DNA from: Aureimonas sp. AU20
GTDB taxonomy: Bacteria > Pseudomonadota > Alphaproteobacteria > Rhizobiales > Rhizobiaceae
NCBI RefSeq assembly: GCF_001442755.1
Contig: NZ_CP006368.1
Span: 248,001-312,000 of the forward strand
DNA length: 64,000 bases
Direction of reading: 5' to 3'
The notes under the pieces are model-generated. The model ran no database searches. It had not been told where the DNA came from and worked only from the letters and a program-made list of their open reading frames with translations. Both the position numbers and the translations under genes were made by a program. Positions 1-64,000 of this stretch are shown here, one piece after another (position 1 is the first letter of the stretch; every line of letters begins with the position of its first letter).

Positions 1-870
1 CGCGTCGCTTTCGCCGGTGACGACGCTGAGGCCGACGAGGATGCGGATGTCGTCCGCCCGCCGCCCCGCCGCGACCACCGCCTCGCGAAGCTGGCGCGAC
101 AGGCGCCGGGCGGTCTGCGGATCGGGCGCGGAGATGAAGACGCATTCGGCATGGGTCGCGGCGAAGCGCTGGCCCCGGCCCGACGTTCCGGCCTGGAACA
201 GGACGGGCGTGCGCTGCGGCGAGGGTTCGGAGAGATGCGTGCCGCGCGAGCGGTAGAACGGGCCGTCGTGATGGATCTCGTGGATGCGGGCCGGGTCGGC
301 ATAGACGCGGCCCCCCTTGTCGCGCCGCACGGCCCCGTCCTCCCAGCTCGTTTCCCAGAGCTTGTAGAGAAGATCGAGATAGTCGTCGGCCCGGTCGTAT
401 CGCGTGTCGTGCTCGGCCATGGCGTCGCGGCCCACGGCGCGCGCGGCGCTGTCGAGATAGCCGGTTACGATGTTCCAGCCGACGCGCCCGTCCGTCAGAT
501 GGTCGAGCGTCGAGAAGCGCCGGGCGAACGTATAGGGATGCTCGACGCCCGTGTTGACCGTGACGCCGAAGCCGAGCCCGCGCGTCACCGCCGCCATGGC
601 CGGCACGAGAAGGGTCGGGTCGTTGACGGGAAGCTGGATGCTTTCGCGCGCCGTGAGGTCGATCGAATCCTGGTAGACGTCGTAGACGCCCACGATGTCG
701 GCAATGAAGACCGCGTCGAACAGGCCCGCCTCCAGCGTGCGGGCGAGGTCGGTCCAGTAGGACAGTTTGGTGTAGTCGGCCGACCGGTCGCGCGGATGGG
801 TCCAGAGGCCGTGATTGATATGGCCGACGCAGTTCATCGTGAAGGCGTTGAGGACGATCTCTTTCGGCAT
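1..870 (-). CDS. NtaA/SnaA/DszA-family FMN-dependent monooxygenase (partial, C-terminus outside window)
   Basis: Translating the minus strand from the ATG at 870 gives 290 codons with no stop before the window edge, so the C-terminus is missing. The start reads MPKEIVLNAFTMNCVGHINH, and the segment HPYTFARRFSTLDHLTDGR followed by GWNIVTGYLDSAARAVG is typical of the nitrilotriacetate/pristinamycin/dibenzothiophene-sulfone monooxygenase branch of bacterial luciferase-like TIM barrels. These enzymes use reduced FMN supplied by a separate reductase to cleave C-N or C-S bonds. It lies 12 bases behind an SfnB-like gene in an organosulfur operon, so an organosulfur substrate is likely (inference). 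The reductase partner may be the flavin reductase at 6503. Confidence 0.85.
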   Translation of the reverse strand, partial: MPKEIVLNAFTMNCVGHINHGLWTHPRDRSADYTKLSYWTDLARTLEAGLFDAVFIADIVGVYDVYQDSIDLTARESIQLPVNDPTLLVPAMAAVTRGLGFGVTVNTGVEHPYTFARRFSTLDHLTDGRVGWNIVTGYLDSAARAVGRDAMAEHDTRYDRADDYLDLLYKLWETSWEDGAVRRDKGGRVYADPARIHEIHHDGPFYRSRGTHLSEPSPQRTPVLFQAGTSGRGQRFAATHAECVFISAPDPQTARRLSRQLREAVVAAGRRADDIRILVGLSVVTGESDA

Positions 871-882
871 TCGCGGCTTTCT

Positions 883-2136
883 CTACAGGGCGCCGTGGCG
901 TGGCGGGCGCTCGCCGGTCAGATGGTAGCGGCCGACGGCCTGGTATTTCCAGCGCACGGGATCGTGCAGCGTGTGGGTGCGCACGTTGCGCCAGTGGCGA
1001 TCGTGATTGTCCTCGGCCAGCGTCGAGGAGGTGCCGGAGAGTTCGAACAGCTTGGTCGCCGCCAGAAGGCCGGCCTTTGTGGTGGCGATGCGCGCCTCGG
1101 CCACGGCGATCGAAGCCTCGGCCACGCTGTCTTCGGTCATCTCGCCCTGCGCCCGGTCGACGATCCGCCCGGCGCGGCGCAGTAGGGCCTCCGCGGCGCG
1201 AAGCCGGACATGGACCTCGCCCACTTCGCGGATCGTCAGCGGATCGTCCACCGCGCGCTCGACGCCGGAATCGATCCAGGGCCGGGCGCGGGCTTTGACG
1301 AAGGCGAGCATGTCGGCGAAGGCCTCGCGGCCGATGCCGAGATCGATCGCGGCATGCATGATCTGCGCGACGGGGCCGATCGTCGTGGCGCGCTCGAACG
1401 AGGCGCCGAAGGGCACGACCCAGTCCGGCTCCACCCGCACGCGGCGAAAGCGCACTGTCCCTGAGCCCGTTGTGCGCTGGCCGAACCCGTCCCAGTCGTC
1501 CACCACCTCGACACCCTCGGCCTCGCGCGGCACGAAGACGAGATGGGAAACGAGCCCGCCCTCCTCCTCGGCCATCGCAAGGGTCGGAATCCAATGGGCG
1601 TAGAGCGCGCCGGTGCAGTAGAACTTGTCGCCTTCGAGGAACCAGCCTTCGGCCTCGCGCAGCAGCCGGGTGCGGCGTTGGAAGTCGCGCGCGCCGATCT
1701 CGGCCAGGGCATTGCCGAAGCGCTCCCCGGCGAGCGCACGGGCGAAGAAGGCCTGTTGCTGCTCCCGCGAGCCGCCGACGCGCAGCACTTCCAGCGCGTA
1801 GAAATGGTTCTGCGGGATCTGCCCGAGCGAGCCGTCCGCCGCCGAGATCGTCGCGATCACCTCGGCCAGCACCGCGTTGGAGACGCCCGCGCCGCCATAG
1901 GTGCGCGGCACGGTGATGCCCCAGAGGCCGCTTTGGGAAAAGCGGTCGAGCTCGGGCCAGGGCAAGCGGCGCTCGCGGTCGCGCTCGCTCGCCCCGGCGC
2001 GGAATTCGGCGACAAGGTTGTGGGCGATCTCCAGCGCCTCGCTTTCGCTCGCAATGACATGAGCCGGAGCGACAGGGGGCGCGGCGGGTGGCTCGAAAAG
2101 GGGGCGCGTGTCCAAGGCGGTCTGTCTCAATTCCAT
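883..2136 (-). CDS. SfnB-like acyl-CoA dehydrogenase-fold oxidoreductase (copy 1)
   Basis: A 417-residue acyl-CoA-dehydrogenase-like flavoprotein of the SfnB/DszC group, which uses reduced flavin for oxygenation in sulfur acquisition. Visible marks are the N-terminal WGITVPRTYGGAGVSN helix region, the LGQIPQNHFYALE segment, the FGQRTTGSGTVRF strand and the C-terminal DRHWRNVRTHTLHDPVRWKY that closes SfnB-type proteins. The frame is open further upstream, but the ATG at 2136 lies inside the 3' end of the upstream paralogue (10-base overlap) and gives the conserved length, so it is chosen; no good ribosome site is seen, which fits translational coupling. It is about as diverged from its neighbour as separate SfnB subfamilies. 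Substrate unknown. Confidence 0.88.
   Translation of the reverse strand: MELRQTALDTRPLFEPPAAPPVAPAHVIASESEALEIAHNLVAEFRAGASERDRERRLPWPELDRFSQSGLWGITVPRTYGGAGVSNAVLAEVIATISAADGSLGQIPQNHFYALEVLRVGGSREQQQAFFARALAGERFGNALAEIGARDFQRRTRLLREAEGWFLEGDKFYCTGALYAHWIPTLAMAEEEGGLVSHLVFVPREAEGVEVVDDWDGFGQRTTGSGTVRFRRVRVEPDWVVPFGASFERATTIGPVAQIMHAAIDLGIGREAFADMLAFVKARARPWIDSGVERAVDDPLTIREVGEVHVRLRAAEALLRRAGRIVDRAQGEMTEDSVAEASIAVAEARIATTKAGLLAATKLFELSGTSSTLAEDNHDRHWRNVRTHTLHDPVRWKYQAVGRYHLTGERPPRHGAL
947..976. repeat. 30-base exact direct repeat, unit 1 (partner 2191-2220)
   Basis: The 30 bases here are identical to 2191-2220, about 1.24 kb away, and both encode the HTLHDPVRWK end of the tandem sfnB paralogues. 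Conservation at the DNA level beyond the protein motif suggests either recent duplication or gene conversion. Recombination between the units would delete one paralogue in frame. Confidence 0.8.
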
Positions 2137-3338
2137 TGATGGCGGCGGGGCAGGGCGCCGGTCAGCGCGTGGTTGCCGAGAAGATGCAACTTCCAGCGCA
2201 CGGGATCGTGCAGCGTGTGGACGCGGGCGTTGCGCCAATGCCGGTCGAGATTATGGCCGGCGCGCGTCGCCGCCGAGCCGGCGAGGTCGAACAAGGCCTC
2301 GCTCGCCTCCAGCGCCGCTTCCGTGGTCAGCACCTTGGCCTCGGCGACGGCGAGCGAGGCCCGGGCGCTGGAAAGCTCGGTGACCGGATCGGCGGCCACG
2401 TCGTCCAGCACCTCGGCGGCCTCGCGCAGCACCGCCTCGGCGGCGTGGATCGAGGTCGCGAGCGCGCCGACCGAATGGCGGATCGTCGGGTCCTCCACGG
2501 CCCGCTCCACCCCGGAATCCACCCAGGGACGCGAGCGCTCGCGCACGAAGGCAAGCGTGTCGGCGAAGGCGCCGCGCGCGATGCCGAGATCGATCGCCGC
2601 CTGAATGATCTGCGACACGGGGCCGGCAAGGCCCGGCCGGTCCGCGAAGGCATGGACCGGCACGACGTTCCCGGGCTCGACCGGAACATCGGTGAAGGCC
2701 ACCGAGCCGCTCGTCGTGGTGCGCTGGCCGAAGGAGGTCCAGTCGTCGATCACCTCGACGCCGAAATCCTCCCGCCGCACCCAGACCTGTACGGGCTTGT
2801 CGTCATCGTCCAGCGCGCGGGTCGGAATCCAGTGCGCGAACAGCGCGCCGGTGGAATAGAAGCGCCGGCCAGACAGGCGCAGCCCCTCGGGCGTCTGGCG
2901 AAGCCGCGTCTTCATGTGCAGCATCGAGGCGCCGCCCTTCTCGGGCCCGGCATTGCCGATGCGCCGCCCGGCCAGAACATCGGCGAAAAAGCGCCGCTTC
3001 TGGTCCGGCGTGCCGATGTCGCGCAGGAGCGCGACGACGCCGAACTGGTTCTGCGGGATCTGGCCGAGCGCAGGGTCGGCCGCCGAGAGGATCGCGAAGA
3101 CTTCCGCGAGCGTCACGAAGGAGACATCGGCGCCGCCGTGGTCGGCCGGGATGGTGATGGCCCCGAGACCGCTCGCGGTGTAGCGCTCGATCTCGGCAAA
3201 GGGCAGGCGGCGCTCGCGATCGCGCAAGGGCGCATCACGCGCGAAGTCGGCTGCGAGCGCGGTCGCGACCTCGATCGCCTCGCCGTCGCTGCCGATCCAG
3301 CGCGGAGGAAGGGGTGTGTTCCCGCTCATCGCCGTCAT
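2127..3338 (-). CDS. SfnB-like acyl-CoA dehydrogenase-fold oxidoreductase (copy 2)
   Basis: A 403-residue paralogue of the downstream gene, with the same order of motifs: GLGAITIPADHGGADVS, LGQIPQNQFG, FGQRTTTSGSVAF and the terminal DRHWRNARVHTLHDPVRWKL. The family is flavin-dependent and linked to growth on sulfones and sulfonates (SfnB of Pseudomonas). The start overlaps the stop of the metI-like permease in an ATGA, and an internal ATG at codon 4 could also serve. Position behind the transporter genes suggests that the imported organosulfur compound is the substrate (inference). It could instead feed electrons or oxygenate a different intermediate from copy 1. Confidence 0.88.
   Translation of the reverse strand: MTAMSGNTPLPPRWIGSDGEAIEVATALAADFARDAPLRDRERRLPFAEIERYTASGLGAITIPADHGGADVSFVTLAEVFAILSAADPALGQIPQNQFGVVALLRDIGTPDQKRRFFADVLAGRRIGNAGPEKGGASMLHMKTRLRQTPEGLRLSGRRFYSTGALFAHWIPTRALDDDDKPVQVWVRREDFGVEVIDDWTSFGQRTTTSGSVAFTDVPVEPGNVVPVHAFADRPGLAGPVSQIIQAAIDLGIARGAFADTLAFVRERSRPWVDSGVERAVEDPTIRHSVGALATSIHAAEAVLREAAEVLDDVAADPVTELSSARASLAVAEAKVLTTEAALEASEALFDLAGSAATRAGHNLDRHWRNARVHTLHDPVRWKLHLLGNHALTGALPRRHQWN
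2191..2220. repeat. 30-base exact direct repeat, unit 2 (partner 947-976)
   Basis: Second copy of the direct repeat in the tandem sfnB genes; the identity ends abruptly on both sides although the flanking codons still encode similar residues. Confidence 0.8.
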
Positions 3339-3988
3339 CGGGCGCGAAGGCGACGGACGGCGAAATCGCCTGCGAACTGGACGAGGCAGACGAGCGCCAC
3401 GAGCACGACGATGACCACGGCCATGACGGTGGTGTCGAAGCGCTGGTAGCCGTAGCGGATGGCGAGATCGCCGAGCCCGCCCGCGCCCACCGCGCCCGCC
3501 ATGGCGGAGGCGCCGATCATGGTGACGATCGTGATGGTGAAGCCGCCGACGAGCCCAGGCAGCGCCTCGGGCAGGAGAACGTGGCGCACGATATGGCGGC
3601 GTCGGCAGCCCATCGCCTGGGCCGCCTCGATCAGCCCGCCATCCACCTCGCGCAGCGAGACTTCCGCAATGCGTGCGAAGAAGGGCGTGGCCGAAATGGC
3701 GAGCGGCACGATCGCCGCCGGAACGCCGATCGTCGTACCCGTCAGAAAGCGGGTGAGCGGCAGAAGCGCCACGAGAAGCACGATGAAGGGCGTGGCGCGA
3801 AAGCCGTTGACAACGGCGGCGACGGCCTTGTGGGTGCGCGGCGCCGACACGATGCCGCCGGGCTGGGAAAGGACCAGGAACAACGCGATCGGAATACCGG
3901 CCAGAAGCGCGATCAGCGCCGACAGGCCGACCATGGCGAGCGTGTCGAGAAGGGCCTGTGTGAGGCGCGCGATCATGGCGTCAGACAT
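3335..3988 (-). CDS. MetI-like ABC transporter permease
   Basis: A 217-residue inner-membrane permease with about five hydrophobic segments and the cytoplasmic EAA loop ([20 protein letters not shown]) that contacts the ATPase. This layout and length match MetI of the methionine uptake transporter (MUT) family. The start at 3988 forms an 8-base overlap (ATGTCTGA) with the end of the metN-like gene; the frame is open upstream but those codons lie inside metN. It should form the channel for the substrate bound by the protein at 5170. The operon's sulfur enzymes suggest an organosulfur substrate rather than, or as well as, methionine. Confidence 0.9.
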
Positions 3989-5144
3989 AGCCGAGAATCC
4001 TCGATTGGGGAGCAAGGTCGGATAGCTCGACGCCGAGGGGCGCTCCGCCCGCAACGCGCGCGGCGAGAAGGACCCGGCCGCTGGTGTGGCCGTCGATCCG
4101 GTCGAGCGCGGCGTCGAGAAGGCGCGCGCCGCGCGGGAAGGCGCCGGCGATGGCGCCGAGATCGGGTTCCCGGTCGCCGGTAAAGCGCAGCTCGACGATC
4201 GCCTCGCCGGAAAGGCTTGGCGCCGGCTCGGCGCGAAGCCGCGCGGCCAGATCCTCCGGCAGGCCTCGGGCGAGCGGCAGGAGAAGGGCCTGCGTTGCGG
4301 CATGGCGGGGATCGCCGAAGACCTGCCAGACGGGGCCGGTTTCGGCCACCTCGCCCTTGTCCAGCACCAGCACCCGGTCGCAGATTTCGCGAATGACGCT
4401 CATCTCGTGGGTAATGAGGATGATGGTGAGGCCCAGGCGTCGGTTGATGTCCTTCAGGAGCGCCAGAATCTGCAGCGTCGTCTCTGGATCGAGCGCCGAG
4501 GTCGCCTCGTCACAGAGCAGGATTTCGGGATCGCTGACCAGCGCGCGGGCGATGCCGACCCGCTGCTTCTGCCCGCCCGACAGGCGCGAGGGATAGGCGT
4601 CCTCCTTCCCCTCCAGCCCGACGAGGCGCAGCACCTCGTCCACGCGCCGGGCGATCGAGGCCTTGTCGACGCCCGCGACGACAAGCGGCAAGGCGACGTT
4701 CTGCCGGACGGTCTTGGCCGAGAGAAGATTGAAGTGCTGGAAGATCATGCCGACGCGCCGACGAAAGGCGACGAGTTCGTCGCCGTTCAGGGCGGCGATG
4801 TCCTCTCCGTCCACCAGAACGCGCCCCTCGGTCGGCTCTTCCAGCCGGTTGACGAGGCGGATCAGGCTCGACTTGCCGGCGCCCGAGCGCCCGATAATGC
4901 CGAAAATGCCGCCATCGGGAATGTCGAGATCAATGCCTTCGAGCGCGCGCACCGTGCCGCCTGCGCTCCGGTAGCTCTTGCCGACCGCTTCGAGGCGCAC
5001 CGAGCCGGAGCGGCGTTTCGGCAGCTCGGCGCTCAAGGCAGTATGGGGCGCGAGGGCCGGCGAGGGCGCGCCGGGGCGGCGGGCGGGCGGCGCCGCGTCG
5101 GCCTCGCGCCGGGCGCGTTCGAAGATCCAGGTCGCATCCGTCAT
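3981..5144 (-). CDS. MetN-like ABC transporter ATP-binding protein with NIL domain
   Basis: A 387-residue ATPase. An N-terminal extension of about 45 residues rich in Ala and Pro precedes the nucleotide-binding domain: Walker A GRSGAGKS (85-92), Q-loop Gln136, signature LSGGQ (188-192), Walker B ending in Asp212-Glu213, and the switch His in LITHEMS. The last 80 residues form a C-terminal regulatory domain of the NIL type seen in MetN, where bound methionine inhibits transport. The N-terminal extension is unusual for MetN. A purine-rich GAGAGGGA lies upstream of the ATG at 5144. The gene sits between the binding-protein and permease genes and energises import. Confidence 0.92.
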
Positions 5145-5169
5145 GGCCGGTTCCCTCTCAAGGCGCCGC

Positions 5170-5973
5170 TCAGTTCTGCCAGGCGATGGTGTAGAGCTTG
5201 GGATTGTCCGCGAAGGCCTTGCCGATCGCCTCGCGGACCTTCGGCGAGGTCTGGTAGATCGAGACGAACTTCTTCAGATCGGCATTGTCGGCATGGTCCT
5301 TGCGCACCACGAAGCGGATCGCGAACTGCCGGTCGTCGATGCCGGAATAGATGAGGCCCGACGCGGGATCGAAGGCCTTGGCGGCGACGATGAAATGGGG
5401 GTAGCCGAGCGCCAGATCGACATCGCCCGTGACGCGCACGAGCTGCGGCCCTTCGACTTCGGTGAAGGTCAGCTTCTTGGGATTCTCCACGATGTCGTCC
5501 AGCGTGCCCTTGAAGCCGACGCCCTCCTTCAGCTTGATGAGCCCTGCCTTTTCCAGAAGCAGAAGCCCGCGCCCCTGGTTCACCGGATCGTTGGCGATGG
5601 CGACGGAGCCGCCCTCCGGGATTTCATCGAAGCTCTTATGCTTCAGCGAGTAGAGGCCGATATTGGCGAGCGTGCCGACGCCGATATCGGTGAAGTCGTA
5701 GCCGCGCTGGGTGATGGCGTTGTCGAGAAACGGCTTGTGCTGGAAATAGTTGGCGTCAATGTCGCCCGAGGCCAGCGCGATGTTGGGCGTCGTCCAGTCC
5801 GAGAATTCCACCACCTCCACGTCGAGCCCCTGCGCCTTGGCTTCCTCGGCCGCGGTGGCGACGGAGTCGGCATAGGCGCCGGGCGTGACGCCGATCTTGA
5901 TCGGGTCGGCCAGCGCCGGCGAAAGCAGAGCGAAGGCGGCGGTGGCAAGGCCGGCGAAAAGAAGCGTCTTCAT
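5170..5973 (-). CDS. MetQ/NlpA-family periplasmic substrate-binding protein
   Basis: A 267-residue binding protein. Residues 1-22 form a Sec signal peptide ending in a plausible cleavage site (LLSPALA before DPIKIGV); there is no lipobox Cys, so unlike most MetQ/NlpA proteins it should be free in the periplasm. Family marks include [29 protein letters not shown] and a C-terminal [15 protein letters not shown]. It is first in the minus-strand operon and delivers substrate to the MetN/MetI-like proteins. The frame stays open upstream, but only the ATG at 5973 gives a signal peptide. The substrate is likely an organosulfur compound (inference from the linked oxygenases). Confidence 0.9.
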
Positions 5974-6502
5974 GGGGCGAGGTCTCGAAGGGAGAGGGAA
6001 ATCGGACGAGGCGGAAAGGGTGGTCGATCGGGTCAGGGCGCAGGGCCTGCGAAGGGCGGCGCGACGCTGCGAAGTCCGGCCGGCTGGGGTTTGAGAGGGC
6101 GGGCCGCGCTGGGGCTTCCCGCCGATCGTGATTGAACCCAGAGTAATTTCTATCAGTCCATAGAAGAAGTATAGATTTGCCGTTTCGAGCGCCGCTTGGG
6201 AAAAACCGTTCCGCATGCCGCGACACGGGCGAAGCGCGGCGACCGGGCGATTGACGAGGCCGGGCGGGTCCGGTGAACGAGTCGTGGTGCCATGGCGCGA
6301 CACCCCCAATCGAGCAGCCGACAGTCGCCCCCGCACTCGCCCCGGTTCTGTCCCGCGCTGGGACGATCGTTCTCGCCCGCGCCGCGCGCGGGTCAGACGA
6401 TCCGCTTCAATCCACAACTTTGGTATATTATTTTGCGGAGGGGACGGCTCGGCGTTTTAAGCTGGGAGCATTCCAAGGATAGGCAGACGCGAGGACGCCG
6501 TC
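5974..6502. other. Divergent intergenic region of the sulfur locus
   Basis: This 529-base gap separates the two divergent sulfur operons and must hold both promoters. It has two AT-rich islands in otherwise GC-rich DNA: about 6135-6180, nearer the minus operon, and about 6410-6435, nearer the plus operon, the latter containing TATATT and TATTAT. No convincing paired -35/-10 boxes are seen at either, which would fit activation by a LysR-type sulfur regulator such as CysB/SsuR (inference). No regulator gene is present here. Confidence 0.5.
6150..6163. promoter_or_regulatory. Candidate operator, short inverted repeat
   Basis: CTATCAGTCCATAG has 4-base symmetric ends (CTAT/ATAG) and lies in the AT-rich island upstream of the metQ-like gene, next to AGTATA (TATACT on the minus strand, a possible -10 box at 6168-6173). 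It may bind the sulfur-limitation activator; weak evidence. Confidence 0.25.
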
Positions 6503-7051
6503 ATGACACTCGTTTCCCAGACATTCACCGCGCGGGCGCCCGGCCTCGTGTCCCTCGGCGGCGCGGTTCCCGCACCGGTGCTGAAGGACGCCATGCGCCA
6601 TCTCGCCGGCGGCGTGTCGGTGGTGACGGCTGGAACCGGCGACGAGCGCACGGGCGCGACGGTAACCACCGCCCATTCGCTCTCGGTCGATCCCGAAACC
6701 ATGATCGTCTCGATCAACCTGTCATCCTCCACCTGGCCGGTGATCCGGCGCTTCGGCCATTACTGCGTCAATCTCCTGGCGCAGCGGCAGCAGCCCATCG
6801 CCGACCGCTTCGCCGGGCGCGGCGGCGTGAAGGGCCGGGAGCGCTATCTCGGCGCGGACTGGACCGTCCTGGAAACAGGGGCGGGCGTCCTGGTGGGCGC
6901 GGTCGCCTCGGTGGACTGCGAGGTCGAGGAGATCATCGAGCGGCACAGCCACGCACTGATTCTGGGCACGGTGCGTGCCGTCGCCGTCTCGGGCGGCGAG
7001 CCGCTGGTCTACAGCCATGGCCGCTACGGCCGCGTCGCGCCCGGCGAGTGA
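6503..7051 (+). CDS. Flavin reductase-like domain protein (FMN reductase partner)
   Basis: A 182-residue split-barrel flavin reductase of the HpaC/DszD-like group. The start of the domain reads [18 protein letters not shown], followed by [21 protein letters not shown] and the [11 protein letters not shown] loop; the C-terminal part holds [10 protein letters not shown] and the final YSHGRYGRV. Such proteins reduce FMN with NAD(P)H and hand it to two-component monooxygenases. It is the first gene of the plus-strand operon, 44 bases before ssuD, so it most likely serves SsuD and perhaps also the divergent NtaA-type enzyme. It is not an SsuE-type flavodoxin-like reductase, so the pairing with SsuD is by context. 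Confidence 0.88.
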
Positions 7052-7095
7052 CGCGCCCGCGCCGCCTCCCTTTCCCGTTTGCCGAAAGCCCCACC

Positions 7096-8271
7096 ATGCC
7101 ATTCGAGACGCCCGACAAGATCAACGTCCTCTGGTTCCTGCCGACCCATGGCGACAGCCGCTATCTCGGCACGAGCGAGGGCGGCCGCGCGGTGGACCTT
7201 CCCTATCTCCGGCAGGTGGCGCAGGCGGCCGACCAGCTCGGCTATTACGGCGTGCTTCTGCCGACGGGTCGTTCCTGCGAGGATTCCTGGGTGGTCGCCT
7301 CGGCGCTGGCGCCGCTGACGGAGAAGCTGCGCTTTCTCGTGGCCGTGCGCCCCGGCCTTCAGTCGCCGACGCTCGCCGCGCGCATGACCGCGACGCTCGA
7401 CCGCATCTCCGGCGGCCGGCTCCTCATCAACGTCGTGACGGGCGGCGATCCGCAGGAGAACAAAGGCGACGGCATCTTCCTCAGCCATTCCGAGCGCTAC
7501 GAGGTGACGCGCGAGTTCCTGGAAATCTACAAGCGCGTCCTGTCCGGCGAGACCGTCGCGCACCAGGGTAAGCACTTCACGATCGAGGACGGGCGGCTTC
7601 TTTTCCCGCCGGTGCAGGCGCCCTATCCCCCGCTCTACTTCGGCGGCTCGTCGGAAGCGGCCAACGAGGTCGCGGCCGGCGAGATCGACAAATATCTGAC
7701 CTGGGGCGAGCCGCCGGCGCTTGTGGCCGAGAAGCTGGACACGGTTCGCGCGCTCGCCGAGAAGCGCGGCCGCAAGCTCTCCTTCGGCATCCGCCTTCAT
7801 GTCATCGTGCGCGAAACGAACGAGAAGGCTTGGGAAGCGGCGGACGAGCTCATCAGCCGACTCGACGACACCACGATCGCCGAGGCGCAGAAGGTCTTCG
7901 CGCGTATGGATTCGGTCGGCCAGTCGCGCATGAGCCAGTTGCACGGCGGCCGGCGCGACAAGCTGGAGGTGAGCCCCAATCTTTGGGCCGGCGTCGGTCT
8001 GGTGCGCGGCGGCGCCGGGACGGCGCTGGTGGGCGATCCCGATACGGTGGCCGAGCGGATCGACGAGTATCGACGCCTGGGCATCGACACGTTCATCCTG
8101 TCGGGCTACCCGCATCTGGAGGAGGCCTATCGCTTCGGCGAGCTGGTTCTGCCGCGCCTGCCGCTGGCTCATGCCGTCCCTTCGCGCCAGGCGAGCGTCA
8201 ACACCGGGCCTTTCGGTGAGAGCATTGCCGGCGACCGCCGCCCGCAAGCCCGGCTCGCCAGCCAGTCGTGA
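7096..8271 (+). CDS. ssuD: Alkanesulfonate monooxygenase (FMNH2-dependent)
   Basis: A 391-residue luciferase-like enzyme that releases sulfite from alkanesulfonates using reduced FMN and oxygen. Recognisable SsuD stretches are [20 protein letters not shown] near the N-terminus, the active-site segment [31 protein letters not shown], and [20 protein letters not shown] near the C-terminus. The length agrees with SsuD plus a short tail. The frame is open far upstream, but the ATG at 7096 gives the family N-terminus. MsuD (methanesulfonate) is a close alternative. The stop overlaps the next gene by four bases, indicating cotranscription with the flavin reductase and the FAD/NAD(P)-binding protein. 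Confidence 0.93.
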
Positions 8272-9725
8272 CGCGAAGCCCGGACTCCTCGCCGACCCTT
8301 GCCATCGTCGGCGGGGGCTTTTCGGGCGCGGCGCTCGCCTACCATCTGGCGCGGCGGGCGGATGCCGCGCATTGGCGCATCACTGTGGTCGAGCCGCGCG
8401 CCGTGCTCGGCGCGGGCCTTGCCTATTCCACGGGCGAGTCGACGCATCGCATCAACGTGCCGGCCGGGCGCATGAGCCTCGACACGGGCGATCCAGGCGC
8501 CTTCGAGCGCTGGCTGGAGGCCTCTGGCGCGATGGCGGGCGACGGCGAGGCCAAGGACGAACAGGGCCGGCCCTTTCCGCAGCGCGGCCTGTTCGGCCGC
8601 TATGTCCACGACCAATTGGTGCCCATGCTCCGCGCGGGGCGGATCGTCCACCACCGCGCGTGGGCCGAGCGCATTGAGCGGCGCCCCGAGGGCGGCTTCC
8701 GCGTCGCGCTGAGCGATGGCGCCGAGCTTGCTGCCGACGTCGTGGCGCTCGCCTGCACCCATCCGCTTCCCGCCGTCCCCTCCGCCCTGCGCCCCATCGC
8801 TCTTGCGCCCGGCTTTCTGGCCGATCCCTACGATGCCGACGCGCTGGCGAACGTTGCGCTCGGCGCGCGGGTTCTCGTGGTCGGCAACGGACTGACGGCG
8901 GCCGACGTGGTCGTGACGCTCGACCGGCTCGGCCATCGCGGGCCGATCGTCACGCTCTCGCGCGGCGGCCTTCGCTCGCGCGGCCACGCGCCGATGGCCC
9001 TCGAGCCGCGCGGCGAGTTTCTCGACCCGCCGGCACGAAGCGCTCTGGCGCTGCTGCGTCGCATCCGGCGCGAAATCGGCGAGGCCGCTCGCGACGGCGT
9101 GCCCTGGCAGGCCGTGATCGACGCCGTGCGCGGACAGGGCCAGTCCCTCTGGCAGGCGCTGCCCGAGAGCGAGCGGGCGCGGCTCGTGCGCCATCTGCGC
9201 AGCGTCTGGGACGTGCATCGGTTTCGCATTGCGCCGCAGGTTGAGGCGAGGCTTGACCGGCTGGAGGGGCAAGGCCGCCTCCAGCGTCTCGCCGCCTCGC
9301 TTCAGGGTTCGGTGATCACGCACGAAGGGCTGGCGCTGCGTTGGCGGCGGCGTCACCGGGCCGAGGTCGAGACCCATGTCTTCGATATCGTGGTCAACAC
9401 GACGGGTCCGGCCCATCGAACGATCGTCGATCAGGCCCCCGCCGCCTCGCTTCATGCCGCCGGCCTTGTCCGCCTCGACCGGGTCGGCCTCGGGCTTTCC
9501 ACCGCACCGGACGGGCGGGCGCTGGACAAGGACGACGCGCCTGTGCCCGGCCTCTACATCGCCGGCCCGCTGGCGCGCGGTACGTTCGGCGAGCTGATGG
9601 GCCTGCCGCAGGTGACCGCCTATGCCGAGGATCTGGCGGCCGAACTGGTTCGGGCAGTCGGGCGCCCGGCGGCCGACGGCGACACGGCCCCGTTCGATCC
9701 CGCCGCGCTGCGCCGCACGGCCTGA
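8268..9725 (+). CDS. FAD/NAD(P)-binding protein (NAD_binding_9-like)
   Basis: A 485-residue protein starting at a GTG that overlaps the ssuD stop (GTGA). The N-terminal Rossmann motif [20 protein letters not shown], then [16 protein letters not shown] in the middle and a late [16 protein letters not shown] show a two-dinucleotide-domain flavoprotein related to the NAD_binding_9 group of amine-oxidase-like proteins. The catalysed reaction is not known for this group; its fixed place behind ssuD suggests a redox role in organosulfur use (inference). No signal peptide or membrane segment is seen. Confidence 0.75.
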
Positions 9726-9860
9726 GGCGAGGGACGATAGGTCATCGCCCATCGAAAACCCTCGTCGCCGCCATGGCAAGATGCGTCTCCCCGCCCGATA
9801 TCGACGCCAGGGCGGGCCGGACTTTTGGTGCGCCGACGCCTCTCGACCGGAAGGATAGTC

Positions 9861-10652
9861 ATGAGCGATCTCGAAGCGGAGCACGAAGCCTGGAAGGCGA
9901 GGCGCCTGGCCTCGCTCGCCGCGCCGGACGGCTGGCTGAACATCATCAGCCGCACGCCGCTGGAGGAGGGCAGCGTCAGCATCGGGCGGGCCGAGACGAA
10001 CGACATCGTCCTCCCGGCGGGGCCGGACGAGGTCGGGCGGCTGACGCAGGATGCCGAGGGCCATGTCACCTTCGCGCCCGCTGATCGTGGCGCTCCGATC
10101 CCGCTGCCGCTCAGCAAGTCGAAGCCGCCGCGCTTCACCGCCGGGACGCTGCTTCTGGAGGTCACGACGCTGAACGGGGAGAACGCCCTGCGCGTTCGCG
10201 ACACGGCCTCGACGGCCGGCGCGGAGCGTGCGCCGCTGCCGAGCTTTCCCTTCGACCCGTCCTGGCGGATCAGGGCGGACTGGGTGCGCCTCGAAGCGCC
10301 CCACTCGGTCGAGATCGACACGAGCCGCAGCATTCGCACCGAGGTGGAGGCGACCCATAAGGCCGTGTTCGAGCGGGAGGGGCAGCGCTACGAGTTACTG
10401 GCGACGCACGGCACGGCCGAGTCCCCCCAGTTCGTGTTTCGCGATCTCACCGCGCGCGGCGGCGAAACCTATCCGGCCGCCCGCTTCCTGTTCGGCGAGG
10501 AGGTGACGAAGACGTCCATCCTTCTCGACTTCAACCGCGCCGTCAGCCCGCCCTGCGCCTTCACCGACTTCGCGGTCTGCCCGCTGCCGCCCCCCGGCAA
10601 CGTCCTGCCGATCCGCATCGAGGCCGGAGAACTCGCGCCCGATCACGGTTGA
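9861..10652 (+). CDS. DUF1684-family protein
   Basis: A 263-residue cytoplasmic protein of the DUF1684 family, which has no established function. The family pattern is seen in EHEAWKARRLASLAAPDGWL near the start, the central YELLATHG and RDLTARGGETYPAARFL strands, and the Cys-containing end DFNRAVSPPCAFTDFAVCPL followed by PPGNVLPI. The ATG at 9861 follows AAGGA at good spacing; the 12 upstream in-frame codons are not family-like. It is separated from the sulfur operon by 135 bases and from the next gene by 257, so it is probably its own transcript. Confidence 0.8.
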   Translation: MSDLEAEHEAWKARRLASLAAPDGWLNIISRTPLEEGSVSIGRAETNDIVLPAGPDEVGRLTQDAEGHVTFAPADRGAPIPLPLSKSKPPRFTAGTLLLEVTTLNGENALRVRDTASTAGAERAPLPSFPFDPSWRIRADWVRLEAPHSVEIDTSRSIRTEVEATHKAVFEREGQRYELLATHGTAESPQFVFRDLTARGGETYPAARFLFGEEVTKTSILLDFNRAVSPPCAFTDFAVCPLPPPGNVLPIRIEAGELAPDHG

Positions 10653-10909
10653 TGGGCATGGCGATGTGTAGGGGAGGCGGACGAGGCTTGGCCCGCAGTA
10701 CCCCTGCCATCGCCAAGCTTGCGGTCTTCGACGCCAATCCGCCTTGGTCCCCTTTCGCGGAGGTCGAGATTCGAGACGACGCGCGCGCCGGCAGTTCGGC
10801 AGTGAGTGTGGAGCTAACGTCTGGGTCGCCTTGTCACGGAGTCTTCGCACGGCTGGGCGGAGCCATGCGCCACCTCACGCGTTTCCGAGCACCACACAGG
10901 AGACCCGAC

Positions 10910-11101
10910 ATGGCGAATGCCACCAAGACGCTCGCGCAGTTCCGCATCGTGCCGGCCGAAGACGGCCAGTCCGCGCAGCTCCATATCGAGGACGAGACCG
11001 GCGCGACGCTCGAACTGAAGGCGACGCGCGAGCAGCTCGACGTGATCGCGGACGAGATCGACACGATGCTGACCTCGACCGAGGAAGCCGACGAAGTCTG
11101 A
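10910..11101 (+). CDS. Small acidic protein of unknown function
   Basis: A 63-residue protein (MANATKTLAQFRIV... ending in STEEADEV) preceded by AGGAG seven bases before the ATG. It is acidic in the C-terminal half (VIADEIDTML and the final EEADE) with no signal peptide, membrane segment or cysteine. The codon use matches neighbouring real genes, and a strong hairpin follows the stop. I do not recognise the family; similar 60-residue proteins with a DETG-x-LELKAT core occur in related bacteria as far as I recall. The reading frame is open upstream but without a ribosome site. Confidence 0.65.
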   Translation: MANATKTLAQFRIVPAEDGQSAQLHIEDETGATLELKATREQLDVIADEIDTMLTSTEEADEV

Positions 11102-11137
11102 ACCCCCGTCGATCGGCGGTCCAAACCGCCATTGTTT

Positions 11138-11167
11138 CATCGGCCGGGTTTCGCACCCCGGCCGATG
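11138..11167. terminator. GC-rich hairpin between convergent genes
   Basis: Perfect 11-base arms CATCGGCCGGG (11138-11148) and CCCGGCCGATG (11157-11167) enclose an 8-base loop. It sits between the stop of the small protein (11101) and the stop of mqo (11179), where a bidirectional terminator is expected. There is no T-run on either side, so it may act with Rho or as an RNA-stabilising stem. Confidence 0.55.
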
Positions 11168-11178
11168 CGCTTCGTGCC

Positions 11179-12915
11179 TCAGGGTGCCAAGTCGTGGACC
11201 GGCTTGGCCTCCGCGTTGGCCGGGGCAACCGGCGCATTGCTGGCGGGCGTCATCAATTGGGCCGGGCTTTTGAGCGCGGCGACGTCGATCTGTGGCGGCG
11301 TCGGAAGCTGGAGATGCTCGGCCGTGTAGGCCCAGGTCGCCTGGACGCGCGCGGGGTCGTCGTTCAGCTTGGTGCCGTAGCTCGGCACGATCTGCCGGAT
11401 CTTGGCCTGCCAGTCCGGCGTCGCGACCTTATCGGTGAAGACCTTCTCCAGGACCTTCAGCATGATCGGCGCCGCCGTGGAGGCGCCCGGCGAGGCGCCG
11501 AGCAGGGCCGCGATGCTACCGTCCTTGGCCGAGACGATTTCCGTGCCGAGCTTGAGAACGCCGCCCTTGTCGGCGTCGCGCTTGATGATCTGCACGCGCT
11601 GGCCCGCCTGCCACAGGCGCCAGTCCTCAGCCCTTGCCTGCGGGAAATACTCGCGCAGCGCCGCGATGCGGTCCTCGTCCGAGAGCATGAGCTGGCCGGC
11701 GAGATATTCCACCAAGGGATATTCGTCGATCCCGACCCGCATCATCGGCCAGACATTGCTGGTCGTGGCGGAGGAGAGAAGGTCGAAATACGAGCCTTCC
11801 TTCAGGAACTTGGTGGAGAAGGTGGCGAAGGGGCCGAACAGGATGACGCGCTTGCCGCCGAGCACGCGCGTGTCGAGATGGGGCACGGACATGGGCGGCG
11901 AGCCGACCGAGGCCTTGCCATAGGCCTTGGCCAGATGCAGCATCGTGACGTCCGGGTTCTCGTTCACCAGGAACGAACCGCCGACTGGGAAGCCGCCGTA
12001 GTCCTCGCCCTCAGGAATGCCGGCCTTCTGCAGGAGATGCAAAGCGCCGCCGCCCGCGCCGATGAAGACGAAGCGCGCGTCCACCGTGCGCTCCGACCCG
12101 TCCTTCAGATTGCTGTAAGTGACGCGCCAAGTGCCGTCGCCGTTGCGCTCGATCGATTCCACCTCGCTGGAGGTCTGGAGATCGAAGCCAGGCTGGCTGG
12201 AAAGATGGGAGACGAACTGGCGGGTGATCTCGCCGAATTCCATGTCGGTGCCGAGCGGCGTCCAGGTCGCGCCGATCTTCTGCCGGGGATCGCGCCCCTG
12301 CATCATGAGCGGCACCCACTGGCGCAGTTGCTCGGGATCGGTGGAATAGTTCATGCCGGCGAAGAGCGGGCTCGCCTTCAGCGCCTCGAAGCGCTTTTCG
12401 AGATAGGCGATGTTCTCGTCGCCCCAGACGAAGCTCATGTGCGGCGTGTGGTTGATGAAGGAGCGCGGGTTCTTCAGAACGCCGTTGCGCACCTGCCAGG
12501 CCCAGAACTGGCGCGAGATCTGGAAGGCCTCGTTGATCTCCACGGCCTTGGAAATGTCGATCTTGCCGTCGGCCTTTTCCGGCGTGTAGTTCAGCTCCGC
12601 CAGGGCCGAATGGCCCGTGCCGGCATTGTTCCAGCCGTTGGAGCTTTCCAGCGCCACGCCGTCGAGCCGCTCCAGCATCTGCATGGACCAGCCGGGCTCC
12701 AGCTCACGCAACCAGACGCCGAGCGTGGCGCTCATGATGCCGCCGCCGATCAGAAGCACGTCCACTTTGGAGGCGGCGGCGGTCGCCAGCGCCGGCGCGC
12801 CCGGCATTGCCGCCACCGCGAGGCCGGCCAGCGCGGTGCCGAGAACCTGCCGTCGGTTCATGGGAAGGGCTTGATGCAGAAGATCAGCGGACGGGCGGCC
12901 GTTGTTGTCGATCAC
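11179..12915 (-). CDS. mqo: Malate:quinone oxidoreductase with N-terminal signal-like segment
   Basis: Oxidises malate to oxaloacetate and passes electrons to the membrane quinone pool. The family is clear from the FAD motif [40 protein letters not shown], and [19 protein letters not shown]. The chosen start is the GTG at 12915, which has AGG seven bases upstream (578 residues); an ATG at 12861 lacks a ribosome site and would give 560 residues. Residues 20-50 read [20 protein letters not shown], a twin-arginine-like signal followed by Ala-rich cleavage region, so the protein may be exported or anchored rather than cytoplasmic. A 27-residue Pro/Ala-rich tail ends the protein. Its TCA-cycle role does not depend on neighbours. 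Confidence 0.93.
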
Positions 12916-13244
12916 GATGAAACCTGAATGCGTTGTCGGTGTGGCCGAATGGCTCTGCGGTCCCGTTATAGGAAAGGCACGGCCTAGACAATCATCCGGC
13001 CATTCCGCCAGTCGGAAAGGCGAGAGATAGCCTCATGCAGGGCTTAACTATTAGGAAAGACATTCATCTTTCGCAGGCGCCAGAGATCGAATACCAATTT
13101 CTCGCATTGCAGCATATCGTCTATGCTTTGAAGAACTCTAAGGAACGCATATGCGAAGAGCAGTGGCGTGCGCGCGTCAGGAAACCGGAGCCTGATCGGC
13201 TCGGTCCAGTGAGTCGTTCGGGATCGTGGAAGGCCGGCCAGCGG
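12916..13244. other. Intergenic region between mqo and LOV kinase, AT-rich core
   Basis: About 330 bases holding the mqo promoter region. The stretch 13030-13150 is markedly AT-richer than the surroundings. A plus-strand open frame of 84 codons begins at 13035, but it runs into the 3' end of the kinase gene on the other strand, has no clear ribosome site and looks like no family, so I do not call it. No terminator hairpin with a T-run is seen. Confidence 0.4.
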
Positions 13245-14285
13245 TCAGGGCGGCGTCCAGGCGGTGCGCTCGACCTCCAGCCCCACTGAGGGCGCCTCCA
13301 GGCGGAACACGAGGCCGGAGGGGGCGAAGTCGATCTGCGAACTGCCGCCGAACTCGGCCGCGAGCACGCGCTCCACGATGCGCCGGCCATAGCCGGTGGC
13401 GGTCGGCGGGGCGACGGGGGGGCCGCCCGATTCCCGCCATTCCAGCGCGAAGCGTCCGCCGCCCACCGTCCAGGTCACGTCCACCCGCCCGTCCGCGTTG
13501 GACAGGGCGCCGTGGCGCCAGGCATTGTCGCCGAGCTCGTGCATGGCGAGCGAGAGCATGGTGGCGATGCGCGGCTTCAGCCGCACGTCCGGGCCGCCGA
13601 CGCGCAGGCGATCGCCCACCCGCTCGTGCAGCGGGTCGAGCGCGCCCTGCATCACGTCCACCAGCATGGCGCTGGCCCAGGCCTCGGCGGTCAGGACGTC
13701 GTGGCTGCGAGCGATGGCCTGCAGGCGGCCGGTGATGGCGGAGGCGACGCGCTCCGGAACGGCGCCGTCGCGCAGCGTCTGCAACACCACGGTCTGCACC
13801 GTCGCCAGCGTGTTCTTCACGCGGTGGCTCAGTTCGCGGTTGAGGAGAAAACTGTGCTCCTCGGCCCGCTTGCGCTCGGTCACGTCGAGCTGCGAGGCGA
13901 AGAAATAGGTCAACTCGCCCTTGGAGAAGACGGGGGAGATGAGCAGCGCGTTCCAGAAGGTCGTGCCGTCCTTGCGATAGTTCAGGAGATCGACCTCGAT
14001 CGAGCGCCGCGCCGCGATCGCCTCCCGCACCCTTTGCGTATCGGCCTGACGCGTGGCGGGGCCCTGCAGGAACCGGCAGTTGCGCCCAAGGATCTCCTCA
14101 CGGGAATAGCCGGTGAGATGCAGGAAGGCGTCGTTGCAGAAGACGATCGGATTGTCGGGCTGCTTGGGATCGGTGACGACCATGGGCATGCGCGTGGTGC
14201 GCACGGCGGAGGCGAACGGGTCCTCGCTGCCGCCCGTGGGAATGCCCAGTTCCGTTTCCACGCTGGGCCGGGCGTTGTCGCTCAC
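13245..14285 (-). CDS. LOV-domain blue-light HWE histidine kinase
   Basis: A 346-residue soluble photoreceptor kinase. Residues 25-135 form a LOV domain with the flavin-adduct motif GRNCRFLQG (Cys70) and the conserved glutamine in FFASQLDVT (Gln132). A short linker ([16 protein letters not shown]) leads to the dimerisation helix with phospho-acceptor His154 ([14 protein letters not shown]). The catalytic domain carries the HWE-type N-box [14 protein letters not shown] and a W-R-E in ALEWRESGG. Start: the GTG at 14285 has AGGAG eight bases upstream; more upstream in-frame codons are low-complexity. The length equals that of the well-studied monomeric LOV kinase EL346 as I recall it. No response regulator is adjacent; HWE kinases often act on the PhyR general stress pathway (inference). 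Confidence 0.92.
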
Positions 14286-14842
14286 GATCGAAACTCCTGG
14301 GCATTCGCAGTCGGCCTTGGGCAGGACGAGTCCTCCCATGGCGCGGCCGGACGATAGGCGAGGGCGCCCGCCCCGTCGAGGCCAGATTAACGGGCGTCCC
14401 CGGCAAAAGGTCCCACGCGCTGTGCGGTGCGTCAGCGAGGGGCGATCGCGGGGAGGAAAGGGCGAGGCACGGTTGGCCGGATGTCGAAAAGCGCCCGACG
14501 AAATCTTCAGGCCGGAGGATGGTCGGGCGATTCGGATCGGGGAGGAAGAGCGTCCCAAACGACCTTGTGGGGTCTTCCCCCGTAGCTTATCGCCCTCGAA
14601 CGAGAATCCTCGACTATCTCGCGCCCGGAGGTTTTGTCAGACGCGCAAGAGACGAAGCGAGGGGCGCGTGCTTCTCCAAACGCGAACCTGCCACAGCGGG
14701 CAAATCGGGGCATGTCTCCATCCGAAATGCCGCCTTATGCTCGCCGAGCTTGATCCCGCGTCCCGCTTTGGCCATGGGACTGGGCAAGACGTGGCTGGGC
14801 AGGACAGGCGCGAGCGGGAGGGGAGGCCGGGCAGGCGTGGAG
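14286..14842. other. Divergent intergenic region, LOV kinase / chloride channel
   Basis: A 557-base gap between divergent genes. Open frames run through it on both strands without a family match or ribosome site, as expected for GC-rich DNA. Purine-rich GGGAGGGGAGG at 14816-14826 lies just ahead of the ClC start. No operator or paired promoter boxes could be recognised. Confidence 0.4.
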
Positions 14843-16630
14843 ATGAAGGTTCCCAATGCCACGGCCGACGTGTCGGCTTCGGAGGCGACGGCGCGCGCGC
14901 CGGGTCGCTTTCGCTCGCTGGTGCGGCGCGAGGAGATCGCGCTCGTGGTTCTGGCCGCGATCGTCGGCGCCTGCGGGGGTCTGCTCGTCATGGGCATCTC
15001 GGCGGCCGCGCAAGCCCTGCATGTCGCCTTCTTCGCGCTGGCGCCGGGCGAGCGGCTGAGCGGGTCGCAGGCGCTGGCCTCGCCCCTGATGGCGCTGGTG
15101 CCCGCGATGGGCGGGGCGATCCTCGGTCTCATGCTGTTCTGGCAGGCGCGCGGCAAGGCGCGCGCCCTGATCGATCCGATCGAGGCCAATGCCCTGCATG
15201 GCGGGCGCATGTCGTTTCGCGACGGGATCGTGGTGGTCGCGCAGAATCTCGTGTCCAACGGGTTCGGCGCCTCGGTCGGGCTGGAGGCGGCCTATACGCA
15301 GATTTCGGCCGGGCTCGCCTCACGCTGCGGCGTCGCCTTCGAGATGCGGCGCGGCGACATGCGCACGCTGGTCGGCTGCGGCGCGGCGGCGGCCATCGCG
15401 GCGGCCTTCGACGCCCCGCTGACGGGCGCCTTCTACGCCTTCGAGCTCATCATCGGCACCTATGCCGTGGCTGCGCTGGCGCCCGTCGTCGCGGCGGCGC
15501 TGTCGGGCATGTTCGTTTCGCGCCTCTTGTCGGACAGTCCGCATCTCGTCGAGATCGTGGCGCCGGGCGCCCTGCCGGCCTCTGTCTGGCCCGCCGCGCT
15601 GGTGCTGGCCGCCTTCGCGGCGGGGCTCGGCATTCTCATCATGCAAGGGGTGACGCTGGTGGAACGCGGCTTCCGCCATACAAGGCTGCCCCAGCCGCTC
15701 CGCCCCTTTGCGGGCGGGCTTCTGCTCGGCGCCCTGGCGCTCCTGACGCCGCAGGTCCTCTCGTCCGGGCACGGCGCGTTGGAAATTCGCATCGACGCGG
15801 CCATGTCGCTGTCCTCGCTCGCGGTGATCCTGGCGCTCAAGGCGCTGGCTTCGGCGATCTCGATCGGCAGCGGCTTTCGCGGCGGCCTGTTCTTCGCCTC
15901 GCTGTTTCTCGGCGCCATGCTGGGGCGGCTCTTCGCCGATCTCGCCGGCCCGGTTCTACCCGGCGTCGAGCCCGTGGTCTTCGCCGTGGTCGGCATGAGC
16001 GCGCTCGCCACCGCGATCGTCGGCGGGCCGCTGACCATGACCTTCCTGGCGCTGGAGATGACCGGGGACTTTCCGATCGCCGCGCTGGTGCTGGCGGCTT
16101 CCGTCACCACCTCGCTCGCGGTGCGCCGGACCTTCGGCTATTCCTTCGCCACCTGGCGTTTTCACCTGCGCGGCGAAACCATCCGCAGCGCCCACGATGT
16201 GGGCTGGATCCGCAACCTGACGGTGGGGCGCATGATGCGGCGGGATCTTCGCACCGTGCCGACCGACCTCTCGCTGAAATCCTTCCGCCGCTCCTTTCCG
16301 CTCGGCTCGCAGCAGCGCGTTGTGGCGGTGGACCCGGCCAGCGACGCCTATGCCGGCCTCGTACTCGTGCCCGATGCCTATGCCGACGGGCTCACCGATC
16401 TTGACACCGAGGTCTCGACCCTGCTTCGCTTCACCGACGCGACGCTGCGCCCTTCCATGAACGCGCGCGAGGCCATGGCCCTGTTCGAAGCGACCGAGAG
16501 CGAGGCACTGGCCGTGGTGGACGGGGCGGAGGCGGGACGTGTCGTCGGCCTCCTCACCGAAAGCCATGTGCTGCGTCGCTACAGCGAGGAACTGGACCTG
16601 CGCCGACGCGAGGCGACGGGCGTGGCGTGA
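14843..16630 (+). CDS. ClC-family chloride transporter/channel with C-terminal CBS-like region
   Basis: A 595-residue membrane protein with about ten hydrophobic segments (residues 30-430) and a soluble C-terminal part of about 150 residues that resembles a CBS pair (GRMMRRDLRTVP; ATLRPSMNAREAMALFEATE). The filter segment SNGFGASVGLEAA carries the gating glutamate at Glu148, and GSGFRGGLFFASLFLG matches the helix N region. At AFDAPLTGAFYAFELIIG the second, proton-relay glutamate of ClC antiporters is replaced by leucine (Leu202), suggesting channel-like or altered coupling. The ATG at 14843 has AGG seven bases upstream; a GTG at 14837 is an alternative. It stands alone between gaps. Confidence 0.88.
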   Translation: MKVPNATADVSASEATARAPGRFRSLVRREEIALVVLAAIVGACGGLLVMGISAAAQALHVAFFALAPGERLSGSQALASPLMALVPAMGGAILGLMLFWQARGKARALIDPIEANALHGGRMSFRDGIVVVAQNLVSNGFGASVGLEAAYTQISAGLASRCGVAFEMRRGDMRTLVGCGAAAAIAAAFDAPLTGAFYAFELIIGTYAVAALAPVVAAALSGMFVSRLLSDSPHLVEIVAPGALPASVWPAALVLAAFAAGLGILIMQGVTLVERGFRHTRLPQPLRPFAGGLLLGALALLTPQVLSSGHGALEIRIDAAMSLSSLAVILALKALASAISIGSGFRGGLFFASLFLGAMLGRLFADLAGPVLPGVEPVVFAVVGMSALATAIVGGPLTMTFLALEMTGDFPIAALVLAASVTTSLAVRRTFGYSFATWRFHLRGETIRSAHDVGWIRNLTVGRMMRRDLRTVPTDLSLKSFRRSFPLGSQQRVVAVDPASDAYAGLVLVPDAYADGLTDLDTEVSTLLRFTDATLRPSMNAREAMALFEATESEALAVVDGAEAGRVVGLLTESHVLRRYSEELDLRRREATGVA

Positions 16631-17040
16631 GGCCATTCGCCGGGCGCTTCGAGCCACAGGCCTCGCGCCGATCAGGTCGAGACGCGGTGGCGCTCTTGTT
16701 TTGCGATTGGGCTTGTCGGGCCCCGTGCGCCGATCGCCGCTTCGGAGAAGCGGACTCGCGGCGTCGCCCCCTTAGACGGATCGCTTAAATTCCACATAGC
16801 CATGAGAGGTGCAGTGCATCAATTTCACCGCGAAGGCTCGCACATCGGAGTGTGCACCGCTTATAGTAAGTTAGGCGGACGATTCGCGAGTTGTTTTCGT
16901 CCCCTTGGCTTTGGCCGACCGGCCCTCGCGCTGGCCGCGCCTGTCGCGATCGGGCCCCGGGTGTGGCAGAACTGATCCCGTCCCTCTGGCGGCCGGATCG
17001 CTATCGGCGGACGCGAGGAGGCGCGAGATCGGAGTTGCCC
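16631..17040. other. Intergenic region ahead of the dipeptide-type transporter operon
   Basis: A 410-base gap. Near 16785-16870 it becomes AT-richer and holds spaced inverted half-sites GGTGCA (16808-16813) and TGCACC (16853-16858), followed by TATAGT (16862-16867), a possible -10 box without a clear -35. Promoter and operator of the operon at 17041 are probably here. No gene is supported. Confidence 0.35.
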
Positions 17041-17988
17041 ATGCTCATAGCCCTGGCCCGGCGCCTCGCCGGCTTCGCGCTGACCTTCTTGATCCTTTCG
17101 GTCTTCGTCTTCGCGGTGATGGAGGTCATGCCCGGCGATCCGGCGGCCACGATGCTCGGGACTTCGGCGACGCCCGAGACGTTGGCGGCGCTGCGCACGT
17201 CGATGGGGCTCGATGCCCCGCTTGTCGAGCGCTACGCCGCGTGGCTCGGCGGCCTTGCCACCGGCGACCTCGGCACGTCCTACACCTACGGCGTGCCGGT
17301 GCGCGACCTCATCGCCGAGCGCCTCGCGGTGACGCTGCCGCTCACCTTGATGGCGGCGACGCTGGCGGTTCTCGTCGCTCTGCCGCTCGGCACGTTCGCC
17401 GCTGCCCGGCCCGGCGGGGCGGTGGACATGGCGGCCACCTTCTATGCCCAGGCCGGTATCGCCGTGCCGAATTTCTGGATCGGCCTGCTGCTCGTCATGG
17501 GCGTGGCGCTGGGGCTCGGGCTCCTGCCGGCGGGAGGCTTTCCCGGCTGGGATGCCGGCGTCTGGCCCGCGGTTCGGGCGCTGATCCTGCCGACCGTGGC
17601 ACTGGCCATTCCGCAATCGGCGGTCCTCGTGAACATCACGCGCGCCGCCGTGGTGGAGGTGCTGAACGAGGATTTCGTGCGCACCGCGAGGGCCAAGGGC
17701 GCCTCGCCCGCCAGAGCCCTGTGGCGCCACGCCGTGCCCAACGCGCTGGTGCCTGTGCTCACCATGCTCGGCCTGCAATTCTCGTTTCTGATCGCGGGCG
17801 CGGTGCTGGTGGAAAACGTCTTCAACCTTCCCGGCATGGGCCGCCTGGCCTGGCAGGCCCTGTCGCAGCGCGATCTCGTGGTGATCCAGAACGTCGTCCT
17901 GTTCTTTGCCGTGATCGTCATCCTCGTGAATCTGGTGGTGGACATCCTGCACACGATCGTCGATCCGCGCCTTCGCAGGCGCGCATGA
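17041..17988 (+). CDS. Dipeptide/oligopeptide ABC transporter permease (DppB-like)
   Basis: A 315-residue inner-membrane permease with an N-terminal membrane helix (LAGFALTFLILSVFVFAVME), a periplasmic loop with the DppB-type MPGDPAATML and GDLGTSYTYGVPV stretches, five further helices and the EAA loop (VRTARAKGASPARALWRHAV). The ATG at 17041 gives the usual length. It is the first gene of a five-gene operon in which each gene overlaps the next by one or four bases. Partner permease is at 17985. Substrate probably a peptide, amide or similar small molecule, judged by the linked amidase (inference). Confidence 0.9.
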   Translation: MLIALARRLAGFALTFLILSVFVFAVMEVMPGDPAATMLGTSATPETLAALRTSMGLDAPLVERYAAWLGGLATGDLGTSYTYGVPVRDLIAERLAVTLPLTLMAATLAVLVALPLGTFAAARPGGAVDMAATFYAQAGIAVPNFWIGLLLVMGVALGLGLLPAGGFPGWDAGVWPAVRALILPTVALAIPQSAVLVNITRAAVVEVLNEDFVRTARAKGASPARALWRHAVPNALVPVLTMLGLQFSFLIAGAVLVENVFNLPGMGRLAWQALSQRDLVVIQNVVLFFAVIVILVNLVVDILHTIVDPRLRRRA

Positions 17989-18838
17989 GCACGCTGGCCT
18001 TGCCCTCCGCCCCCGTGCCCCGCTGCCTGTGGAACCGCTCGCTCCTGATCGGCCTCGCGATCACGCTGACGCTGGCCTCGCTGGCGCTCCTGTCGCTGGT
18101 CTGGACCCCGGCCGAGCCGGCCAAGCTCAACATCCTGCGCAAGCTGAAAGGGCCGCTGGAGGCGGGCTGGCTCGGCACCGACCAACTCGGCCGCGACATC
18201 GCCTCCATGATGATGGTGGGCGCGCGCAACTCCCTCTCCGTCGCGCTCGGCAGCGTCGGCTTCGGCGCCGCGCTCGGCACGCTGGCGGGCGTTTTCGCCG
18301 CCGCCCGGCCGGGCCTGTTCGACGCGGCCCTCATGCGGGTCTGCGACGCGCTGTTCGCTCTGCCGCCCATCCTTTCGGCGATCATGCTCGGGGCGATCCT
18401 CGGCCCCGGCTCGCTGACGGCGGCGACCGCCATCGGCGTCTTCATGATCCCCGTCTTCGCCCGCGTCACCCGCGGCGCGGCGCGCCAGATCTGGGCGCGC
18501 GAGTACGTTCTCGCCGCGCGGATGGCCGGTAAGGGCACCGCGCGCATCACCGCCGAGCATGTCCTGCCCAATATTTCCGGCCAGATCATCGTTCAGGTGA
18601 CGATCCAGCTCGGGCTCGCGATCCTGACCGAGGCGGGCCTGTCCTTCCTCGGCCTCGGGCCGACCCCGCCGGCCCCGACCTGGGGGCGGATGCTGGCCGA
18701 TTCCCAGACCTACCTCCTCCAGGCGCCGCACATGGCGGTGATCCCGGGCCTTGCGATCGCGCTGACCGTTCTCGGCCTCAATCTCACGGGTCGCGGGCTC
18801 GCCGCCCATCTCGACCCGCGCGGAAGGGAGGCCGCCTG

Positions 18839-18839
<1 letters not shown>
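17985..18839 (+). CDS. Dipeptide/oligopeptide ABC transporter permease (DppC-like)
   Basis: A 284-residue permease overlapping the previous stop in ATGA. After an N-terminal helix (SLLIGLAITLTLASLALLSL) comes the DppC hallmark WLGTDQLGRDIASMMMVGAR, then the transmembrane core and an EAA loop (YVLAARMAGKGTARITAEHV), and the end LSFLGLGPTPPAPTWGRMLA typical of this family. It forms the heterodimeric channel with the DppB-like protein. The periplasmic segment between helix 1 and the GTDQLGRD motif is short, as usual. Confidence 0.9.
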
Positions 18840-20516
<1,677 letters not shown>

Positions 20517-20517
<1 letters not shown>

Positions 20518-21947
20518 TGACCGATCTCCTATCTCTCGACGCCGCCGCTGTTCTCACCGCCTTCGCGGATCGGCGCCTGTCGCCGGTCGAGTATTTCGAC
20601 GCGGTCACGCGCCGGATCGAGCTATGGGAGCCGCATATCTCGGCGCTCTATGCCTACGATCCCGAAGGGGCCTGTGCGGCGGCGAAGGCCTCCGAGGCGC
20701 GCTGGGCGAAGGGGGCGCCGACGGGGCCGCTCGACGGATTGCCGGTGACGGTGAAGGAACTGATCGCGACGGAGGGTACGCCGATCCCGCTCGGCACGGC
20801 GGCGACGACGCTTTTGCCGGCCGCAGTGGACGCGCCCTCGGCCGCGCGCCTGCGCGAAGCCGGCGCCATCCTCTTCGCCAAGACCACATGCCCCGATTTC
20901 GGCATGCTCTCGTCCGGCCTTTCCACCTTCCACAAGCTGACGCGCAACCCGTGGAACCTCGCCAGGAACCCCGGCGGCTCCAGCGCCGGAGCGGGCGCGG
21001 CGGCCGCTGCCGGCTACGGCCCGCTCCATCTCGGCACCGATATCGGCGGTTCGGTGCGACTGCCCGCCAACTGGTGCGGCCTGTTCGGCTTGAAGCCTAG
21101 CAACGGGCGCATTCCGATCGATCCCTATTATGTCGGCCGCTCTGCCGGGCCGATGACCCGCAGCGTCGCCGACGCCGCCCTGATGATGCCGGTCCTCTCG
21201 CTGCCCGACGCGCGCGACGCCATCAGCCTTCCCTACGAGGCGCTGGCCTGGGGCGATTTCGCGGTGGATGTCTCGGGCCTGCGGATCGGGCTGATGCTGG
21301 ACGCCGGCTGCGGCCTGCCGGTGGACGATAGCGTGCGGGCAGTGGCAGAGGCGGCGGCGCGGCGCTTCGAGGCGGTGGGCGCGCGCATCGTCGAGGTGCC
21401 CGGCGTTCTCACACGCACCATGCTGGACGGGCTGGACGATTTCTGGCGCGCCAAGTTCTGGGGCGACATGGCGCTCTTGGACGAGGCGGCGCGCGGGCGC
21501 GTGCTACCCGCGATCACTGAGTGGGCCGAGCGGGGCGGGCGGCTTTCGGGCGTGGAGGTCGCGCGCGGCTTCAACCGGACGCTGGACATGGCACGCGCCT
21601 GCGCCGCCCTGTTTCAGGAGGTGGACGTCGTGCTTTCACCCACCGCGCCGGTGGTGCACTATCCCGCCGAATGGCCCTCGCCCACCAACGACCCCGCCGG
21701 GCGCCCCTTCGAGCACATCGCCTTCACCGTGCCCTGGAATATGAGCGGCCAGCCGGCCGCCTCGATCAATGCGGGCTTCACGCCGGACGGCTTCCCGATC
21801 GGGATGCAGATCGTCGGCCCGCGCTTCGGCGATCTCTTGGTGATGCGCCTGTCGAAGCTCTTCGAGAGCTGGCGGGCGCCGATCCGCTGGCCCGAGCCGC
21901 CGCGTGCCGTCGCCGCTGCGCCTCAGGACGCTTTCCTGCCGGCCTGA
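20517..21947 (+). CDS. Amidase-signature family hydrolase
   Basis: A 476-residue amidase with the complete Ser-cisSer-Lys triad of the amidase signature family: Lys80 in PVTVKELIA, Ser155 in NPGGSSAGAGAAAAAG, and nucleophile Ser179 in LGTDIGGSVRLPANWCG. The start overlaps the previous stop in TGATG, so it is cotranscribed with the peptide-type transporter, suggesting that the imported compound is an amide or peptide hydrolysed in the cytoplasm. GatA is unlikely because no gatB/gatC genes are near and the sequence is of the stand-alone amidase type. No signal peptide. Substrate cannot be told from sequence. Confidence 0.9.
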
Positions 21948-21960
21948 CCCGTTCGGGCCT

Positions 21961-22740
21961 TCAACTCGTGGAGAGACGGGCGAGGGCTGCGAGGATCATG
22001 CGCTCGGAGCGGACGAGATAGCGCTCCATGGCGCGGCTCGCCTCTTCGGGCCGGCCCGCTTCCAGCTCGGCCAGGATCGACGCGTTCATCTCGATATAGG
22101 GGGCGTGCAAGCGCTCGGGATCGTCGAGCTGGCCGAAGCAAAGGCGCAGTTCGGCGGCGACCTGCGCGTAGAAGGACGACAGGCGCTGGCTGTCGGCCAG
22201 ATCCACCACGGCGGCGTGAAAGCGCATATTGGCGCTGCCGACGCCTTGCCAGTCGGCCTCGGCATGGCGCGCCCGCGCCTCGGCCACGGCCTCGGCCATG
22301 CGCGCGGCGGCGGGGTGGCCGGGATAGGCCTGGGCCAGGGCCTGGCATTCCAGCATCCGGCGCACGCGATAGATGTCGAGGATCGAGGCGGCAGAGGGCA
22401 CCGAAACGAAGACGCCGCGATTGGGCTCGTGGTGCAGCAGCCCTTCCTTGGTGAGGAGGCGGAACACCTCGCGCAGCGTGTTGCGCGACACGGCGAGATC
22501 GCCTGCCAGCGCCGTTTCGGACAGGCGCTGGCCGGGCAGAAGCTCGCCCGCGATGATGCGGTCGCGCAGCGCCTCGGCGATGCGCGCCGTCAGCGCCAGC
22601 GGATTGGCAACGACGGCGCTCAATCGGAAAGGCCGCGCCCAGAGCTGGCCCAAGCGGTCTTGGTCGTTCGCGCCGGCATCCCCGCTCCTTGGCCCGTGTC
22701 TCGAATCGTCGCGGACCATCGGCCAAGCCGGGGCCGACAT
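21961..22740 (-). CDS. GntR-family (FadR-type) transcriptional regulator
   Basis: A 259-residue regulator. The winged helix-turn-helix (about residues 45-105) includes LRDRIIAGELLPGQRLSETA and AVSRNTLREVFRLLTKEGLL; the rest is an all-helical FCD-type effector domain with the arginine/histidine pattern ANMRFHAAVVDLADSQRL. The ATG at 22740 has GAGG four bases upstream; a second ATG at 22719 has none. Transcribed away from the NRAMP-like/pxp operon and facing the amidase operon end (13-base gap). Inverted repeats in the 220-base gap upstream make it the likely regulator of the 22965-29175 operon and of itself (inference). Confidence 0.87.
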   Translation of the reverse strand: MSAPAWPMVRDDSRHGPRSGDAGANDQDRLGQLWARPFRLSAVVANPLALTARIAEALRDRIIAGELLPGQRLSETALAGDLAVSRNTLREVFRLLTKEGLLHHEPNRGVFVSVPSAASILDIYRVRRMLECQALAQAYPGHPAAARMAEAVAEARARHAEADWQGVGSANMRFHAAVVDLADSQRLSSFYAQVAAELRLCFGQLDDPERLHAPYIEMNASILAELEAGRPEEASRAMERYLVRSERMILAALARLSTS

Positions 22741-22844
22741 CAAGCCTCGCGCGCACTCTGGGCGCAGGCGCAGGGCGGACTTTGCGCAAGAGCCGCGCAG
22801 GACGTTGCTCGCTTGTTGGACATGTTGCCGACGTTCTGCACAAA

Positions 22845-22863
22845 TTGCAGGACAGTCATGCAA
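22845..22863. promoter_or_regulatory. Candidate GntR operator 1
   Basis: Inverted repeat TTGCA (22845-22849) / TGCAA (22859-22863) with a 9-base spacer in the gap between the divergent GntR gene and the NRAMP-like gene, 102 bases before the latter. Confidence 0.4.
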
Positions 22864-22869
22864 AAATCG

Positions 22870-22896
22870 TTGAACAATATTGACCTTGTCGTTCAA
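22870..22896. promoter_or_regulatory. Candidate GntR operator 2 / promoter region
   Basis: Inverted repeat TTGAAC (22870-22875) / GTTCAA (22891-22896) around an AT-rich 15-base spacer that also contains ATATTGACC. It lies 69 bases before the NRAMP-like start. Together with operator 1 it forms two stacked sites suited to autoregulated divergent control. Confidence 0.4.
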
Positions 22897-22964
22897 TCGT
22901 CGGAAGCTGTCACCGCAATTCGGCCCCAATCCTCCGGCGCGCGCCGCCCCATGGGAGCATGACG

Positions 22965-24233
22965 ATGGATCCAGTTCCTTCCCCCCGGCCGGCCGTGCCG
23001 GCCGCGTCCTCGACCTTCGGGCGGGGCAACGAGTCCAAGCGCTTCGCCCTGGTCTCGGCGGTCTTCCTGATGGCGACCGCCGCCAGCGGACCGGGCTTCA
23101 TCACCCAGACCGCGACCTTCACCCAGACCATGGGCGCGGCCTTCGCCTTCGGCATTCTGGCCTCGGTGATCATCGACTACATCGTCCAGATCAACATCTG
23201 GCGCATCGTCGCCGCCACGCGCATGCGCGCCTCCGACATCGCCAACGCGGCGATCCCCGGCTCGGGCTATCTCCTGGCCTTCCTCGTCATCCTGGGCGGG
23301 TTGTTCTTCAACATCGCCAATGTCGCCGGCGCCGGCCTCGGCCTCAACGCGCTGGTCGGGCTCGACCCCAAGATCGGCGGTGCGCTCTCGGCGCTGCTGG
23401 CGATCGGCATCTTCCTCAACAAGCGCGCCGGCGGGGTCATGGACCGCACCATGATCGCGCTCGGTGTCATCAAGATCGCACTGATCCTGTTCGTCGCCTA
23501 TTCCGCCAGCCCGCCGGTCGGCGAGGCGCTGCGCCAGACCGTCTGGCCCGACACGATCGACTTCCCCACGATCACCACGATCGTCGGCGGCACGGTCGGC
23601 GGCTATCTCACCTATGCCGGCGCCCACCGCCTTCTCGACAAGGGGCTGGTCGGCAAGGAGAATATCCCCTCCGTCACCAAGGCCGCGCTGAACGGCATCA
23701 CGGTGACAGGCATCATGCGCTTCATCCTGTTCCTCGGCATTCTCGGCGTCGTGTCGTCAGGCGTCACGCTGGACCTGTCGGGCCGCACCGCCAACCCCGC
23801 CGCCCAGGCCTTCGGCCATGCCGTCGGCGAGTTCGGCTTCCGCGTCTTCGGCTTGATCTTCTGGGCCGCCGGCATGAGCTCGATCATCGGCGCGGCCTAT
23901 ACGTCGGTCTCGTTCATGACCGCCTTCAAGACCGGCATGAGCGATCGCGCCCGGTCCTACGCCACCGTCGTCTTCATCTCCGTGTCGCTCGCCATCTTCC
24001 TGCTCATCGGCACCACGCCCGCCGCGCTTCTCGTCTTCGTCGGCGGCTTCAACGGGCTTGTCCTGCCGATCGGCCTCACCATCATCCTCTACGCTGCCTG
24101 GGCGCGGCGGGATCTGATGTGCGACTATCGCCATCCCATCTGGCTCTTCGGCCTCGGCGTCGCCACCGCCGCCTTGACCTGGTGGATGGGCTATCGCTCC
24201 ATCGGCCCGATCTTCGCCTTCCTCAGCCGCTGA
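22965..24233 (+). CDS. NRAMP-superfamily transporter lacking metal-binding motifs (YcsG-like)
   Basis: A 422-residue membrane protein with about eleven hydrophobic segments. It resembles YcsG of Bacillus subtilis, which also sits with ycsF, ycsI, kipI and kipA. TM1 reads [17 protein letters not shown]: the GPGF turn of NRAMP is kept, but the metal-ligand DPGN is absent. The TM6 region ([20 protein letters not shown]) lacks the Met-containing MPHN ligand motif. The protein therefore probably does not move Mn/Fe; given its operon it may import 5-oxoproline or a related acid (inference). Start: ATG at 22965 has GGGAG at 7-base spacing; the ATG at 22959 is too close to it. Confidence 0.8.
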
Positions 24234-24255
24234 TCCGCGAAAGGACGAAACGCCT

Positions 24256-25026
24256 ATGTCCGCCATCGACCTCAACAGCGATCTCGGCGAAAGCTACGGC
24301 GCCTGGGCCATGGGCGACGACGCGGCGATGCTCTCCATCGTGTCCAGCGCCAACATCGCCTGCGGCTTCCATGCCGGCGATCCTGCCGGCCTGCTTCGCA
24401 CCTTGCGCGAGGCGGCCGAGCGGGGCGTCAGGGTCGGCGCCCATGTCTCCTATCCCGATCGCGTCGGCTTCGGCCGGCGCGACATGGACGTGGCGCACGA
24501 GGATCTCTTGGCCGACGTCGTCTACCAGATCGGCGCGCTGCAGGGGCTGGCCCGCGCCGCCGGCACCTCGGTCACCTACGTCAAGCCGCATGGCGCGCTC
24601 TACAACCGCATCGCCGGCGACGCGCGCCAGGGGCGGGCGGTGATCGAAGGGATCAAGCTCGCCGACCCCGCGCTGGTCCTGATGGGGCTCGCCGGTGCGC
24701 CGATCCTCACGCAGGCCCGCGAGGCGGGGCTGGCGACCGTGGCCGAGGCCTTCGCCGACCGCGCCTATACGCCGGAGGGCACGTTGGTCTCGCGCCGCGA
24801 GCCGGGCGCGGTGATCCACGATCCCGAAACGGTCGCCCGCCGCATGGTGCAACTCGCTCAGTCCGGCACGCTGGAGGCCATCGACGGCTCCACCGTGCGC
24901 CTCACCGCGCAGTCGATCTGCGTTCATGGGGACAGTCCTGGCGCGGTCGCCATCGCGCGCGCCGTGCGCGAGGCCTTCGAGGCTTCCTCCATCGCCGTGC
25001 GGCCTTTCACGGGAGAGCGGGCATGA
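24256..25026 (+). CDS. pxpA: 5-oxoprolinase subunit A (LamB/YcsF family)
   Basis: A 256-residue TIM-barrel-like protein with the LamB/YcsF hallmarks [13 protein letters not shown] at the start, [40 protein letters not shown] and [11 protein letters not shown]. In E. coli, PxpA with PxpB and PxpC converts 5-oxoproline to glutamate with ATP. It starts 22 bases after the transporter gene and ends overlapping the next gene in ATGA. Full family length, no odd residues noticed. Confidence 0.93.
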
Positions 25027-25823
25027 GTGCCGTCGCCACGCAGGCGCAGCTGGAAAGCGCCCGCGCGGCGCGGCTTCGCTACCGCGCCGGAGAAGTGGCG
25101 CCGACGGCCGGCGTCGCACCGGGCCTGACGCAGGCGAACATGATCGTCCTGCCGCGCGACTGGGCCTTCGACTTCCTGCTCTACGCCCAGCGCAACTCCA
25201 AGAGCTGCCCGGTGTTGGACGTCACGGATGTGGGGTCGGTCACCACCACGCTCGCGCCGCAAGCGGACCTTCGCACCGACCTGCCGCTGTACCGCATCTG
25301 GCGGGACGGCAAGCTGGCCGAGGAAGTGCCGGACGCGACAGCCGCCTGGGCCGAGCACCCCGATCTCGTCGCCTTCCTGATCGGCTGCTCCTTCACCTTC
25401 GAGACGCCGCTGGTCGAGGCCGGCATCGAGGTGCGCCACATCACCGACGGCACCAATGTGCCGATGTATCTGACCGACCGCGCCTGCCGCCCGGCCGGGC
25501 GGCTCAAGGGAAATCTCGTCGTCTCCATGCGCCCCGTTGCGGCCGAGCGCGTCGCGGATGCGGCGATGATTTCGGGGCGCTTTCCCGCCGTCCACGGCTC
25601 GCCCGTCCATGTCGGCGCGCCGGATCGGATCGGCATATCGGACCTCGCCAAGCCCGATTTCGGCGATCCCGTTCGCATCGAGCCCGGCGAGATCCCGGTC
25701 TTCTGGGCCTGCGGCGTCACCCCGCAGGCGGCGGTCATGGCCTCCGGCGTGCCCTTCGCCATCACCCATTCGCCGGGCCACATGTTCGTGACCGACATTC
25801 CCGACGCGGCCTATCACGTTTGA
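25023..25823 (+). CDS. YcsI-like DUF1445 protein (putative hydro-lyase / D-glutamate cyclase family)
   Basis: A 266-residue cytoplasmic protein of the YcsI/DUF1445 family. Marks: [19 protein letters not shown], the [13 protein letters not shown] segment, [16 protein letters not shown] and the ending [19 protein letters not shown]. Some members are annotated as D-glutamate cyclase, which forms 5-oxo-D-proline from D-glutamate; this would link it to the 5-oxoprolinase genes on either side. Starts in an ATGA overlap with pxpA. The reaction in this organism is inference. Confidence 0.85.
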
Positions 25824-25834
25824 GAGTTCTTCCG

Positions 25835-27451
25835 ATGCGCATCCTGCCGGTCAGTCTTCGCGTGGTGCTGGTGGAGCTTGCCGATCTCGGCGAGACGCTG
25901 GCGCTTTTCGCCTCGCTCCAGGCCGAACCGCTGGCCGGCGTCGACGAGGTGCTGCCGGCGGCCCGCACGCTGATGATCCGCTTCCAACCCGAAATCCTCT
26001 CGCCCGAGGCGCTGACTGAAGCCCTGCGCGCGCGCGATCTGACCGCCCGGCCCGACCGCGGCGGCGCTCTGGTCGAGGTGCCGACGGTCTATGATGGCGA
26101 GGATCTCGGCGAGGTGGCGGCGCTGACCGGGCTTTCCGTCGAGGAGGTGATTCGGCGCCACGCGGCCTCCGAGTTCACGGTCGCCTTTTCCGGCTTCGCG
26201 CCGGGCTTCGGCTATCTCGTCGGCGGCGACGAGGCGTTGCACGTGCCGCGTCGGCAGAGCCCGCGCACGCGCATTCCGGCGGGCTCGGTGGCGCTGGCCG
26301 GACCGTTCAGCGGAGTCTACCCGCAGCCGAGCCCCGGCGGCTGGCAGCTCATCGGCACGACGCCGGTGCCGATGTGGGATCTCGCCCGCACCCCGCCGGC
26401 CTTGTTCCAGCCGGGAGACCGGGTGCGCTTCGTCCCCATCGCGCCGGTCGAGGCCGAGCGGCTTCGCGAGGAGGCCGCGGCCACCGCGCCCGCGGCGGAG
26501 GCGCAGGCGCGGGCAGGGGGCTTGGCCGTTCTCGCCGCGGCCATGCCCGCCTTGTTTCAGGATCGCGGCCGCTTCGGCGAAACGCGCCAGGGCGTTTCGG
26601 CCTCCGGCGCGCTGGACGGCGGCGCTATGCGCGCGGCCAACCGCTTGGTCGGCAACCGGACCGACGCACCGGTGCTGGAGATCACCGGCGGCGGCTTTCG
26701 GCTGGAAGCGCGCGAGAGCGCCGTGGTGGCGATCGCCGGCGCGCCCGCGCCGCTGTCGCTGATCGACGCGGCTGGGCGCAATGTCCCGGCCGAGACGTGG
26801 CATACGCTGGCCCTGGAGCCCGGCGATAGGCTGGAGATCGCCGCGCCCAAGGCCGGCGTGCGGACCTATTTGGCGCTGCGCGGCGGCTTCGCCGTCGAGC
26901 CCGTTCTCGGCAGCGCCAGCACGGACACGCTCGCCCATGTCGGCCCGCCGGTGGTGACGGCGGGGGCCGTGCTGCGCGCCGACCCGGTCGCGCGCACGAT
27001 CGTCGGCGCGGTGACCCCCGCGCTCGAAGCACCCTTCCTTTGCCCGGCGCGCGGCGAGACCGTGGTGCTCGACGTCGTGATGGGGCCGCGCACGGACTGG
27101 TTCACCGACGAGGCCGTCGCGCTCCTGGCGTCTCAGGTCTTTGAGGTCACGCCGCAGTCGAACCGCGTTGGCATCCGGTTGGAGGGCGCCGTCCCGCTCT
27201 CCAAGCGTGAGGGGATGGGTGAGCTGCCAAGCGAGGGCACGGCGACCGGCGCGATCCAGGTGCCCCATAGCGGCCAGCCCGTCCTGTTCCTGGCCGACCA
27301 TCCGTTGACCGGCGGCTATCCCGTGATCGCGACGGTCGCCGAATACCATCTCGACCTCGCGGGCCAGATTCCGGTTCATGCCCGCATCCGCTTCCGTCCG
27401 ATCCGCCCCTTCGCCGAGATCGCGCCTCTCGCTCACGAGACCACGCCATGA
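25835..27451 (+). CDS. Fused PxpB-PxpC (KipI-KipA) 5-oxoprolinase / carboxyltransferase-like protein
   Basis: One 538-residue chain joins two proteins that are separate in E. coli and B. subtilis. Residues 1-205 are KipI/PxpB ([46 protein letters not shown]). After an Ala/Glu-rich linker (206-228) comes KipA/PxpC ([31 protein letters not shown], the late [14 protein letters not shown]). Both halves are homologous to the carboxyltransferase part of urea carboxylase. With pxpA upstream it may act as 5-oxoprolinase; with the biotin carboxylase-carrier protein directly downstream (ATGA overlap) it may act as its carboxyltransferase. The ATG at 25835 is preceded by GAGAG; the frame is open upstream inside ycsI. 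Confidence 0.9.
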
Positions 27452-29175
27452 AAAAAGTCCTCATCGCCAATCGCGGCGAGATCGCCCTTCGCATCGTCCG
27501 TGCCTGCCGCGACGCCGGGCTCGGCTCGGTCGCCGTCTATGCCGACGCGGATGCCGACGCGCCCTTCGCCCGCGCCGCCGACGAGGCCTATGCGCTGGGC
27601 GGCGACAAGCCGGCCGACACCTATCTCGACGGCGTGAAACTCGTCGCGATCGCCTTGAAGGCCGGCGCCGACGCCGTCCATCCCGGCTACGGCTTCCTCT
27701 CGGAGCGGGCGGATTTCGCCAAAGCCGTGATCGACGCCGGCCTCACCTGGATCGGCCCCGACCCGGCGGTGATCGAGGCGCTGGGCGATAAGGTCGAGGC
27801 GCGGCGCATCGCCGAGCGCGTCGGCGCGCCGCTGGTGGCCGGCACGGACGGCCCGGCCGCCTCCGCCGAGGAGGTTCTGGCCTTCGCCCGCGAGCACGGG
27901 CTCCCCATCGCCATCAAGGCCGCCTTCGGCGGTGGCGGGCGCGGGCTGAAGGTCGCCTGGGAGATGGACGAGGTGGCCGAGCTCTTCGAGTCGGCCGTGC
28001 GCGAGGCGACCAGCGCCTTCGGGCGCGGCGAGTGCTTCGTGGAGCGCTTCATCGACCGGCCGCGCCATGTGGAAGCGCAGGTCCTGGCCGACCGGCACGG
28101 CCATGTCGCCGTGCTCGGCACGCGCGACTGCTCGCTCCAGCGGCGAAACCAGAAGCTGGTGGAAGAAGCGCCCGCGCCCTTCCTCACCGACGAGCAGCGC
28201 GCCCGCATCCACGAATCCGCCCGCGCCATCTGCGCGGAGGCCGGCTATACCGGCGCGGGAACGGTGGAGTTCCTGCTCGGTCGCGACGGGATCATCTCCT
28301 TCCTCGAGGTCAACACGCGGTTGCAGGTCGAGCATCCCGTGACCGAGGAGACGACGGGCATCGACCTCGTGCGCGAGCAATTCCGCATCGCCGACGGCCT
28401 TCCTTTGTCCTTTTCGGAGGTTCCGGCGCCGCGCGGCCATTCCATCGAGTTCCGCATCAACGCAGAGGACCCCGCGCGCGGCTTCCTGCCGACGCCGGGG
28501 GAGGTGACGCGTTTCGACCCGCCTTCCGGCCCCGGCATCCGGCTCGATAGCGGTGTCATCGCCGGCTCGCGCGTTCACCCCGCCTTCGACTCCATGCTGG
28601 CCAAGCTGATCGTGACCGGCGCGACGCGCGAGGAGGCGCTCGCCCGCGCGCGCCGGGCCTTGGGCGAGTTCGCGATCGAGGGCGTCGCCACGGTGCTGCC
28701 GTTCCACCGCGCGGTTCTCGATGCGCCGGCCTTCACAGCGGAAGACGGTTTCGGCGTTCACACGCGCTGGATCGAGACGGAATTCGCCGACACGCTGGCC
28801 GAGCAGGCGCGGCCCGCGCCGCTCGGCGAGGCGCCCATGCTGCGCCTACCGGTCGAGATCGACGGACGCCGCGTCCTGCTCGGCCTGCCGGCCGCCTTCG
28901 CCGCAGGCTTCAACCCGCTTGCCGCGCCCGCGCAAGCCCCGGCACCGAGTGCCGTGGCTGATCCCGGCGCTGTCGCGGCGCCCGTCGCCGGAACGCTGCA
29001 GGCCTGGCGCTTCTCGGACGGCGACGCGGTGGAGCCAGGCGCGATCCTCGTCACGATGGAAGCCATGAAGATGGAAACCAACGTGACGGCGCCGCATGCG
29101 GGCCGCCTGCGCATCCTCTCCAAGGACGGATATCAGGAGGTTGGCGCGGTTCTGGCGCGGATCGAGCCCGCCTGA
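27448..29175 (+). CDS. Biotin carboxylase with fused biotin carboxyl carrier domain
   Basis: A 575-residue protein. Residues 1-445 are an AccC-type biotin carboxylase: [23 protein letters not shown]-grasp loop [13 protein letters not shown], and [18 protein letters not shown] with the catalytic Glu/Arg. A Pro/Ala-rich linker (about 485-505) leads to a lipoyl/biotinyl domain with EAMKMET, Lys541 being the predicted biotin site. It resembles the alpha subunits of acyl-CoA carboxylases, but no carboxyltransferase beta gene is nearby. The only adjacent carboxyltransferase-like gene is the fused pxpBC whose stop it overlaps, so it probably carboxylates a small amide/lactam, as in urea carboxylase (inference). 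Last gene of the operon; a strong hairpin follows. Confidence 0.9.
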
Positions 29176-29198
29176 AACGGGTGCCGCACAGCGTGTGC

Positions 29199-29230
29199 GA
29201 GGCGTCGGGGCAACGTCGGCCCGACGCCTC
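29199..29230 (+). terminator. Strong hairpin after the pxp/biotin carboxylase operon
   Basis: Perfect 11-base arms GAGGCGTCGGG (29199-29209) and CCCGACGCCTC (29220-29230) with a 10-base loop, starting 24 bases after the stop at 29175. No T-run follows, so it is either a weak intrinsic terminator or a 3'-end stabilising stem. Confidence 0.5.
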
Positions 29231-29703
29231 CGTTCGCCGAAAGCCGACACTTTGCTGAAATCGGGCGACCGGTGTCGGCGCTTGAGGGCGTTCGGCTCGT
29301 GCTCTTGCATAAGGGGCGGCTTGCCACTTGGCTCTGCCTACGGCACTTTGGACGTGTCAGCCTGGATGCGGCGATCTTGATCGGTCCGCACCGGGCTTCT
29401 TGGGCAACGGACTGCCAGCTGACACTCACCCCATTATTCGTGTTCCATAAGACAAATTATGAAGCTTCGGTTTTTCTTACCCTAATCAGAGGGTTGTGCG
29501 AGCGGGGTACCATAGAGAATTTGGCCGAGCAGTTCGCGGAGTTGACGGTCAGGGCGAAGTATCTCCGATCCCGATGACGCAATCTCAGCCGGCGCGGCCG
29601 GGACTTGACCCGTCATCGGTGAGCATCCCGCGACCTCGCCGACCGGCCCCGTCGGCATTTGAACGTCTCCTCAGTGATTTGCGATCGATAGCTCCCCGTC
29701 AAA
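29231..29703. other. Intergenic region, no supported gene
   Basis: About 470 bases between the pxp operon hairpin and the 3' end of the LysR gene. The central part (29430-29560) is AT-richer than the surroundings and could be a remnant of transferred DNA. A 101-codon plus-strand frame starting with GTG at 29272 has no ribosome site or recognisable motif and is not called. Confidence 0.4.
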
Positions 29704-30627
29704 CTATTGCGGCACCGGCGCCGACAGCGCCCCTTGCCGGCGTCCCTTGGCGATGAGCCAGCGGTGGAAGTCCCGCGCGAAGGGCTTGTCCAGCGAGGGC
29801 GGGCTCCAGGCGAGGAAGTAAGGAGCGGCCAGCCGCAGCCGGCGATCGAAGGGAACGACGAGGCGGCCGCTTTCCAACTCGTCCGCGATCATCGACATCT
29901 GCGCCAGCACGAAGCCCCGCCCCGCCACCGCGGCGTCGATCGCGCTGGAGGACAGCATGTAGGAAAGGTCGCGCGGAATTTCGCCCGCCGGCGCGCCCAC
30001 CTCCGCCGCCCAGTCCTCCCAACTCGGCGCCAGCGAGGCAGCGCCGGCCCAGACGATGTGAAGCAGCGGGAAGCTCAGGATGTCGGCGCCCTCTCGCAGC
30101 CTGTGCCCCTCGATCAGGCGCGGCGAGCAGGCTGGCACGGCCCAGTCGGTGAAGAGTTCCGCCGCGTGGAGATAGCGCGGCTGAGGCCCGTAGAAGATAC
30201 GAAAGTCGATCCCGTCCCGTTCCAGATCGGGCTCCTGTTCCGTGCCGACGAGCTGCACCACCGAGCCCGGACACAGCGCGCGCCACTCGAAAATCTCCCG
30301 CCCGATCCATTTGCCGAGCACCGAGGTGAGCGCGCTGAGGCTGAGCGCCGTGTCGCCCCGCGCCCGGCGCACGATCTCCACCGCCCCAGCCAGCCGCGCG
30401 AAGCCCGCATGGATCTCGGCATGGTAGAGCCGGCCCCAGCGCGTCAGCTCCATCCGCCGGCCGCGCCGCTCGATCAGCGAAAGGCCCAGATGCTCTTCCA
30501 GCTTCTGCAATTGCTGCGTCACCGCGCCGGGCGAAACGCCGAGTTCGCGCGCCGCCTCGCTCACGCTGCCATGCGTGCCAAAGGCGGCGAAGGCCTGAAG
30601 CGCTTTGAGATGCGGGATGGGCGCCAT
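29704..30627 (-). CDS. LysR-family transcriptional regulator (GcvA-like)
   Basis: A 307-residue regulator. The N-terminal helix-turn-helix is LQAFAAFGTHGSVSEAAREL with GVSPGAVTQQLQKLEEHLGL, typical of the GcvA branch (S-x-G-A-V-T-Q-Q), followed by a substrate-binding-like effector domain with FRIFYG in the first lobe. The ATG at 30627 has GAGG three bases upstream; a TTG at 30636 is possible but weaker. It is divergent from the Rieske oxygenase operon with a 114-base gap that contains a LysR-like dyad, so it likely controls that operon (inference). Confidence 0.9.
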   Translation of the reverse strand: MAPIPHLKALQAFAAFGTHGSVSEAARELGVSPGAVTQQLQKLEEHLGLSLIERRGRRMELTRWGRLYHAEIHAGFARLAGAVEIVRRARGDTALSLSALTSVLGKWIGREIFEWRALCPGSVVQLVGTEQEPDLERDGIDFRIFYGPQPRYLHAAELFTDWAVPACSPRLIEGHRLREGADILSFPLLHIVWAGAASLAPSWEDWAAEVGAPAGEIPRDLSYMLSSSAIDAAVAGRGFVLAQMSMIADELESGRLVVPFDRRLRLAAPYFLAWSPPSLDKPFARDFHRWLIAKGRRQGALSAPVPQ

Positions 30628-30646
30628 GGTCCTCAAGCAGTTTGGA

Positions 30647-30661
30647 TTTAGAATAACTAAA
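30647..30661. promoter_or_regulatory. Candidate LysR-type operator
   Basis: TTTAG-AATAA-CTAAA is a perfect 5-base dyad with T and A at the ends, 20 bases from the LysR start and 81 bases before the Rieske gene. It fits the dyad type bound by LysR proteins in divergent promoters. Confidence 0.35.
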
Positions 30662-30741
30662 ACATAGCACAGTTTTCAGCCGGTTGCCCCGCCTGCCGAA
30701 AGTTTCGACAATGTTGGGAATGGGACGGTGAGGATCGATCG

Positions 30742-31809
30742 ATGTTTCTGCGAAACGCCTGGTATGTCGCGGCCTGGGATCACGAAGTCGCCGAGGGGCT
30801 GATGCCCGTCCGCGTGCTGGGCGAAAACATCGTCCTTTATCGCCGCCGCGACGGCGCGGTCGCCGCGCTGGAGGATGCCTGTCCGCATCGCAAGCTCCCC
30901 CTCTCCATGGGCCGCATCAAGGGCGACGATGTCGAGTGCGGCTATCACGGCCTCACCTTCGACGGCACGGGCACCTGCACCCGCGTTCCCGGCGCCGAGC
31001 GCATTCCGCATGTGGCGCGCGTTCGCGCCTACCCCATCCACGAGCGCTACGGCCTGCTCTGGATCTGGATGGGCGAGGCGGAAAAGGCCGACCCGGCCGA
31101 GATTTTCGCTGTGGAACACTGGGGCGACCCGGCCTGGGGCATCAATCGCGGCGAGTCCATGACGCTTGCCTGCAACTATCTCTACATGACCGACAATCTC
31201 CTGGACCCCTCGCATGTCGCCTGGGTCCACCAGAGCTCCTTCGCCAGCTCGGCCTGCGAGGAGACGCCGCTGGAAACGACGGTCGCGCCGAACGGCGTCA
31301 CGGTCTGGCGCTGGATGATCGATTCCGAGCCGGCGCCCTTCTACGCGCCCTTCCTGAAATTCAGCGGCCATTGCGACCGCAAGCAGCACTACGAGGTGCG
31401 CTATCCCTCGAACGCCATCATCAAGGCGATCTTCGTGCCGGCCAACAGCTATCGCGAGGGCGAGCCGCTGCACGAGGACGTGTTCCTGATGGACAGCTAC
31501 AATTTCATGACGCCGGTCGACGAAGGTCACACCAAATATTACTGGTTCCAAATGCGAAACTTCGCGCCGGACGACGCCGAGGTTTCCGCCCGCTTCGCCA
31601 AGTCGGTGCGCGGCGCCTTCGAGGAGGACCGCGTCGTTCTGGAGGCGGTCGACTATGGCATGGCCAACAAGCAGACGCCCAATCTCGATCTCAAGATCGA
31701 TGTCGGCCCCTTGCGCTTCCGCCGCCGGATGCAGCAGCTGATCGAGGCCGAGCGGGCGGCACTCGCCTCCAATGCACCTCCCGCCCCCGCTTCCGTCGCG
31801 GCCGAATGA
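30742..31809 (+). CDS. Rieske non-heme iron oxygenase, VanA-like
   Basis: A 355-residue oxygenase subunit of the vanillate O-demethylase type. Rieske [2Fe-2S] ligands are Cys47-x-His49 (ACPHRKLPLS) and Cys66-x2-His69 (ECGYHGL). Mononuclear iron site: NLLDPSHVAWVH with His158 and His163. The N-terminus MFLRNAWYVAAWDHEV and the overall length fit VanA rather than ring-dihydroxylating alpha subunits. These enzymes demethylate or hydroxylate aromatic or N-methyl compounds. The partner reductase overlaps in ATGA. Substrate unknown; the aminotransferase and dehydrogenase downstream hint at an amino-acid-like compound (inference). Confidence 0.9.
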   Translation: MFLRNAWYVAAWDHEVAEGLMPVRVLGENIVLYRRRDGAVAALEDACPHRKLPLSMGRIKGDDVECGYHGLTFDGTGTCTRVPGAERIPHVARVRAYPIHERYGLLWIWMGEAEKADPAEIFAVEHWGDPAWGINRGESMTLACNYLYMTDNLLDPSHVAWVHQSSFASSACEETPLETTVAPNGVTVWRWMIDSEPAPFYAPFLKFSGHCDRKQHYEVRYPSNAIIKAIFVPANSYREGEPLHEDVFLMDSYNFMTPVDEGHTKYYWFQMRNFAPDDAEVSARFAKSVRGAFEEDRVVLEAVDYGMANKQTPNLDLKIDVGPLRFRRRMQQLIEAERAALASNAPPAPASVAAE

Positions 31810-32918
31810 GCGAGGCCCCCTTGGCCGCCCCCGCCGGCTTCCGGCGTCTGCGCCTGCTGGACGCCCGGCGCGAGAGCGCGGCCATCACCTCGTATTTCTT
31901 GGAGCCGGTGGACCCCGGCGGCTGGGCGCCCTTCGCGCCGGGGCAGTTCCTCGTGTTCCGCCTGCCCGACGCCGCCTCTCCAGGCGGCTGGGCCTTGCGC
32001 AACTATTCCATCTCCGGCCCCTCGGACGGGCGAACCTACCGCATCTCCGTGAAACGCGAGCCTTGCGCGCGCGGGGCGGACGGCGCGGGCCTGGGGTCGG
32101 GCCATTTCCACCATCGCCTTCGGCCCGGCGACGAGGTCTGGGCGAGCGCGCCGCGCGGCGAGTTCGTGCTGGACGAGACGAGCGGACGCGCCGTCCTTCT
32201 CCTGTCGGGCGGCGTCGGGATCACGCCTCTGCTGGCGATGCTGCACCATCTGACCGAGCGATCCGACCGGCCCGTGCATTTCGTCCATGCCTGCGAGGAC
32301 GGGCGCAACCATGCGCTGGCCGACGAGGTGGAGGCGCTGGCGGCCGCGCGCGCCGGCATAAGCGCCCATTTCGTCTACCGCGCGCCGACGGCGGAGGACG
32401 AGGCGCGCGGCCGTCATGTCGCCTCGGGCCTCGTGACGCGCGCGCTTCTCCGGTCGCTCCTGCCGTTGGACGATTACGACGTCTATCTCTGCGGGCCGAC
32501 GCCCTTCATGCAGGCGCAGTATGCGACGCTGCTGGGCCTCGGCGTCCGGCCGGAGCGGATCGCCACCGAGTTCTTCGGCCCCGCCTCGCTGCTCGGCGCG
32601 GCCCCTGCCCCGGCCCCCGTCGCGCCCGCTCCGGTCGCGCCGGAACCCGCCTCCGCCGGCGAAGGGCCGCTCGTGTCCTTTGCCCGCTCCGGCGGCGCGA
32701 CGGTCTGGCGCGAGGGCGCGGGCTCGCTTCTGGAACTGGCGGAAGGCGCCGGCCTCTCGCCCGCCTTCAGCTGCCGCTCGGGCGTCTGCATGACCTGCAG
32801 CGCCGCGCTCCTGTCGGGCGAGGTCGAGTACACCGAGGAGCCGTTGGACGAGCCCGCGCCCGGCCAGGTTCTTCTCTGCTGCACACGGCCGCGCGGCGAC
32901 GTCACGCTGGACATCTGA
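31806..32918 (+). CDS. FAD/2Fe-2S oxygenase reductase, VanB-like
   Basis: A 370-residue reductase that passes electrons from NAD(P)H through flavin and a plant-type [2Fe-2S] centre to the Rieske oxygenase. N-terminal ferredoxin-reductase domain with ALRNYSISG (flavin) and LLSGGVGITPLLAM (nicotinamide). A Pro/Ala linker (about 263-285) leads to the ferredoxin domain with Cys323, Cys328, Cys331 and a fourth Cys at 358 or 359 (LLCCTRP). The linker is longer than in typical VanB, and the protein is about 50 residues longer. Starts in an ATGA overlap with the oxygenase gene. Confidence 0.88.
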   Translation: MSEAPLAAPAGFRRLRLLDARRESAAITSYFLEPVDPGGWAPFAPGQFLVFRLPDAASPGGWALRNYSISGPSDGRTYRISVKREPCARGADGAGLGSGHFHHRLRPGDEVWASAPRGEFVLDETSGRAVLLLSGGVGITPLLAMLHHLTERSDRPVHFVHACEDGRNHALADEVEALAAARAGISAHFVYRAPTAEDEARGRHVASGLVTRALLRSLLPLDDYDVYLCGPTPFMQAQYATLLGLGVRPERIATEFFGPASLLGAAPAPAPVAPAPVAPEPASAGEGPLVSFARSGGATVWREGAGSLLELAEGAGLSPAFSCRSGVCMTCSAALLSGEVEYTEEPLDEPAPGQVLLCCTRPRGDVTLDI

Positions 32919-33078
32919 GCATCCGTCCCGAGACCCGAGCGGGTAGAGCCTCGACGCCGCGCCCTCGCATCAAGCCATCGACGCCTCGCCCGCGACAGGA
33001 GGTCCCGCAAGAGGTCCCCACCGCCGAGGGCTTGAGCAGACGCGTCCCCTGCCCTTCCCGAACCGATCGGAGTCCTTC

Positions 33079-34203
33079 TTGAGCGAGTTTCCGCAACCTG
33101 CCGCCGAGGCCCCGCTTCAGCTCAACCCGCATGTGGCGGCCCTGCCGGCCTATAATGCGGGACTCAGCCTTGCGGCCGCGCGCCAGGCCAGCGGGCGGGA
33201 GGACATCGCGCGGCTGGCCAGCAACGAGAATCCCGACGGCTGCTCGCCGCGCGTTCTGGAAGCGCTCGCGGGCTACGATCCCTCGCGCTACGCCGACCCG
33301 GCCTGCAACGCCCTGCGCGGGGCGCTGGGTGCCTTTCTGGACGAAGAGCCCGACCGCATCGTCTGCGGCAACGGCTCGGAAGAGATGATCGCCGCCCTTT
33401 CGCGCGCGGCGCTGCAACCGGGGCGCGAGGTGCTGACCGTCGCGCCGAGCTTCGGCCTGCACGAGATCGAGCCGCTGGCGGCCGGCGCGCGGGTGCGCAA
33501 GATCGCCATGCGCCCCGATTTCGGCTTCGACCTCGACGCCCTGGCGGCGGCGCTGGCGCGCGGGCCGGCGCTCGCCTTCCTTTCCTCGCCCTGGAACCCG
33601 GTCGGCCCCGCGCTGGACGAGGCCGCGCTGACGCGGCTGGCCGAGTCGGCGCGCGGGCGCGGCACGCTCTTCGTGCTGGACGAGGCCTATTTCGAATATG
33701 GCGGCGACGCGCTGCCGGACGCGCGGCGCATTCTCTCACGCGCCGGCCTGCCCTTCGCGATCCTGCGCACCTTTTCCAAGGCCTATGGGCTGGCGGGCCT
33801 GCGCGTCGGCTATGCCATCGCCTCCAGTGCGGCGCTCGCCCGCGCCATCGCGGCGGCCAAGACGCCGTTCAACGTCAACGGCGCGGCGCAGATCGCGGCC
33901 CTTGCCGCATTGGCGGACCAGGACTGGATGCGCGCCTCCGTCCGCCGCCTGGAAGCGCGCCGCGCGGCGCTGGCGCAAGGGCTGGAAGCGGCCGGTTTTC
34001 GCACGGCTCCGTCCCACACCAACTTCCTGTTCGTGGACTGCGGCGGCGACAGCGCCTCGGCGTCGTCGGCGCTTCTGGCGGACGGTATCATCGTCAAACC
34101 CTGGCGCGAGCCCGGCTTCGAGCGCTATCTGCGCGTGACGATCGGCACGCCGGCCGATAATGAGCGCTTTCTCCGCGCCCTCATCCGTTGGAGCCAGACC
34201 TGA
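33079..34203 (+). CDS. HisC-like class I/II PLP aminotransferase
   Basis: A 374-residue fold-type I aminotransferase of the histidinol-phosphate/CobC group. The start is a TTG with GGAG seven bases upstream. Marks: ARLASNENPDGCSPRVLEAL near the N-terminus, Asp201-Glu-Ala-Tyr in LFVLDEAYFEYGG, and Schiff-base Lys234 in TFSKAYGLAGLRVGY. The usual NPNNPTG loop reads SPWNPVG, so substrate binding may differ from HisC. No other his genes are near; the next gene overlaps by one base and encodes an FAD-linked dehydrogenase, so it probably acts in a catabolic pathway with the Rieske oxygenase. Confidence 0.85.
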   Translation: MSEFPQPAAEAPLQLNPHVAALPAYNAGLSLAAARQASGREDIARLASNENPDGCSPRVLEALAGYDPSRYADPACNALRGALGAFLDEEPDRIVCGNGSEEMIAALSRAALQPGREVLTVAPSFGLHEIEPLAAGARVRKIAMRPDFGFDLDALAAALARGPALAFLSSPWNPVGPALDEAALTRLAESARGRGTLFVLDEAYFEYGGDALPDARRILSRAGLPFAILRTFSKAYGLAGLRVGYAIASSAALARAIAAAKTPFNVNGAAQIAALAALADQDWMRASVRRLEARRAALAQGLEAAGFRTAPSHTNFLFVDCGGDSASASSALLADGIIVKPWREPGFERYLRVTIGTPADNERFLRALIRWSQT

Positions 34204-35636
34204 TGCCAGACCGGACGCCAGACCCGATCATCGCAGCCGCCCCGGCCCTTCCCGCCGGTTTCGAGAATCGGCTGCGCGCCCTGCTCGGCCCCGCCCATGT
34301 GCGAACGGGCGAGGCGCTGGCCGCGATCGACCCCGGCTGGAACAAGGACAATCTGAAAAGCGGCTGCCTCGCCCTGCCCGGCTCGACCGAGGAGGTCGCG
34401 GCCGTTGTGCGCCTCTGCCGTGAGGCGGGCGTCGCCATCGTGCCGCAGGGCGGGCGTACGGGCCTTGTCGGCGGCTCGGTCTCGGCGCCGGGGCAACTCG
34501 TCGTCTCCACCGCAAGGCTCAACGCCGTGGAGCGGCTCGACCCGATCGAGCGCACCGTCACGGTGGGCTCGGGCGCCACGCTGCAATCGGTGCAGGAGGC
34601 CGCCGCCGCTCATGGGCTGGAGCCCGGCATCGACCTGCCCTCGCGCGGCACGGCAACCATCGGCGGCATGATCTCCACCAATGCCGGGGGCATCATGGCC
34701 TTCCGCAACGGCGTCATGCGCCACCGCGTCTTCGGGCTGGAAGCGGTGATGCCGGACGGAACCGTGATGAGCGATCTGACCCGCGTGGTGAAGACCGCCG
34801 CCGGCTACGATCTCAAGCATCTCCTGATCGGCGGCGAGGGCACGCTCGGTATCGTCACTCGCGCCGTCCTGAAGCTCGACCCGCTGCCGGAGGCGAGCGC
34901 CACGGCGCTGTTCGGCCTGCCCTCGGTGGAGGCGGTGCTGGAGGTGATCCGCCTCGCGCTGGCGCTTCCGGGCGTCGCCCTGCGCGGCGCGGAGGCCATG
35001 TGGAAGCCCTTTCTCGACCACACGGCGGGTGCGCTCGGCTGGGAGAGCGAGGCGATCGACCGCACCGCGCCGGTCTATCTCCTCCTGTCGATCGGCGGCG
35101 CCGAGGGCGGCCCCCTTCCGGCCGCGTTCGAGACCCTGTTCGAGACGGTGGTGGAGCGCTTTCCCGAGGCGTCGGGCCTCATCGCCCAGTCCCTGCGGCA
35201 GGAGCGCGATCTCTGGCGCCTGCGTGAGGACACCGACCTCGTCTACCACACCTATCCCGCCGCCCCGTCCTTCGACGTGTCGCTGCCGCAGTCGGAAATT
35301 CCGGCCTATCTCGATCGGCTCCTGCCCGAGCTGAAGGCGATCGACCAAGGCTTTGCGCCCTTCGTCTTCGGCCATCTAGCGGACGGAAATTTGCATCTGA
35401 TCCTGAACCGCCCCGGCCCGCTGGAGCCCGACCTCATGGCGAAGGTCGAACATGCGCTCTATCGCGACGTCAGCCAGCGCGGCGGCTCCTTCTCGGCCGA
35501 GCACGGCGTCGGCACCAAGCGCATCGGCCCGATGGAGGCGACCGCCGACCCCGGCAAGCTCGCCTTCATGCGGGTCCTGAAATCTAGCCTCGATCCGGCC
35601 GGGCTGATGAACCCGGGCGTCGTCATCCGTCGCTGA
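34203..35636 (+). CDS. FAD-linked 2-hydroxyacid dehydrogenase (GlcD/D2HGDH-like)
   Basis: A 477-residue oxidoreductase of the vanillyl-alcohol oxidase/PCMH fold. FAD-binding segment VAIVPQGGRTGLVGGSV, TIGGMISTNAGGIMAFRNG and GGEGTLGIVTRAVLKLDP, and C-terminal metal-site and end motifs FGHLADGNLHLIL and EHGVGTKRIG with LDPAGLMNPG. The set fits D-2-hydroxyglutarate, D-lactate or glycolate dehydrogenases, which oxidise a 2-hydroxyacid to a 2-oxoacid. Begins at ATG overlapping the aminotransferase stop by one base (TGATG); together they could interconvert an amino acid, 2-oxoacid and 2-hydroxyacid. Confidence 0.9.
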   Translation: MPDRTPDPIIAAAPALPAGFENRLRALLGPAHVRTGEALAAIDPGWNKDNLKSGCLALPGSTEEVAAVVRLCREAGVAIVPQGGRTGLVGGSVSAPGQLVVSTARLNAVERLDPIERTVTVGSGATLQSVQEAAAAHGLEPGIDLPSRGTATIGGMISTNAGGIMAFRNGVMRHRVFGLEAVMPDGTVMSDLTRVVKTAAGYDLKHLLIGGEGTLGIVTRAVLKLDPLPEASATALFGLPSVEAVLEVIRLALALPGVALRGAEAMWKPFLDHTAGALGWESEAIDRTAPVYLLLSIGGAEGGPLPAAFETLFETVVERFPEASGLIAQSLRQERDLWRLREDTDLVYHTYPAAPSFDVSLPQSEIPAYLDRLLPELKAIDQGFAPFVFGHLADGNLHLILNRPGPLEPDLMAKVEHALYRDVSQRGGSFSAEHGVGTKRIGPMEATADPGKLAFMRVLKSSLDPAGLMNPGVVIRR

Positions 35637-35858
35637 GCGAACTGAGAGCGCCTAACAATACCTCCGGGCGGAGAGCCGGCGAGGACCTTTTCGTCACCGC
35701 GGGGAGCCGGGCGCAGCCCATGCAGCGCATGGGCGAGTACCGGCGACGGTCCAATCGGACGGGCGGGACATTTGCCGCGCTCGCGCGGCATGGCTTGCTC
35801 TGGGACGGAGGCGGAAAGGGACCGGCGGATCGACCTGACCGAGTTTCCAAACGGGCTC
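35637..35858. repeat. Intergenic element with two perfect hairpins (possible dispersed palindromic repeat)
   Basis: Between convergent genes lie two perfect stems: GCCCATG (35716-35722)/CATGGGC (35728-35734) with loop CAGCG, and TGCCGCGC (35773-35780)/GCGCGGCA (35783-35790) with a 2-base loop. Neither has a T-run. The spacing and the compact size look like the small dispersed intergenic elements found in related genomes; copy number cannot be judged from one window. Confidence 0.35.
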
Positions 35859-36614
35859 TTAGGCCCCCGGCGAGGGCGTGAAGCGGGCGACGAGCTCGTG
35901 CGCCTCGCCGGGATAGGTGATCTCGACGGCGGTGACGCTCGCCTCCGAGTTCCAGGTGCGCCGGTCGATGACGAGGCAGGGCGTGCCGGGGTCGAGGAGA
36001 AGCGCGGAGGCGGTGGCCGCATTGGCGCCCGCCGCGCGGATCGTGTGCTCGGCACTCGTCCATGGCACGCGCGCCATGAGCCAGGCACCCGGCGGTTCGG
36101 CGGCGAAATCCGTCTCGGCCGCGTCCGGCACCACGGCGAGATCGATCAGCCGGTTTTCGAGGCAGAAGGGCTGGCGCGCGGCGAAGTGGCGGCAGAGGAT
36201 GGAGAGCACGGGATGCGGCTCGGCGAGGCCCAGCCGCGTCTGGTCGGCGCCCGAGGCTTCGCGACGCTCGAGCCGCATCATCTCGAACCCGTAGGCGAGG
36301 CCCAGCGTCTCCACCTCGCGGCGGATGTCGGCGATTTCCATCACGGCGGAATAGGACTGGGGCCGGCGCACGAAGCTGCCGGCCTTGCGCCGACGCTCGA
36401 TCAGCCCGGCTGAGACGAGCTCGCCCATCACCTTGTTGACCGTCATGCGCGAGCAGCCGAACTGCGCGGCGAGCGCCTGCTCGAAGGGAAGCTGCGTGCC
36501 CGGCGGCCACTCGCCCGAGAGAATGCGGCCGCGCAGATCGGCAAGGATGGTCTGGTGCAGCGAAGGGCGCGTGGCCGATGTCATGCGCGCTGGATCAAGG
36601 CCCGCGCCGCTCAC
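35859..36614 (-). CDS. hutC: HutC-type GntR-family transcriptional regulator
   Basis: A 251-residue regulator with an N-terminal GntR winged helix (SLHQTILADLRGRILSGEWP; then GCSRMTVNKVMGELVSAGLI) and a UTRA effector domain of the HutC kind, with CRHFAARQPFCLENRLIDL. HutC represses histidine-use genes and is released by urocanate. The GTG at 36614 overlaps the stop of the upstream ABC ATPase gene (GTGA) and has AGG five bases before it; an ATG at 36584 is the alternative. Being the last gene of the importer operon, it is probably autoregulated through the operator at 39923-39951. Confidence 0.85.
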   Translation of the reverse strand: MSGAGLDPARMTSATRPSLHQTILADLRGRILSGEWPPGTQLPFEQALAAQFGCSRMTVNKVMGELVSAGLIERRRKAGSFVRRPQSYSAVMEIADIRREVETLGLAYGFEMMRLERREASGADQTRLGLAEPHPVLSILCRHFAARQPFCLENRLIDLAVVPDAAETDFAAEPPGAWLMARVPWTSAEHTIRAAGANAATASALLLDPGTPCLVIDRRTWNSEASVTAVEITYPGEAHELVARFTPSPGA

Positions 36615-37417
36615 GGCGCCTGAAGCAGCATGGCCGCGCCGCGATCGAGATAGGTTTCCAGGAACTGCGTCAGGCGCGGGTGGCGCGGATGGGCGAAGAC
36701 CTCGCCCGGCGCGCCGACGAGCAGCAGCTTGCCGCCGTCGAGAAAGGCGATCTGCTGGCCGACCGAGGCGGCAAAGCCGATCTCGTGCGTCACCACGACC
36801 ATAGTCATGCCCTCAGTGGCGAGATCGCGCATGACGTTCAGCACCTCGCCCGTCAGCTCCGGGTCGAGCGAGGAGGTGGGCTCGTCGAACAGCATGATGG
36901 CGGGCTGGAGTGCCAGGGCGCGGGCGATGGCGACGCGCTGCTGCTGGCCGCCCGAGAGCTGCGAGGGGTAATGCCCGGCGCGCTCGCCAAGGCCGACATG
37001 GCGAAGCTGCTCCATGGCGCGCGCCTCGGCCTCGTCCCGCTTCAACCCGCGCACGCGCTTCAGGGCTTCCGAGACGTTGCCGAGCGCGGTCATGTGCGGC
37101 CAGAGATTGAACTGCTGGAACACCATGCCGATATGGCCGCGCACCTCGCGGATCGAGCTTTGCGGCAGGCGCACGCGCCGACCGCTTCCATCCTCGGTGA
37201 AGCCCAGCGGCGCGCCATTGACATGGATCGTGCCGCTCGTCGCCTCCTCCAGAAAGGCCATGCAGCGCAAAAGCGTGGATTTGCCCGAGCCCGAAGGGCC
37301 GATCAGGCAGGTCGTGGAACCGCTGGGAACTTCGAGGTCGATCCCTTTCAACACCTCGGTCTGACCGAAGCGCTTGGTGAGATTGCGGACGGCGATGGCG
37401 GGAATGCGCGTGCTCAT
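36611..37417 (-). CDS. Polar amino-acid ABC transporter ATP-binding protein (HisP/GlnQ-like)
   Basis: A 268-residue ATPase of the polar amino-acid uptake family: Walker A GPSGSGKS (40-47), Q-loop in MVFQQFNLWPHMT, signature LSGGQ (154-158), Walker B ending Asp178-Glu179 in IMLFDEPTSSLDP, switch His in VVTHEIGFA. The FNLWPH(M) motif is typical of this family. The start overlaps the permease gene in ATGA. It energises the two permeases at 37414 and 38073. Linked hut genes suggest histidine or urocanate as substrate (inference). Confidence 0.92.
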   Translation of the reverse strand: MSTRIPAIAVRNLTKRFGQTEVLKGIDLEVPSGSTTCLIGPSGSGKSTLLRCMAFLEEATSGTIHVNGAPLGFTEDGSGRRVRLPQSSIREVRGHIGMVFQQFNLWPHMTALGNVSEALKRVRGLKRDEAEARAMEQLRHVGLGERAGHYPSQLSGGQQQRVAIARALALQPAIMLFDEPTSSLDPELTGEVLNVMRDLATEGMTMVVVTHEIGFAASVGQQIAFLDGGKLLLVGAPGEVFAHPRHPRLTQFLETYLDRGAAMLLQAP

Positions 37418-38076
37418 GAGAACCTGAACTTGGAAAGCCGACGTTCGCTGAAGCGGCCGAGCCACCCGCAGATCTCGACCAAGAGCCAGTAGAAGAGGGC
37501 GAGAAGGAACATGGCCTCGACGAAGGCATATTGCTGCGAGCCGATGGCCCCGATCACCATGGTCATTTCCGGCACGGTGATGATGGAGAGGACCGCCGTT
37601 TCCTTGACCAGAAGGATGGTCATATTCACGCATTGCGGCAGGACCAGCATCGTCATCTCCGGCAGGAGAATGCGCAGGACGATCTGCCGGCGCGTGAGGC
37701 CGACGCATTCGGCGGCCTCGACATGGCCGGGCGGAATGGCGCGGAATCCGGCGCGGAAGATTTCCGAGAAATAGGCCGCGCCGTAGACGGTGAGGCCGAT
37801 CAGCCCGGCGGGGATGGGATCGAGCCGCAGGCCGATGGCCGGGCCGCCGAAATAGAGGAGGAAGATCTGCACCAGAAAGGGCGTGCCGCGCAGGATTTCT
37901 ACCACGACCCGCAGGAGCGCGCCCGCCCAACCCGGGCCGAACTGGCGCACGGTGGCGACGAGAAAGCCGAGAAGGAGGCCGCCAAAGGTCGAAGCGACCC
38001 AGATAAGCACGGTGAGGCGCAGGCCGGACAGGATCGCCGGCAGCTGGGCGAGGATGAGGGCGAAATCGAAGTTCAT
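37414..38076 (-). CDS. Polar amino-acid ABC transporter permease (HisM/GlnP-like)
   Basis: A 220-residue permease with five hydrophobic segments. Family marks are LRGTPFLVQIFLLYFG, AAYFSEIFRAGFRAIPPGHV and the EAA loop EAAECVGLTRRQIVLRILLP. It overlaps the other permease gene in ATGA, and the two should form a heterodimer. Normal length, no unusual features. Confidence 0.92.
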   Translation of the reverse strand: MNFDFALILAQLPAILSGLRLTVLIWVASTFGGLLLGFLVATVRQFGPGWAGALLRVVVEILRGTPFLVQIFLLYFGGPAIGLRLDPIPAGLIGLTVYGAAYFSEIFRAGFRAIPPGHVEAAECVGLTRRQIVLRILLPEMTMLVLPQCVNMTILLVKETAVLSIITVPEMTMVIGAIGSQQYAFVEAMFLLALFYWLLVEICGWLGRFSERRLSKFRFS

Positions 38077-38714
38077 GCCCGCCCCGTCCGCACCAGCCGC
38101 TCGGTGAGCGAGCCCGCGCCCGCCAGGGTCCAGTTCATCGCGAGATAGAGACCGCCCGCCACCGCATAGAAGAGAAGCGGCTTGTAGGTGCTGGCCGAAA
38201 GATTCTGCGCCATGCGCGTCAGCTCGATGACGCCGACGACCGAGACGAGCGAGGAAGCCTTCAGAATGAGGATCGCCTCGTTGACGAGGGCCGGAAGCGT
38301 GAGCCGAAGCGCGATCGGCGCGCGGATGCGGCGAAACTGCTGCCAGGCGTTGAGGCCCACCATGTCGGCCGCCTCCATAAGACCCCGGGGAACGGATGCG
38401 AAGCCGCCGCGCAGGTTCTCCGCCTGATAGGCGGCGGTGCAGAGCGACAGGCCGATCAGCGCCGCGACGGTGCTCGGCACCATGAGGCCGAGAACCGGCA
38501 GGAGATTGTAGATCAGAAGCAGCTGGACGAGGAGCGGAACGCCCCGGAAGAAGCTGATGAAGGCGACCGCCGGCCAGCGCAGAGCTGCGCTCGGCGACAG
38601 GCGCGCGGCGCAGATCACAAGCCCGATGGCGAGCCCGATCGCGATCGACACGATGCTGAGGAACAGCGTGTTGCCCGCCGCCCAGAGCATGAGCTCGAAA
38701 AGCCTCATCGACAT
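38073..38714 (-). CDS. Polar amino-acid ABC transporter permease (HisQ-like)
   Basis: A 213-residue permease with the family segments FFRGVPLLVQLLLIYNLLP, AAYQAENLRGGFASVPRGLM and an EAA loop EAADMVGLNAWQQFRRIRAP. The ATG at 38714 has GAGGA six bases upstream; an ATG two codons in is less well placed. It follows the binding-protein gene by 70 bases. Confidence 0.92.
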   Translation of the reverse strand: MSMRLFELMLWAAGNTLFLSIVSIAIGLAIGLVICAARLSPSAALRWPAVAFISFFRGVPLLVQLLLIYNLLPVLGLMVPSTVAALIGLSLCTAAYQAENLRGGFASVPRGLMEAADMVGLNAWQQFRRIRAPIALRLTLPALVNEAILILKASSLVSVVGVIELTRMAQNLSASTYKPLLFYAVAGGLYLAMNWTLAGAGSLTERLVRTGRA

Positions 38715-38784
38715 GGGATGTCCTCGAAGGCGAAGCGGGCCGCGCCGGGAGCCGAAAAGGCCAAAGGCGCGGCCCGGTCCGAGA

Positions 38785-39615
38785 TCAGAAGGCGGGCTCG
38801 GGCGCGACGTCGGGCGTCTCGAAGGTCACGCCGAACCACTTCTTCTGGAGTTCGCCGAGGCGACCGTCGCCCTTCATCTTGACGAGAGCGGCCTGCATGG
38901 CGTCGAGCAGCGGCTGGTCGTCCGCCTTCTTGGTGCCGATGAAGCCGAAATAGCTCTTCTGGCCGAAGGCGGGCGTGACCACGGCGAAGATGTCCGGCTG
39001 CTTTTCCGCGACATAGGCGATGTTGGGCAGCGAGTTGGCGACGGCCGCGATGCGCCCGGCCGCGAGATCGGCATAGGCTTCGTTGAAGCCGACATATTCG
39101 CGCGTCTCGACGGGCTTGGGCAGCGTCTTGCCATAGGCCTGGACCTGCGCCAGCTGCGAGGTCGCCTTGCCGGCGCCCACCAGCTTGCCGGCGATGTCCT
39201 CGGGCTTCTGGATGCTGTCGTCGCCCTTGGCCTTCAGGAGCGCCACCGTCGCCTCGGCGATCGGCGACAGGAAGCGATAGCGCTCGAGCCGGGCCTTGGT
39301 GATGGTGGCGGGACCGGCGACGACGTCGAACTGGCCGGCTTCGAGGCCGGGAAGCACGCCGTCCCACGGCAGCTCGACCCATTGAACCTTGACGCCCAGC
39401 TCCTTGCCGATTTCCTCGAACGCGTCGACATTGAGCCCGGCGTGCTCGCCCGCCTCGTCGATGAAGTCGAAGGGCGCGAAGGCGGTCTCGGTGCCGACCT
39501 TCAGGACGCCCGCCGCTTTGACGCGGGCCAGCGCGTCCTCGGCATGCGCCGCGAAGGGCAGAGAGAGCGAGAAGCCGAGCGCGAAGGCGGCCTTCAGAAG
39601 CGAGCGTTTGTTCAT
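38785..39615 (-). CDS. Polar amino-acid ABC transporter periplasmic binding protein
   Basis: A 276-residue family-3 solute-binding protein. Signal peptide MNKRSLLKAAFALGFSLSLP with cleavage near AAHA-ED. Then VLKVGTETAFAPFDFIDEAG, the first-lobe signature of the family, FDVVAGPATITKARLERYRF, and a C-terminal LLDAMQAALVKMKGDGRLGE. First gene of the minus-strand operon that ends with hutC; a good start is the ATG at 39615 preceded by GGGAGA. Substrate is probably histidine or a related compound, given hutH on the other side of the shared promoter region. Confidence 0.92.
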   Translation of the reverse strand: MNKRSLLKAAFALGFSLSLPFAAHAEDALARVKAAGVLKVGTETAFAPFDFIDEAGEHAGLNVDAFEEIGKELGVKVQWVELPWDGVLPGLEAGQFDVVAGPATITKARLERYRFLSPIAEATVALLKAKGDDSIQKPEDIAGKLVGAGKATSQLAQVQAYGKTLPKPVETREYVGFNEAYADLAAGRIAAVANSLPNIAYVAEKQPDIFAVVTPAFGQKSYFGFIGTKKADDQPLLDAMQAALVKMKGDGRLGELQKKWFGVTFETPDVAPEPAF

Positions 39616-39682
39616 GCCGGTCTCCCGCGGGAATGGGAAGGAAGGGACGGGCGACGCGAAGAGCCGCCGCCAATAAGCCTAG

Positions 39683-39713
39683 ACATAACAGCGGCTGCGA
39701 TAGGGTGTGTCAA
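39683..39713 (-). promoter_or_regulatory. Candidate promoter of the importer-hutC operon
   Basis: On the minus strand TTGACA (39713-39708) is followed after 19 bases by TTATGT (39688-39683), 68 bases before the binding-protein start. The spacer is two bases longer than ideal. The -10 region overlaps AGACAT, a hut-operator-like half-site. Confidence 0.3.
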
Positions 39714-39922
39714 TTGCTGTGCAGAATTTTTTTCGCCCAATGAGTGGGCACTGCAGGGAGCTGAATTGCAGCGAATCGGAGCGGCGAACGTTCGTATCGC
39801 CGCCAGCGCGAGGGTGCAGAGGCGTTTCGAACGAGAACTATTCTAGACCGGATCGAGAGCGCTGTCGTCCCCGGCAGATGCGACCTCCGTCAGGGTCCGC
39901 TTTCGGCAAGATGGCGGAAAAT

Positions 39923-39951
39923 ATGTCTATACATGTCGAGAATCCTGACAT
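39923..39951. promoter_or_regulatory. Candidate HutC operator (two overlapping palindromes)
   Basis: ATGTCTATACAT (39923-39934) reads ATGTATAGACAT on the other strand, whose core TGTATAGACA matches the hut operator core of enteric bacteria as I remember it. Overlapping it, ATGTC (39933-39937) pairs with GACAT (39947-39951). The site lies about 130 bases before hutH, in the region shared with the divergent importer operon. Confidence 0.55.
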
Positions 39952-40077
39952 AGCTTTTTGCTTCCATCCGAGCGGCCGCCGATCACGCGGGAGGACGGGG
40001 TGCCCTGGCGCGGCCCGCACCCCACGCCAAGCGATCCGGCCGCCTTGTCCGCCCGTCCCGCTTCGTCGGAGAGATCC

Positions 40078-41610
40078 ATGACCACGCTTCTCCTCACCCC
40101 CGGCCGCGCGACGCTGGCCGACTGGCGCGCCATCCATCGCGGCGCCGTGCCCCGGCTCGACCCCGCCTGCTTGCCGGCGGTCGAGGCCTCGGCGCAGGCG
40201 GTCTTGCGCATCCTGGCGCGGGGCGAGCCGGTCTATGGCATCAACACGGGCTTCGGAAAGCTCGCCAGCGTGCGGATCGGCGGCGAGGATCTGGCGACGC
40301 TCCAGCGCAACATCGTGCTCAGCCACGCGGCCGGCGTCGGCGAGCCCATGCCGCTCGCGGTCTGCCGCCTCATGATGGCGCTGAAGCTCGCCAGCCTCGG
40401 CCAGGGCGCGTCGGGCGTTTCGCGCGCCACGATCGATCTTCTCGGCGCGCTTCTGGAAAAGGACCTCGTGCCCGTCGTTCCAAGCCAAGGCTCGGTCGGC
40501 GCCTCGGGCGATTTGGCGCCGCTCGCGCACATGACCGCAGCCATGATCGGCGTTGGCCATTTCTTCGTGGAGGGCCGGCGCGTTCCGGCCGAAGCGGCGC
40601 TGGCCGGCGCGGGCCTTGCCCCCATCACGCTCTCGGCCAAGGAAGGGCTGGCGCTGCTCAACGGCACGCAGTTCTCCACCGCCAACGCGCTGGCCGGCCT
40701 GTTCGAGGCCGAACGCCTGTTTCATTCCGCCCTCGTCACCGGCGCGCTTTCGACCGACGCGGCGCGCGGCTCCGACACGCCCTTCGACCCGCGCATCCAC
40801 GCCCTGCGCCGCCATCGCGGGCAGATCGAGACGGCCGCCGCCCTGCGCGCGCTGATGGCGGGCTCGGCCATTCGCGAGTCGCACCGGGTTGACGATCCGC
40901 GCGTGCAGGACCCCTATTGCCTGCGCTGCCAGCCGCAGGTCATGGGCGCGGCGCTCGACATCCTGCGCCAGGCCGCCGCGACCCTGGAAACCGAGGCGAA
41001 CGGCGTGTCGGACAATCCGCTGATCTTCGCCGACACCGACGAGGCGCTGTCGGGCGGCAATTTCCACGCCGAGCCCGTAGCCTTCGCCGCCGATATGATC
41101 GCCATGGCGGTCTGCGAGATCGGCTCCATCGCCGAGCGGCGCGTCGCCATGCTGGTGGACCCCGCGCTGTCGGGCCTGCCGGCCTTCCTGACGCCGCGCC
41201 CTGGGCTCAATTCCGGCTTCATGATCCCGCAGGTGACGGCGGCCGCGCTGGTGTCGGAGAACAAGCAGCGCGCCATGCCGGCGAGCGTCGATTCGATTCC
41301 GACCTCCGCCAACCAGGAAGATCATGTCTCCATGGCCGCGCACGGCGCGCGCCGGCTCCTGCCCATGGTGGAGAACGCCTTCGGCGTCATCGCGATCGAG
41401 CTTCTGGCCGCGGCGCAAGGCTGCGATCTCGGCCCGGCGCTTGCCTCCAGCCCGGCGCTGGAAGCGGTGCGCCGCTTGCTGCGCTCGCATGTGCCGACCC
41501 TGACCGACGACCGGCATTTCCATCCCGATCTGGAGGCCGCGATCGAACTCGTGCGCTCCGGCGCCGTGGTGGAGGCGGCCTCCGCCATTGCCCTTCCCGC
41601 GTTGGGCTGA
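40078..41610 (+). CDS. hutH: Histidine ammonia-lyase
   Basis: Removes ammonia from L-histidine to give urocanate. 510 residues, the normal length. The MIO cofactor tripeptide Ala142-Ser143-Gly144 lies in [14 protein letters not shown]. Residues that set histidine specificity are in place: His83 in [11 protein letters not shown] and Glu414 in [11 protein letters not shown], with the same numbers as in the Pseudomonas putida enzyme. The ATG at 40078 has GGAGAG upstream; the frame is open further 5' but without a ribosome site. First of three plus-strand genes; urocanase and imidazolonepropionase genes are not in this window. Confidence 0.95.
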
Positions 41611-41715
41611 GACCCGCTCCGAGCGGTTTCGCGGGGCCGGTGGTTGATTCCGGCCCCGGCCCTCGCGCAGGATGCGCGTCTCCGGTTCGGTCCGCCGATC
41701 CTCGCAGCGGAGCTC

Positions 41716-42939
41716 ATGCCCATGGCCGTCCGGCCGCCCTCCTCCCCGCCTCCGAAGCCCAACCCTCTCGTCCGCTCGGTCCTGCCGCCGCCCATTCCCG
41801 TGGCGAAGGGCTGGCTTGCCGACTACGACGGGGCGCGGGGGGCGGCGGTCGATCTTAGCCAGGCCGTGCCGGGCGATCCGCCGCCCGAAGCGCTGTCGCG
41901 GCGCCTCGCCGGCGAGGGCGCGGGGGCGGAGGCCGCGCGCTACGGGCCGATCCTCGGCGACGACGCCCTTCGCGCTGCCTATGCCGAGGAGAGTTCGCGC
42001 TTCTACGGCGCCTGCGTCGAGGCGGCGGATGTCGCCATCACCGCCGGCTGCAATCAGGCTTTCTTCGTCGCCGCCATGGCGGTGGCCAAGGCCGGCGACT
42101 CGATCCTCCTGCCGACGCCCTGGTACTTCAACCACCAGATGACGCTGGATCTCCTCGGCATCGAGGCGCGCCCGCTTGAAACCACCGCCGAGAACGGCTT
42201 CGTGCCGGACGCGGCGAGCGCCGAGGCGCTGATCGACGAGACGACGCGCGCGCTCGTTCTCGTCTCTCCCAACAATCCGACCGGGGCGATCTATCCACCC
42301 GAGACGATCCGCGCGCTGTTCGACCTCTGCCGCCGGCGCGGGCTCTATCTGATCCTCGACGAGACCTATCGCGACTTCGTCGGACGCGCCGCGCCGCATG
42401 GGCTGTTCGCCGAGCCGGACTGGCGCGAGCATCTGATCGGCCTTTATTCCTTCTCCAAGTCCTTCGCCATTCCGGGCTATCGGCTGGGCGCGATGACGGC
42501 GGGGCCGGCGCTTCTCTCAGCGGCTGAGACCATCCTCGACTGCATGCAGATCTGCGCCCCGCGCCCGCCGCAGGTGGCCTTGGCGCCCAGCATCGCGGAG
42601 TGCGCGGACTGGCGGGCGGAAAAGACGCGCGCGGTGCTGGACAAGGCGGACCGCTTTCGAGCGGCGATGGCCGCGCGGCCGGACTGGCGCATCCGTCAGA
42701 TGGGCGCCTATTTCGCCTTTCTGGAACACCCCTTCCCCGGCCGGTCCGATGTCGAGGTGGCCAAGGCGCTGGCCGCGCGGCTGGGGCTCCTCGTCCTGCC
42801 CGGCTCCTTCTTCGGCCCCGGGCAATCGCGTTTCCTGCGCGTCGCCTTCGCCAATGTCGACGCGGCGGGGCTGGAGCGCTTCGCGGATCGGCTGAGCGAG
42901 GCCGACACGCTCTTTTCCGACGAAAGGATGATGGCATGA
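41716..42939 (+). CDS. Class I/II PLP aminotransferase
   Basis: A 407-residue fold-type I aminotransferase. Motifs: TPWYFNHQMTLDLLGI, VLVSPNNPTGAIYPPE, Asp215-Glu-Thr-Tyr in LILDETYRDF, and Schiff-base Lys248 in YSFSKSFAIPGYRLGAM. It belongs to the aspartate/aromatic aminotransferase subgroup I; the donor cannot be told. GGAG precedes the ATG at 41716; a second ATG at 41722 is close. It follows hutH by 105 bases and overlaps the ureohydrolase gene (ATGA), so it acts in the same pathway, possibly transamination of histidine or of a guanidino amino acid. Confidence 0.87.
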   Translation: MPMAVRPPSSPPPKPNPLVRSVLPPPIPVAKGWLADYDGARGAAVDLSQAVPGDPPPEALSRRLAGEGAGAEAARYGPILGDDALRAAYAEESSRFYGACVEAADVAITAGCNQAFFVAAMAVAKAGDSILLPTPWYFNHQMTLDLLGIEARPLETTAENGFVPDAASAEALIDETTRALVLVSPNNPTGAIYPPETIRALFDLCRRRGLYLILDETYRDFVGRAAPHGLFAEPDWREHLIGLYSFSKSFAIPGYRLGAMTAGPALLSAAETILDCMQICAPRPPQVALAPSIAECADWRAEKTRAVLDKADRFRAAMAARPDWRIRQMGAYFAFLEHPFPGRSDVEVAKALAARLGLLVLPGSFFGPGQSRFLRVAFANVDAAGLERFADRLSEADTLFSDERMMA

Positions 42940-43988
42940 CCGACGAGACGCTGGACGAGCTGCGCACGCGCTTTGGCGGCGACAACGAAAGCCGGATCTA
43001 CGATTCGCATTTCGCCGAGGTCGCCTCGCGCCTGTTCGATGCCAAGGGAACGCGCGTCGCGCCCTATGCCGGCCTGCCGACGCTGCTTGACGCGCCCTAT
43101 CGGCAGGTGGATTGGGCGGCGCCCGACCTTTCAGGACTCGACGTGGCGCTGATCGGCATGCCGATGGATCTTGGCGTCACCAATCGCAACGGCTCCCGCT
43201 TCGGCCCGCGCGCGCTGCGCGCCATCGAGCGTATCGGGCCCTACAATCATGTGCTGCGCACCATGCCGGGGCGCGAGCTCAGCGTGGCCGATTGCGGCGA
43301 CGTGCCCTTCCGCAGCCGCTTCCATCTCGACCTGTCGCATCAGGACATCGAGGCCACGATCGCGGCCGTGGTCGCGGCGGGCGTGATGCCGCTCAGCGTC
43401 GGCGGCGATCATTCCATCTCGCTGCCGATCCTGCGCGCCGTCGGGCGCGATCGCCCCGTCGGAATGATCCATATCGACGCCCATTGCGATACGTCCGGCC
43501 CGTTCGACCATTGCCGCTTCCACCATGGCGGCCCGTTCCGCCATGCGGTTCTGGAAGGCGTGCTCGACCCAAAGCGCACGATCCAGATCGGCATTCGCGG
43601 CTCGTCGGACTATCTCTGGGAGTTCTCCGCCGCCTCCGGCATGACCGTGATCCATGCCGAGGAGGTCGAGGAACTGGGCCTTGCCACCGTGATCGAGCGG
43701 GCGCTCGCCGTCGTCGGCGACGGGCCGACCTATCTCTCCTTCGACATCGACAGTCTCGACCCCGCCTTCGCGCCGGGCACCGGCACGCCGGAGATCGGCG
43801 GGCTTTCGACGCGCGAGGCGCAGGCCCTGCTGCGTGGGCTGAAGGGTGTCGATTTCGTCGGCGGCGACGTGGTGGAGGTGGCCCCGCAATATGACACGAC
43901 CACCAACACGGCCCAGGCCGGCGCTCAGATGCTGTTCGAGATCCTCAGCCTCCTGCCCTTCTCGCCTTCGCTCAACCGAGGTGGCTAA
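42936..43988 (+). CDS. Agmatinase/arginase-family ureohydrolase
   Basis: A 350-residue binuclear-manganese hydrolase. All six metal ligands are visible: His159 in VGGDHSISLP, Asp181, His183 and Asp185 in HIDAHCDT, and Asp270 and Asp272 in LSFDIDSLDPAFAPGTGTPE. The N-terminal ARN extension (residues 1-65) and the GTGTPEIGGLSTREAQ segment fit agmatinase/guanidinobutyrase-type enzymes better than arginase. Next to hutH one would think of formimidoylglutamase (HutG), but the sequence looks more like the guanidino-acid group. Overlaps the aminotransferase gene in ATGA. Substrate not assignable. Confidence 0.87.
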   Translation: MTDETLDELRTRFGGDNESRIYDSHFAEVASRLFDAKGTRVAPYAGLPTLLDAPYRQVDWAAPDLSGLDVALIGMPMDLGVTNRNGSRFGPRALRAIERIGPYNHVLRTMPGRELSVADCGDVPFRSRFHLDLSHQDIEATIAAVVAAGVMPLSVGGDHSISLPILRAVGRDRPVGMIHIDAHCDTSGPFDHCRFHHGGPFRHAVLEGVLDPKRTIQIGIRGSSDYLWEFSAASGMTVIHAEEVEELGLATVIERALAVVGDGPTYLSFDIDSLDPAFAPGTGTPEIGGLSTREAQALLRGLKGVDFVGGDVVEVAPQYDTTTNTAQAGAQMLFEILSLLPFSPSLNRGG

Positions 43989-44172
43989 AACGGGTTAGCT
44001 ATGCGTCTCTTGCATGTCCGTGCTGCGAGTCACCGATAGCGAACGAGCGCAGAGCTCCCCTTCGAGCTTTGCGCTCCTCATCTTCGCCGCCGGAGCCTAT
44101 GGTCCGGTCATCGAAAGAAAACGACCACGCCGGCCACCACCGACGAGAGGCCGGACCCAAAAGGAGACTCCT

Positions 44173-44316
44173 ATGAACATCGCTCGCTCCTTCAACGCCT
44201 GGCGCCAGTATCGCAACACGGCCACGGAGCTGAACCGCCTGTCGCAGCGCGAACTCTCCGACCTCGGCATCTCGCGCTCCGAGATCCCGGCTCTCGCCCG
44301 TCAGTCGGTGCGATAA
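44173..44316 (+). CDS. DUF1127-family small protein
   Basis: A 47-residue basic protein with the DUF1127 pattern RSFNAWRQYRNTATELNRLS and QRELSDLGISRSEIPALAR. AAGGAG lies six bases before the ATG. Small DUF1127 proteins of alphaproteobacteria are linked to RNA turnover and stress or phosphate-limited growth; which applies here is not known. It stands alone, with a 150-base untranslated stretch before a strong intrinsic terminator. Confidence 0.9.
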   Translation: MNIARSFNAWRQYRNTATELNRLSQRELSDLGISRSEIPALARQSVR

Positions 44317-44465
44317 GTTTCTGCTTCTGTCGCATTGTCCGACGGCAAAGCGTATCCGCTTTGCCTGGAAATGCTTTGACCCATTCCCCATCCGTCCCGG
44401 CCGGTCCTCCCCCGGTCACGACGTGAGAGCCGAACGGTTCCTCCCAACCCTCGGCTTACCCATGA

Positions 44466-44506
44466 CGCCCTTGCCGGTCCTCCCCCGGCAGGGGCGTTTT
44501 TGTTTT
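44466..44506 (+). terminator. Strong intrinsic terminator
   Basis: Arms CGCCCTTGCCGG (44466-44477) and CCGGCAGGGGCG (44485-44496) pair fully with one G-U, loop of 7, followed by TTTTTGTTTT (44497-44506). It ends the DUF1127 transcript. The 15-base string CCGGTCCTCCCCCGG at its core (44474-44488) is repeated at 44401-44415, suggesting a local duplication. Confidence 0.88.
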
Positions 44507-44589
44507 GACATCGGCCCGCCGCCTGGCTTGCCCGCGATCGTTCGCGCGCCTTGCCTTCGCGGGGGGACGAAACGCATAGTGCGGCCGTG

Positions 44590-45339
44590 ATGATGGAACG
44601 GGTCGAGATTCGAAGCGCGTCAGCCGCGCATCGCGCACCCTGCGGGGTCTGCGCCGAGTGCGAGGTGCGCACCATGGCGGTCTGCGCGGCCTTGAACGAC
44701 GACGAGGTCGGGGCGCTGGAGCGTATCATGACCGCGCGCCGGCTCGAGGCCAACGAGATGCTGGTGGAGGAAGGCGCGGCGAAGACGAGCGTCTTCACGC
44801 TGACCTCCGGCATGTTGCGCCTGTCCGTCGCCCTGCCGGACGGACGACGCCAGATCACCGGCTTCCTCATGCCCGGCGACTATCTCGGCCTTGCCGACGA
44901 CGACATCTATTCCGCCAGCGCCGAGGCGGTGGAGCCTTCCGCGCTGTGCGCCTTTCCCGTGCGCCAGATGGAAGCGCTGACCGAGCGCTTTCCTAAGCTT
45001 CAGGATCGGCTGCACCGTTTCACCCGCGCCGCGCTGCGCCAGGCGCGGGAGAACCAGCTCATTCTCGGGCGGCTGGCGCCGGTGGAAAAGCTCGCGAGCT
45101 TCCTCGTGCTCCTGTCCGCCCGCGCGGTGGAGCACCGCCTGCCGGCAAGCCCGATCGCCCTGCCCATGACGCGCGGCGACATCGCCGACTATCTCGGCCT
45201 GACGATCGAGACCGTGAGCCGCTCCTTCACCAAGCTGCGCAATCGCGGCCTGATCGCCATGCCCAGCCCGCAGTCGATCGAAATCCCCGACAGCAAGGCG
45301 CTTGCCGCTGTGGCCGGCCTGCCCGGCTACGGGTCCTGA
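44590..45339 (+). CDS. FNR/FnrN-type oxygen-responsive regulator
   Basis: A 249-residue Crp/Fnr-family activator. The N-terminus carries Cys18, Cys21, Cys24 and Cys32 (CGVCAECEVRTMAVC) and a further Cys120 in the beta-roll, giving the ligands for an oxygen-labile [4Fe-4S] cluster. The recognition helix LTIETVSRSFTKL has the E-x-x-S-R pattern that reads TTGAT half-sites, and such a perfect site lies between the cyd operons at 48782. Two adjacent ATGs (44590, 44593) may serve as start; the ribosome site is weak. It converges on cydC with a 13-base overlap of the 3' ends. Confidence 0.9.
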   Translation: MMERVEIRSASAAHRAPCGVCAECEVRTMAVCAALNDDEVGALERIMTARRLEANEMLVEEGAAKTSVFTLTSGMLRLSVALPDGRRQITGFLMPGDYLGLADDDIYSASAEAVEPSALCAFPVRQMEALTERFPKLQDRLHRFTRAALRQARENQLILGRLAPVEKLASFLVLLSARAVEHRLPASPIALPMTRGDIADYLGLTIETVSRSFTKLRNRGLIAMPSPQSIEIPDSKALAAVAGLPGYGS

Positions 45340-46988
45340 ACCAGCCGACCCTCCGTCAGCCGCAGCGTCCGCGAAGCCGCGCCGGCGGGAAGCTCGGCAT
45401 GGGTGGAGAGGATCACCGTGCGCCCCGCGCAGGCCGCGGGAAGATCGGCGAGGAAGGCGAGTTCCGTGTCGCGGTCGAGCCCGCTGGTCGGCTCGTCGAG
45501 AACGAGGATCGCGGCGGGCGACAGAAGCGTGCGGGCAAGGCAGAGGCGTCGCGCCTCCCCGGCCGACAGCGTGCGCCCGGCCTCGCCAAGCGGCGTGTTG
45601 AGGCCGAGGGGAAGGGCGGCAAGCAGCGCCCCCAGCCGCACCCGCTCCAACACCTCCCGCAGTTCGGCGTCCGACGCATCGGCGCGCGCGAGAAGGAGAT
45701 TGCCGCGTAGCGTGTCGAGAAAGACCGGTGCGTTCTGCTCCAGAAACGCGACGCGGCGGTGCAGCTCGGCGCGCGCGACATGGTGGATATCCTCGCCCGC
45801 GATCAGGACGCGGCCGCTCTGCGGATCGGCCAGCCGGAGCGTTAGCTGCAGAAGGGCGCTCTTGCCCGATCCGCTGGGGCCGCGGATCGCCACGATCTCG
45901 CCGCTCGCCATGTCGAGATCGAGAGCCCGCAGGATGGGGCGTTCGGGGTCGAAACCAAAGCTCACACCCTCGAAGCGGAGCGTCGCCCCTGCCGGCAGCG
46001 GGCGGGGCTCGGCTGCGTCGGGGAGTGCGACCGGCAGCGCGGCGAGGTCGCGCAGGCGCCGAGCCGCCCCGGCGGCATGGCCGAGTCGGGCGACGCCGCG
46101 CATGGTGAGCGCGCTCGCCTCGAAACTGCCGAGAACGGCGAGCAGCAGGCCGACGAGGAGCGGACCCGAAATCGTGCCCTCCTCCAGGGCGGCGAGGCCC
46201 GCGACGAGGACGCCAATGAGCGTCAGCGCGGCGCAGCCCTGCACGGCGGCCGAACCCAAAGTGGCGCGAAGCGCCTGCCGGCGCCGGAGGCGGCCGAGCG
46301 CCTCGGCATGGGCAAAAAAGCGCGCCTCGGCGTCTTCGCGGCGGCCGAAGGCCAGGAGATCGGCATGGCCGTCCACCCCGTCGAGGGCTGCGATCCGCAG
46401 CTCGGCCGTGCCCTGCGCGATCGCCGCCCCGCCCTGCTTGCCCGCCAGGGCGAAGAGAAGCGGCGCGAGAAGCGAGGCGGCGGCCCAACCGGCGAGATAG
46501 ATCGGTGCGGCCGGTGGCAGAATGAAATGGAGGGCGAGCGTTCCGAGCGCGCCGATCGCCAATTGCGCCAGAAGCGGGCCGACCGCGAGCAGGAAGGCGG
46601 TGTCGAGCGCATCGACATCGGCCGTGAGGCGCGAGACGAGATCGCCGCGCCGCAGCGCCCGGTCAAGCACGGACACGCGCGGGATCATCTGGCGGAAGGT
46701 CCAGGCCCGGATCGTGCCCAGCACCCGCAGCGTCGCGTCATGCCCGATCAGCTTCTCGCCATAGCGCGCGCCGATGCGCATCATCGACAGGCCGCGCACC
46801 GCCGCCGACGGGCCGAAGAGGTTGAACGCGGCCCCCAGTGTCGTGAGCGAGGCGGCGCTGAGGAACCAGCCGGAGGTGCCGAGCAGCAGGACGCCCGCCA
46901 GAAGCGCCAGGAGCGACAGGCCGAGCGCCAGGGCGAAGCGCCCGGCATAGGGCGAAAAGAGCGGGCGGAAGAAAAGAAGCGCGCTCAT
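45327..46988 (-). CDS. cydC: Cytochrome bd assembly ABC exporter subunit CydC
   Basis: A 553-residue half-transporter: six membrane segments (residues 10-310) then the nucleotide-binding domain with Walker A GPSGSGKSALL, Walker B ILVLDEPTSGLD and switch His in STHAELP. The signature motif is LSAGE instead of LSGGQ/E, a known kind of asymmetry between CydC and CydD. CydDC exports cysteine/glutathione or handles heme in the inner membrane and is needed to assemble cytochrome bd. The ATG at 46988 overlaps the cydD stop (ATGA). Confidence 0.9.
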   Translation of the reverse strand: MSALLFFRPLFSPYAGRFALALGLSLLALLAGVLLLGTSGWFLSAASLTTLGAAFNLFGPSAAVRGLSMMRIGARYGEKLIGHDATLRVLGTIRAWTFRQMIPRVSVLDRALRRGDLVSRLTADVDALDTAFLLAVGPLLAQLAIGALGTLALHFILPPAAPIYLAGWAAASLLAPLLFALAGKQGGAAIAQGTAELRIAALDGVDGHADLLAFGRREDAEARFFAHAEALGRLRRRQALRATLGSAAVQGCAALTLIGVLVAGLAALEEGTISGPLLVGLLLAVLGSFEASALTMRGVARLGHAAGAARRLRDLAALPVALPDAAEPRPLPAGATLRFEGVSFGFDPERPILRALDLDMASGEIVAIRGPSGSGKSALLQLTLRLADPQSGRVLIAGEDIHHVARAELHRRVAFLEQNAPVFLDTLRGNLLLARADASDAELREVLERVRLGALLAALPLGLNTPLGEAGRTLSAGEARRLCLARTLLSPAAILVLDEPTSGLDRDTELAFLADLPAACAGRTVILSTHAELPAGAASRTLRLTEGRLVQDP

Positions 46989-48724
46989 GCGGCGTCCTCC
47001 AGCGGGGCGAGCGGATGGGGAACCGGAAGGAGGCGCCCGCCCTCCAGCCGCAGGGCTCGGCCAAGCGCGGCGGCGACCCTGGCCGAATGGGTGGCGACGA
47101 GAAGCGTGCGCCCTTCCGTGAAGCGCAGGAGCTCCTGCAAAACTTCCGCCTCCGTCACGGCGTCGAGATGGGCGGTCGGCTCGTCCAGAAGGACGATCGA
47201 GGGATCGCGGAGATAAAGCCGGGCCAGGGCGACGCGGTGCCGCTCGCCGCCGGACAGGCCGAGCCCGTTTTCGCCGATCGGCGTTTCCAGCCCGAGCGGC
47301 AGTGTCCCGGCGAAGGCCAGAACCCGCGCGCGTTCGGCGGCGCGCCGGACCTGCGCGTCCGATGCGTCCGGGTCGGCGAAGCGGATATTGTCGCGGATCG
47401 TGCCGGTGAAGAGATGCGGGCGCTGCGGCAGAAAGGCGACTCGGTGGCAAAGCTCTTCGCGTGAAACGGCCCCGATCGGCACGGGGCCGAGCCGCAGCGT
47501 GCCCTCCGTCTCTCGCAGGCCCACTAAGGCCTCTAGAAGGGTCGACTTGCCGATGCCGCTCGGCCCCAACAAGGCGGCTTGGGCGCCGGGCGCGAGCGTG
47601 AGATCGGCGCCGGCGAGGATCTTGCGGCTGCCAACGGGCGCGCGGATCCGAAGTGCGCTCGCCTCGATCCCGAGCGCGCCGCCGGGCAGGAGGCGGGTTT
47701 GCGTCGGCAGTTCCTGCGCTTCGCGAAGGTTGGGCAGGTGTTCGAACACAGCCGCGATTTCGTGGACGGCGGCCTTGGCCCCTGCCCGGTCGTGATAATG
47801 CGCGGCGAGCGTGCGCAGCGGCTGGTAGACCTCCGGCGCCATCAGGAGACAGAAGAGCCCGGCTTCCAGCGTCAGCGGCGAGGCGCGCAGGCTCACGAGG
47901 TCGAGATAGGTGAGGCCGACATAGAGCGCGACGCCCGCGACGCCGAGCGCGGCGAAGAATTCCAGCACCGCCGAGGACAGGAAGGCAAGGCGCAGGACGC
48001 GCAAGGTGCGGCGGCGAAGCTCGTCGGTGGAGCGTTCCGCCGCTTCGGCTTCCGCCTCGCCGCGCCCGAGCAGCGCGAGGGTCACGAGGCCGCGCAGCCG
48101 GTCCGCGAAGCGGCCGGACAGGCGGGCCAGCGCCTCGGCCTGGGCCGCGCTCGCGGCCTCCGCGCCCCAGCCTGCCAGCGCCATGAAAAGCGGGATCAAG
48201 GGCGCGGTCAGGAGAAACAGGAGACCGACCACCCAGTCCGCCGGTATCACCACCGCCGCGAAGGCGATCGGCAGAACCGCGGCGGCGAGCGTCGCCGGCA
48301 GGAAGCGGGCGAAGAACCCGTCCAGCGCCTCCACCTGCTCGACCAACGCGCCCGCCAGCGCGCCGGAGGCCCGGTTCGCACTCCAGTCCGGCCGCTCACT
48401 GAGGAGCCGGCGAAACAGCGCCCGCCGCAGCGCCAGCTTGATGCGCTCGCTGCCCGCCCCCGCCGCCGCCTCGCCCAGAAGGCCGAGCAGCACCCGGGCG
48501 AGAAGCAGCGCGCATAGAAGCGCGATGTCGGGCGTCAGCGCGGTGAGCGGCGCACCCTCGCCCACCGCACGGCCGAGAACGCGCGCAAGTGTCAGCGCCT
48601 GCCAGACCAGAAGCGCGCCCGACACGAGCGGCACCGCCATGCCGAGCGCGAGCGGCCAGCCGCCCGCCGGACGAAGGCTCCGCATCCAGCGCCCTTCAGC
48701 CCGTTTTTCCGTCTCCTGCGCCAT
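46985..48724 (-). CDS. cydD: Cytochrome bd assembly ABC exporter subunit CydD
   Basis: A 579-residue half-transporter. An N-terminal six-helix domain includes VSGALLVWQALTLARVLG and PLIPLFMALAGWGAEAAS, followed by an ATPase domain with Walker A GPSGIGKSTLL, signature LSGGERHR, and Walker B IVLLDEPTAHLD. The frame is open upstream to 48856, but the ATG at 48724 gives the family N-terminus and has AGG upstream. Divergent from cydA; the FNR box lies 57 bases ahead, so both halves of the system are probably induced together when oxygen falls. Confidence 0.9.
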   Translation of the reverse strand: MAQETEKRAEGRWMRSLRPAGGWPLALGMAVPLVSGALLVWQALTLARVLGRAVGEGAPLTALTPDIALLCALLLARVLLGLLGEAAAGAGSERIKLALRRALFRRLLSERPDWSANRASGALAGALVEQVEALDGFFARFLPATLAAAVLPIAFAAVVIPADWVVGLLFLLTAPLIPLFMALAGWGAEAASAAQAEALARLSGRFADRLRGLVTLALLGRGEAEAEAAERSTDELRRRTLRVLRLAFLSSAVLEFFAALGVAGVALYVGLTYLDLVSLRASPLTLEAGLFCLLMAPEVYQPLRTLAAHYHDRAGAKAAVHEIAAVFEHLPNLREAQELPTQTRLLPGGALGIEASALRIRAPVGSRKILAGADLTLAPGAQAALLGPSGIGKSTLLEALVGLRETEGTLRLGPVPIGAVSREELCHRVAFLPQRPHLFTGTIRDNIRFADPDASDAQVRRAAERARVLAFAGTLPLGLETPIGENGLGLSGGERHRVALARLYLRDPSIVLLDEPTAHLDAVTEAEVLQELLRFTEGRTLLVATHSARVAAALGRALRLEGGRLLPVPHPLAPLEDAA

Positions 48725-48781
48725 CGCCGCCTGTTCCCTCTTCGTCGGGGAACGGCGTAGGGCCGGGGCGCGAAGGGCGCA

Positions 48782-48795
48782 TTGATTCAAATCAA
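48782..48795. promoter_or_regulatory. Perfect FNR box between cydDC and cydAB
   Basis: TTGATTCAAATCAA is an exact match to the FNR consensus TTGAT-N4-ATCAA. Its centre is about 85 bases before the cydA ATG, so a start site near 48830 would place it at -41.5; CTAGAGC around 48817-48823 could be a weak -10. It is 57 bases before cydD on the other strand. The FNR-type regulator at 44590 has the matching recognition residues. Confidence 0.87.
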
Positions 48796-48873
48796 GGCGC
48801 TCCGCGAGGGCGGGCGCTAGAGCGATTTCGAGCACCGGCACGGGGCCGGTCGCCAACCTTCGGGTGAAGCATC

Positions 48874-50460
48874 ATGATCGACATGACGGTCGTCGAGCTG
48901 TCGCGGCTCCAGTTCGCGGCCACGGCGATGTACCATTTCCTCTTCGTTCCGCTGACGCTCGGCCTGTCCTTCATGATGGCCATCATGGAAAGCGTCTACG
49001 TGATGACCGGCCGCGAGATCTGGCGGCGCATGACGCTGTTCTGGGGCACGCTGTTCGGCATCAACTTCGCCATGGGCGTCGCCACCGGCATCGTCATGGA
49101 ATTCCAGTTCGGCATGAACTGGAGCTACTACTCGCACTATGTCGGCGACGTGTTCGGCGCGCCGCTGGCGATCGAGGGCCTGATGGCCTTCTTCCTGGAG
49201 GCGACCTTCATCGGCCTCTTCTTCTTCGGCTGGGACCGCCTGTCGCGGATCGGCCATCTCTGCGTCACCTGGCTGGTGGCGCTCGGCGCCAATTTCTCCG
49301 CGCTCTGGATCCTGATCGCCAACGGCTGGATGCAGAATCCGGTCGGCGCGACCTTCAATCCCGACACGATGCGCATGGAGATCACCGACTTTATGGCCGT
49401 GATCTTCAACCCCGTGGCGCAGGCGAAGTTCGTTCACACGGTTTCGGCCGGCTATGTCACGGGCGCCATGTTCGTCCTCTCGGTCAGCGCCTGGTTCCTC
49501 CTGCGCGGCCGGCATGTGGAGCTCGCCAAGCGCTCGATCGCGGTGGCGGCCTCCTTCGGCCTCGCCTCGGCCCTGTCGGTGGTCGTGCTCGGCGACGAGA
49601 GCGGCTATGCCGCGACCGAGCATCAAAAGATGAAGATCGCTGCGATGGAGGCCATGTGGCACACCGAGCCCGCGCCCGCCGGGTTCAACCTCTTCGCCGT
49701 GCCGGGCGACAAGGAAAACTCCTTCGAGGTTCAGGTGCCCTACGCGCTCGGCCTCATCGCCACGCGCTCGCTCTCGGGCGAAATCCCCGGCATTCTCGAT
49801 CTCGTGGAAACCGCCGGGGGCCGCATCCGCAACGGCATCGTCGCCTACGAGGCGCTCCAGCGGGTGCGCGCCGACGCGAGCGACGGGCAAGCGCGCGCGA
49901 CCTTCACCGCCAACTGGCGCGATCTCGGCTATGCGCTCCTCCTTAAGCGCTACCGCGACGACATCGCCAATGCGACCCCGCAGGAGATCACACAGGCCGC
50001 CTTCGACACGGTGCCGGGCGTCGCGCCGCTCTTCTGGAGCTTCCGCCTCATGGTGGTCTGCGGCTTCTATCTCATCGCCTTCTTCGCCGTAGCCTTCGTC
50101 CTCGCCTCGCGCCACCGCATCGGCGAAAGCCGCGCGCTGCTCTGGATCGCGCTCGTTTCGCTGCCGACGCCCTGGATCGCCATCGAGGCGGGTTGGTTCA
50201 TCGCCGAATACGGGCGCCAGCCCTGGGCGGTGGAAGGCGTGCTGCCGACCTTTTACGCCGCCTCCGGCCTGACGATGACCGATCTCGCCATCAGCCTGGG
50301 CTTCTTCCTCACCCTCTACACCACGCTCGCCGTCGTCATGGTGGTGCTGATGCTGAAAACCATCAAGGCGGGGCCCTCGGCGGCCAATGCCCTGATCGAC
50401 GGCCTTGGTGGCTCGCGGGCCATCCCGGCCGGCGCCGCCGCCGCCCCCGAACAGCGCTGA
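48874..50460 (+). CDS. cydA: Cytochrome bd ubiquinol oxidase subunit I
   Basis: The quinol-oxidising, heme-bearing subunit of a high-affinity terminal oxidase in the inner membrane. 528 residues with about nine helices. Heme ligands are in place: His21, His188 and Met393 (matching His19, His186 and Met393 of E. coli), with Glu101 and Glu109 of the heme/proton channel and Lys252/Glu259 of the quinol loop region. The [13 protein letters not shown] motif is present. Length indicates the long-Q-loop (L) type, as in proteobacteria. Induced from the FNR box upstream; first gene of cydAB-cydX-hemN. Confidence 0.96.
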
Positions 50461-50477
50461 TCCCAAGGAGACGACCC

Positions 50478-51626
50478 GTGACCAACATTCCCCTCGACTA
50501 CGAGACCATGCGGCTCGTCTGGTGGGCGCTGCTCGGCATCCTCCTGATCGGCTTCGCGATCATGGACGGCCTCGACCTCGGCGTCGGCGCGCTTCTGCCC
50601 TTCGCGGCGCGCACCGACGAGGAACGGCGCATCCTCATCAACCTCGTCGGCCCGACCTGGGAAGGCAACCAGGTCTGGCTGATCCTGGGCGGGGGCGCGA
50701 TCTTCGCCGCCTGGCCGGCGCTCTACGCCGCGAGCTTCTCCGGCTTCTACCTCGCGATGATCGTGATCCTGCTGGCGCTGATCCTGCGGCCCGTCGGCTT
50801 CAAGTTTCGCGGCAAGATCAAGGACAAGCGCTGGCGCGAGACCTGGGACTGGGTGCTCTTCGTCGGCGGCTTCGTTCCCGCGCTGATCTCGGGCGTGGCT
50901 GTCGGCAACGTTCTTCTCGGCGTGCCCTTCGGGCTCGACGCGACGCTGCGCCCCTCCTATGCCGGCTCCTTCTTCGGCCTTCTCACGCCCTTCGCGCTGC
51001 TCGCCGGTCTCGTCAGCGTCGGCATGTGCCTGGCACAGGGCGCGGCGGTGATCGCGGCGCGATGCGAGGGGCCGGTTGCCGAGCGCGCGCGCCTTTATGG
51101 CGGCTGGGCAGCGCTCGCCACCGCCGCGCTCTTCGCGCTCGGCGGGCTCTGGGTCGCCTTCGGGATCGAGGGCTATGTCGTGACCTCGGCGCAGGACGCG
51201 CTCGCCCCCTCCAATCCGCTCGCCAAGACGGTGTCGCGCGAGGCCGGCGCCTGGATCGCGAACTACGGCCGCCACCCCTGGATGCTGATCGCCCCGGCGC
51301 TCGGCCTTCTCGGCTCGCTCGCCGCCTTCGTTGGCTTGCGGACGCGGCTGAAGGTGGCAACGATCCTCGCCTCCAGCGCTGCGATCTTCGGCATCATCTC
51401 GACGGCGGGCCTGTCGCTCTTTCCCTTCCTCCTGCCGTCCTCGCTCGCGCCGGACAGCAGCCTCACGGTCTGGGATGCTTCGTCGAGCCATCTCACGCTC
51501 TTCGTGATGCTGATCGCGACGCTCGTCTTCCTGCCGATCATCCTCCTCTACACGACCTGGGTCTACCGGGTGATGAGCGGGCCGGTGAACGCGCAGTCGA
51601 TCGGCCGCAACCCCAACGCCTACTGA
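50478..51626 (+). CDS. cydB: Cytochrome bd ubiquinol oxidase subunit II
   Basis: The partner membrane subunit of cytochrome bd, 382 residues with about eight helices. Marks: [41 protein letters not shown], and the ending [18 protein letters not shown]. Starts at a GTG preceded by AAGGAG at seven bases, 17 bases after cydA. Normal length. Confidence 0.95.
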
Positions 51627-51651
51627 CTCCCGACCCCGAAGGACACTTGAG

Positions 51652-51804
51652 ATGTGGTACTTTTCCTGGATTCTCGGCGTCGGTCTCGCCTGCGCCTTCG
51701 CCATCCTCAACGCCATGTGGTTCGAGATGCGCGAGGACCGGCGCCTGTCGGCCCTCGCCGGCGATCCCGCCAGCCGGCCCGGCTCCGGGGACCCGGCCCG
51801 GTGA
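51652..51804 (+). CDS. cydX: CydX small subunit of cytochrome bd
   Basis: A 50-residue single-span membrane peptide: MWYFSWILGVGLACAFAILN is the usual CydX start, followed by AMWFEMREDR and a variable hydrophilic tail. It binds CydA and stabilises the hemes. It follows cydB by 25 bases, with AAGGA upstream of the ATG, and its stop overlaps the hemN start in GTGA. The tail is about ten residues longer than E. coli CydX. Confidence 0.93.
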   Translation: MWYFSWILGVGLACAFAILNAMWFEMREDRRLSALAGDPASRPGSGDPAR

Positions 51805-53126
51805 GCCCGGCCCGGCGCCTCGCGGCCGCGCGCGTGCCGCGCTACACGTCCTATCCCACCGCGGCGGACTTCACCGCCGCGGTGGGCCCCGTCGATGCGG
51901 CGCGCTGGCTCAATGCCATCCCGGCGGGCGAGACAGTCTCGGCCTATCTCCACGTGCCCTACTGCCGCGAGATCTGCCATTATTGCGGTTGCCACGCCAA
52001 GGCGGTGCGGCGCGACGAGGTGGTGGACGCCTTTCGCCTGTCGCTCCAGGCCGAGATCGCGCTGGTCGCCCGGCATCTCGGCGGCCCCGCGCGCCTCGGC
52101 CGCATCAGCTGGGGCGGCGGCACGCCGTCCGTCCTCGGCCTCGACGGTCTTGCCGCCGTGCTGGGCGAACTCGCCCGGCATTTCGAGATCGAGCCGGACG
52201 GCGAACATGCGATCGAACTCGACCCGCGCGCCGTGGACCCCGGCTTCGCCGTGGGTCTGGCGGGCCTCGGCGTCACCCGCGCCAGCCTCGGCGTGCAGGA
52301 CCTCGACCCGCGCGTGCAAAAGGCGATCGGCCGCATCCAGCCGCCGGCCCAGGTGGAACGGGCCGCCGAGGCGCTGCGCGCGGCCGGCATTTCGCGCCTC
52401 AATTTCGATCTGGTCTACGGCCTGCCGCACCAGAGCGAGGTGAGCCTCGGCGAGACGCTGGCCATGGTTCTCGCCATGGCGCCCAGCCGCGTCGCCTTCT
52501 ATGGCTACGCCCATCTGCCGGCTCGCCGCGCCAACCAGCGCCTGATCGACGGGGCGGCGTTGCCAGGGGGCGAGGAGCGGCTGCGCCAAGCCGAGTTCAT
52601 CGCCCGGTCGCTGGAGGCCGCCGGGTTCGAGCGCGTCGGCATCGATCATTTCGCGCGCGCCGACGACCCGCTGGCTGAGGCCGCACGCGAGAACCGGCTT
52701 CACCGCAACTTCCAGGGCTATACCGACGACCCGCATCCGCTGCTTCTCGGCTTCGGTCCCTCGTCCATCTCCCGCCTGCCCGGCGGCTTCGCGCAGAACG
52801 AGAGCGATGTCGGGCGCTGGCGCACAAGCATCGCCGCCGGCGCGCTGGCGACGCGGCGCGGCCATGCCGAGGGCGGCGACGACCGCGAGCGCGCCGGCAT
52901 CATCGAGCGCCTCATGTGCGCCTTCACCGTCGATCTCGGCGAAACGGCAGGGCGCTTCGGGGACGAACTCGCCCTTCTGCGCCCGCTCGCCGCCGAGGGG
53001 CTGGTGGTGCTGGAGCGCGGCCGCGTCACCATGACCCCCGCCGGCAGGCCCTTCGTGCGCCTCGTCGCTGCCGTGTTCGATCGTTTTCGCACGGAGGGCG
53101 AAACGGCGTTCAGCGGGTCGGTCTGA
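51801..53126 (+). CDS. hemN: Oxygen-independent coproporphyrinogen III oxidase
   Basis: A 441-residue radical-SAM enzyme that converts coproporphyrinogen III to protoporphyrinogen IX without oxygen. Radical-SAM cysteines Cys55, Cys59 and Cys62 with the extra Cys64 of HemN (YCREICHYCGC); also RYTSYPTA at the N-terminus, SWGGGTPSVL, NFDLVYGLPHQS and the C-terminal winged-helix part. The GTG start overlaps the cydX stop. Cotranscription with cytochrome bd ties heme supply to low-oxygen respiration. The family is close to HemW, but the N-terminal RYTSYPT and fourth Cys point to HemN. Confidence 0.92.
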   Translation: MSPARRLAAARVPRYTSYPTAADFTAAVGPVDAARWLNAIPAGETVSAYLHVPYCREICHYCGCHAKAVRRDEVVDAFRLSLQAEIALVARHLGGPARLGRISWGGGTPSVLGLDGLAAVLGELARHFEIEPDGEHAIELDPRAVDPGFAVGLAGLGVTRASLGVQDLDPRVQKAIGRIQPPAQVERAAEALRAAGISRLNFDLVYGLPHQSEVSLGETLAMVLAMAPSRVAFYGYAHLPARRANQRLIDGAALPGGEERLRQAEFIARSLEAAGFERVGIDHFARADDPLAEAARENRLHRNFQGYTDDPHPLLLGFGPSSISRLPGGFAQNESDVGRWRTSIAAGALATRRGHAEGGDDRERAGIIERLMCAFTVDLGETAGRFGDELALLRPLAAEGLVVLERGRVTMTPAGRPFVRLVAAVFDRFRTEGETAFSGSV

Positions 53127-53153
53127 ACGCCGTCCTGTCGGCACATGCTCTAG

Positions 53154-54197
53154 TCAGCAGAGCTTGCGGATCAGTCCATAGGCGATCTCGCCATTCTCGC
53201 CCGGCACGACGCTGGCCTCCACCGTATTTCGGTCGATGCTGGCATTGATGATGTCCCACATTTCCTCGTCGGAGCGCAGGAGGAGTTCCCAATTCATGAA
53301 GACTTCCATGAACCCGTCGTCCTTGGTGCGGTCCGAAAAATTGGCGAAGAGGAAGCGGCCGCCGGGCTTCAGCATGGCCATGCACCGGCGCGTCAGCTTC
53401 ACCGCCACCGCGCGGGGCAGGTAGTCATAGAGGCCGGCGGCATAGACGAAGTCGAACGTGCCGAGCCCATAGGCCCCGCGCAGGAGGCCCGCCACCGACC
53501 CCTCGACAGGCTCGACAGAGGTGCCGGCATAGTCGGCGGCGATGCCGGCGAGGCTTTCCGGGTCCTGGTCCAGCGCCACCCAACGCCCGATCCGGCCCGA
53601 CTGGAAGGCGGTCGAAAGCGCGGCCTCGCGCAGATGGCCGGCGGCGATGGTCAGGATCTCCGTCTCCCCGGCCTGCTCGGCCGCGAGCGTGTCGACATGG
53701 GCGGCCAGAAGGTCCCGGCGCTCGCGAACGGCGGCGGAAGACGCCGAACGGCGCGTGCATTCGAAGATGGCCGCGCCGGTCGTGCTGGCTTTGGCGATGG
53801 CCGCGTCCTGGCTGGCATGGCCGTAGATGAAGTCCAGAAGCTGCGCGTCGCCGGAATAGCCGCGCGGCTTTCGGAAGGACCAGTCCGTGAAGGGATCGAG
53901 CCGGAGAAGGTCGGTCAGCGGATGCGCCTGGGCGATCGGCACGATCTTCCGCCAGACGGCGTCGGGATAGGCGCGGCGCAGCGAGTGCAGCTCCAGCGAG
54001 AGCCAGTTCAGCACCTGCGACCAAGGCTGCTCCTCGCCGATCTTTCCCAGCGCGATCGAGAAGGTGAGGCGAAGCTGGTCGCGCGCCCGCAGGACCCACC
54101 GCTCATCGGTGGGCATGTCGAACCCGCCGTGATGGTCGCGCAGCTGCGCCGGTGTCACGAGGCTTTGATTGTCGAGGATAACGGAGGACGAACTCAC
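53154..54197 (-). CDS. SAM-dependent methyltransferase-like protein
   Basis: A 347-residue protein with a class I methyltransferase fold in the second half: motif I-like ILTIAAGHLREAAL, acidic strand VALDQDPESLAGI, and FDFVYAAGLYDYLP followed by AMLKPGGRFLFANF. The first 120 residues are helical (PWSQVLNWLSLELHSLRRAY) and end in FRKPRGYSGDAQLLDFIYG. This two-part layout resembles the PhcB/extracellular-factor (3-hydroxypalmitate methyl ester) group of methyltransferases, which make fatty-acid methyl ester signals; this assignment is tentative. It converges on hemN with a 27-base gap and has no quorum-sensing partner genes nearby. Confidence 0.7.
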   Translation of the reverse strand: MSSSSVILDNQSLVTPAQLRDHHGGFDMPTDERWVLRARDQLRLTFSIALGKIGEEQPWSQVLNWLSLELHSLRRAYPDAVWRKIVPIAQAHPLTDLLRLDPFTDWSFRKPRGYSGDAQLLDFIYGHASQDAAIAKASTTGAAIFECTRRSASSAAVRERRDLLAAHVDTLAAEQAGETEILTIAAGHLREAALSTAFQSGRIGRWVALDQDPESLAGIAADYAGTSVEPVEGSVAGLLRGAYGLGTFDFVYAAGLYDYLPRAVAVKLTRRCMAMLKPGGRFLFANFSDRTKDDGFMEVFMNWELLLRSDEEMWDIINASIDRNTVEASVVPGENGEIAYGLIRKLC

Positions 54198-54221
54198 GGG
54201 AGGCTCCAGCGGTTAACACTT

Positions 54222-54235
54222 CGCTAACCTTAGCG
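54222..54235. promoter_or_regulatory. Perfect palindrome upstream of the methyltransferase gene
   Basis: CGCTAA-CC-TTAGCG, 25 bases before the minus-strand ATG at 54197, flanked by GGTTAACA. The position would overlap the promoter or leader, so it could be an operator or an RNA hairpin. Confidence 0.3.
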
Positions 54236-54263
54236 TGCCCCCTTGTCAGATTTTACCTGACAT

Positions 54264-54285
54264 TCACCCGTTTGGGTGATTTTTT
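54264..54285 (+). terminator. Terminator-like hairpin with T-run on the plus strand
   Basis: TCACCC (54264-54269), loop GTTT, GGGTGA (54274-54279), then TTTTTT (54280-54285). It lies inside a divergent promoter region where no known plus-strand gene ends, so it may end a short antisense or regulatory RNA. Confidence 0.6.
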
Positions 54286-54775
54286 AAGGAATGGTTAACT
54301 ACTCGGCACGAACGTGCGGAGTGGATGCTTGCGGACGCCTTGCGGCTGCTTGCCGAGAGACGCGCCTTGCTTCGATCGTTCTTACGTTACGGCAAGTGTT
54401 GTTTGGCGCACGACTAGTCGCTGGGCGATTGCAACTCTTCGAAGCGATCCGAGGTGGGAGCGAACACATCGAGCCGATGGATTTTGAGCGCCTGGTTCCA
54501 GGTCGTGCCGTCCGACCTTTGAGCGGAAGTTGTCGGCGGCCTTCCGAGGGCGCTGCGGCAACAGCGCCATCACAGCATCCTCGAAGCTTGGCCTCCACCA
54601 TGCGTGGTGCAGGGAAACCTGGCTCGTCATCGCAGGAGAGAGCCCCCGCTTACGAAGCGCGCGAGCGCCCCGTCGTCTGCTTCGGGCCCAGCCGGCTGCA
54701 GTCCGGCGAAAAAACCGCGGTTCGCACTCGTCAGCCCGACTTGCGTTCTCGCGCCCGCCGTCTAGGCTCGCCGGC

Positions 54776-55849
54776 ATGGATCGAAGACGGGCACTGCAAG
54801 TCCTGGGCCTCGGAGCCCTCGCCGCCTTTGTCGGGTTGGGCACGAGGAGCGCCATGGCTGGAAATCGCTATTACACGGGTCCCGTCAGCGATCATTTCGA
54901 CGGGACGCGCTTCTTCAACCCCGGCGGCATTGCGCCCCGGCCGTTCGCCGACGTCTTGCGCTGGCAGTTCGGCCGGGATCGCGCCCGCTGGCCGAAGGCG
55001 GTCCAGAGCCCGTTTCCACAGGCTGTGCCGAAGGCGCGGGTGGAGGATCTGCGGGTCACCATGGTCGGTCACGCGACGCTGCTCGTACAGGTCGCCGGGC
55101 TCAACATCCTGACCGATCCCGTCTGGTCCGAGCGCGTTTCGCCCATTTCCTTCATCGGCCCCAAGCGTGTGCTCCCGCCCGGCATCGCCTTCGAGGCCCT
55201 GCCGAAGATCGATCTCGTTCTTCTCAGCCACAATCATTACGACCATCTCGACACCGCGACGCTCAAGCGCTTGAAAGCCGCGCATGATCCGCTGGTCGTC
55301 ACGCCGCTCGGCAACGACCGCATCGTGCTGGACGCCGTGCCGGGCATGCGCATCCGCACCGGCGATTGGGGCGACCGGATCGAGACTCCCGGCGCCGTGG
55401 TACATGTCGAGCCCGCGCATCACTGGTCAGCGCGCGGCACGCGCGACCGGCGCATGGCCCTTTGGGCGAGTTTCGTGGTGGAGACCGAGGTGGGCCGGAT
55501 CTACCATGTCGGCGACACCGGCTTTCATCGCGGCATCAACTACCGCGCCGCCGCCGAGAAGCATGGCGGCTTCCGCCTCGCCATCCTGCCGATCGGCGCC
55601 TACAAGCCGCGCTGGTTCATGGAGGGCCAGCACCAGGACCCGAACGAGGCCGTCGAGGGCATGACGCTTGCAAAGGCCGAGTTCGCCGCCGGCCATCACT
55701 GGTCGACCTTCCAACTTACCGACGAGCCGATCGACGAGCCGGGCCAAGTTCTGGCCACGGCCCTGAAGGCGAAGGGGATCGGGGCCGGTCGTTTCCGCCC
55801 CATGGTGGCGGGCGAGGTGTGGGACGTTCCCACCCGCCGCCCGACCTAA
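54776..55849 (+). CDS. Exported MBL-fold metallohydrolase, NAPE-PLD-like
   Basis: A 357-residue metallo-beta-lactamase-fold enzyme. The N-terminus MDRRRALQVLGLGALAAFVG followed by a short cleavage region is a twin-arginine signal, so it should work folded in the periplasm. The metal site is His152-x-His154-x-Asp156-His157 in LLSHNHYDHLD, with VGHATLLVQVAGLNILTDPV before it and later HVEPAHHWSARG and VGDTGFHRG. This pattern is that of N-acylphosphatidylethanolamine phospholipase D-like proteins; bacterial members' substrates are mostly unknown. Single gene. Confidence 0.87.
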   Translation: MDRRRALQVLGLGALAAFVGLGTRSAMAGNRYYTGPVSDHFDGTRFFNPGGIAPRPFADVLRWQFGRDRARWPKAVQSPFPQAVPKARVEDLRVTMVGHATLLVQVAGLNILTDPVWSERVSPISFIGPKRVLPPGIAFEALPKIDLVLLSHNHYDHLDTATLKRLKAAHDPLVVTPLGNDRIVLDAVPGMRIRTGDWGDRIETPGAVVHVEPAHHWSARGTRDRRMALWASFVVETEVGRIYHVGDTGFHRGINYRAAAEKHGGFRLAILPIGAYKPRWFMEGQHQDPNEAVEGMTLAKAEFAAGHHWSTFQLTDEPIDEPGQVLATALKAKGIGAGRFRPMVAGEVWDVPTRRPT

Positions 55850-55859
55850 GCAAAGCCGC

Positions 55860-56963
55860 CTAGTTCTTGAACTCGACCACCGTTTGCAGCGGCAGGACGA
55901 GGCGCGAAAGGGCCTGTGCGTCCCAGTTGGTCAGGCGCACGCAGCCGTGGCTGGCGGTCTTGTCGATCTGCGAGGGCTCGGGCGTGCCGTGAATGCCGTA
56001 GGTCGGCTTCGACAGGTCGATCCAGACGATGCCGACCGGGCCGTTGGGGCCGGCGGGAAGCGTCAGCTTCTTGCGGTTCTTGCCCTGCTGGAAGTTCTTG
56101 GCGGGATTGTATTCGTAGGTCGGCTCGCGCGCGCTGCCCTTCACCTTCATCGTGCCGCTCGGCGAGGGCGTGTCCTCGGAGCCGATCGTGGCGGGGTCCA
56201 CCAGCACGATGCCGCCCTCCTTGTCGTACGCGATGAGTTCTCCCTTCGACTTGTCCACGACGATGCGCGCGACCTTGGTCTCCGGGTCGGCGCCGGGGTC
56301 GGTGACGAGGAGCTTGGCGCCGACGCTTGTGAAGTCCGCGCCGGGATTGAGATCGCGGAGCAGCTTCTCGTCCATGTGGAAGCGTTCTGCCAGCATCTCG
56401 GCCGCGTCGCGATAGCCCAGCCAGTCGAGCTTGGCCATTTCGGCATAGTCGCTCGGCATGTCCTTGACGTAGCGCCCGTCCACGTCCTCCCGCGTCAACT
56501 CGTAGGTCTTGACGGCGGGTGCCCCGTCCTTCGACAGCGCTTTCCAAAGCGCCTCGTCCACCTGCCCGTTCCCCTTCAGGTCGTTCATGTCCTCATAGGC
56601 GCGGATGGCCTTGTCGGTGTTGCCGCCGGCCCGGCCGTCGATCACGCCGGGCGAGGCATGGGCGCGGTCGAGCAGAACCTGGAGGCGGATCAAGAACGGG
56701 TCGGGCCGGTCCTTCGGATCGGTGCTCTCCGTTTTTGCGTTTCCGGCAGGCTGCGCGCTCGCGTCCGGCTTGGCCTCCGTTTTTTCAGGTTCGGCGGGCT
56801 GAGCTTCCGCCTGTTTCATCGCCTCTTGCCGCCCCTGCCAGTCGGACAGGACGGCCGCGTTCACGGCGCCTTCCGAGAGGTCGGGTGGAGCCAGAGGAGC
56901 GGCGAAGGCCGCTGCGCTGGACGCCAGGAAAAAAGCCGTCAAGACCGACAAGGACGTCCGCAT
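55860..56963 (-). CDS. L,D-transpeptidase (YkuD domain)
   Basis: A 367-residue periplasmic enzyme that cross-links peptidoglycan or attaches proteins to it. Signal peptide MRTSLSVLTAFFLASSAAAF ends near AFA-AP. A charged Lys/Glu/Ala-rich stretch (30-70) is followed by a peptidoglycan-binding-like region (LIRLQVLLDRAHASPGVIDG), then the YkuD domain with active-site motif HGTPEPSQIDKTASHGCVRL, catalytic Cys341. The ATG at 56963 has GGAGGG at six bases; the open frame upstream is not family-like. Converges on the metallohydrolase gene with 10 bases between stops. Confidence 0.92.
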   Translation of the reverse strand: MRTSLSVLTAFFLASSAAAFAAPLAPPDLSEGAVNAAVLSDWQGRQEAMKQAEAQPAEPEKTEAKPDASAQPAGNAKTESTDPKDRPDPFLIRLQVLLDRAHASPGVIDGRAGGNTDKAIRAYEDMNDLKGNGQVDEALWKALSKDGAPAVKTYELTREDVDGRYVKDMPSDYAEMAKLDWLGYRDAAEMLAERFHMDEKLLRDLNPGADFTSVGAKLLVTDPGADPETKVARIVVDKSKGELIAYDKEGGIVLVDPATIGSEDTPSPSGTMKVKGSAREPTYEYNPAKNFQQGKNRKKLTLPAGPNGPVGIVWIDLSKPTYGIHGTPEPSQIDKTASHGCVRLTNWDAQALSRLVLPLQTVVEFKN

Positions 56964-57081
56964 CGCATTCCCTCCGCAACTGATCGCAGAGGCAACGTGC
57001 GAGCGCCCCGCCGGGTCCCTTAAGAACCGACGGGGCGCAGAGAAATTCCGGGTTATCCCCTGTTGCGGAAAGCCGGCCCGC

Positions 57082-57996
57082 TCAGGCGGCACTCTTGGCG
57101 AAATGCTTGTCGACATAGGACTGGATGCGCTCGCGCATGAAGCGCCCCGAGGCGTCGGCACGCTCCTCCCAGCCGAAGACGCAAGCCGTCACGATTCCGT
57201 CGAAACCGACGCCGGCGAGCGAGCCGAAGAACAGGTCCCAGTCGATCTCGCCCTGGCCGATGTCCATGTGCTGGTGGATCGTCACCTTGGCGCCCGGCGG
57301 GTTGACGATGTAGCGCAGGCCCGACGATGCCTTGTGGTTGTAGGTGTCGGCGACGTGGACATGGGCGATGAGATCGCCGGCCTCGCGGATCATCCGCGCC
57401 ATGTCGTCGCCGAAGTAGAACGTGTGCGGCGCGCAGTAGAGGAACTTGACGTTCTTCGAGCCGATCGTCTTCAGCATGTCGATGGCGGGGTGCAGCGTCT
57501 CGCACCAGTCCTCGGGGTGCGGCTCCATGTTGAGCTGCACGCCCTCCCGCTCGAAGACCGGGACCAGTTCTTCCATCGAGCGCCACCATGCGGCCTCGGA
57601 ATGCTCGTGGCTGAAATGGCCGCCGCAGCAATTGGAGCGGTGCGAGCGATCCGGCGATGGGCCGCGCCCGAACTCCGAATTCATGGTGTCGCAGCCCATC
57701 TCCACCGTGGCGCGGATGGCCTCCTTCCAATAGCCCACCGCCGCCTGCCGCTCGTCCTCGTGCGGGCTCGCCCAGCGATACATGGGCAAGACCGAGGCGA
57801 GCTTCACGCCGTGGTCCGACAGTGCCTTTTTGAACTCCGCCACCCGCTCCTGGTGGGCGCGCGGGCGCACCCACCAGGGCAGGAAGTCTTCGCGGGGGCT
57901 GAGTTCGATATGGTCGTAGCCGAGCTCGGCCGTCTTGCGGCAGAGCTCGGGCAGCGACAGGTGCCGATGCATGTAAGGGTCGAGCGCGATCTTCAT
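57082..57996 (-). CDS. IolE-like sugar phosphate isomerase/epimerase family protein
   Basis: A 304-residue TIM-barrel protein of the AP-endonuclease-2/IolE/IolI type. It starts MKIALDPYMHRHLSLPELCR and has LGYDHIELSPREDFLPWW, metal-site-like VQLNMEPHPEDWCETL (Glu), LIAHVHVADTYNHK (His, Asp) and GQGEIDWDLFF (Glu), matching the usual divalent-metal ligands. In this place it may act as 2-keto-myo-inositol dehydratase (IolE) or as an inosose isomerase (IolI/IolH); IolE is normally next to iolD, as here (23-base gap). Last gene of the inositol operon in the window. Confidence 0.82.
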   Translation of the reverse strand: MKIALDPYMHRHLSLPELCRKTAELGYDHIELSPREDFLPWWVRPRAHQERVAEFKKALSDHGVKLASVLPMYRWASPHEDERQAAVGYWKEAIRATVEMGCDTMNSEFGRGPSPDRSHRSNCCGGHFSHEHSEAAWWRSMEELVPVFEREGVQLNMEPHPEDWCETLHPAIDMLKTIGSKNVKFLYCAPHTFYFGDDMARMIREAGDLIAHVHVADTYNHKASSGLRYIVNPPGAKVTIHQHMDIGQGEIDWDLFFGSLAGVGFDGIVTACVFGWEERADASGRFMRERIQSYVDKHFAKSAA

Positions 57997-58019
57997 CGGT
58001 TCTGCCTCTCAGCTTGCGG

Positions 58020-59876
58020 TCAATTGATCGCGCGCTGGAAGGCGCGGTTCGTCTCGTATTTCGCGCGTGCGGGGCCGATCTCGGCGCGCGTCGAGACCTC
58101 CGGCACCGCCACGTCCCACCAATGCCCGCCGGCCTCGGTCGTGATCAGCGGATGCGTGTCGATGAGGATGACCGTGGAGCGATCGTTGCCGCGCGTGCGC
58201 TCCAGGGCCGCTTCCAGCTCGGCGATCGAGCCCGCCTTCTCGGCCACGGCGCCCATGGCCCGCGCATGGGCGACGAAGTCGATCTCGGGCACCACCTCCT
58301 GCCGGCAGTCCTCCAGCAGATTGTTGAAGTTGGCGCCGCCGCATTCCATCTGCAGCCGGTTGATGCAGCCATAGCCCCGGTTGTCGAGAAGGACGACCGT
58401 GATCTTCTGGCCGAGCATGACCGAGGTCGCGAGCTCGGAATTCAGCATCATGTAGGACCCGTCGCCGACCATGACGATCACGTCCTTGTCGGGCCGCGCC
58501 ATCTTGGTGCCGAGCCCGCCGGCGATCTCGTAGCCCATGCAAGAGAAGCCGTATTCCATGTGGTAGCCGCCCGGAGCGGTCGGCGCCCAGAGCTTTTCCA
58601 ACTCGCCCGGCAGGCCGCCGGCGGCGCAGACCACGATCGTGTCCGCCGTGCCGCGCGCCCGCGCCACGGCGCCGATTACCTGCGCGTCGGAGGGAAGCTC
58701 GGCATTGGTCGCGGCCAGCGCCTTGCCCGCCCCCTCGAACCAGCGCACGCGCTCGTCATGGGCGCGTTGCGCTTGGGTCCCGTCGGCCTTCCAGTCGCCC
58801 AAGGCCTCGGAGAGAAGCTCGAGGCCGACCTTGGCGTCCGCCACCAGCGGCACGCCGCCGTGCTTCACCGCATCGTAGGGCGCGACGTTGAGCCCGACGA
58901 TGGCGAGCTCTTCGGCGCGGAACAGCGCCCAGGAGCCGGTGGTGAAGTCCTGTAGCCGCGTGCCGACCGCCAGCACCAGATCGGCGTCCGCCGCCAGCGC
59001 GTTGGCCGCCGAGGTGCCGGTGACGCCGACCGCGCCGAGCGCCAGATCATGCGTCTCGTCGATCGCCGACTTGCCGGCCTGCGTCACCGCGACGGGCACG
59101 CCATGCGTCTCGGCAAAGCTCAGAAGCTCGCGCGTCGCCTCGGAATAAAGGACGCCGCCGCCAGCGATGATCATCGGCTTCTTCGCCGCGCGGATCAGCG
59201 ACACGGCGTGCGTCAGCTCGTCCACGTCCGGCCGAGGCCGGCGGGTGTTCCAGACCTTCTCGGCAAACAGCGCGGCGGGAAAGTCGTAGGCCTCGGCCTG
59301 CACGTCCTGGCAGAGCGAGAGCGTGACGGGCCCGCAATCCACGGGATCGGTCAGCACCTGCATGGCGCGGCCGAGTGCGGGGATCAGCTGTTCGGGCCGC
59401 TGGATGCGGTCGAAATATTTCGACACGGGCCGGAAGCAGTCGGAGGCCGAGACCGTGCCGTCGCCGAAATCCTCGACCTGCTGCAGAACCGGGTCGGGCA
59501 GGCGGTTGGCGAAGACATCGCCGGGCAGGAACAGAACCGGCAGGCGGTTCACATGCGCGACGCCCGCCGCCGTGACGAGATTGAGCGCGCCGGGCCCGAT
59601 CGAGGTCGTGCAGGCCATGAAGCGGCGGCGGAAGCTCGCCTTGGCAAAGGCGATGGCGGCATGCGCCATGCCCTGCTCGTTGTGCGCGCGATAGGTCGGG
59701 AACTCGTCCTTCACGCCATGCAGCGCCTCGCCCATGCCCGCCACGTTGCCATGGCCGAAGATCGCCCAGCAGCCGGCGAAGATAGGAAGCACCTCCCCGT
59801 CGATCACCGTCTTCTGCGCCATCATGAAGCGCACCAGCGCCTGCGCCACCGTCAGCCGGATCGTCTTTGACGTCAT
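58020..59876 (-). CDS. iolD: 3D-(3,5/4)-trihydroxycyclohexane-1,2-dione acylhydrolase
   Basis: A 618-residue thiamine-diphosphate enzyme that opens the ring of the diketo intermediate in myo-inositol breakdown. N-terminal TVAQALVRFMMAQKTVIDGE and GCWAIFGHGNVAGMGEAL are typical IolD; catalytic Glu lies in AHNEQGMAHAAIAFAK. The cofactor motif is VMVGDGSYMMLNSELATSVM with GYGCINRLQM after it. The ATG at 59876 follows GAGGAG; upstream in-frame codons are excluded. Placed between iolG and the IolE-like gene. Confidence 0.95.
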   Translation of the reverse strand: MTSKTIRLTVAQALVRFMMAQKTVIDGEVLPIFAGCWAIFGHGNVAGMGEALHGVKDEFPTYRAHNEQGMAHAAIAFAKASFRRRFMACTTSIGPGALNLVTAAGVAHVNRLPVLFLPGDVFANRLPDPVLQQVEDFGDGTVSASDCFRPVSKYFDRIQRPEQLIPALGRAMQVLTDPVDCGPVTLSLCQDVQAEAYDFPAALFAEKVWNTRRPRPDVDELTHAVSLIRAAKKPMIIAGGGVLYSEATRELLSFAETHGVPVAVTQAGKSAIDETHDLALGAVGVTGTSAANALAADADLVLAVGTRLQDFTTGSWALFRAEELAIVGLNVAPYDAVKHGGVPLVADAKVGLELLSEALGDWKADGTQAQRAHDERVRWFEGAGKALAATNAELPSDAQVIGAVARARGTADTIVVCAAGGLPGELEKLWAPTAPGGYHMEYGFSCMGYEIAGGLGTKMARPDKDVIVMVGDGSYMMLNSELATSVMLGQKITVVLLDNRGYGCINRLQMECGGANFNNLLEDCRQEVVPEIDFVAHARAMGAVAEKAGSIAELEAALERTRGNDRSTVILIDTHPLITTEAGGHWWDVAVPEVSTRAEIGPARAKYETNRAFQRAIN

Positions 59877-59919
59877 CGATATGTCTCCTCGGCCATGCCT
59901 GCTCTTCACCCCCGCTGCC

Positions 59920-60930
59920 TCAGCGGTAGAAGTCCGGCTTGGCGTCCGTGTTGATGGCAACGATCTGGCCCGTGCGCTTGGCCTCGACGCAGGCGTCCGA
60001 AGTGACGGCGGCGAAATAGCCGTCCCACGCGGTCGGTCCGGTCACCTCGCCCTGGAGCGTCGCCTGCACCCATTCCTGCAGCTCGACATCGTAGGAGTCG
60101 ATGAAGCGCAACTTCCAGTCCATCATGATGGACTGGCCGGCCATCTGGTTCTTGCGCATCGGCACGGTCGCGGGCTCGGGCAGGTTGGCCGTGCCGTCCT
60201 CGCCGACGATCTGGCACTGGATGTCGTAGCCGAACTGGCAGTTCACGAAGATCTCGGTGTCGATCACGACGCCGCACTTGGTCTTGAGAACGACGATGTA
60301 AGGATCGTCCAGCCCGTTCAGCGCATGGCGCGAGCGCTTGCCCTGGATGACCTGGGCCGAGACGTAGTCGTCGTCCACCAGCCAGCGCAACACGTCGATC
60401 TCGTGGATGAACGTGTCGGTGATGCCCATGTCGCCGACATAATGGGCGGGAACGGACGGGTTGCGATGGGCGCAGTGGAGCATCAGCGGATCGCCGATCT
60501 GGCCCGAGGTGACGACCTCCTTCAGGAGGCGATAGCCCGCGTCGTAGCGGCGCATGAAGCCGACCTGCACGAGGTGGCGGCCGCTGGCGATCTCCGCCTC
60601 GACGATGCGAAGACACGCCTCGGCCGTGGTCGCCAGCGGCTTCTCGCAGAAGACCGGCTTGCCGGCCTCGATCGCGGCCAGCACGAATTCCTCGTGGCTC
60701 GGCCCCCAAGAGGTGACGAGAACGGCGTCGACATCGGGCGAGTTGACGAGGTCCTGACCCGTGGCATGGACCTTGGCCGAGGGGCAGAGCCGTGCGGCGA
60801 CCGCCTGGGCGTTCTCGGAATTGATGTCGTTGACCGCGACGACGCTGGAGCCCGCGAGCTTGCCGTTGAGGCGCGCGATATGCTCCTGCCCGATCGCGCC
60901 CGTGCCGATCACACCGATCTTCAAACTCAT
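59920..60930 (-). CDS. iolG: Inositol 2-dehydrogenase
   Basis: A 336-residue NAD-dependent dehydrogenase of the Gfo/Idh/MocA family that oxidises myo-inositol to scyllo-inosose. Rossmann motif [19 protein letters not shown], catalytic Lys in [14 protein letters not shown], substrate loop with [11 protein letters not shown], and active-site [14 protein letters not shown] (His/Asp). The GFMRRYD motif is characteristic of IolG. Sits 43 bases before iolD and 46 bases after a second Gfo/Idh gene. Confidence 0.92.
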
Positions 60931-60976
60931 GGAAGGTCTTTCGTCTGTCTGGAAACTGTTGTGGATGGGTCGAGAA

Positions 60977-62101
60977 CTAGTGACCGGCCGGGGCAGCGAC
61001 GTCCACCCAGGCGCGCGTCTCGTGCGAGCGCGCCATGGCATGGACGGTCTCCTCGATGGCGAAGCCCGTCTCGAAGGACACGAGGCGCGCCGGTTGCCCG
61101 GCAATGGCGGCCAGCAGCTCGTGCGCTTCGATCACCTTCAGGTCGTTGAAGCCGAGCCCGTGGCCCGGGGCCGGCACGAAGGCGCCGTAGGGCGCATGAA
61201 CGGGGCCGGTGAGGATCGTGCGGAAGCCCAGGGTCCGCTCGTCGCCCTCGCGGGTGAAGAGCTGGAACTCGTTCATGCGCTCCTGGTCGTAAGCGATCGT
61301 GCCCTGCGAGCCGAAAACCTGCACCGCGATCCGCCCCTTGCGGCCCCAGGCGGCGCGGTTGGCCACCAGCAGGCCTGAGGCGCCGTTGGCGAGGCGCAGG
61401 AGCGAGGTGGCGATCTCGTGCGTCTCCACCGGCCGCCCCTCGCGGGCGGCATACGGCTTGGCCTGATCGGTCATGACGCTCGCCACCGGCCCGGCGAGGC
61501 GCCAGAGCAGCGAGAGCGGATGCACGGCGAAATCGTCCAGCGCGCCATAGCCGGAGGCCGCCCCGTTCTTGAAGGCGAACGGCGCGTCCGGGTCGGCCAT
61601 GAAGTCCTCGTCCATCTCGAGGCGCACATGGTTGACCGTGCCGATCACGCCGTCTTGGATCAAGGCTTCCATCTGCCGGATGGCGGGGTTCTGGATGTAG
61701 TTGTAGCCGAGCGCCGCGACGCGGCCGGACCGGCGCTGCGCCTCCAGCATGGCGCGTGCGTCCTCGCGGCTCGTCGCCATCGGCTTCTCGCACCAGACAT
61801 GCTTGCCGGCCTCGAAGGCCGCACACGCCATCTCGGCATGGAACGGGTTGGGCGCGGCGATGGAGACGACGTCCACCTCCGGGTCCGCCACCAGAGCACG
61901 CCAGTCGCCGCTGGCCTTGGTGAAGCCGAACTCGGCGGCCTTGGCTTCGGCCAGCTCCGCGTTGGCGTCGGCGAGATGAACGAGGCGCGGGCGAAGCGCC
62001 TCGCCGAAGGTCGCGGCCACCGCGTTCCAGGCGAGCGCGTGGCATTTGCCCATGAAGCCGGTGCCGATGAGGCCGACGCCGATCGTTGTCTTCAAGCTCA
62101 T
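60977..62101 (-). CDS. Gfo/Idh/MocA-family dehydrogenase (possible scyllo-inositol dehydrogenase)
   Basis: A 374-residue NAD(P)-dependent oxidoreductase. Rossmann motif [20 protein letters not shown], catalytic Lys in [14 protein letters not shown], then [13 protein letters not shown] and [16 protein letters not shown] with the active-site His. It is longer than IolG and lacks its GFMRRYD motif, so a different sugar or inositol isomer is likely, e.g. scyllo-inositol or an inosose derivative. The start overlaps the ABC permease stop in ATGA, so its substrate is presumably the imported compound. Confidence 0.87.
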
Positions 62102-63141
62102 GCCCGGCCCCGCTTGCGTTGGCGATACTGGTCCACCACCACGGCGGCGACGATGATGACGCCCTTCACGATCTCTTGGTAGTAGGCGTCGATGCGAAGG
62201 AAGGTGAAGCCCGAGGTCATGACGCCGAGGATGATGACGCCGATCACCGTGCCGGTGATGCGCCCGACGCCGCCGGCGAGCGACGTGCCGCCGATCACCG
62301 CTGCGGCGATGGCGTCGAGTTCGTAGGATACGCCCATTCCGGCCTGCCCGGAGACGGCGCGCGCCGAGGTGACGATGCCGGCCAGACCCGCCAGCGTGCC
62401 GGCGATGGCATAGACGGTGAGGAGGTGGCGGTTGACGTTGATGCCCGAGACGATGGCCGCCTGCCGGTTGGCGCCGATCGCATAGGTGAACTTGCCGTAG
62501 CGGGTGTAGCGCAGCGCGATGTGGAAGATCAGCGCGACCACGAGGAAGATCACTACCGGCATGGCGCCGGCGCCGATCGCGGAATAGCTGTCCGACAGCA
62601 TGGAGACGGGCTGGCCACCGGTGTACCACTTGGCCGCGCCGCGCGCCGCCACCATCATGCCGAGCGTGGCGATGAAGGGCGGAATGCCGGTATAGGCGAT
62701 CAGCGCGCCGTTCACGAGCCCGGCGCCGAGCCCGACGAGAAGACCGGCCACGATCGGAACGATCACCGGCAGGCCGGTCAGCGCAGGGTAGACGGCGCGG
62801 GCATAGTCGGGGTTCTGGGCAAGGCTTGCCGCGACCATGGCGGTGAAGGCCACGACCGAGCCGGAGGAGAGATCGACGCCCGAGGTGATGATGACCTGCG
62901 TCACGCCTACGGCGATGATGCCGATCACCGAGACCTGCAGGATCATGACCACGAGGCGCTGCGTGTTGCCGAGGAAGCTCTGGCCGATCAGCACCCAGCC
63001 CAAAGCCTCGAAGATCAGCGCGATGCCGATCAGCACGAGAAGGATCGAGACTTCGGTCGGCAGCTTGCGGCGTCGCCGCGTTGGCTTGTCCACCGCGGGA
63101 GCGGGCGGCACGCCGCCCTGCGTCGCTTCGTTGAGGGTCAT
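62098..63141 (-). CDS. Sugar/inositol ABC transporter permease (RbsC-like)
   Basis: A 347-residue permease of the ribose/inositol class with about ten membrane segments. Marks: GVTQVIITSGVDLSSGSVVA, NGALIAYTGIPPFIATLGMM, RYGKFTYAIGANRQAA, and AVIGGTSLAGGVGRITGTVI. The ATG at 63141 follows GGGAGAG; the open frame upstream runs into the gap before the ATPase gene. Given the inositol genes it most likely imports myo-inositol, as in the Ibp/IatAP-type systems (inference). Confidence 0.9.
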   Translation of the reverse strand: MTLNEATQGGVPPAPAVDKPTRRRRKLPTEVSILLVLIGIALIFEALGWVLIGQSFLGNTQRLVVMILQVSVIGIIAVGVTQVIITSGVDLSSGSVVAFTAMVAASLAQNPDYARAVYPALTGLPVIVPIVAGLLVGLGAGLVNGALIAYTGIPPFIATLGMMVAARGAAKWYTGGQPVSMLSDSYSAIGAGAMPVVIFLVVALIFHIALRYTRYGKFTYAIGANRQAAIVSGINVNRHLLTVYAIAGTLAGLAGIVTSARAVSGQAGMGVSYELDAIAAAVIGGTSLAGGVGRITGTVIGVIILGVMTSGFTFLRIDAYYQEIVKGVIIVAAVVVDQYRQRKRGRA

Positions 63142-63230
63142 CGGTTCTCTCCCGGTTGTCTTGGCGATGCGCGGGTTCCTCGGCTCTCCCGGCCGGGCGT
63201 CGCGCCGCCGCTGTTCCTGTGTCGCCCCCG

Positions 63231-64000
63231 TCAGGAGGAGGCGAGGTCCATGACGCGCTCCTGCGTCGCCTCGGCGCGGTCGAGAATGCCGGTCACGCGC
63301 CCGGCATGGACCACCATCACCCGGTCGCTCATGCCCAGCACCTCGGGCAGTTCCGACGAGATCATGAGAACGGCCAGCCCCTCGCCCGCGAGCTTGGAGA
63401 CGAGGCGGTGGATCTCGGCCTTGGCGCCGACGTCGATGCCGCGCGTCGGCTCGTCCAGAATGAGGATCTTCGGCTTGGTCAGGAGCCAACGGCCGATCAG
63501 CACCTTCTGCTGGTTGCCGCCCGACAGGTTGCCGATCCGCTCGTCGAGATCGGGCGTCTTGACGCGCAGCGCCTTCGACATCTCCTCGCAGGTGCGATCC
63601 ACCTCGCCCTGGCGCACGAAGCCACTGGCGGTGAAGCGATCCTGGATCACCGCCATCTGCATGTTCTCGGTGATCGAGAGCGGCAGGAAGCAGCCGGTGT
63701 CCTTGCGGTCCTCGGTCAGGAAGGCCATGCCATGGCGCATGGCGACGCCGGGATTGGCGACTTCCACCTTCTGGCCGAAGAGCTCGATCGTGCCCGAGGT
63801 CGCGGGCGTCACGCCGAACAGCGTCTCGGCGATGTTGGAGCGGCCCGAGCCGACGAGGCCGGCAAGCCCCAGGATCTCGCCCGCACGCAGGTCGAAGGAC
63901 ACGTCCTGAAAGACCCGCCCCAGCGAGAGATTGCGCACCGACAGAACAGTCTCGCCGATCTTGGCCTCTTCCTTCGGGAACATCTGCGTCAGCTCGCGGC
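63231..64000 (-). CDS. Sugar ABC transporter ATP-binding protein, RbsA/MglA-like (partial, N-terminus outside window)
   Basis: The 3' part (about 256 codons) of a two-domain sugar-import ATPase; the coding frame runs through the right edge without a start. The second nucleotide-binding domain is seen: the degenerate Walker [12 protein letters not shown] typical of the C-terminal half of RbsA/MglA, signature [13 protein letters not shown], Walker [17 protein letters not shown] and [15 protein letters not shown]. It lies 89 bases before the permease gene and should energise it. The upstream binding protein and any regulator are outside the window. Confidence 0.9.

Follow-up and report, generated by a model that had tools for sequence, protein, structure and literature searches.

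PxpABC 5-oxoprolinases are described from E. coli, B. subtilis and C. glutamicum. How their PxpBC part, which has a carboxyltransferase fold, activates 5-oxoproline is a matter of assumption: the available part of the C. glutamicum study gives phosphorylation by PxpB/PxpC as assumed only (PMC13274462). That part also describes the pxpR-pxpTABC genes, in which pxpR is of the GntR type and divergent from pxpT, and reports that PxpR binds 5-oxoproline with a KD of 726 nM. In E. coli MG1655, the 12 kb examined with pxpBCA contain no neighbouring biotin carboxylase (BC) gene. Pxp, BC and carrier genes occur together in S. aureus, where a six-gene operon includes pxpB, pxpC, pxpA and separate accB and accC genes; the available part of the source files accBC under fatty-acid synthesis (PMC11315280). 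The title of PDB 9yx5 names the long-chain acyl-CoA carboxylase of M. smegmatis "with MSMEG_0435-MSMEG_0436 bound"; by title and chain names this complex contains AccA3, and MSMEG_0435-MSMEG_0436 correspond to PxpC/PxpB. Among the literature matches listed, mostly from outside subscription journals, we found no description of a biotin-dependent PxpABC.

Organization of the locus

The window (the whole 64,000-nucleotide stretch of Aureimonas sp. AU20 DNA that was analysed) holds an operon encoding, in this order, an Nramp-family protein, PxpA, a D-Glu_cyclase/YcsI protein, a PxpB-PxpC fusion and a BC joined to its biotin carboxyl carrier protein (BC-BCCP), as read from open reading frames and Pfam domains (Table 1). 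As in PxpABC, homologues of PxpA, PxpB and PxpC are encoded together (LamB_YcsF, CT_C_D and CT_A_B all score over the Pfam cut-offs), and as in C. glutamicum, they are accompanied by a GntR regulator, a PxpR-type operator and an Nramp-family transporter. The locus differs from PxpABC in the fusion of PxpB with PxpC, in a dedicated AccA3-type BC-BCCP and in the YcsI gene. Scores against NCBIfam were 379.3 for PxpA (NF003814, cut-off 226) and 402 for the YcsI protein (NF003969, cut-off 324). No RNA family reached its gathering threshold in the window. We propose that the operon probably encodes a split biotin-dependent 5-oxoprolinase, in which carboxybiotin would activate the lactam, PxpA would open it and CO2 would leave.

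Table 1. Features of the operon and its regulator in window coordinates
Feature	Position	Strand	Basis
GntR/FCD regulator, PxpR-like; divergent from operon	21961..22929	-	longest ORF; Pfam GntR + FCD
Probable PxpR-type operator, ATTGTTCAACGAT on - strand	22866..22878		13-bp core, one mismatch
Nramp-family transporter, PxpT/YcsG (MntG)-like	22959..24233	+	Pfam Nramp 69.5 bits
PxpA (LamB/YcsF), 256 aa, predicted ring-opening hydrolase	24256..25026	+	LamB_YcsF 340 bits; NF003814
YcsI/D-Glu_cyclase family protein, 266 aa	25023..25823	+	Pfam D-Glu_cyclase 220.8 bits
PxpB-PxpC fusion, 538 aa, urea-carboxylase-fold carboxyltransferase	25835..27451	+	ATG at 25835
BC-BCCP, AccA3 type, 575 aa, without BT domain	27448..29175	+	start inside ATGA
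Lys541 codon in EAMKM, predicted biotinylation site	29068..29070	+	motif

The PxpB-PxpC fusion

The fusion has the carboxyltransferase fold of urea carboxylase, with CT_C_D at residues 4-194 (216 bits) and CT_A_B at residues 256-525 (273 bits), counted in the open reading frame from 25826. It scores 231.3 against TIGR00724 (cut-off 230.2) and falls under the cut-offs of TIGR00370 for PxpB (139.8, cut-off 145.55) and NF045499 for PxpC (169.2, cut-off 500). In urea carboxylase/urea amidolyase (K. lactis KlUA; PDB 3va7, 5i8i), CT_A_B precedes CT_C_D, whereas here the order is PxpB-PxpC and the enzyme parts lie on two polypeptides; a single chain of the TIGR02712 type (BC, carboxyltransferase and carrier; cut-off 1303.85) was not found, with 157.9 and 493.7 bits on two chains. 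Urea carboxylase also works with an allophanate hydrolase, where this locus has PxpA, and its BC groups weakly with MccA/PccA, whereas the BC here is of the AccA3 type. In our tree, the fusion was placed outside the urea-carboxylase clade.

The lysine general base of urea carboxylase (KlUA Lys1605) is absent from the fusion, in which Arg139 is aligned at this site. Of the 120 unfused relatives that lack a neighbouring BC, 97% carry an arginine at the equivalent site, so that the active site as read is no proof of carboxyl transfer. As a marker of biotin users the site failed, since arginine is found both in type I loci (the set of 45 that includes the window) and in BC-less relatives. A predicted structure model reached a medium pLDDT of 71.4 and was low around residues 139-169, and for this reason we build no active-site claim on it.

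The BC-BCCP protein

The earlier note had described an ATGA overlap between the fusion and the BC gene, an EAMKM carrier motif and Lys541 as the biotin site, and these agree exactly with the open reading frame coordinates and Pfam domains (Biotin_carb_N, CPSase_L_D2, Biotin_carb_C and Biotin_lipoyl). The catalytic motifs of BC, with residue roles taken from E. coli BC, are kept in the window, with conservative changes in type I rows, and 44 of 45 type I carriers have the motif.(A/V)MKM. The best PDB matches were 5mlk (E 2.8e-219) and AccA3 30hu (E 5.2e-218), followed by 8.9e-136 for the next. BC-BCCP and AccA3 fall into a common clade of the BC tree (support 0.939), within which the branching order is weak (0.16-0.46). 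Judged by sequence, BC-BCCP belongs to the actinobacterial AccA3 type. Pfam detected no BT domain in the window's BC-BCCP or in one AccA3-type protein, whereas the positive controls from the same genome, PccA and MccA, scored 77.5 bits (PCC_BT) and 33.4 bits (BT_MCC_alpha).

Linkage of PxpBC with biotin carboxylase genes

The earlier note had suggested looking for conserved adjacency of the fusion with BC genes. A search of 299 genomes (E 1e-130 or better, four candidates scored per genome) gave 13 full-length BC-BCCP relatives of at least 63% identity, including the window's, and among the matches listed all 13 directly adjoin a PF02626 gene. Urea carboxylases (open frames longer than 1,100 aa) were excluded from this count, as were one fragment in G070 and two in G379; the remaining matches listed had at most 52% identity and none reached beyond residue 480.

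In the opposite direction, a same-strand BC lies within 4 kb at 24 of 100 PxpC-type loci in the phylum sample, which exceeds the chance expectation of ~0.6% (6 BC genes in 5.2 Mb). All 12 fused PxpBC loci of this sample come with a fused BC-BCCP. BC genes of several distinct lineages adjoin the PxpBC carboxyltransferase family in several of its branches. Within type I, the gap to BC, whose start was taken as the first codon that the BC profile matches, is -4 nt at 22 of 45 loci and at most 50 nt at 38. The distance matrices of fusion and BC-BCCP correlate (r 0.86, 44 loci, uncorrected for common descent).

These counts are of loci as non-independent species samples. Type I combines named, class-sample and phylum-sample loci with the window, and the 80 named loci are the best-scoring ones and thus non-random. 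By script, L063 was called type I owing to a urea carboxylase gene within 4 kb, and L049 (broken reading frames) and L051 were put under label II. L124, whose BC and carrier genes lie on the opposite strand, was counted as lacking BC; at L129 the contig ends within the BC.

PxpA and the fusion could also form an ordinary phosphorylating, biotin-independent 5-oxoprolinase with BC-BCCP as a mere companion or regulatory protein. The 76 of 100 PxpC-type loci without a BC beside them (phylum sample), the published assumption of phosphorylation and an Arg139 shared with BC-less relatives fit this reading, as do three loci of the window's own clade without a linked BC (L044, L045 and L047), in whose genomes no close relative of the window's BC-BCCP was found (best 48%). 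We nevertheless consider it unlikely, because mere company poorly explains distinct BC lineages beside the PxpBC family, the 13/13 adjacency among the matches listed speaks against it, and the fold matches the carboxyltransferase of urea carboxylase.

Search for a classic carboxyltransferase partner

In mycobacteria AccA3 serves several AccD subunits, according to the available part of the source (PMC11001197), and BC-BCCP might likewise belong, as alpha subunit, to an ordinary acyl-CoA carboxylase with its beta subunit encoded elsewhere. Unlike acyl-CoA carboxylases of the PCC/MCC type, however, BC-BCCP has neither a BT domain nor a PF01039 partner in the window. The genome's PF01039 matches, four in number, are all located outside the window, in agreement with the earlier statement that the operon has no classic carboxyltransferase, and each is paired with another BC. 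A partner elsewhere, named earlier as a possible refutation of the pairing, was therefore not free among these four. Two BC genes were left over, and they lie beside the genome's two CT_A_B genes.

Ten of eleven other BC-BCCP genomes were inventoried in the same way (G150, with two type I copies, was outside the inventory), and BC-BCCP was without a classic partner there, apart from G299 and half-size matches. Three of the ten contain no full-length PF01039 match. In the other seven, each full-length match lies within ~4.5 kb of another BC or shares one open frame with it; the one exception is in the draft genome G299, whose contigs separate the match from its likely partner BC. Three of the ten (G293, G310 and G339) contain, besides the AccA/AccD pair, a PF01039 match of half size, which would favour an acyl-CoA carboxylase, and G397 has one under the cut-off. 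A further BC of AccC size is left unpaired in both G293 and G339 (467 and 469 aa), perhaps as part of a two-subunit pyruvate carboxylase. Across the inventories of 11 genomes, no full-length classic carboxyltransferase was free except in G299, and we rejected such a partner for BC-BCCP. Given also that no BC-BCCP relative stands apart from PxpBC (13/13 among the matches listed), an acyl-CoA carboxylase alpha subunit is highly unlikely.

The proposal of the earlier note that the two polypeptides work together thus gains from their adjacency, the multi-lineage BC neighbours, the 9yx5 title and the lack of a free classic carboxyltransferase in the genome. The pairing of fusion and BC-BCCP, as carboxyltransferase and BC-BCCP, looks real.

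Relation to actinobacterial PxpBC

In the PxpBC tree, type I has as its neighbour an actinobacterial group to which PxpC/PxpB of M. smegmatis belong (3mml chains; 42% identity to the window). These comparisons relate the Aureimonas gene set to PxpBC of Actinobacteria, and the proteobacterial operons carry their own AccA3-type subunit. Node support in the joint branch is weak (0.0-0.4 at several nodes), so that a derivation from Actinobacteria is something we infer. All 13 actinobacterial genomes with a related PxpBC but no BC neighbour encode an AccA3-type relative elsewhere, that is, outside the 8-kb flanks of PxpBC that hold no BC. These relatives match at 62-68%; 12 are full length, and the one in G408 (L055) matches over residues 2-484 only. 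In 15 control genomes, 11 of them with a match at E 1e-120, identity did not exceed 51%. As far as is known, AccA3 is general in Actinobacteria, and its presence in these genomes therefore shows nothing by itself.

By title and chain names, 9yx5 resembles the Aureimonas system in having PxpC/PxpB in one assembly with an AccA3-type BC-BCCP, which is there a shared subunit with AccD4/AccD5 present, whereas the Aureimonas BC-BCCP is dedicated and lies in the operon. It is conceivable, and we suggest it tentatively, that dependence on biotin and bicarbonate extends to the whole PxpBC branch of the window, including its members from Actinobacteria. PxpBC would then serve a 5-oxoproline carboxylase as carboxyltransferase, with the shared AccA3-type subunit borrowed in Actinobacteria and a dedicated one in Proteobacteria.

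Regulator, operator and substrate

Within the longest open reading frame the GntR domain starts at residue 114, so the true start of the regulator is probably further in. The candidate operator differs by a single mismatch from the 13-bp core of the PxpR site published for C. glutamicum; 0.13 sites per window are expected by chance at up to 2 mismatches. It recurs at 35 of 45 type I loci compared with 2 of 155 others, counting a site anywhere in the stretch analysed (16 kb around the operon in the case of the window); the core was chosen after viewing the window, and the count without the window is 34/44. A narrower count, with L063 still under type I, gave 22 sites at most 700 bp from the operon. 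Homologues of the regulator lie close to 28 of the 45 type I loci, and 22 of those 28 have the operator close by; for the regulator and 35/45 operator counts, L063 had been reassigned to the fused loci that lack BC.

The earlier note had listed 5-oxoproline, a urea/guanidine-like compound or another lactam as substrate. The PxpR-like gene and its operator, together with arginine in place of the urea-carboxylase lysine base, favour 5-oxoproline over urea or guanidine, which the position of the fusion outside the urea-carboxylase clade also makes less likely. A split carboxylase acting on a substrate other than L-5-oxoproline, be it the D form, a different lactam or a compound resembling urea, is a reading that the earlier list already allowed for. 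The D-Glu_cyclase/YcsI gene would suit it, as a mammalian relative acts on D-glutamate and 5-oxo-D-proline, and the Aureimonas genome has a second related cluster, more urea-carboxylase-like, so that the two may differ in substrate. Against this stand the PxpR-like regulator and operator at most type I loci, the affinity reported for C. glutamicum PxpR, and the tree position and missing lysine of the fusion; we regard it as rather unlikely.

Proposed reaction

The support computed for a biotin-dependent 5-oxoprolinase consists of gene order, domains, catalytic motifs, two-way adjacency, tree positions and a conserved operator; from these we infer the enzymatic steps. A dedicated biotin-charging subunit suggests ring opening via biotin-bound CO2 and not phosphorylation. 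BC-BCCP would consume ATP and bicarbonate in carboxylating the biotin of Lys541, and the fusion would act as carboxyltransferase, passing CO2 to the lactam (N or O) of 5-oxoproline in analogy to the making of allophanate by urea carboxylase. PxpA would hydrolyse the activated carboxy-lactam ring, and the resulting N-carboxyglutamate would lose CO2 to give L-glutamate. Overall, 5-oxoproline and ATP would yield glutamate, ADP and Pi, and CO2 would act as a catalyst that is recycled.

The operon, its dedicated BC-BCCP and PDB 9yx5 make this mechanism directly testable. If the wider reading for the whole branch is true, the published view that PxpBC is a 5-oxoproline kinase would fail at least there, and possibly for all PxpABC enzymes, with housekeeping AccC/AccB as the hidden partner. 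A biotin mechanism would add to the known uses of the urea-carboxylase carboxyltransferase fold, explain BC genes without a beta subunit, correct the fatty-acid annotation of acc genes in pxp operons, and tie together 5-oxoproline turnover, nitrogen supply and biotin status.

The PxpR-like repressor would switch the operon with 5-oxoproline, and the Nramp-family protein may import 5-oxoproline or Mn2+. The latter role is disputed: the available parts of the sources favour 5-oxoproline uptake for PxpT (PMC13274462) and Mn2+ import for YcsG/MntG (PMC10448178). The YcsI gene is present at 5 of the 12 fused PxpBC loci in the phylum sample.

Probable pairing of the PxpB-PxpC fusion with a biotin carboxylase-carrier protein

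The operon layout described in the earlier note was borne out in the sequence, including Lys541 and the ATGA overlap between the fusion and the biotin carboxylase-carrier protein (BC-BCCP). The genome is 5.2 Mb and 99.99% complete; the nearest other protein is from Aureimonas sp. AU40 (96% identity).

Features of the pxp operon and of the second cluster in the same genome
Feature	Position	Remarks
Predicted PxpR-type operator, 13-bp core	22866-22878	one mismatch
GntR/FCD regulator		upstream of operon, divergent
Nramp	22959-24233	
PxpA	24256-25026	
YcsI/D-Glu_cyclase	25023-25823	
PxpB-PxpC fusion	25835-27451	
BC-BCCP	27448-29175	
Second cluster	L013:5832-10083 (G000:C4, about 283.8-288.1 kb)	PxpA, 90-aa BCCP (EVMKS), AccC-like BC, PxpB, PxpC

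We searched 299 genomes of the phylum for PF02626, which marks PxpC-type genes; 102 had a match, and 100 loci were kept after urea carboxylases and three fragments were left out. A same-strand BC gene lay within 4 kb in 24 of the 100 loci, and fused PxpBC adjoined fused BC-BCCP in 12 of 12 cases. A sharper result came from the reverse search of the same genomes: there, with BC-BCCP (E 1e-130 or better, four candidates scored per genome), 13 full-length relatives with at least 63% identity were found among the matches scored. As judged by the places of both sets of matches, all 13 directly adjoined a PF02626 gene. The remaining matches scored had at most 52% identity and none extended beyond residue 480.

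Among 45 loci of the window's kind with an adjoining AccA3-type BC-BCCP (type I; mixed sampling), the two genes overlapped by 4 nt in 22 and were no more than 50 nt apart in 38. Pairwise distances within the fusion and within BC-BCCP were correlated across 44 loci (r 0.86), a value uncorrected for common descent. In the phylum sample, YcsI occurred at 5 of 12 fused loci and, where BC is absent, at 6 of 76. Belonging to the D-Glu_cyclase family, it could link D-glutamate to 5-oxoproline. A neighboring cluster (window 30742-35633) encodes a Rieske/VanA_C oxygenase with a reductase-like ORF, a class I/II aminotransferase and an FAD-linked oxidase, and is probably an unrelated catabolic operon.

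Alternative carboxyltransferase partners

We considered classic carboxyltransferases (PF01039) as partners. Six BC genes and four PF01039 matches were found in the AU20 genome. PccA lies within 4 kb of PccB and MccA within 4 kb of MccB; both alpha subunits have the BT domain that their names imply, whereas no BT domain was found in the window BC-BCCP. AccC was assigned to AccA/AccD, and one BC sits in a frame of pyruvate-carboxylase length; these four names are putative and follow frame length. The two remaining BC genes, the window's and a second, each stand beside one of the two CT_A_B genes.

Eleven further genomes encode a type I BC-BCCP, and the check was extended to ten of them. Three (G146, G153 and G397) had no full-length PF01039 match, AccA/AccD-sized ones only. 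In the other seven, another BC was near, or in frame with, every full-length match except one in G299, a draft genome. An extra unpaired BC of AccC size was present in two of the ten (G293, G339) and an extra half-size PF01039 match in three.

Three type I-clade fusions (L044, L045 and L047) have no linked BC. Their genomes contained no BC-BCCP relative above 48% identity, and the loci had no PxpR-type operator at one mismatch; these fusions may use another BC or none.

Regulation

According to PMC13274462, PxpR of C. glutamicum, a regulator of the GntR type encoded divergently from pxpTABC, binds 5-oxoproline (KD 726 nM); its operator sequence is printed there. The operator core, with at most one mismatch, was found at 35 of 45 type I loci (25 exact) versus 2 of 155 other loci. 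At each of the 22 loci whose site is within 700 bp of the operon, a gene homologous to the GntR regulator of the window was also close by. From these data, 5-oxoproline is the most likely signal for the type I operon.

AccA3-type affinity and actinobacterial relatives

Among solved structures, the window BC-BCCP matched AccA3-type subunits best (5mlk and 30hu, both at E about 1e-218, the next match being at 8.9e-136). Type I and AccA3-type sequences shared a single clade of the BC tree (0.939), separate from AccC. In the PxpB+PxpC tree (203 rows), the window fell inside the type I clade (0.999), which comprised 42 rows with type I BC, 3 without linked BC and 1 with broken frames, and was nested in a larger branch with actinobacterial sequences (1.0); the M. 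smegmatis PxpC/PxpB chains of 3mml grouped among the latter.

All 13 actinobacterial genomes with related PxpBC but no BC neighbor encoded a BC-BCCP relative elsewhere (62-68% identity, 12 full length); among 15 controls carrying PxpBC of other branches the best identity was 51%, and 11 had a match at E 1e-120. The relative belonging to locus L220 gave E 0 against AccA3 of 30hu/9yx5. Binding of MSMEG_0435-MSMEG_0436 is already on record in the title of PDB 9yx5, a long chain acyl-CoA carboxylase complex with chains named AccA3, AccD4, AccD5 and MSMEG_0435/0436; title and chain names are our source, and our literature search found no paper on this entry.

Lombard and Moreira drew attention to UCT-like genes that lie side by side and had no assigned function, and raised the possibility of other BCs as their partners (PMC3199775); the acc genes of the S. 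aureus pxp-acc operon are interpreted as fatty-acid genes (PMC11315280). The search, in which subscription journals were thinly covered, found no description of a biotin-dependent 5-oxoprolinase. A protein comparison in PMC11001197 gives MSMEG_0435 a value of -2.4 (PII protein itself, -295), which may tie PxpC to nitrogen control.

Biotin carboxylases across the carboxyltransferase family

With urea carboxylases scored as having BC, BC adjacency required 10 Fitch changes on the PxpB+PxpC tree versus at least 49 in 500 shuffles. The adjoining BC is AccA3-type in type I and AccC-like in most of type II, at L157/L164/L179 and at L152, and urea carboxylase has a BC lineage of its own. Since BCs of different lineages adjoin the family in several branches, several recruitments are indicated. 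Such repeated association, hard to explain otherwise, suggests that the PxpBC/urea-carboxylase family commonly works with carboxybiotin.

In the second AU20 cluster (L013), PxpB has urea carboxylase's Lys-Tyr pair and falls in one group with that enzyme (0.999). This cluster may therefore encode a split enzyme that resembles urea carboxylase more closely and acts on another substrate. A branched-chain-type ABC transporter follows its PxpC, and a LysR gene is divergent.

PxpBC with BC/BCCP also occurs at L157, L164, L179, L152 and L085, which belong neither to type I nor to the urea-carboxylase clade; the BC there is AccC-like, but the tree position of the L085 BC has no support. Genome G081 has four PxpC-type paralogues that fall within the Lys-Tyr clade (L099, L107, L111 and L112); at L111 a Leu replaces the Lys, and L107 alone has adjoining BC and BCCP. 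In Microbacterium sp. CSI-V, a full urea carboxylase gene lies ~2.7 kb from a PxpBC fusion (L063:310-3960 and 6657-8864). In the complete genome record of Ramlibacter terrae H242 (L049), the Pxp and BC genes are split into several frames, perhaps by sequencing errors.
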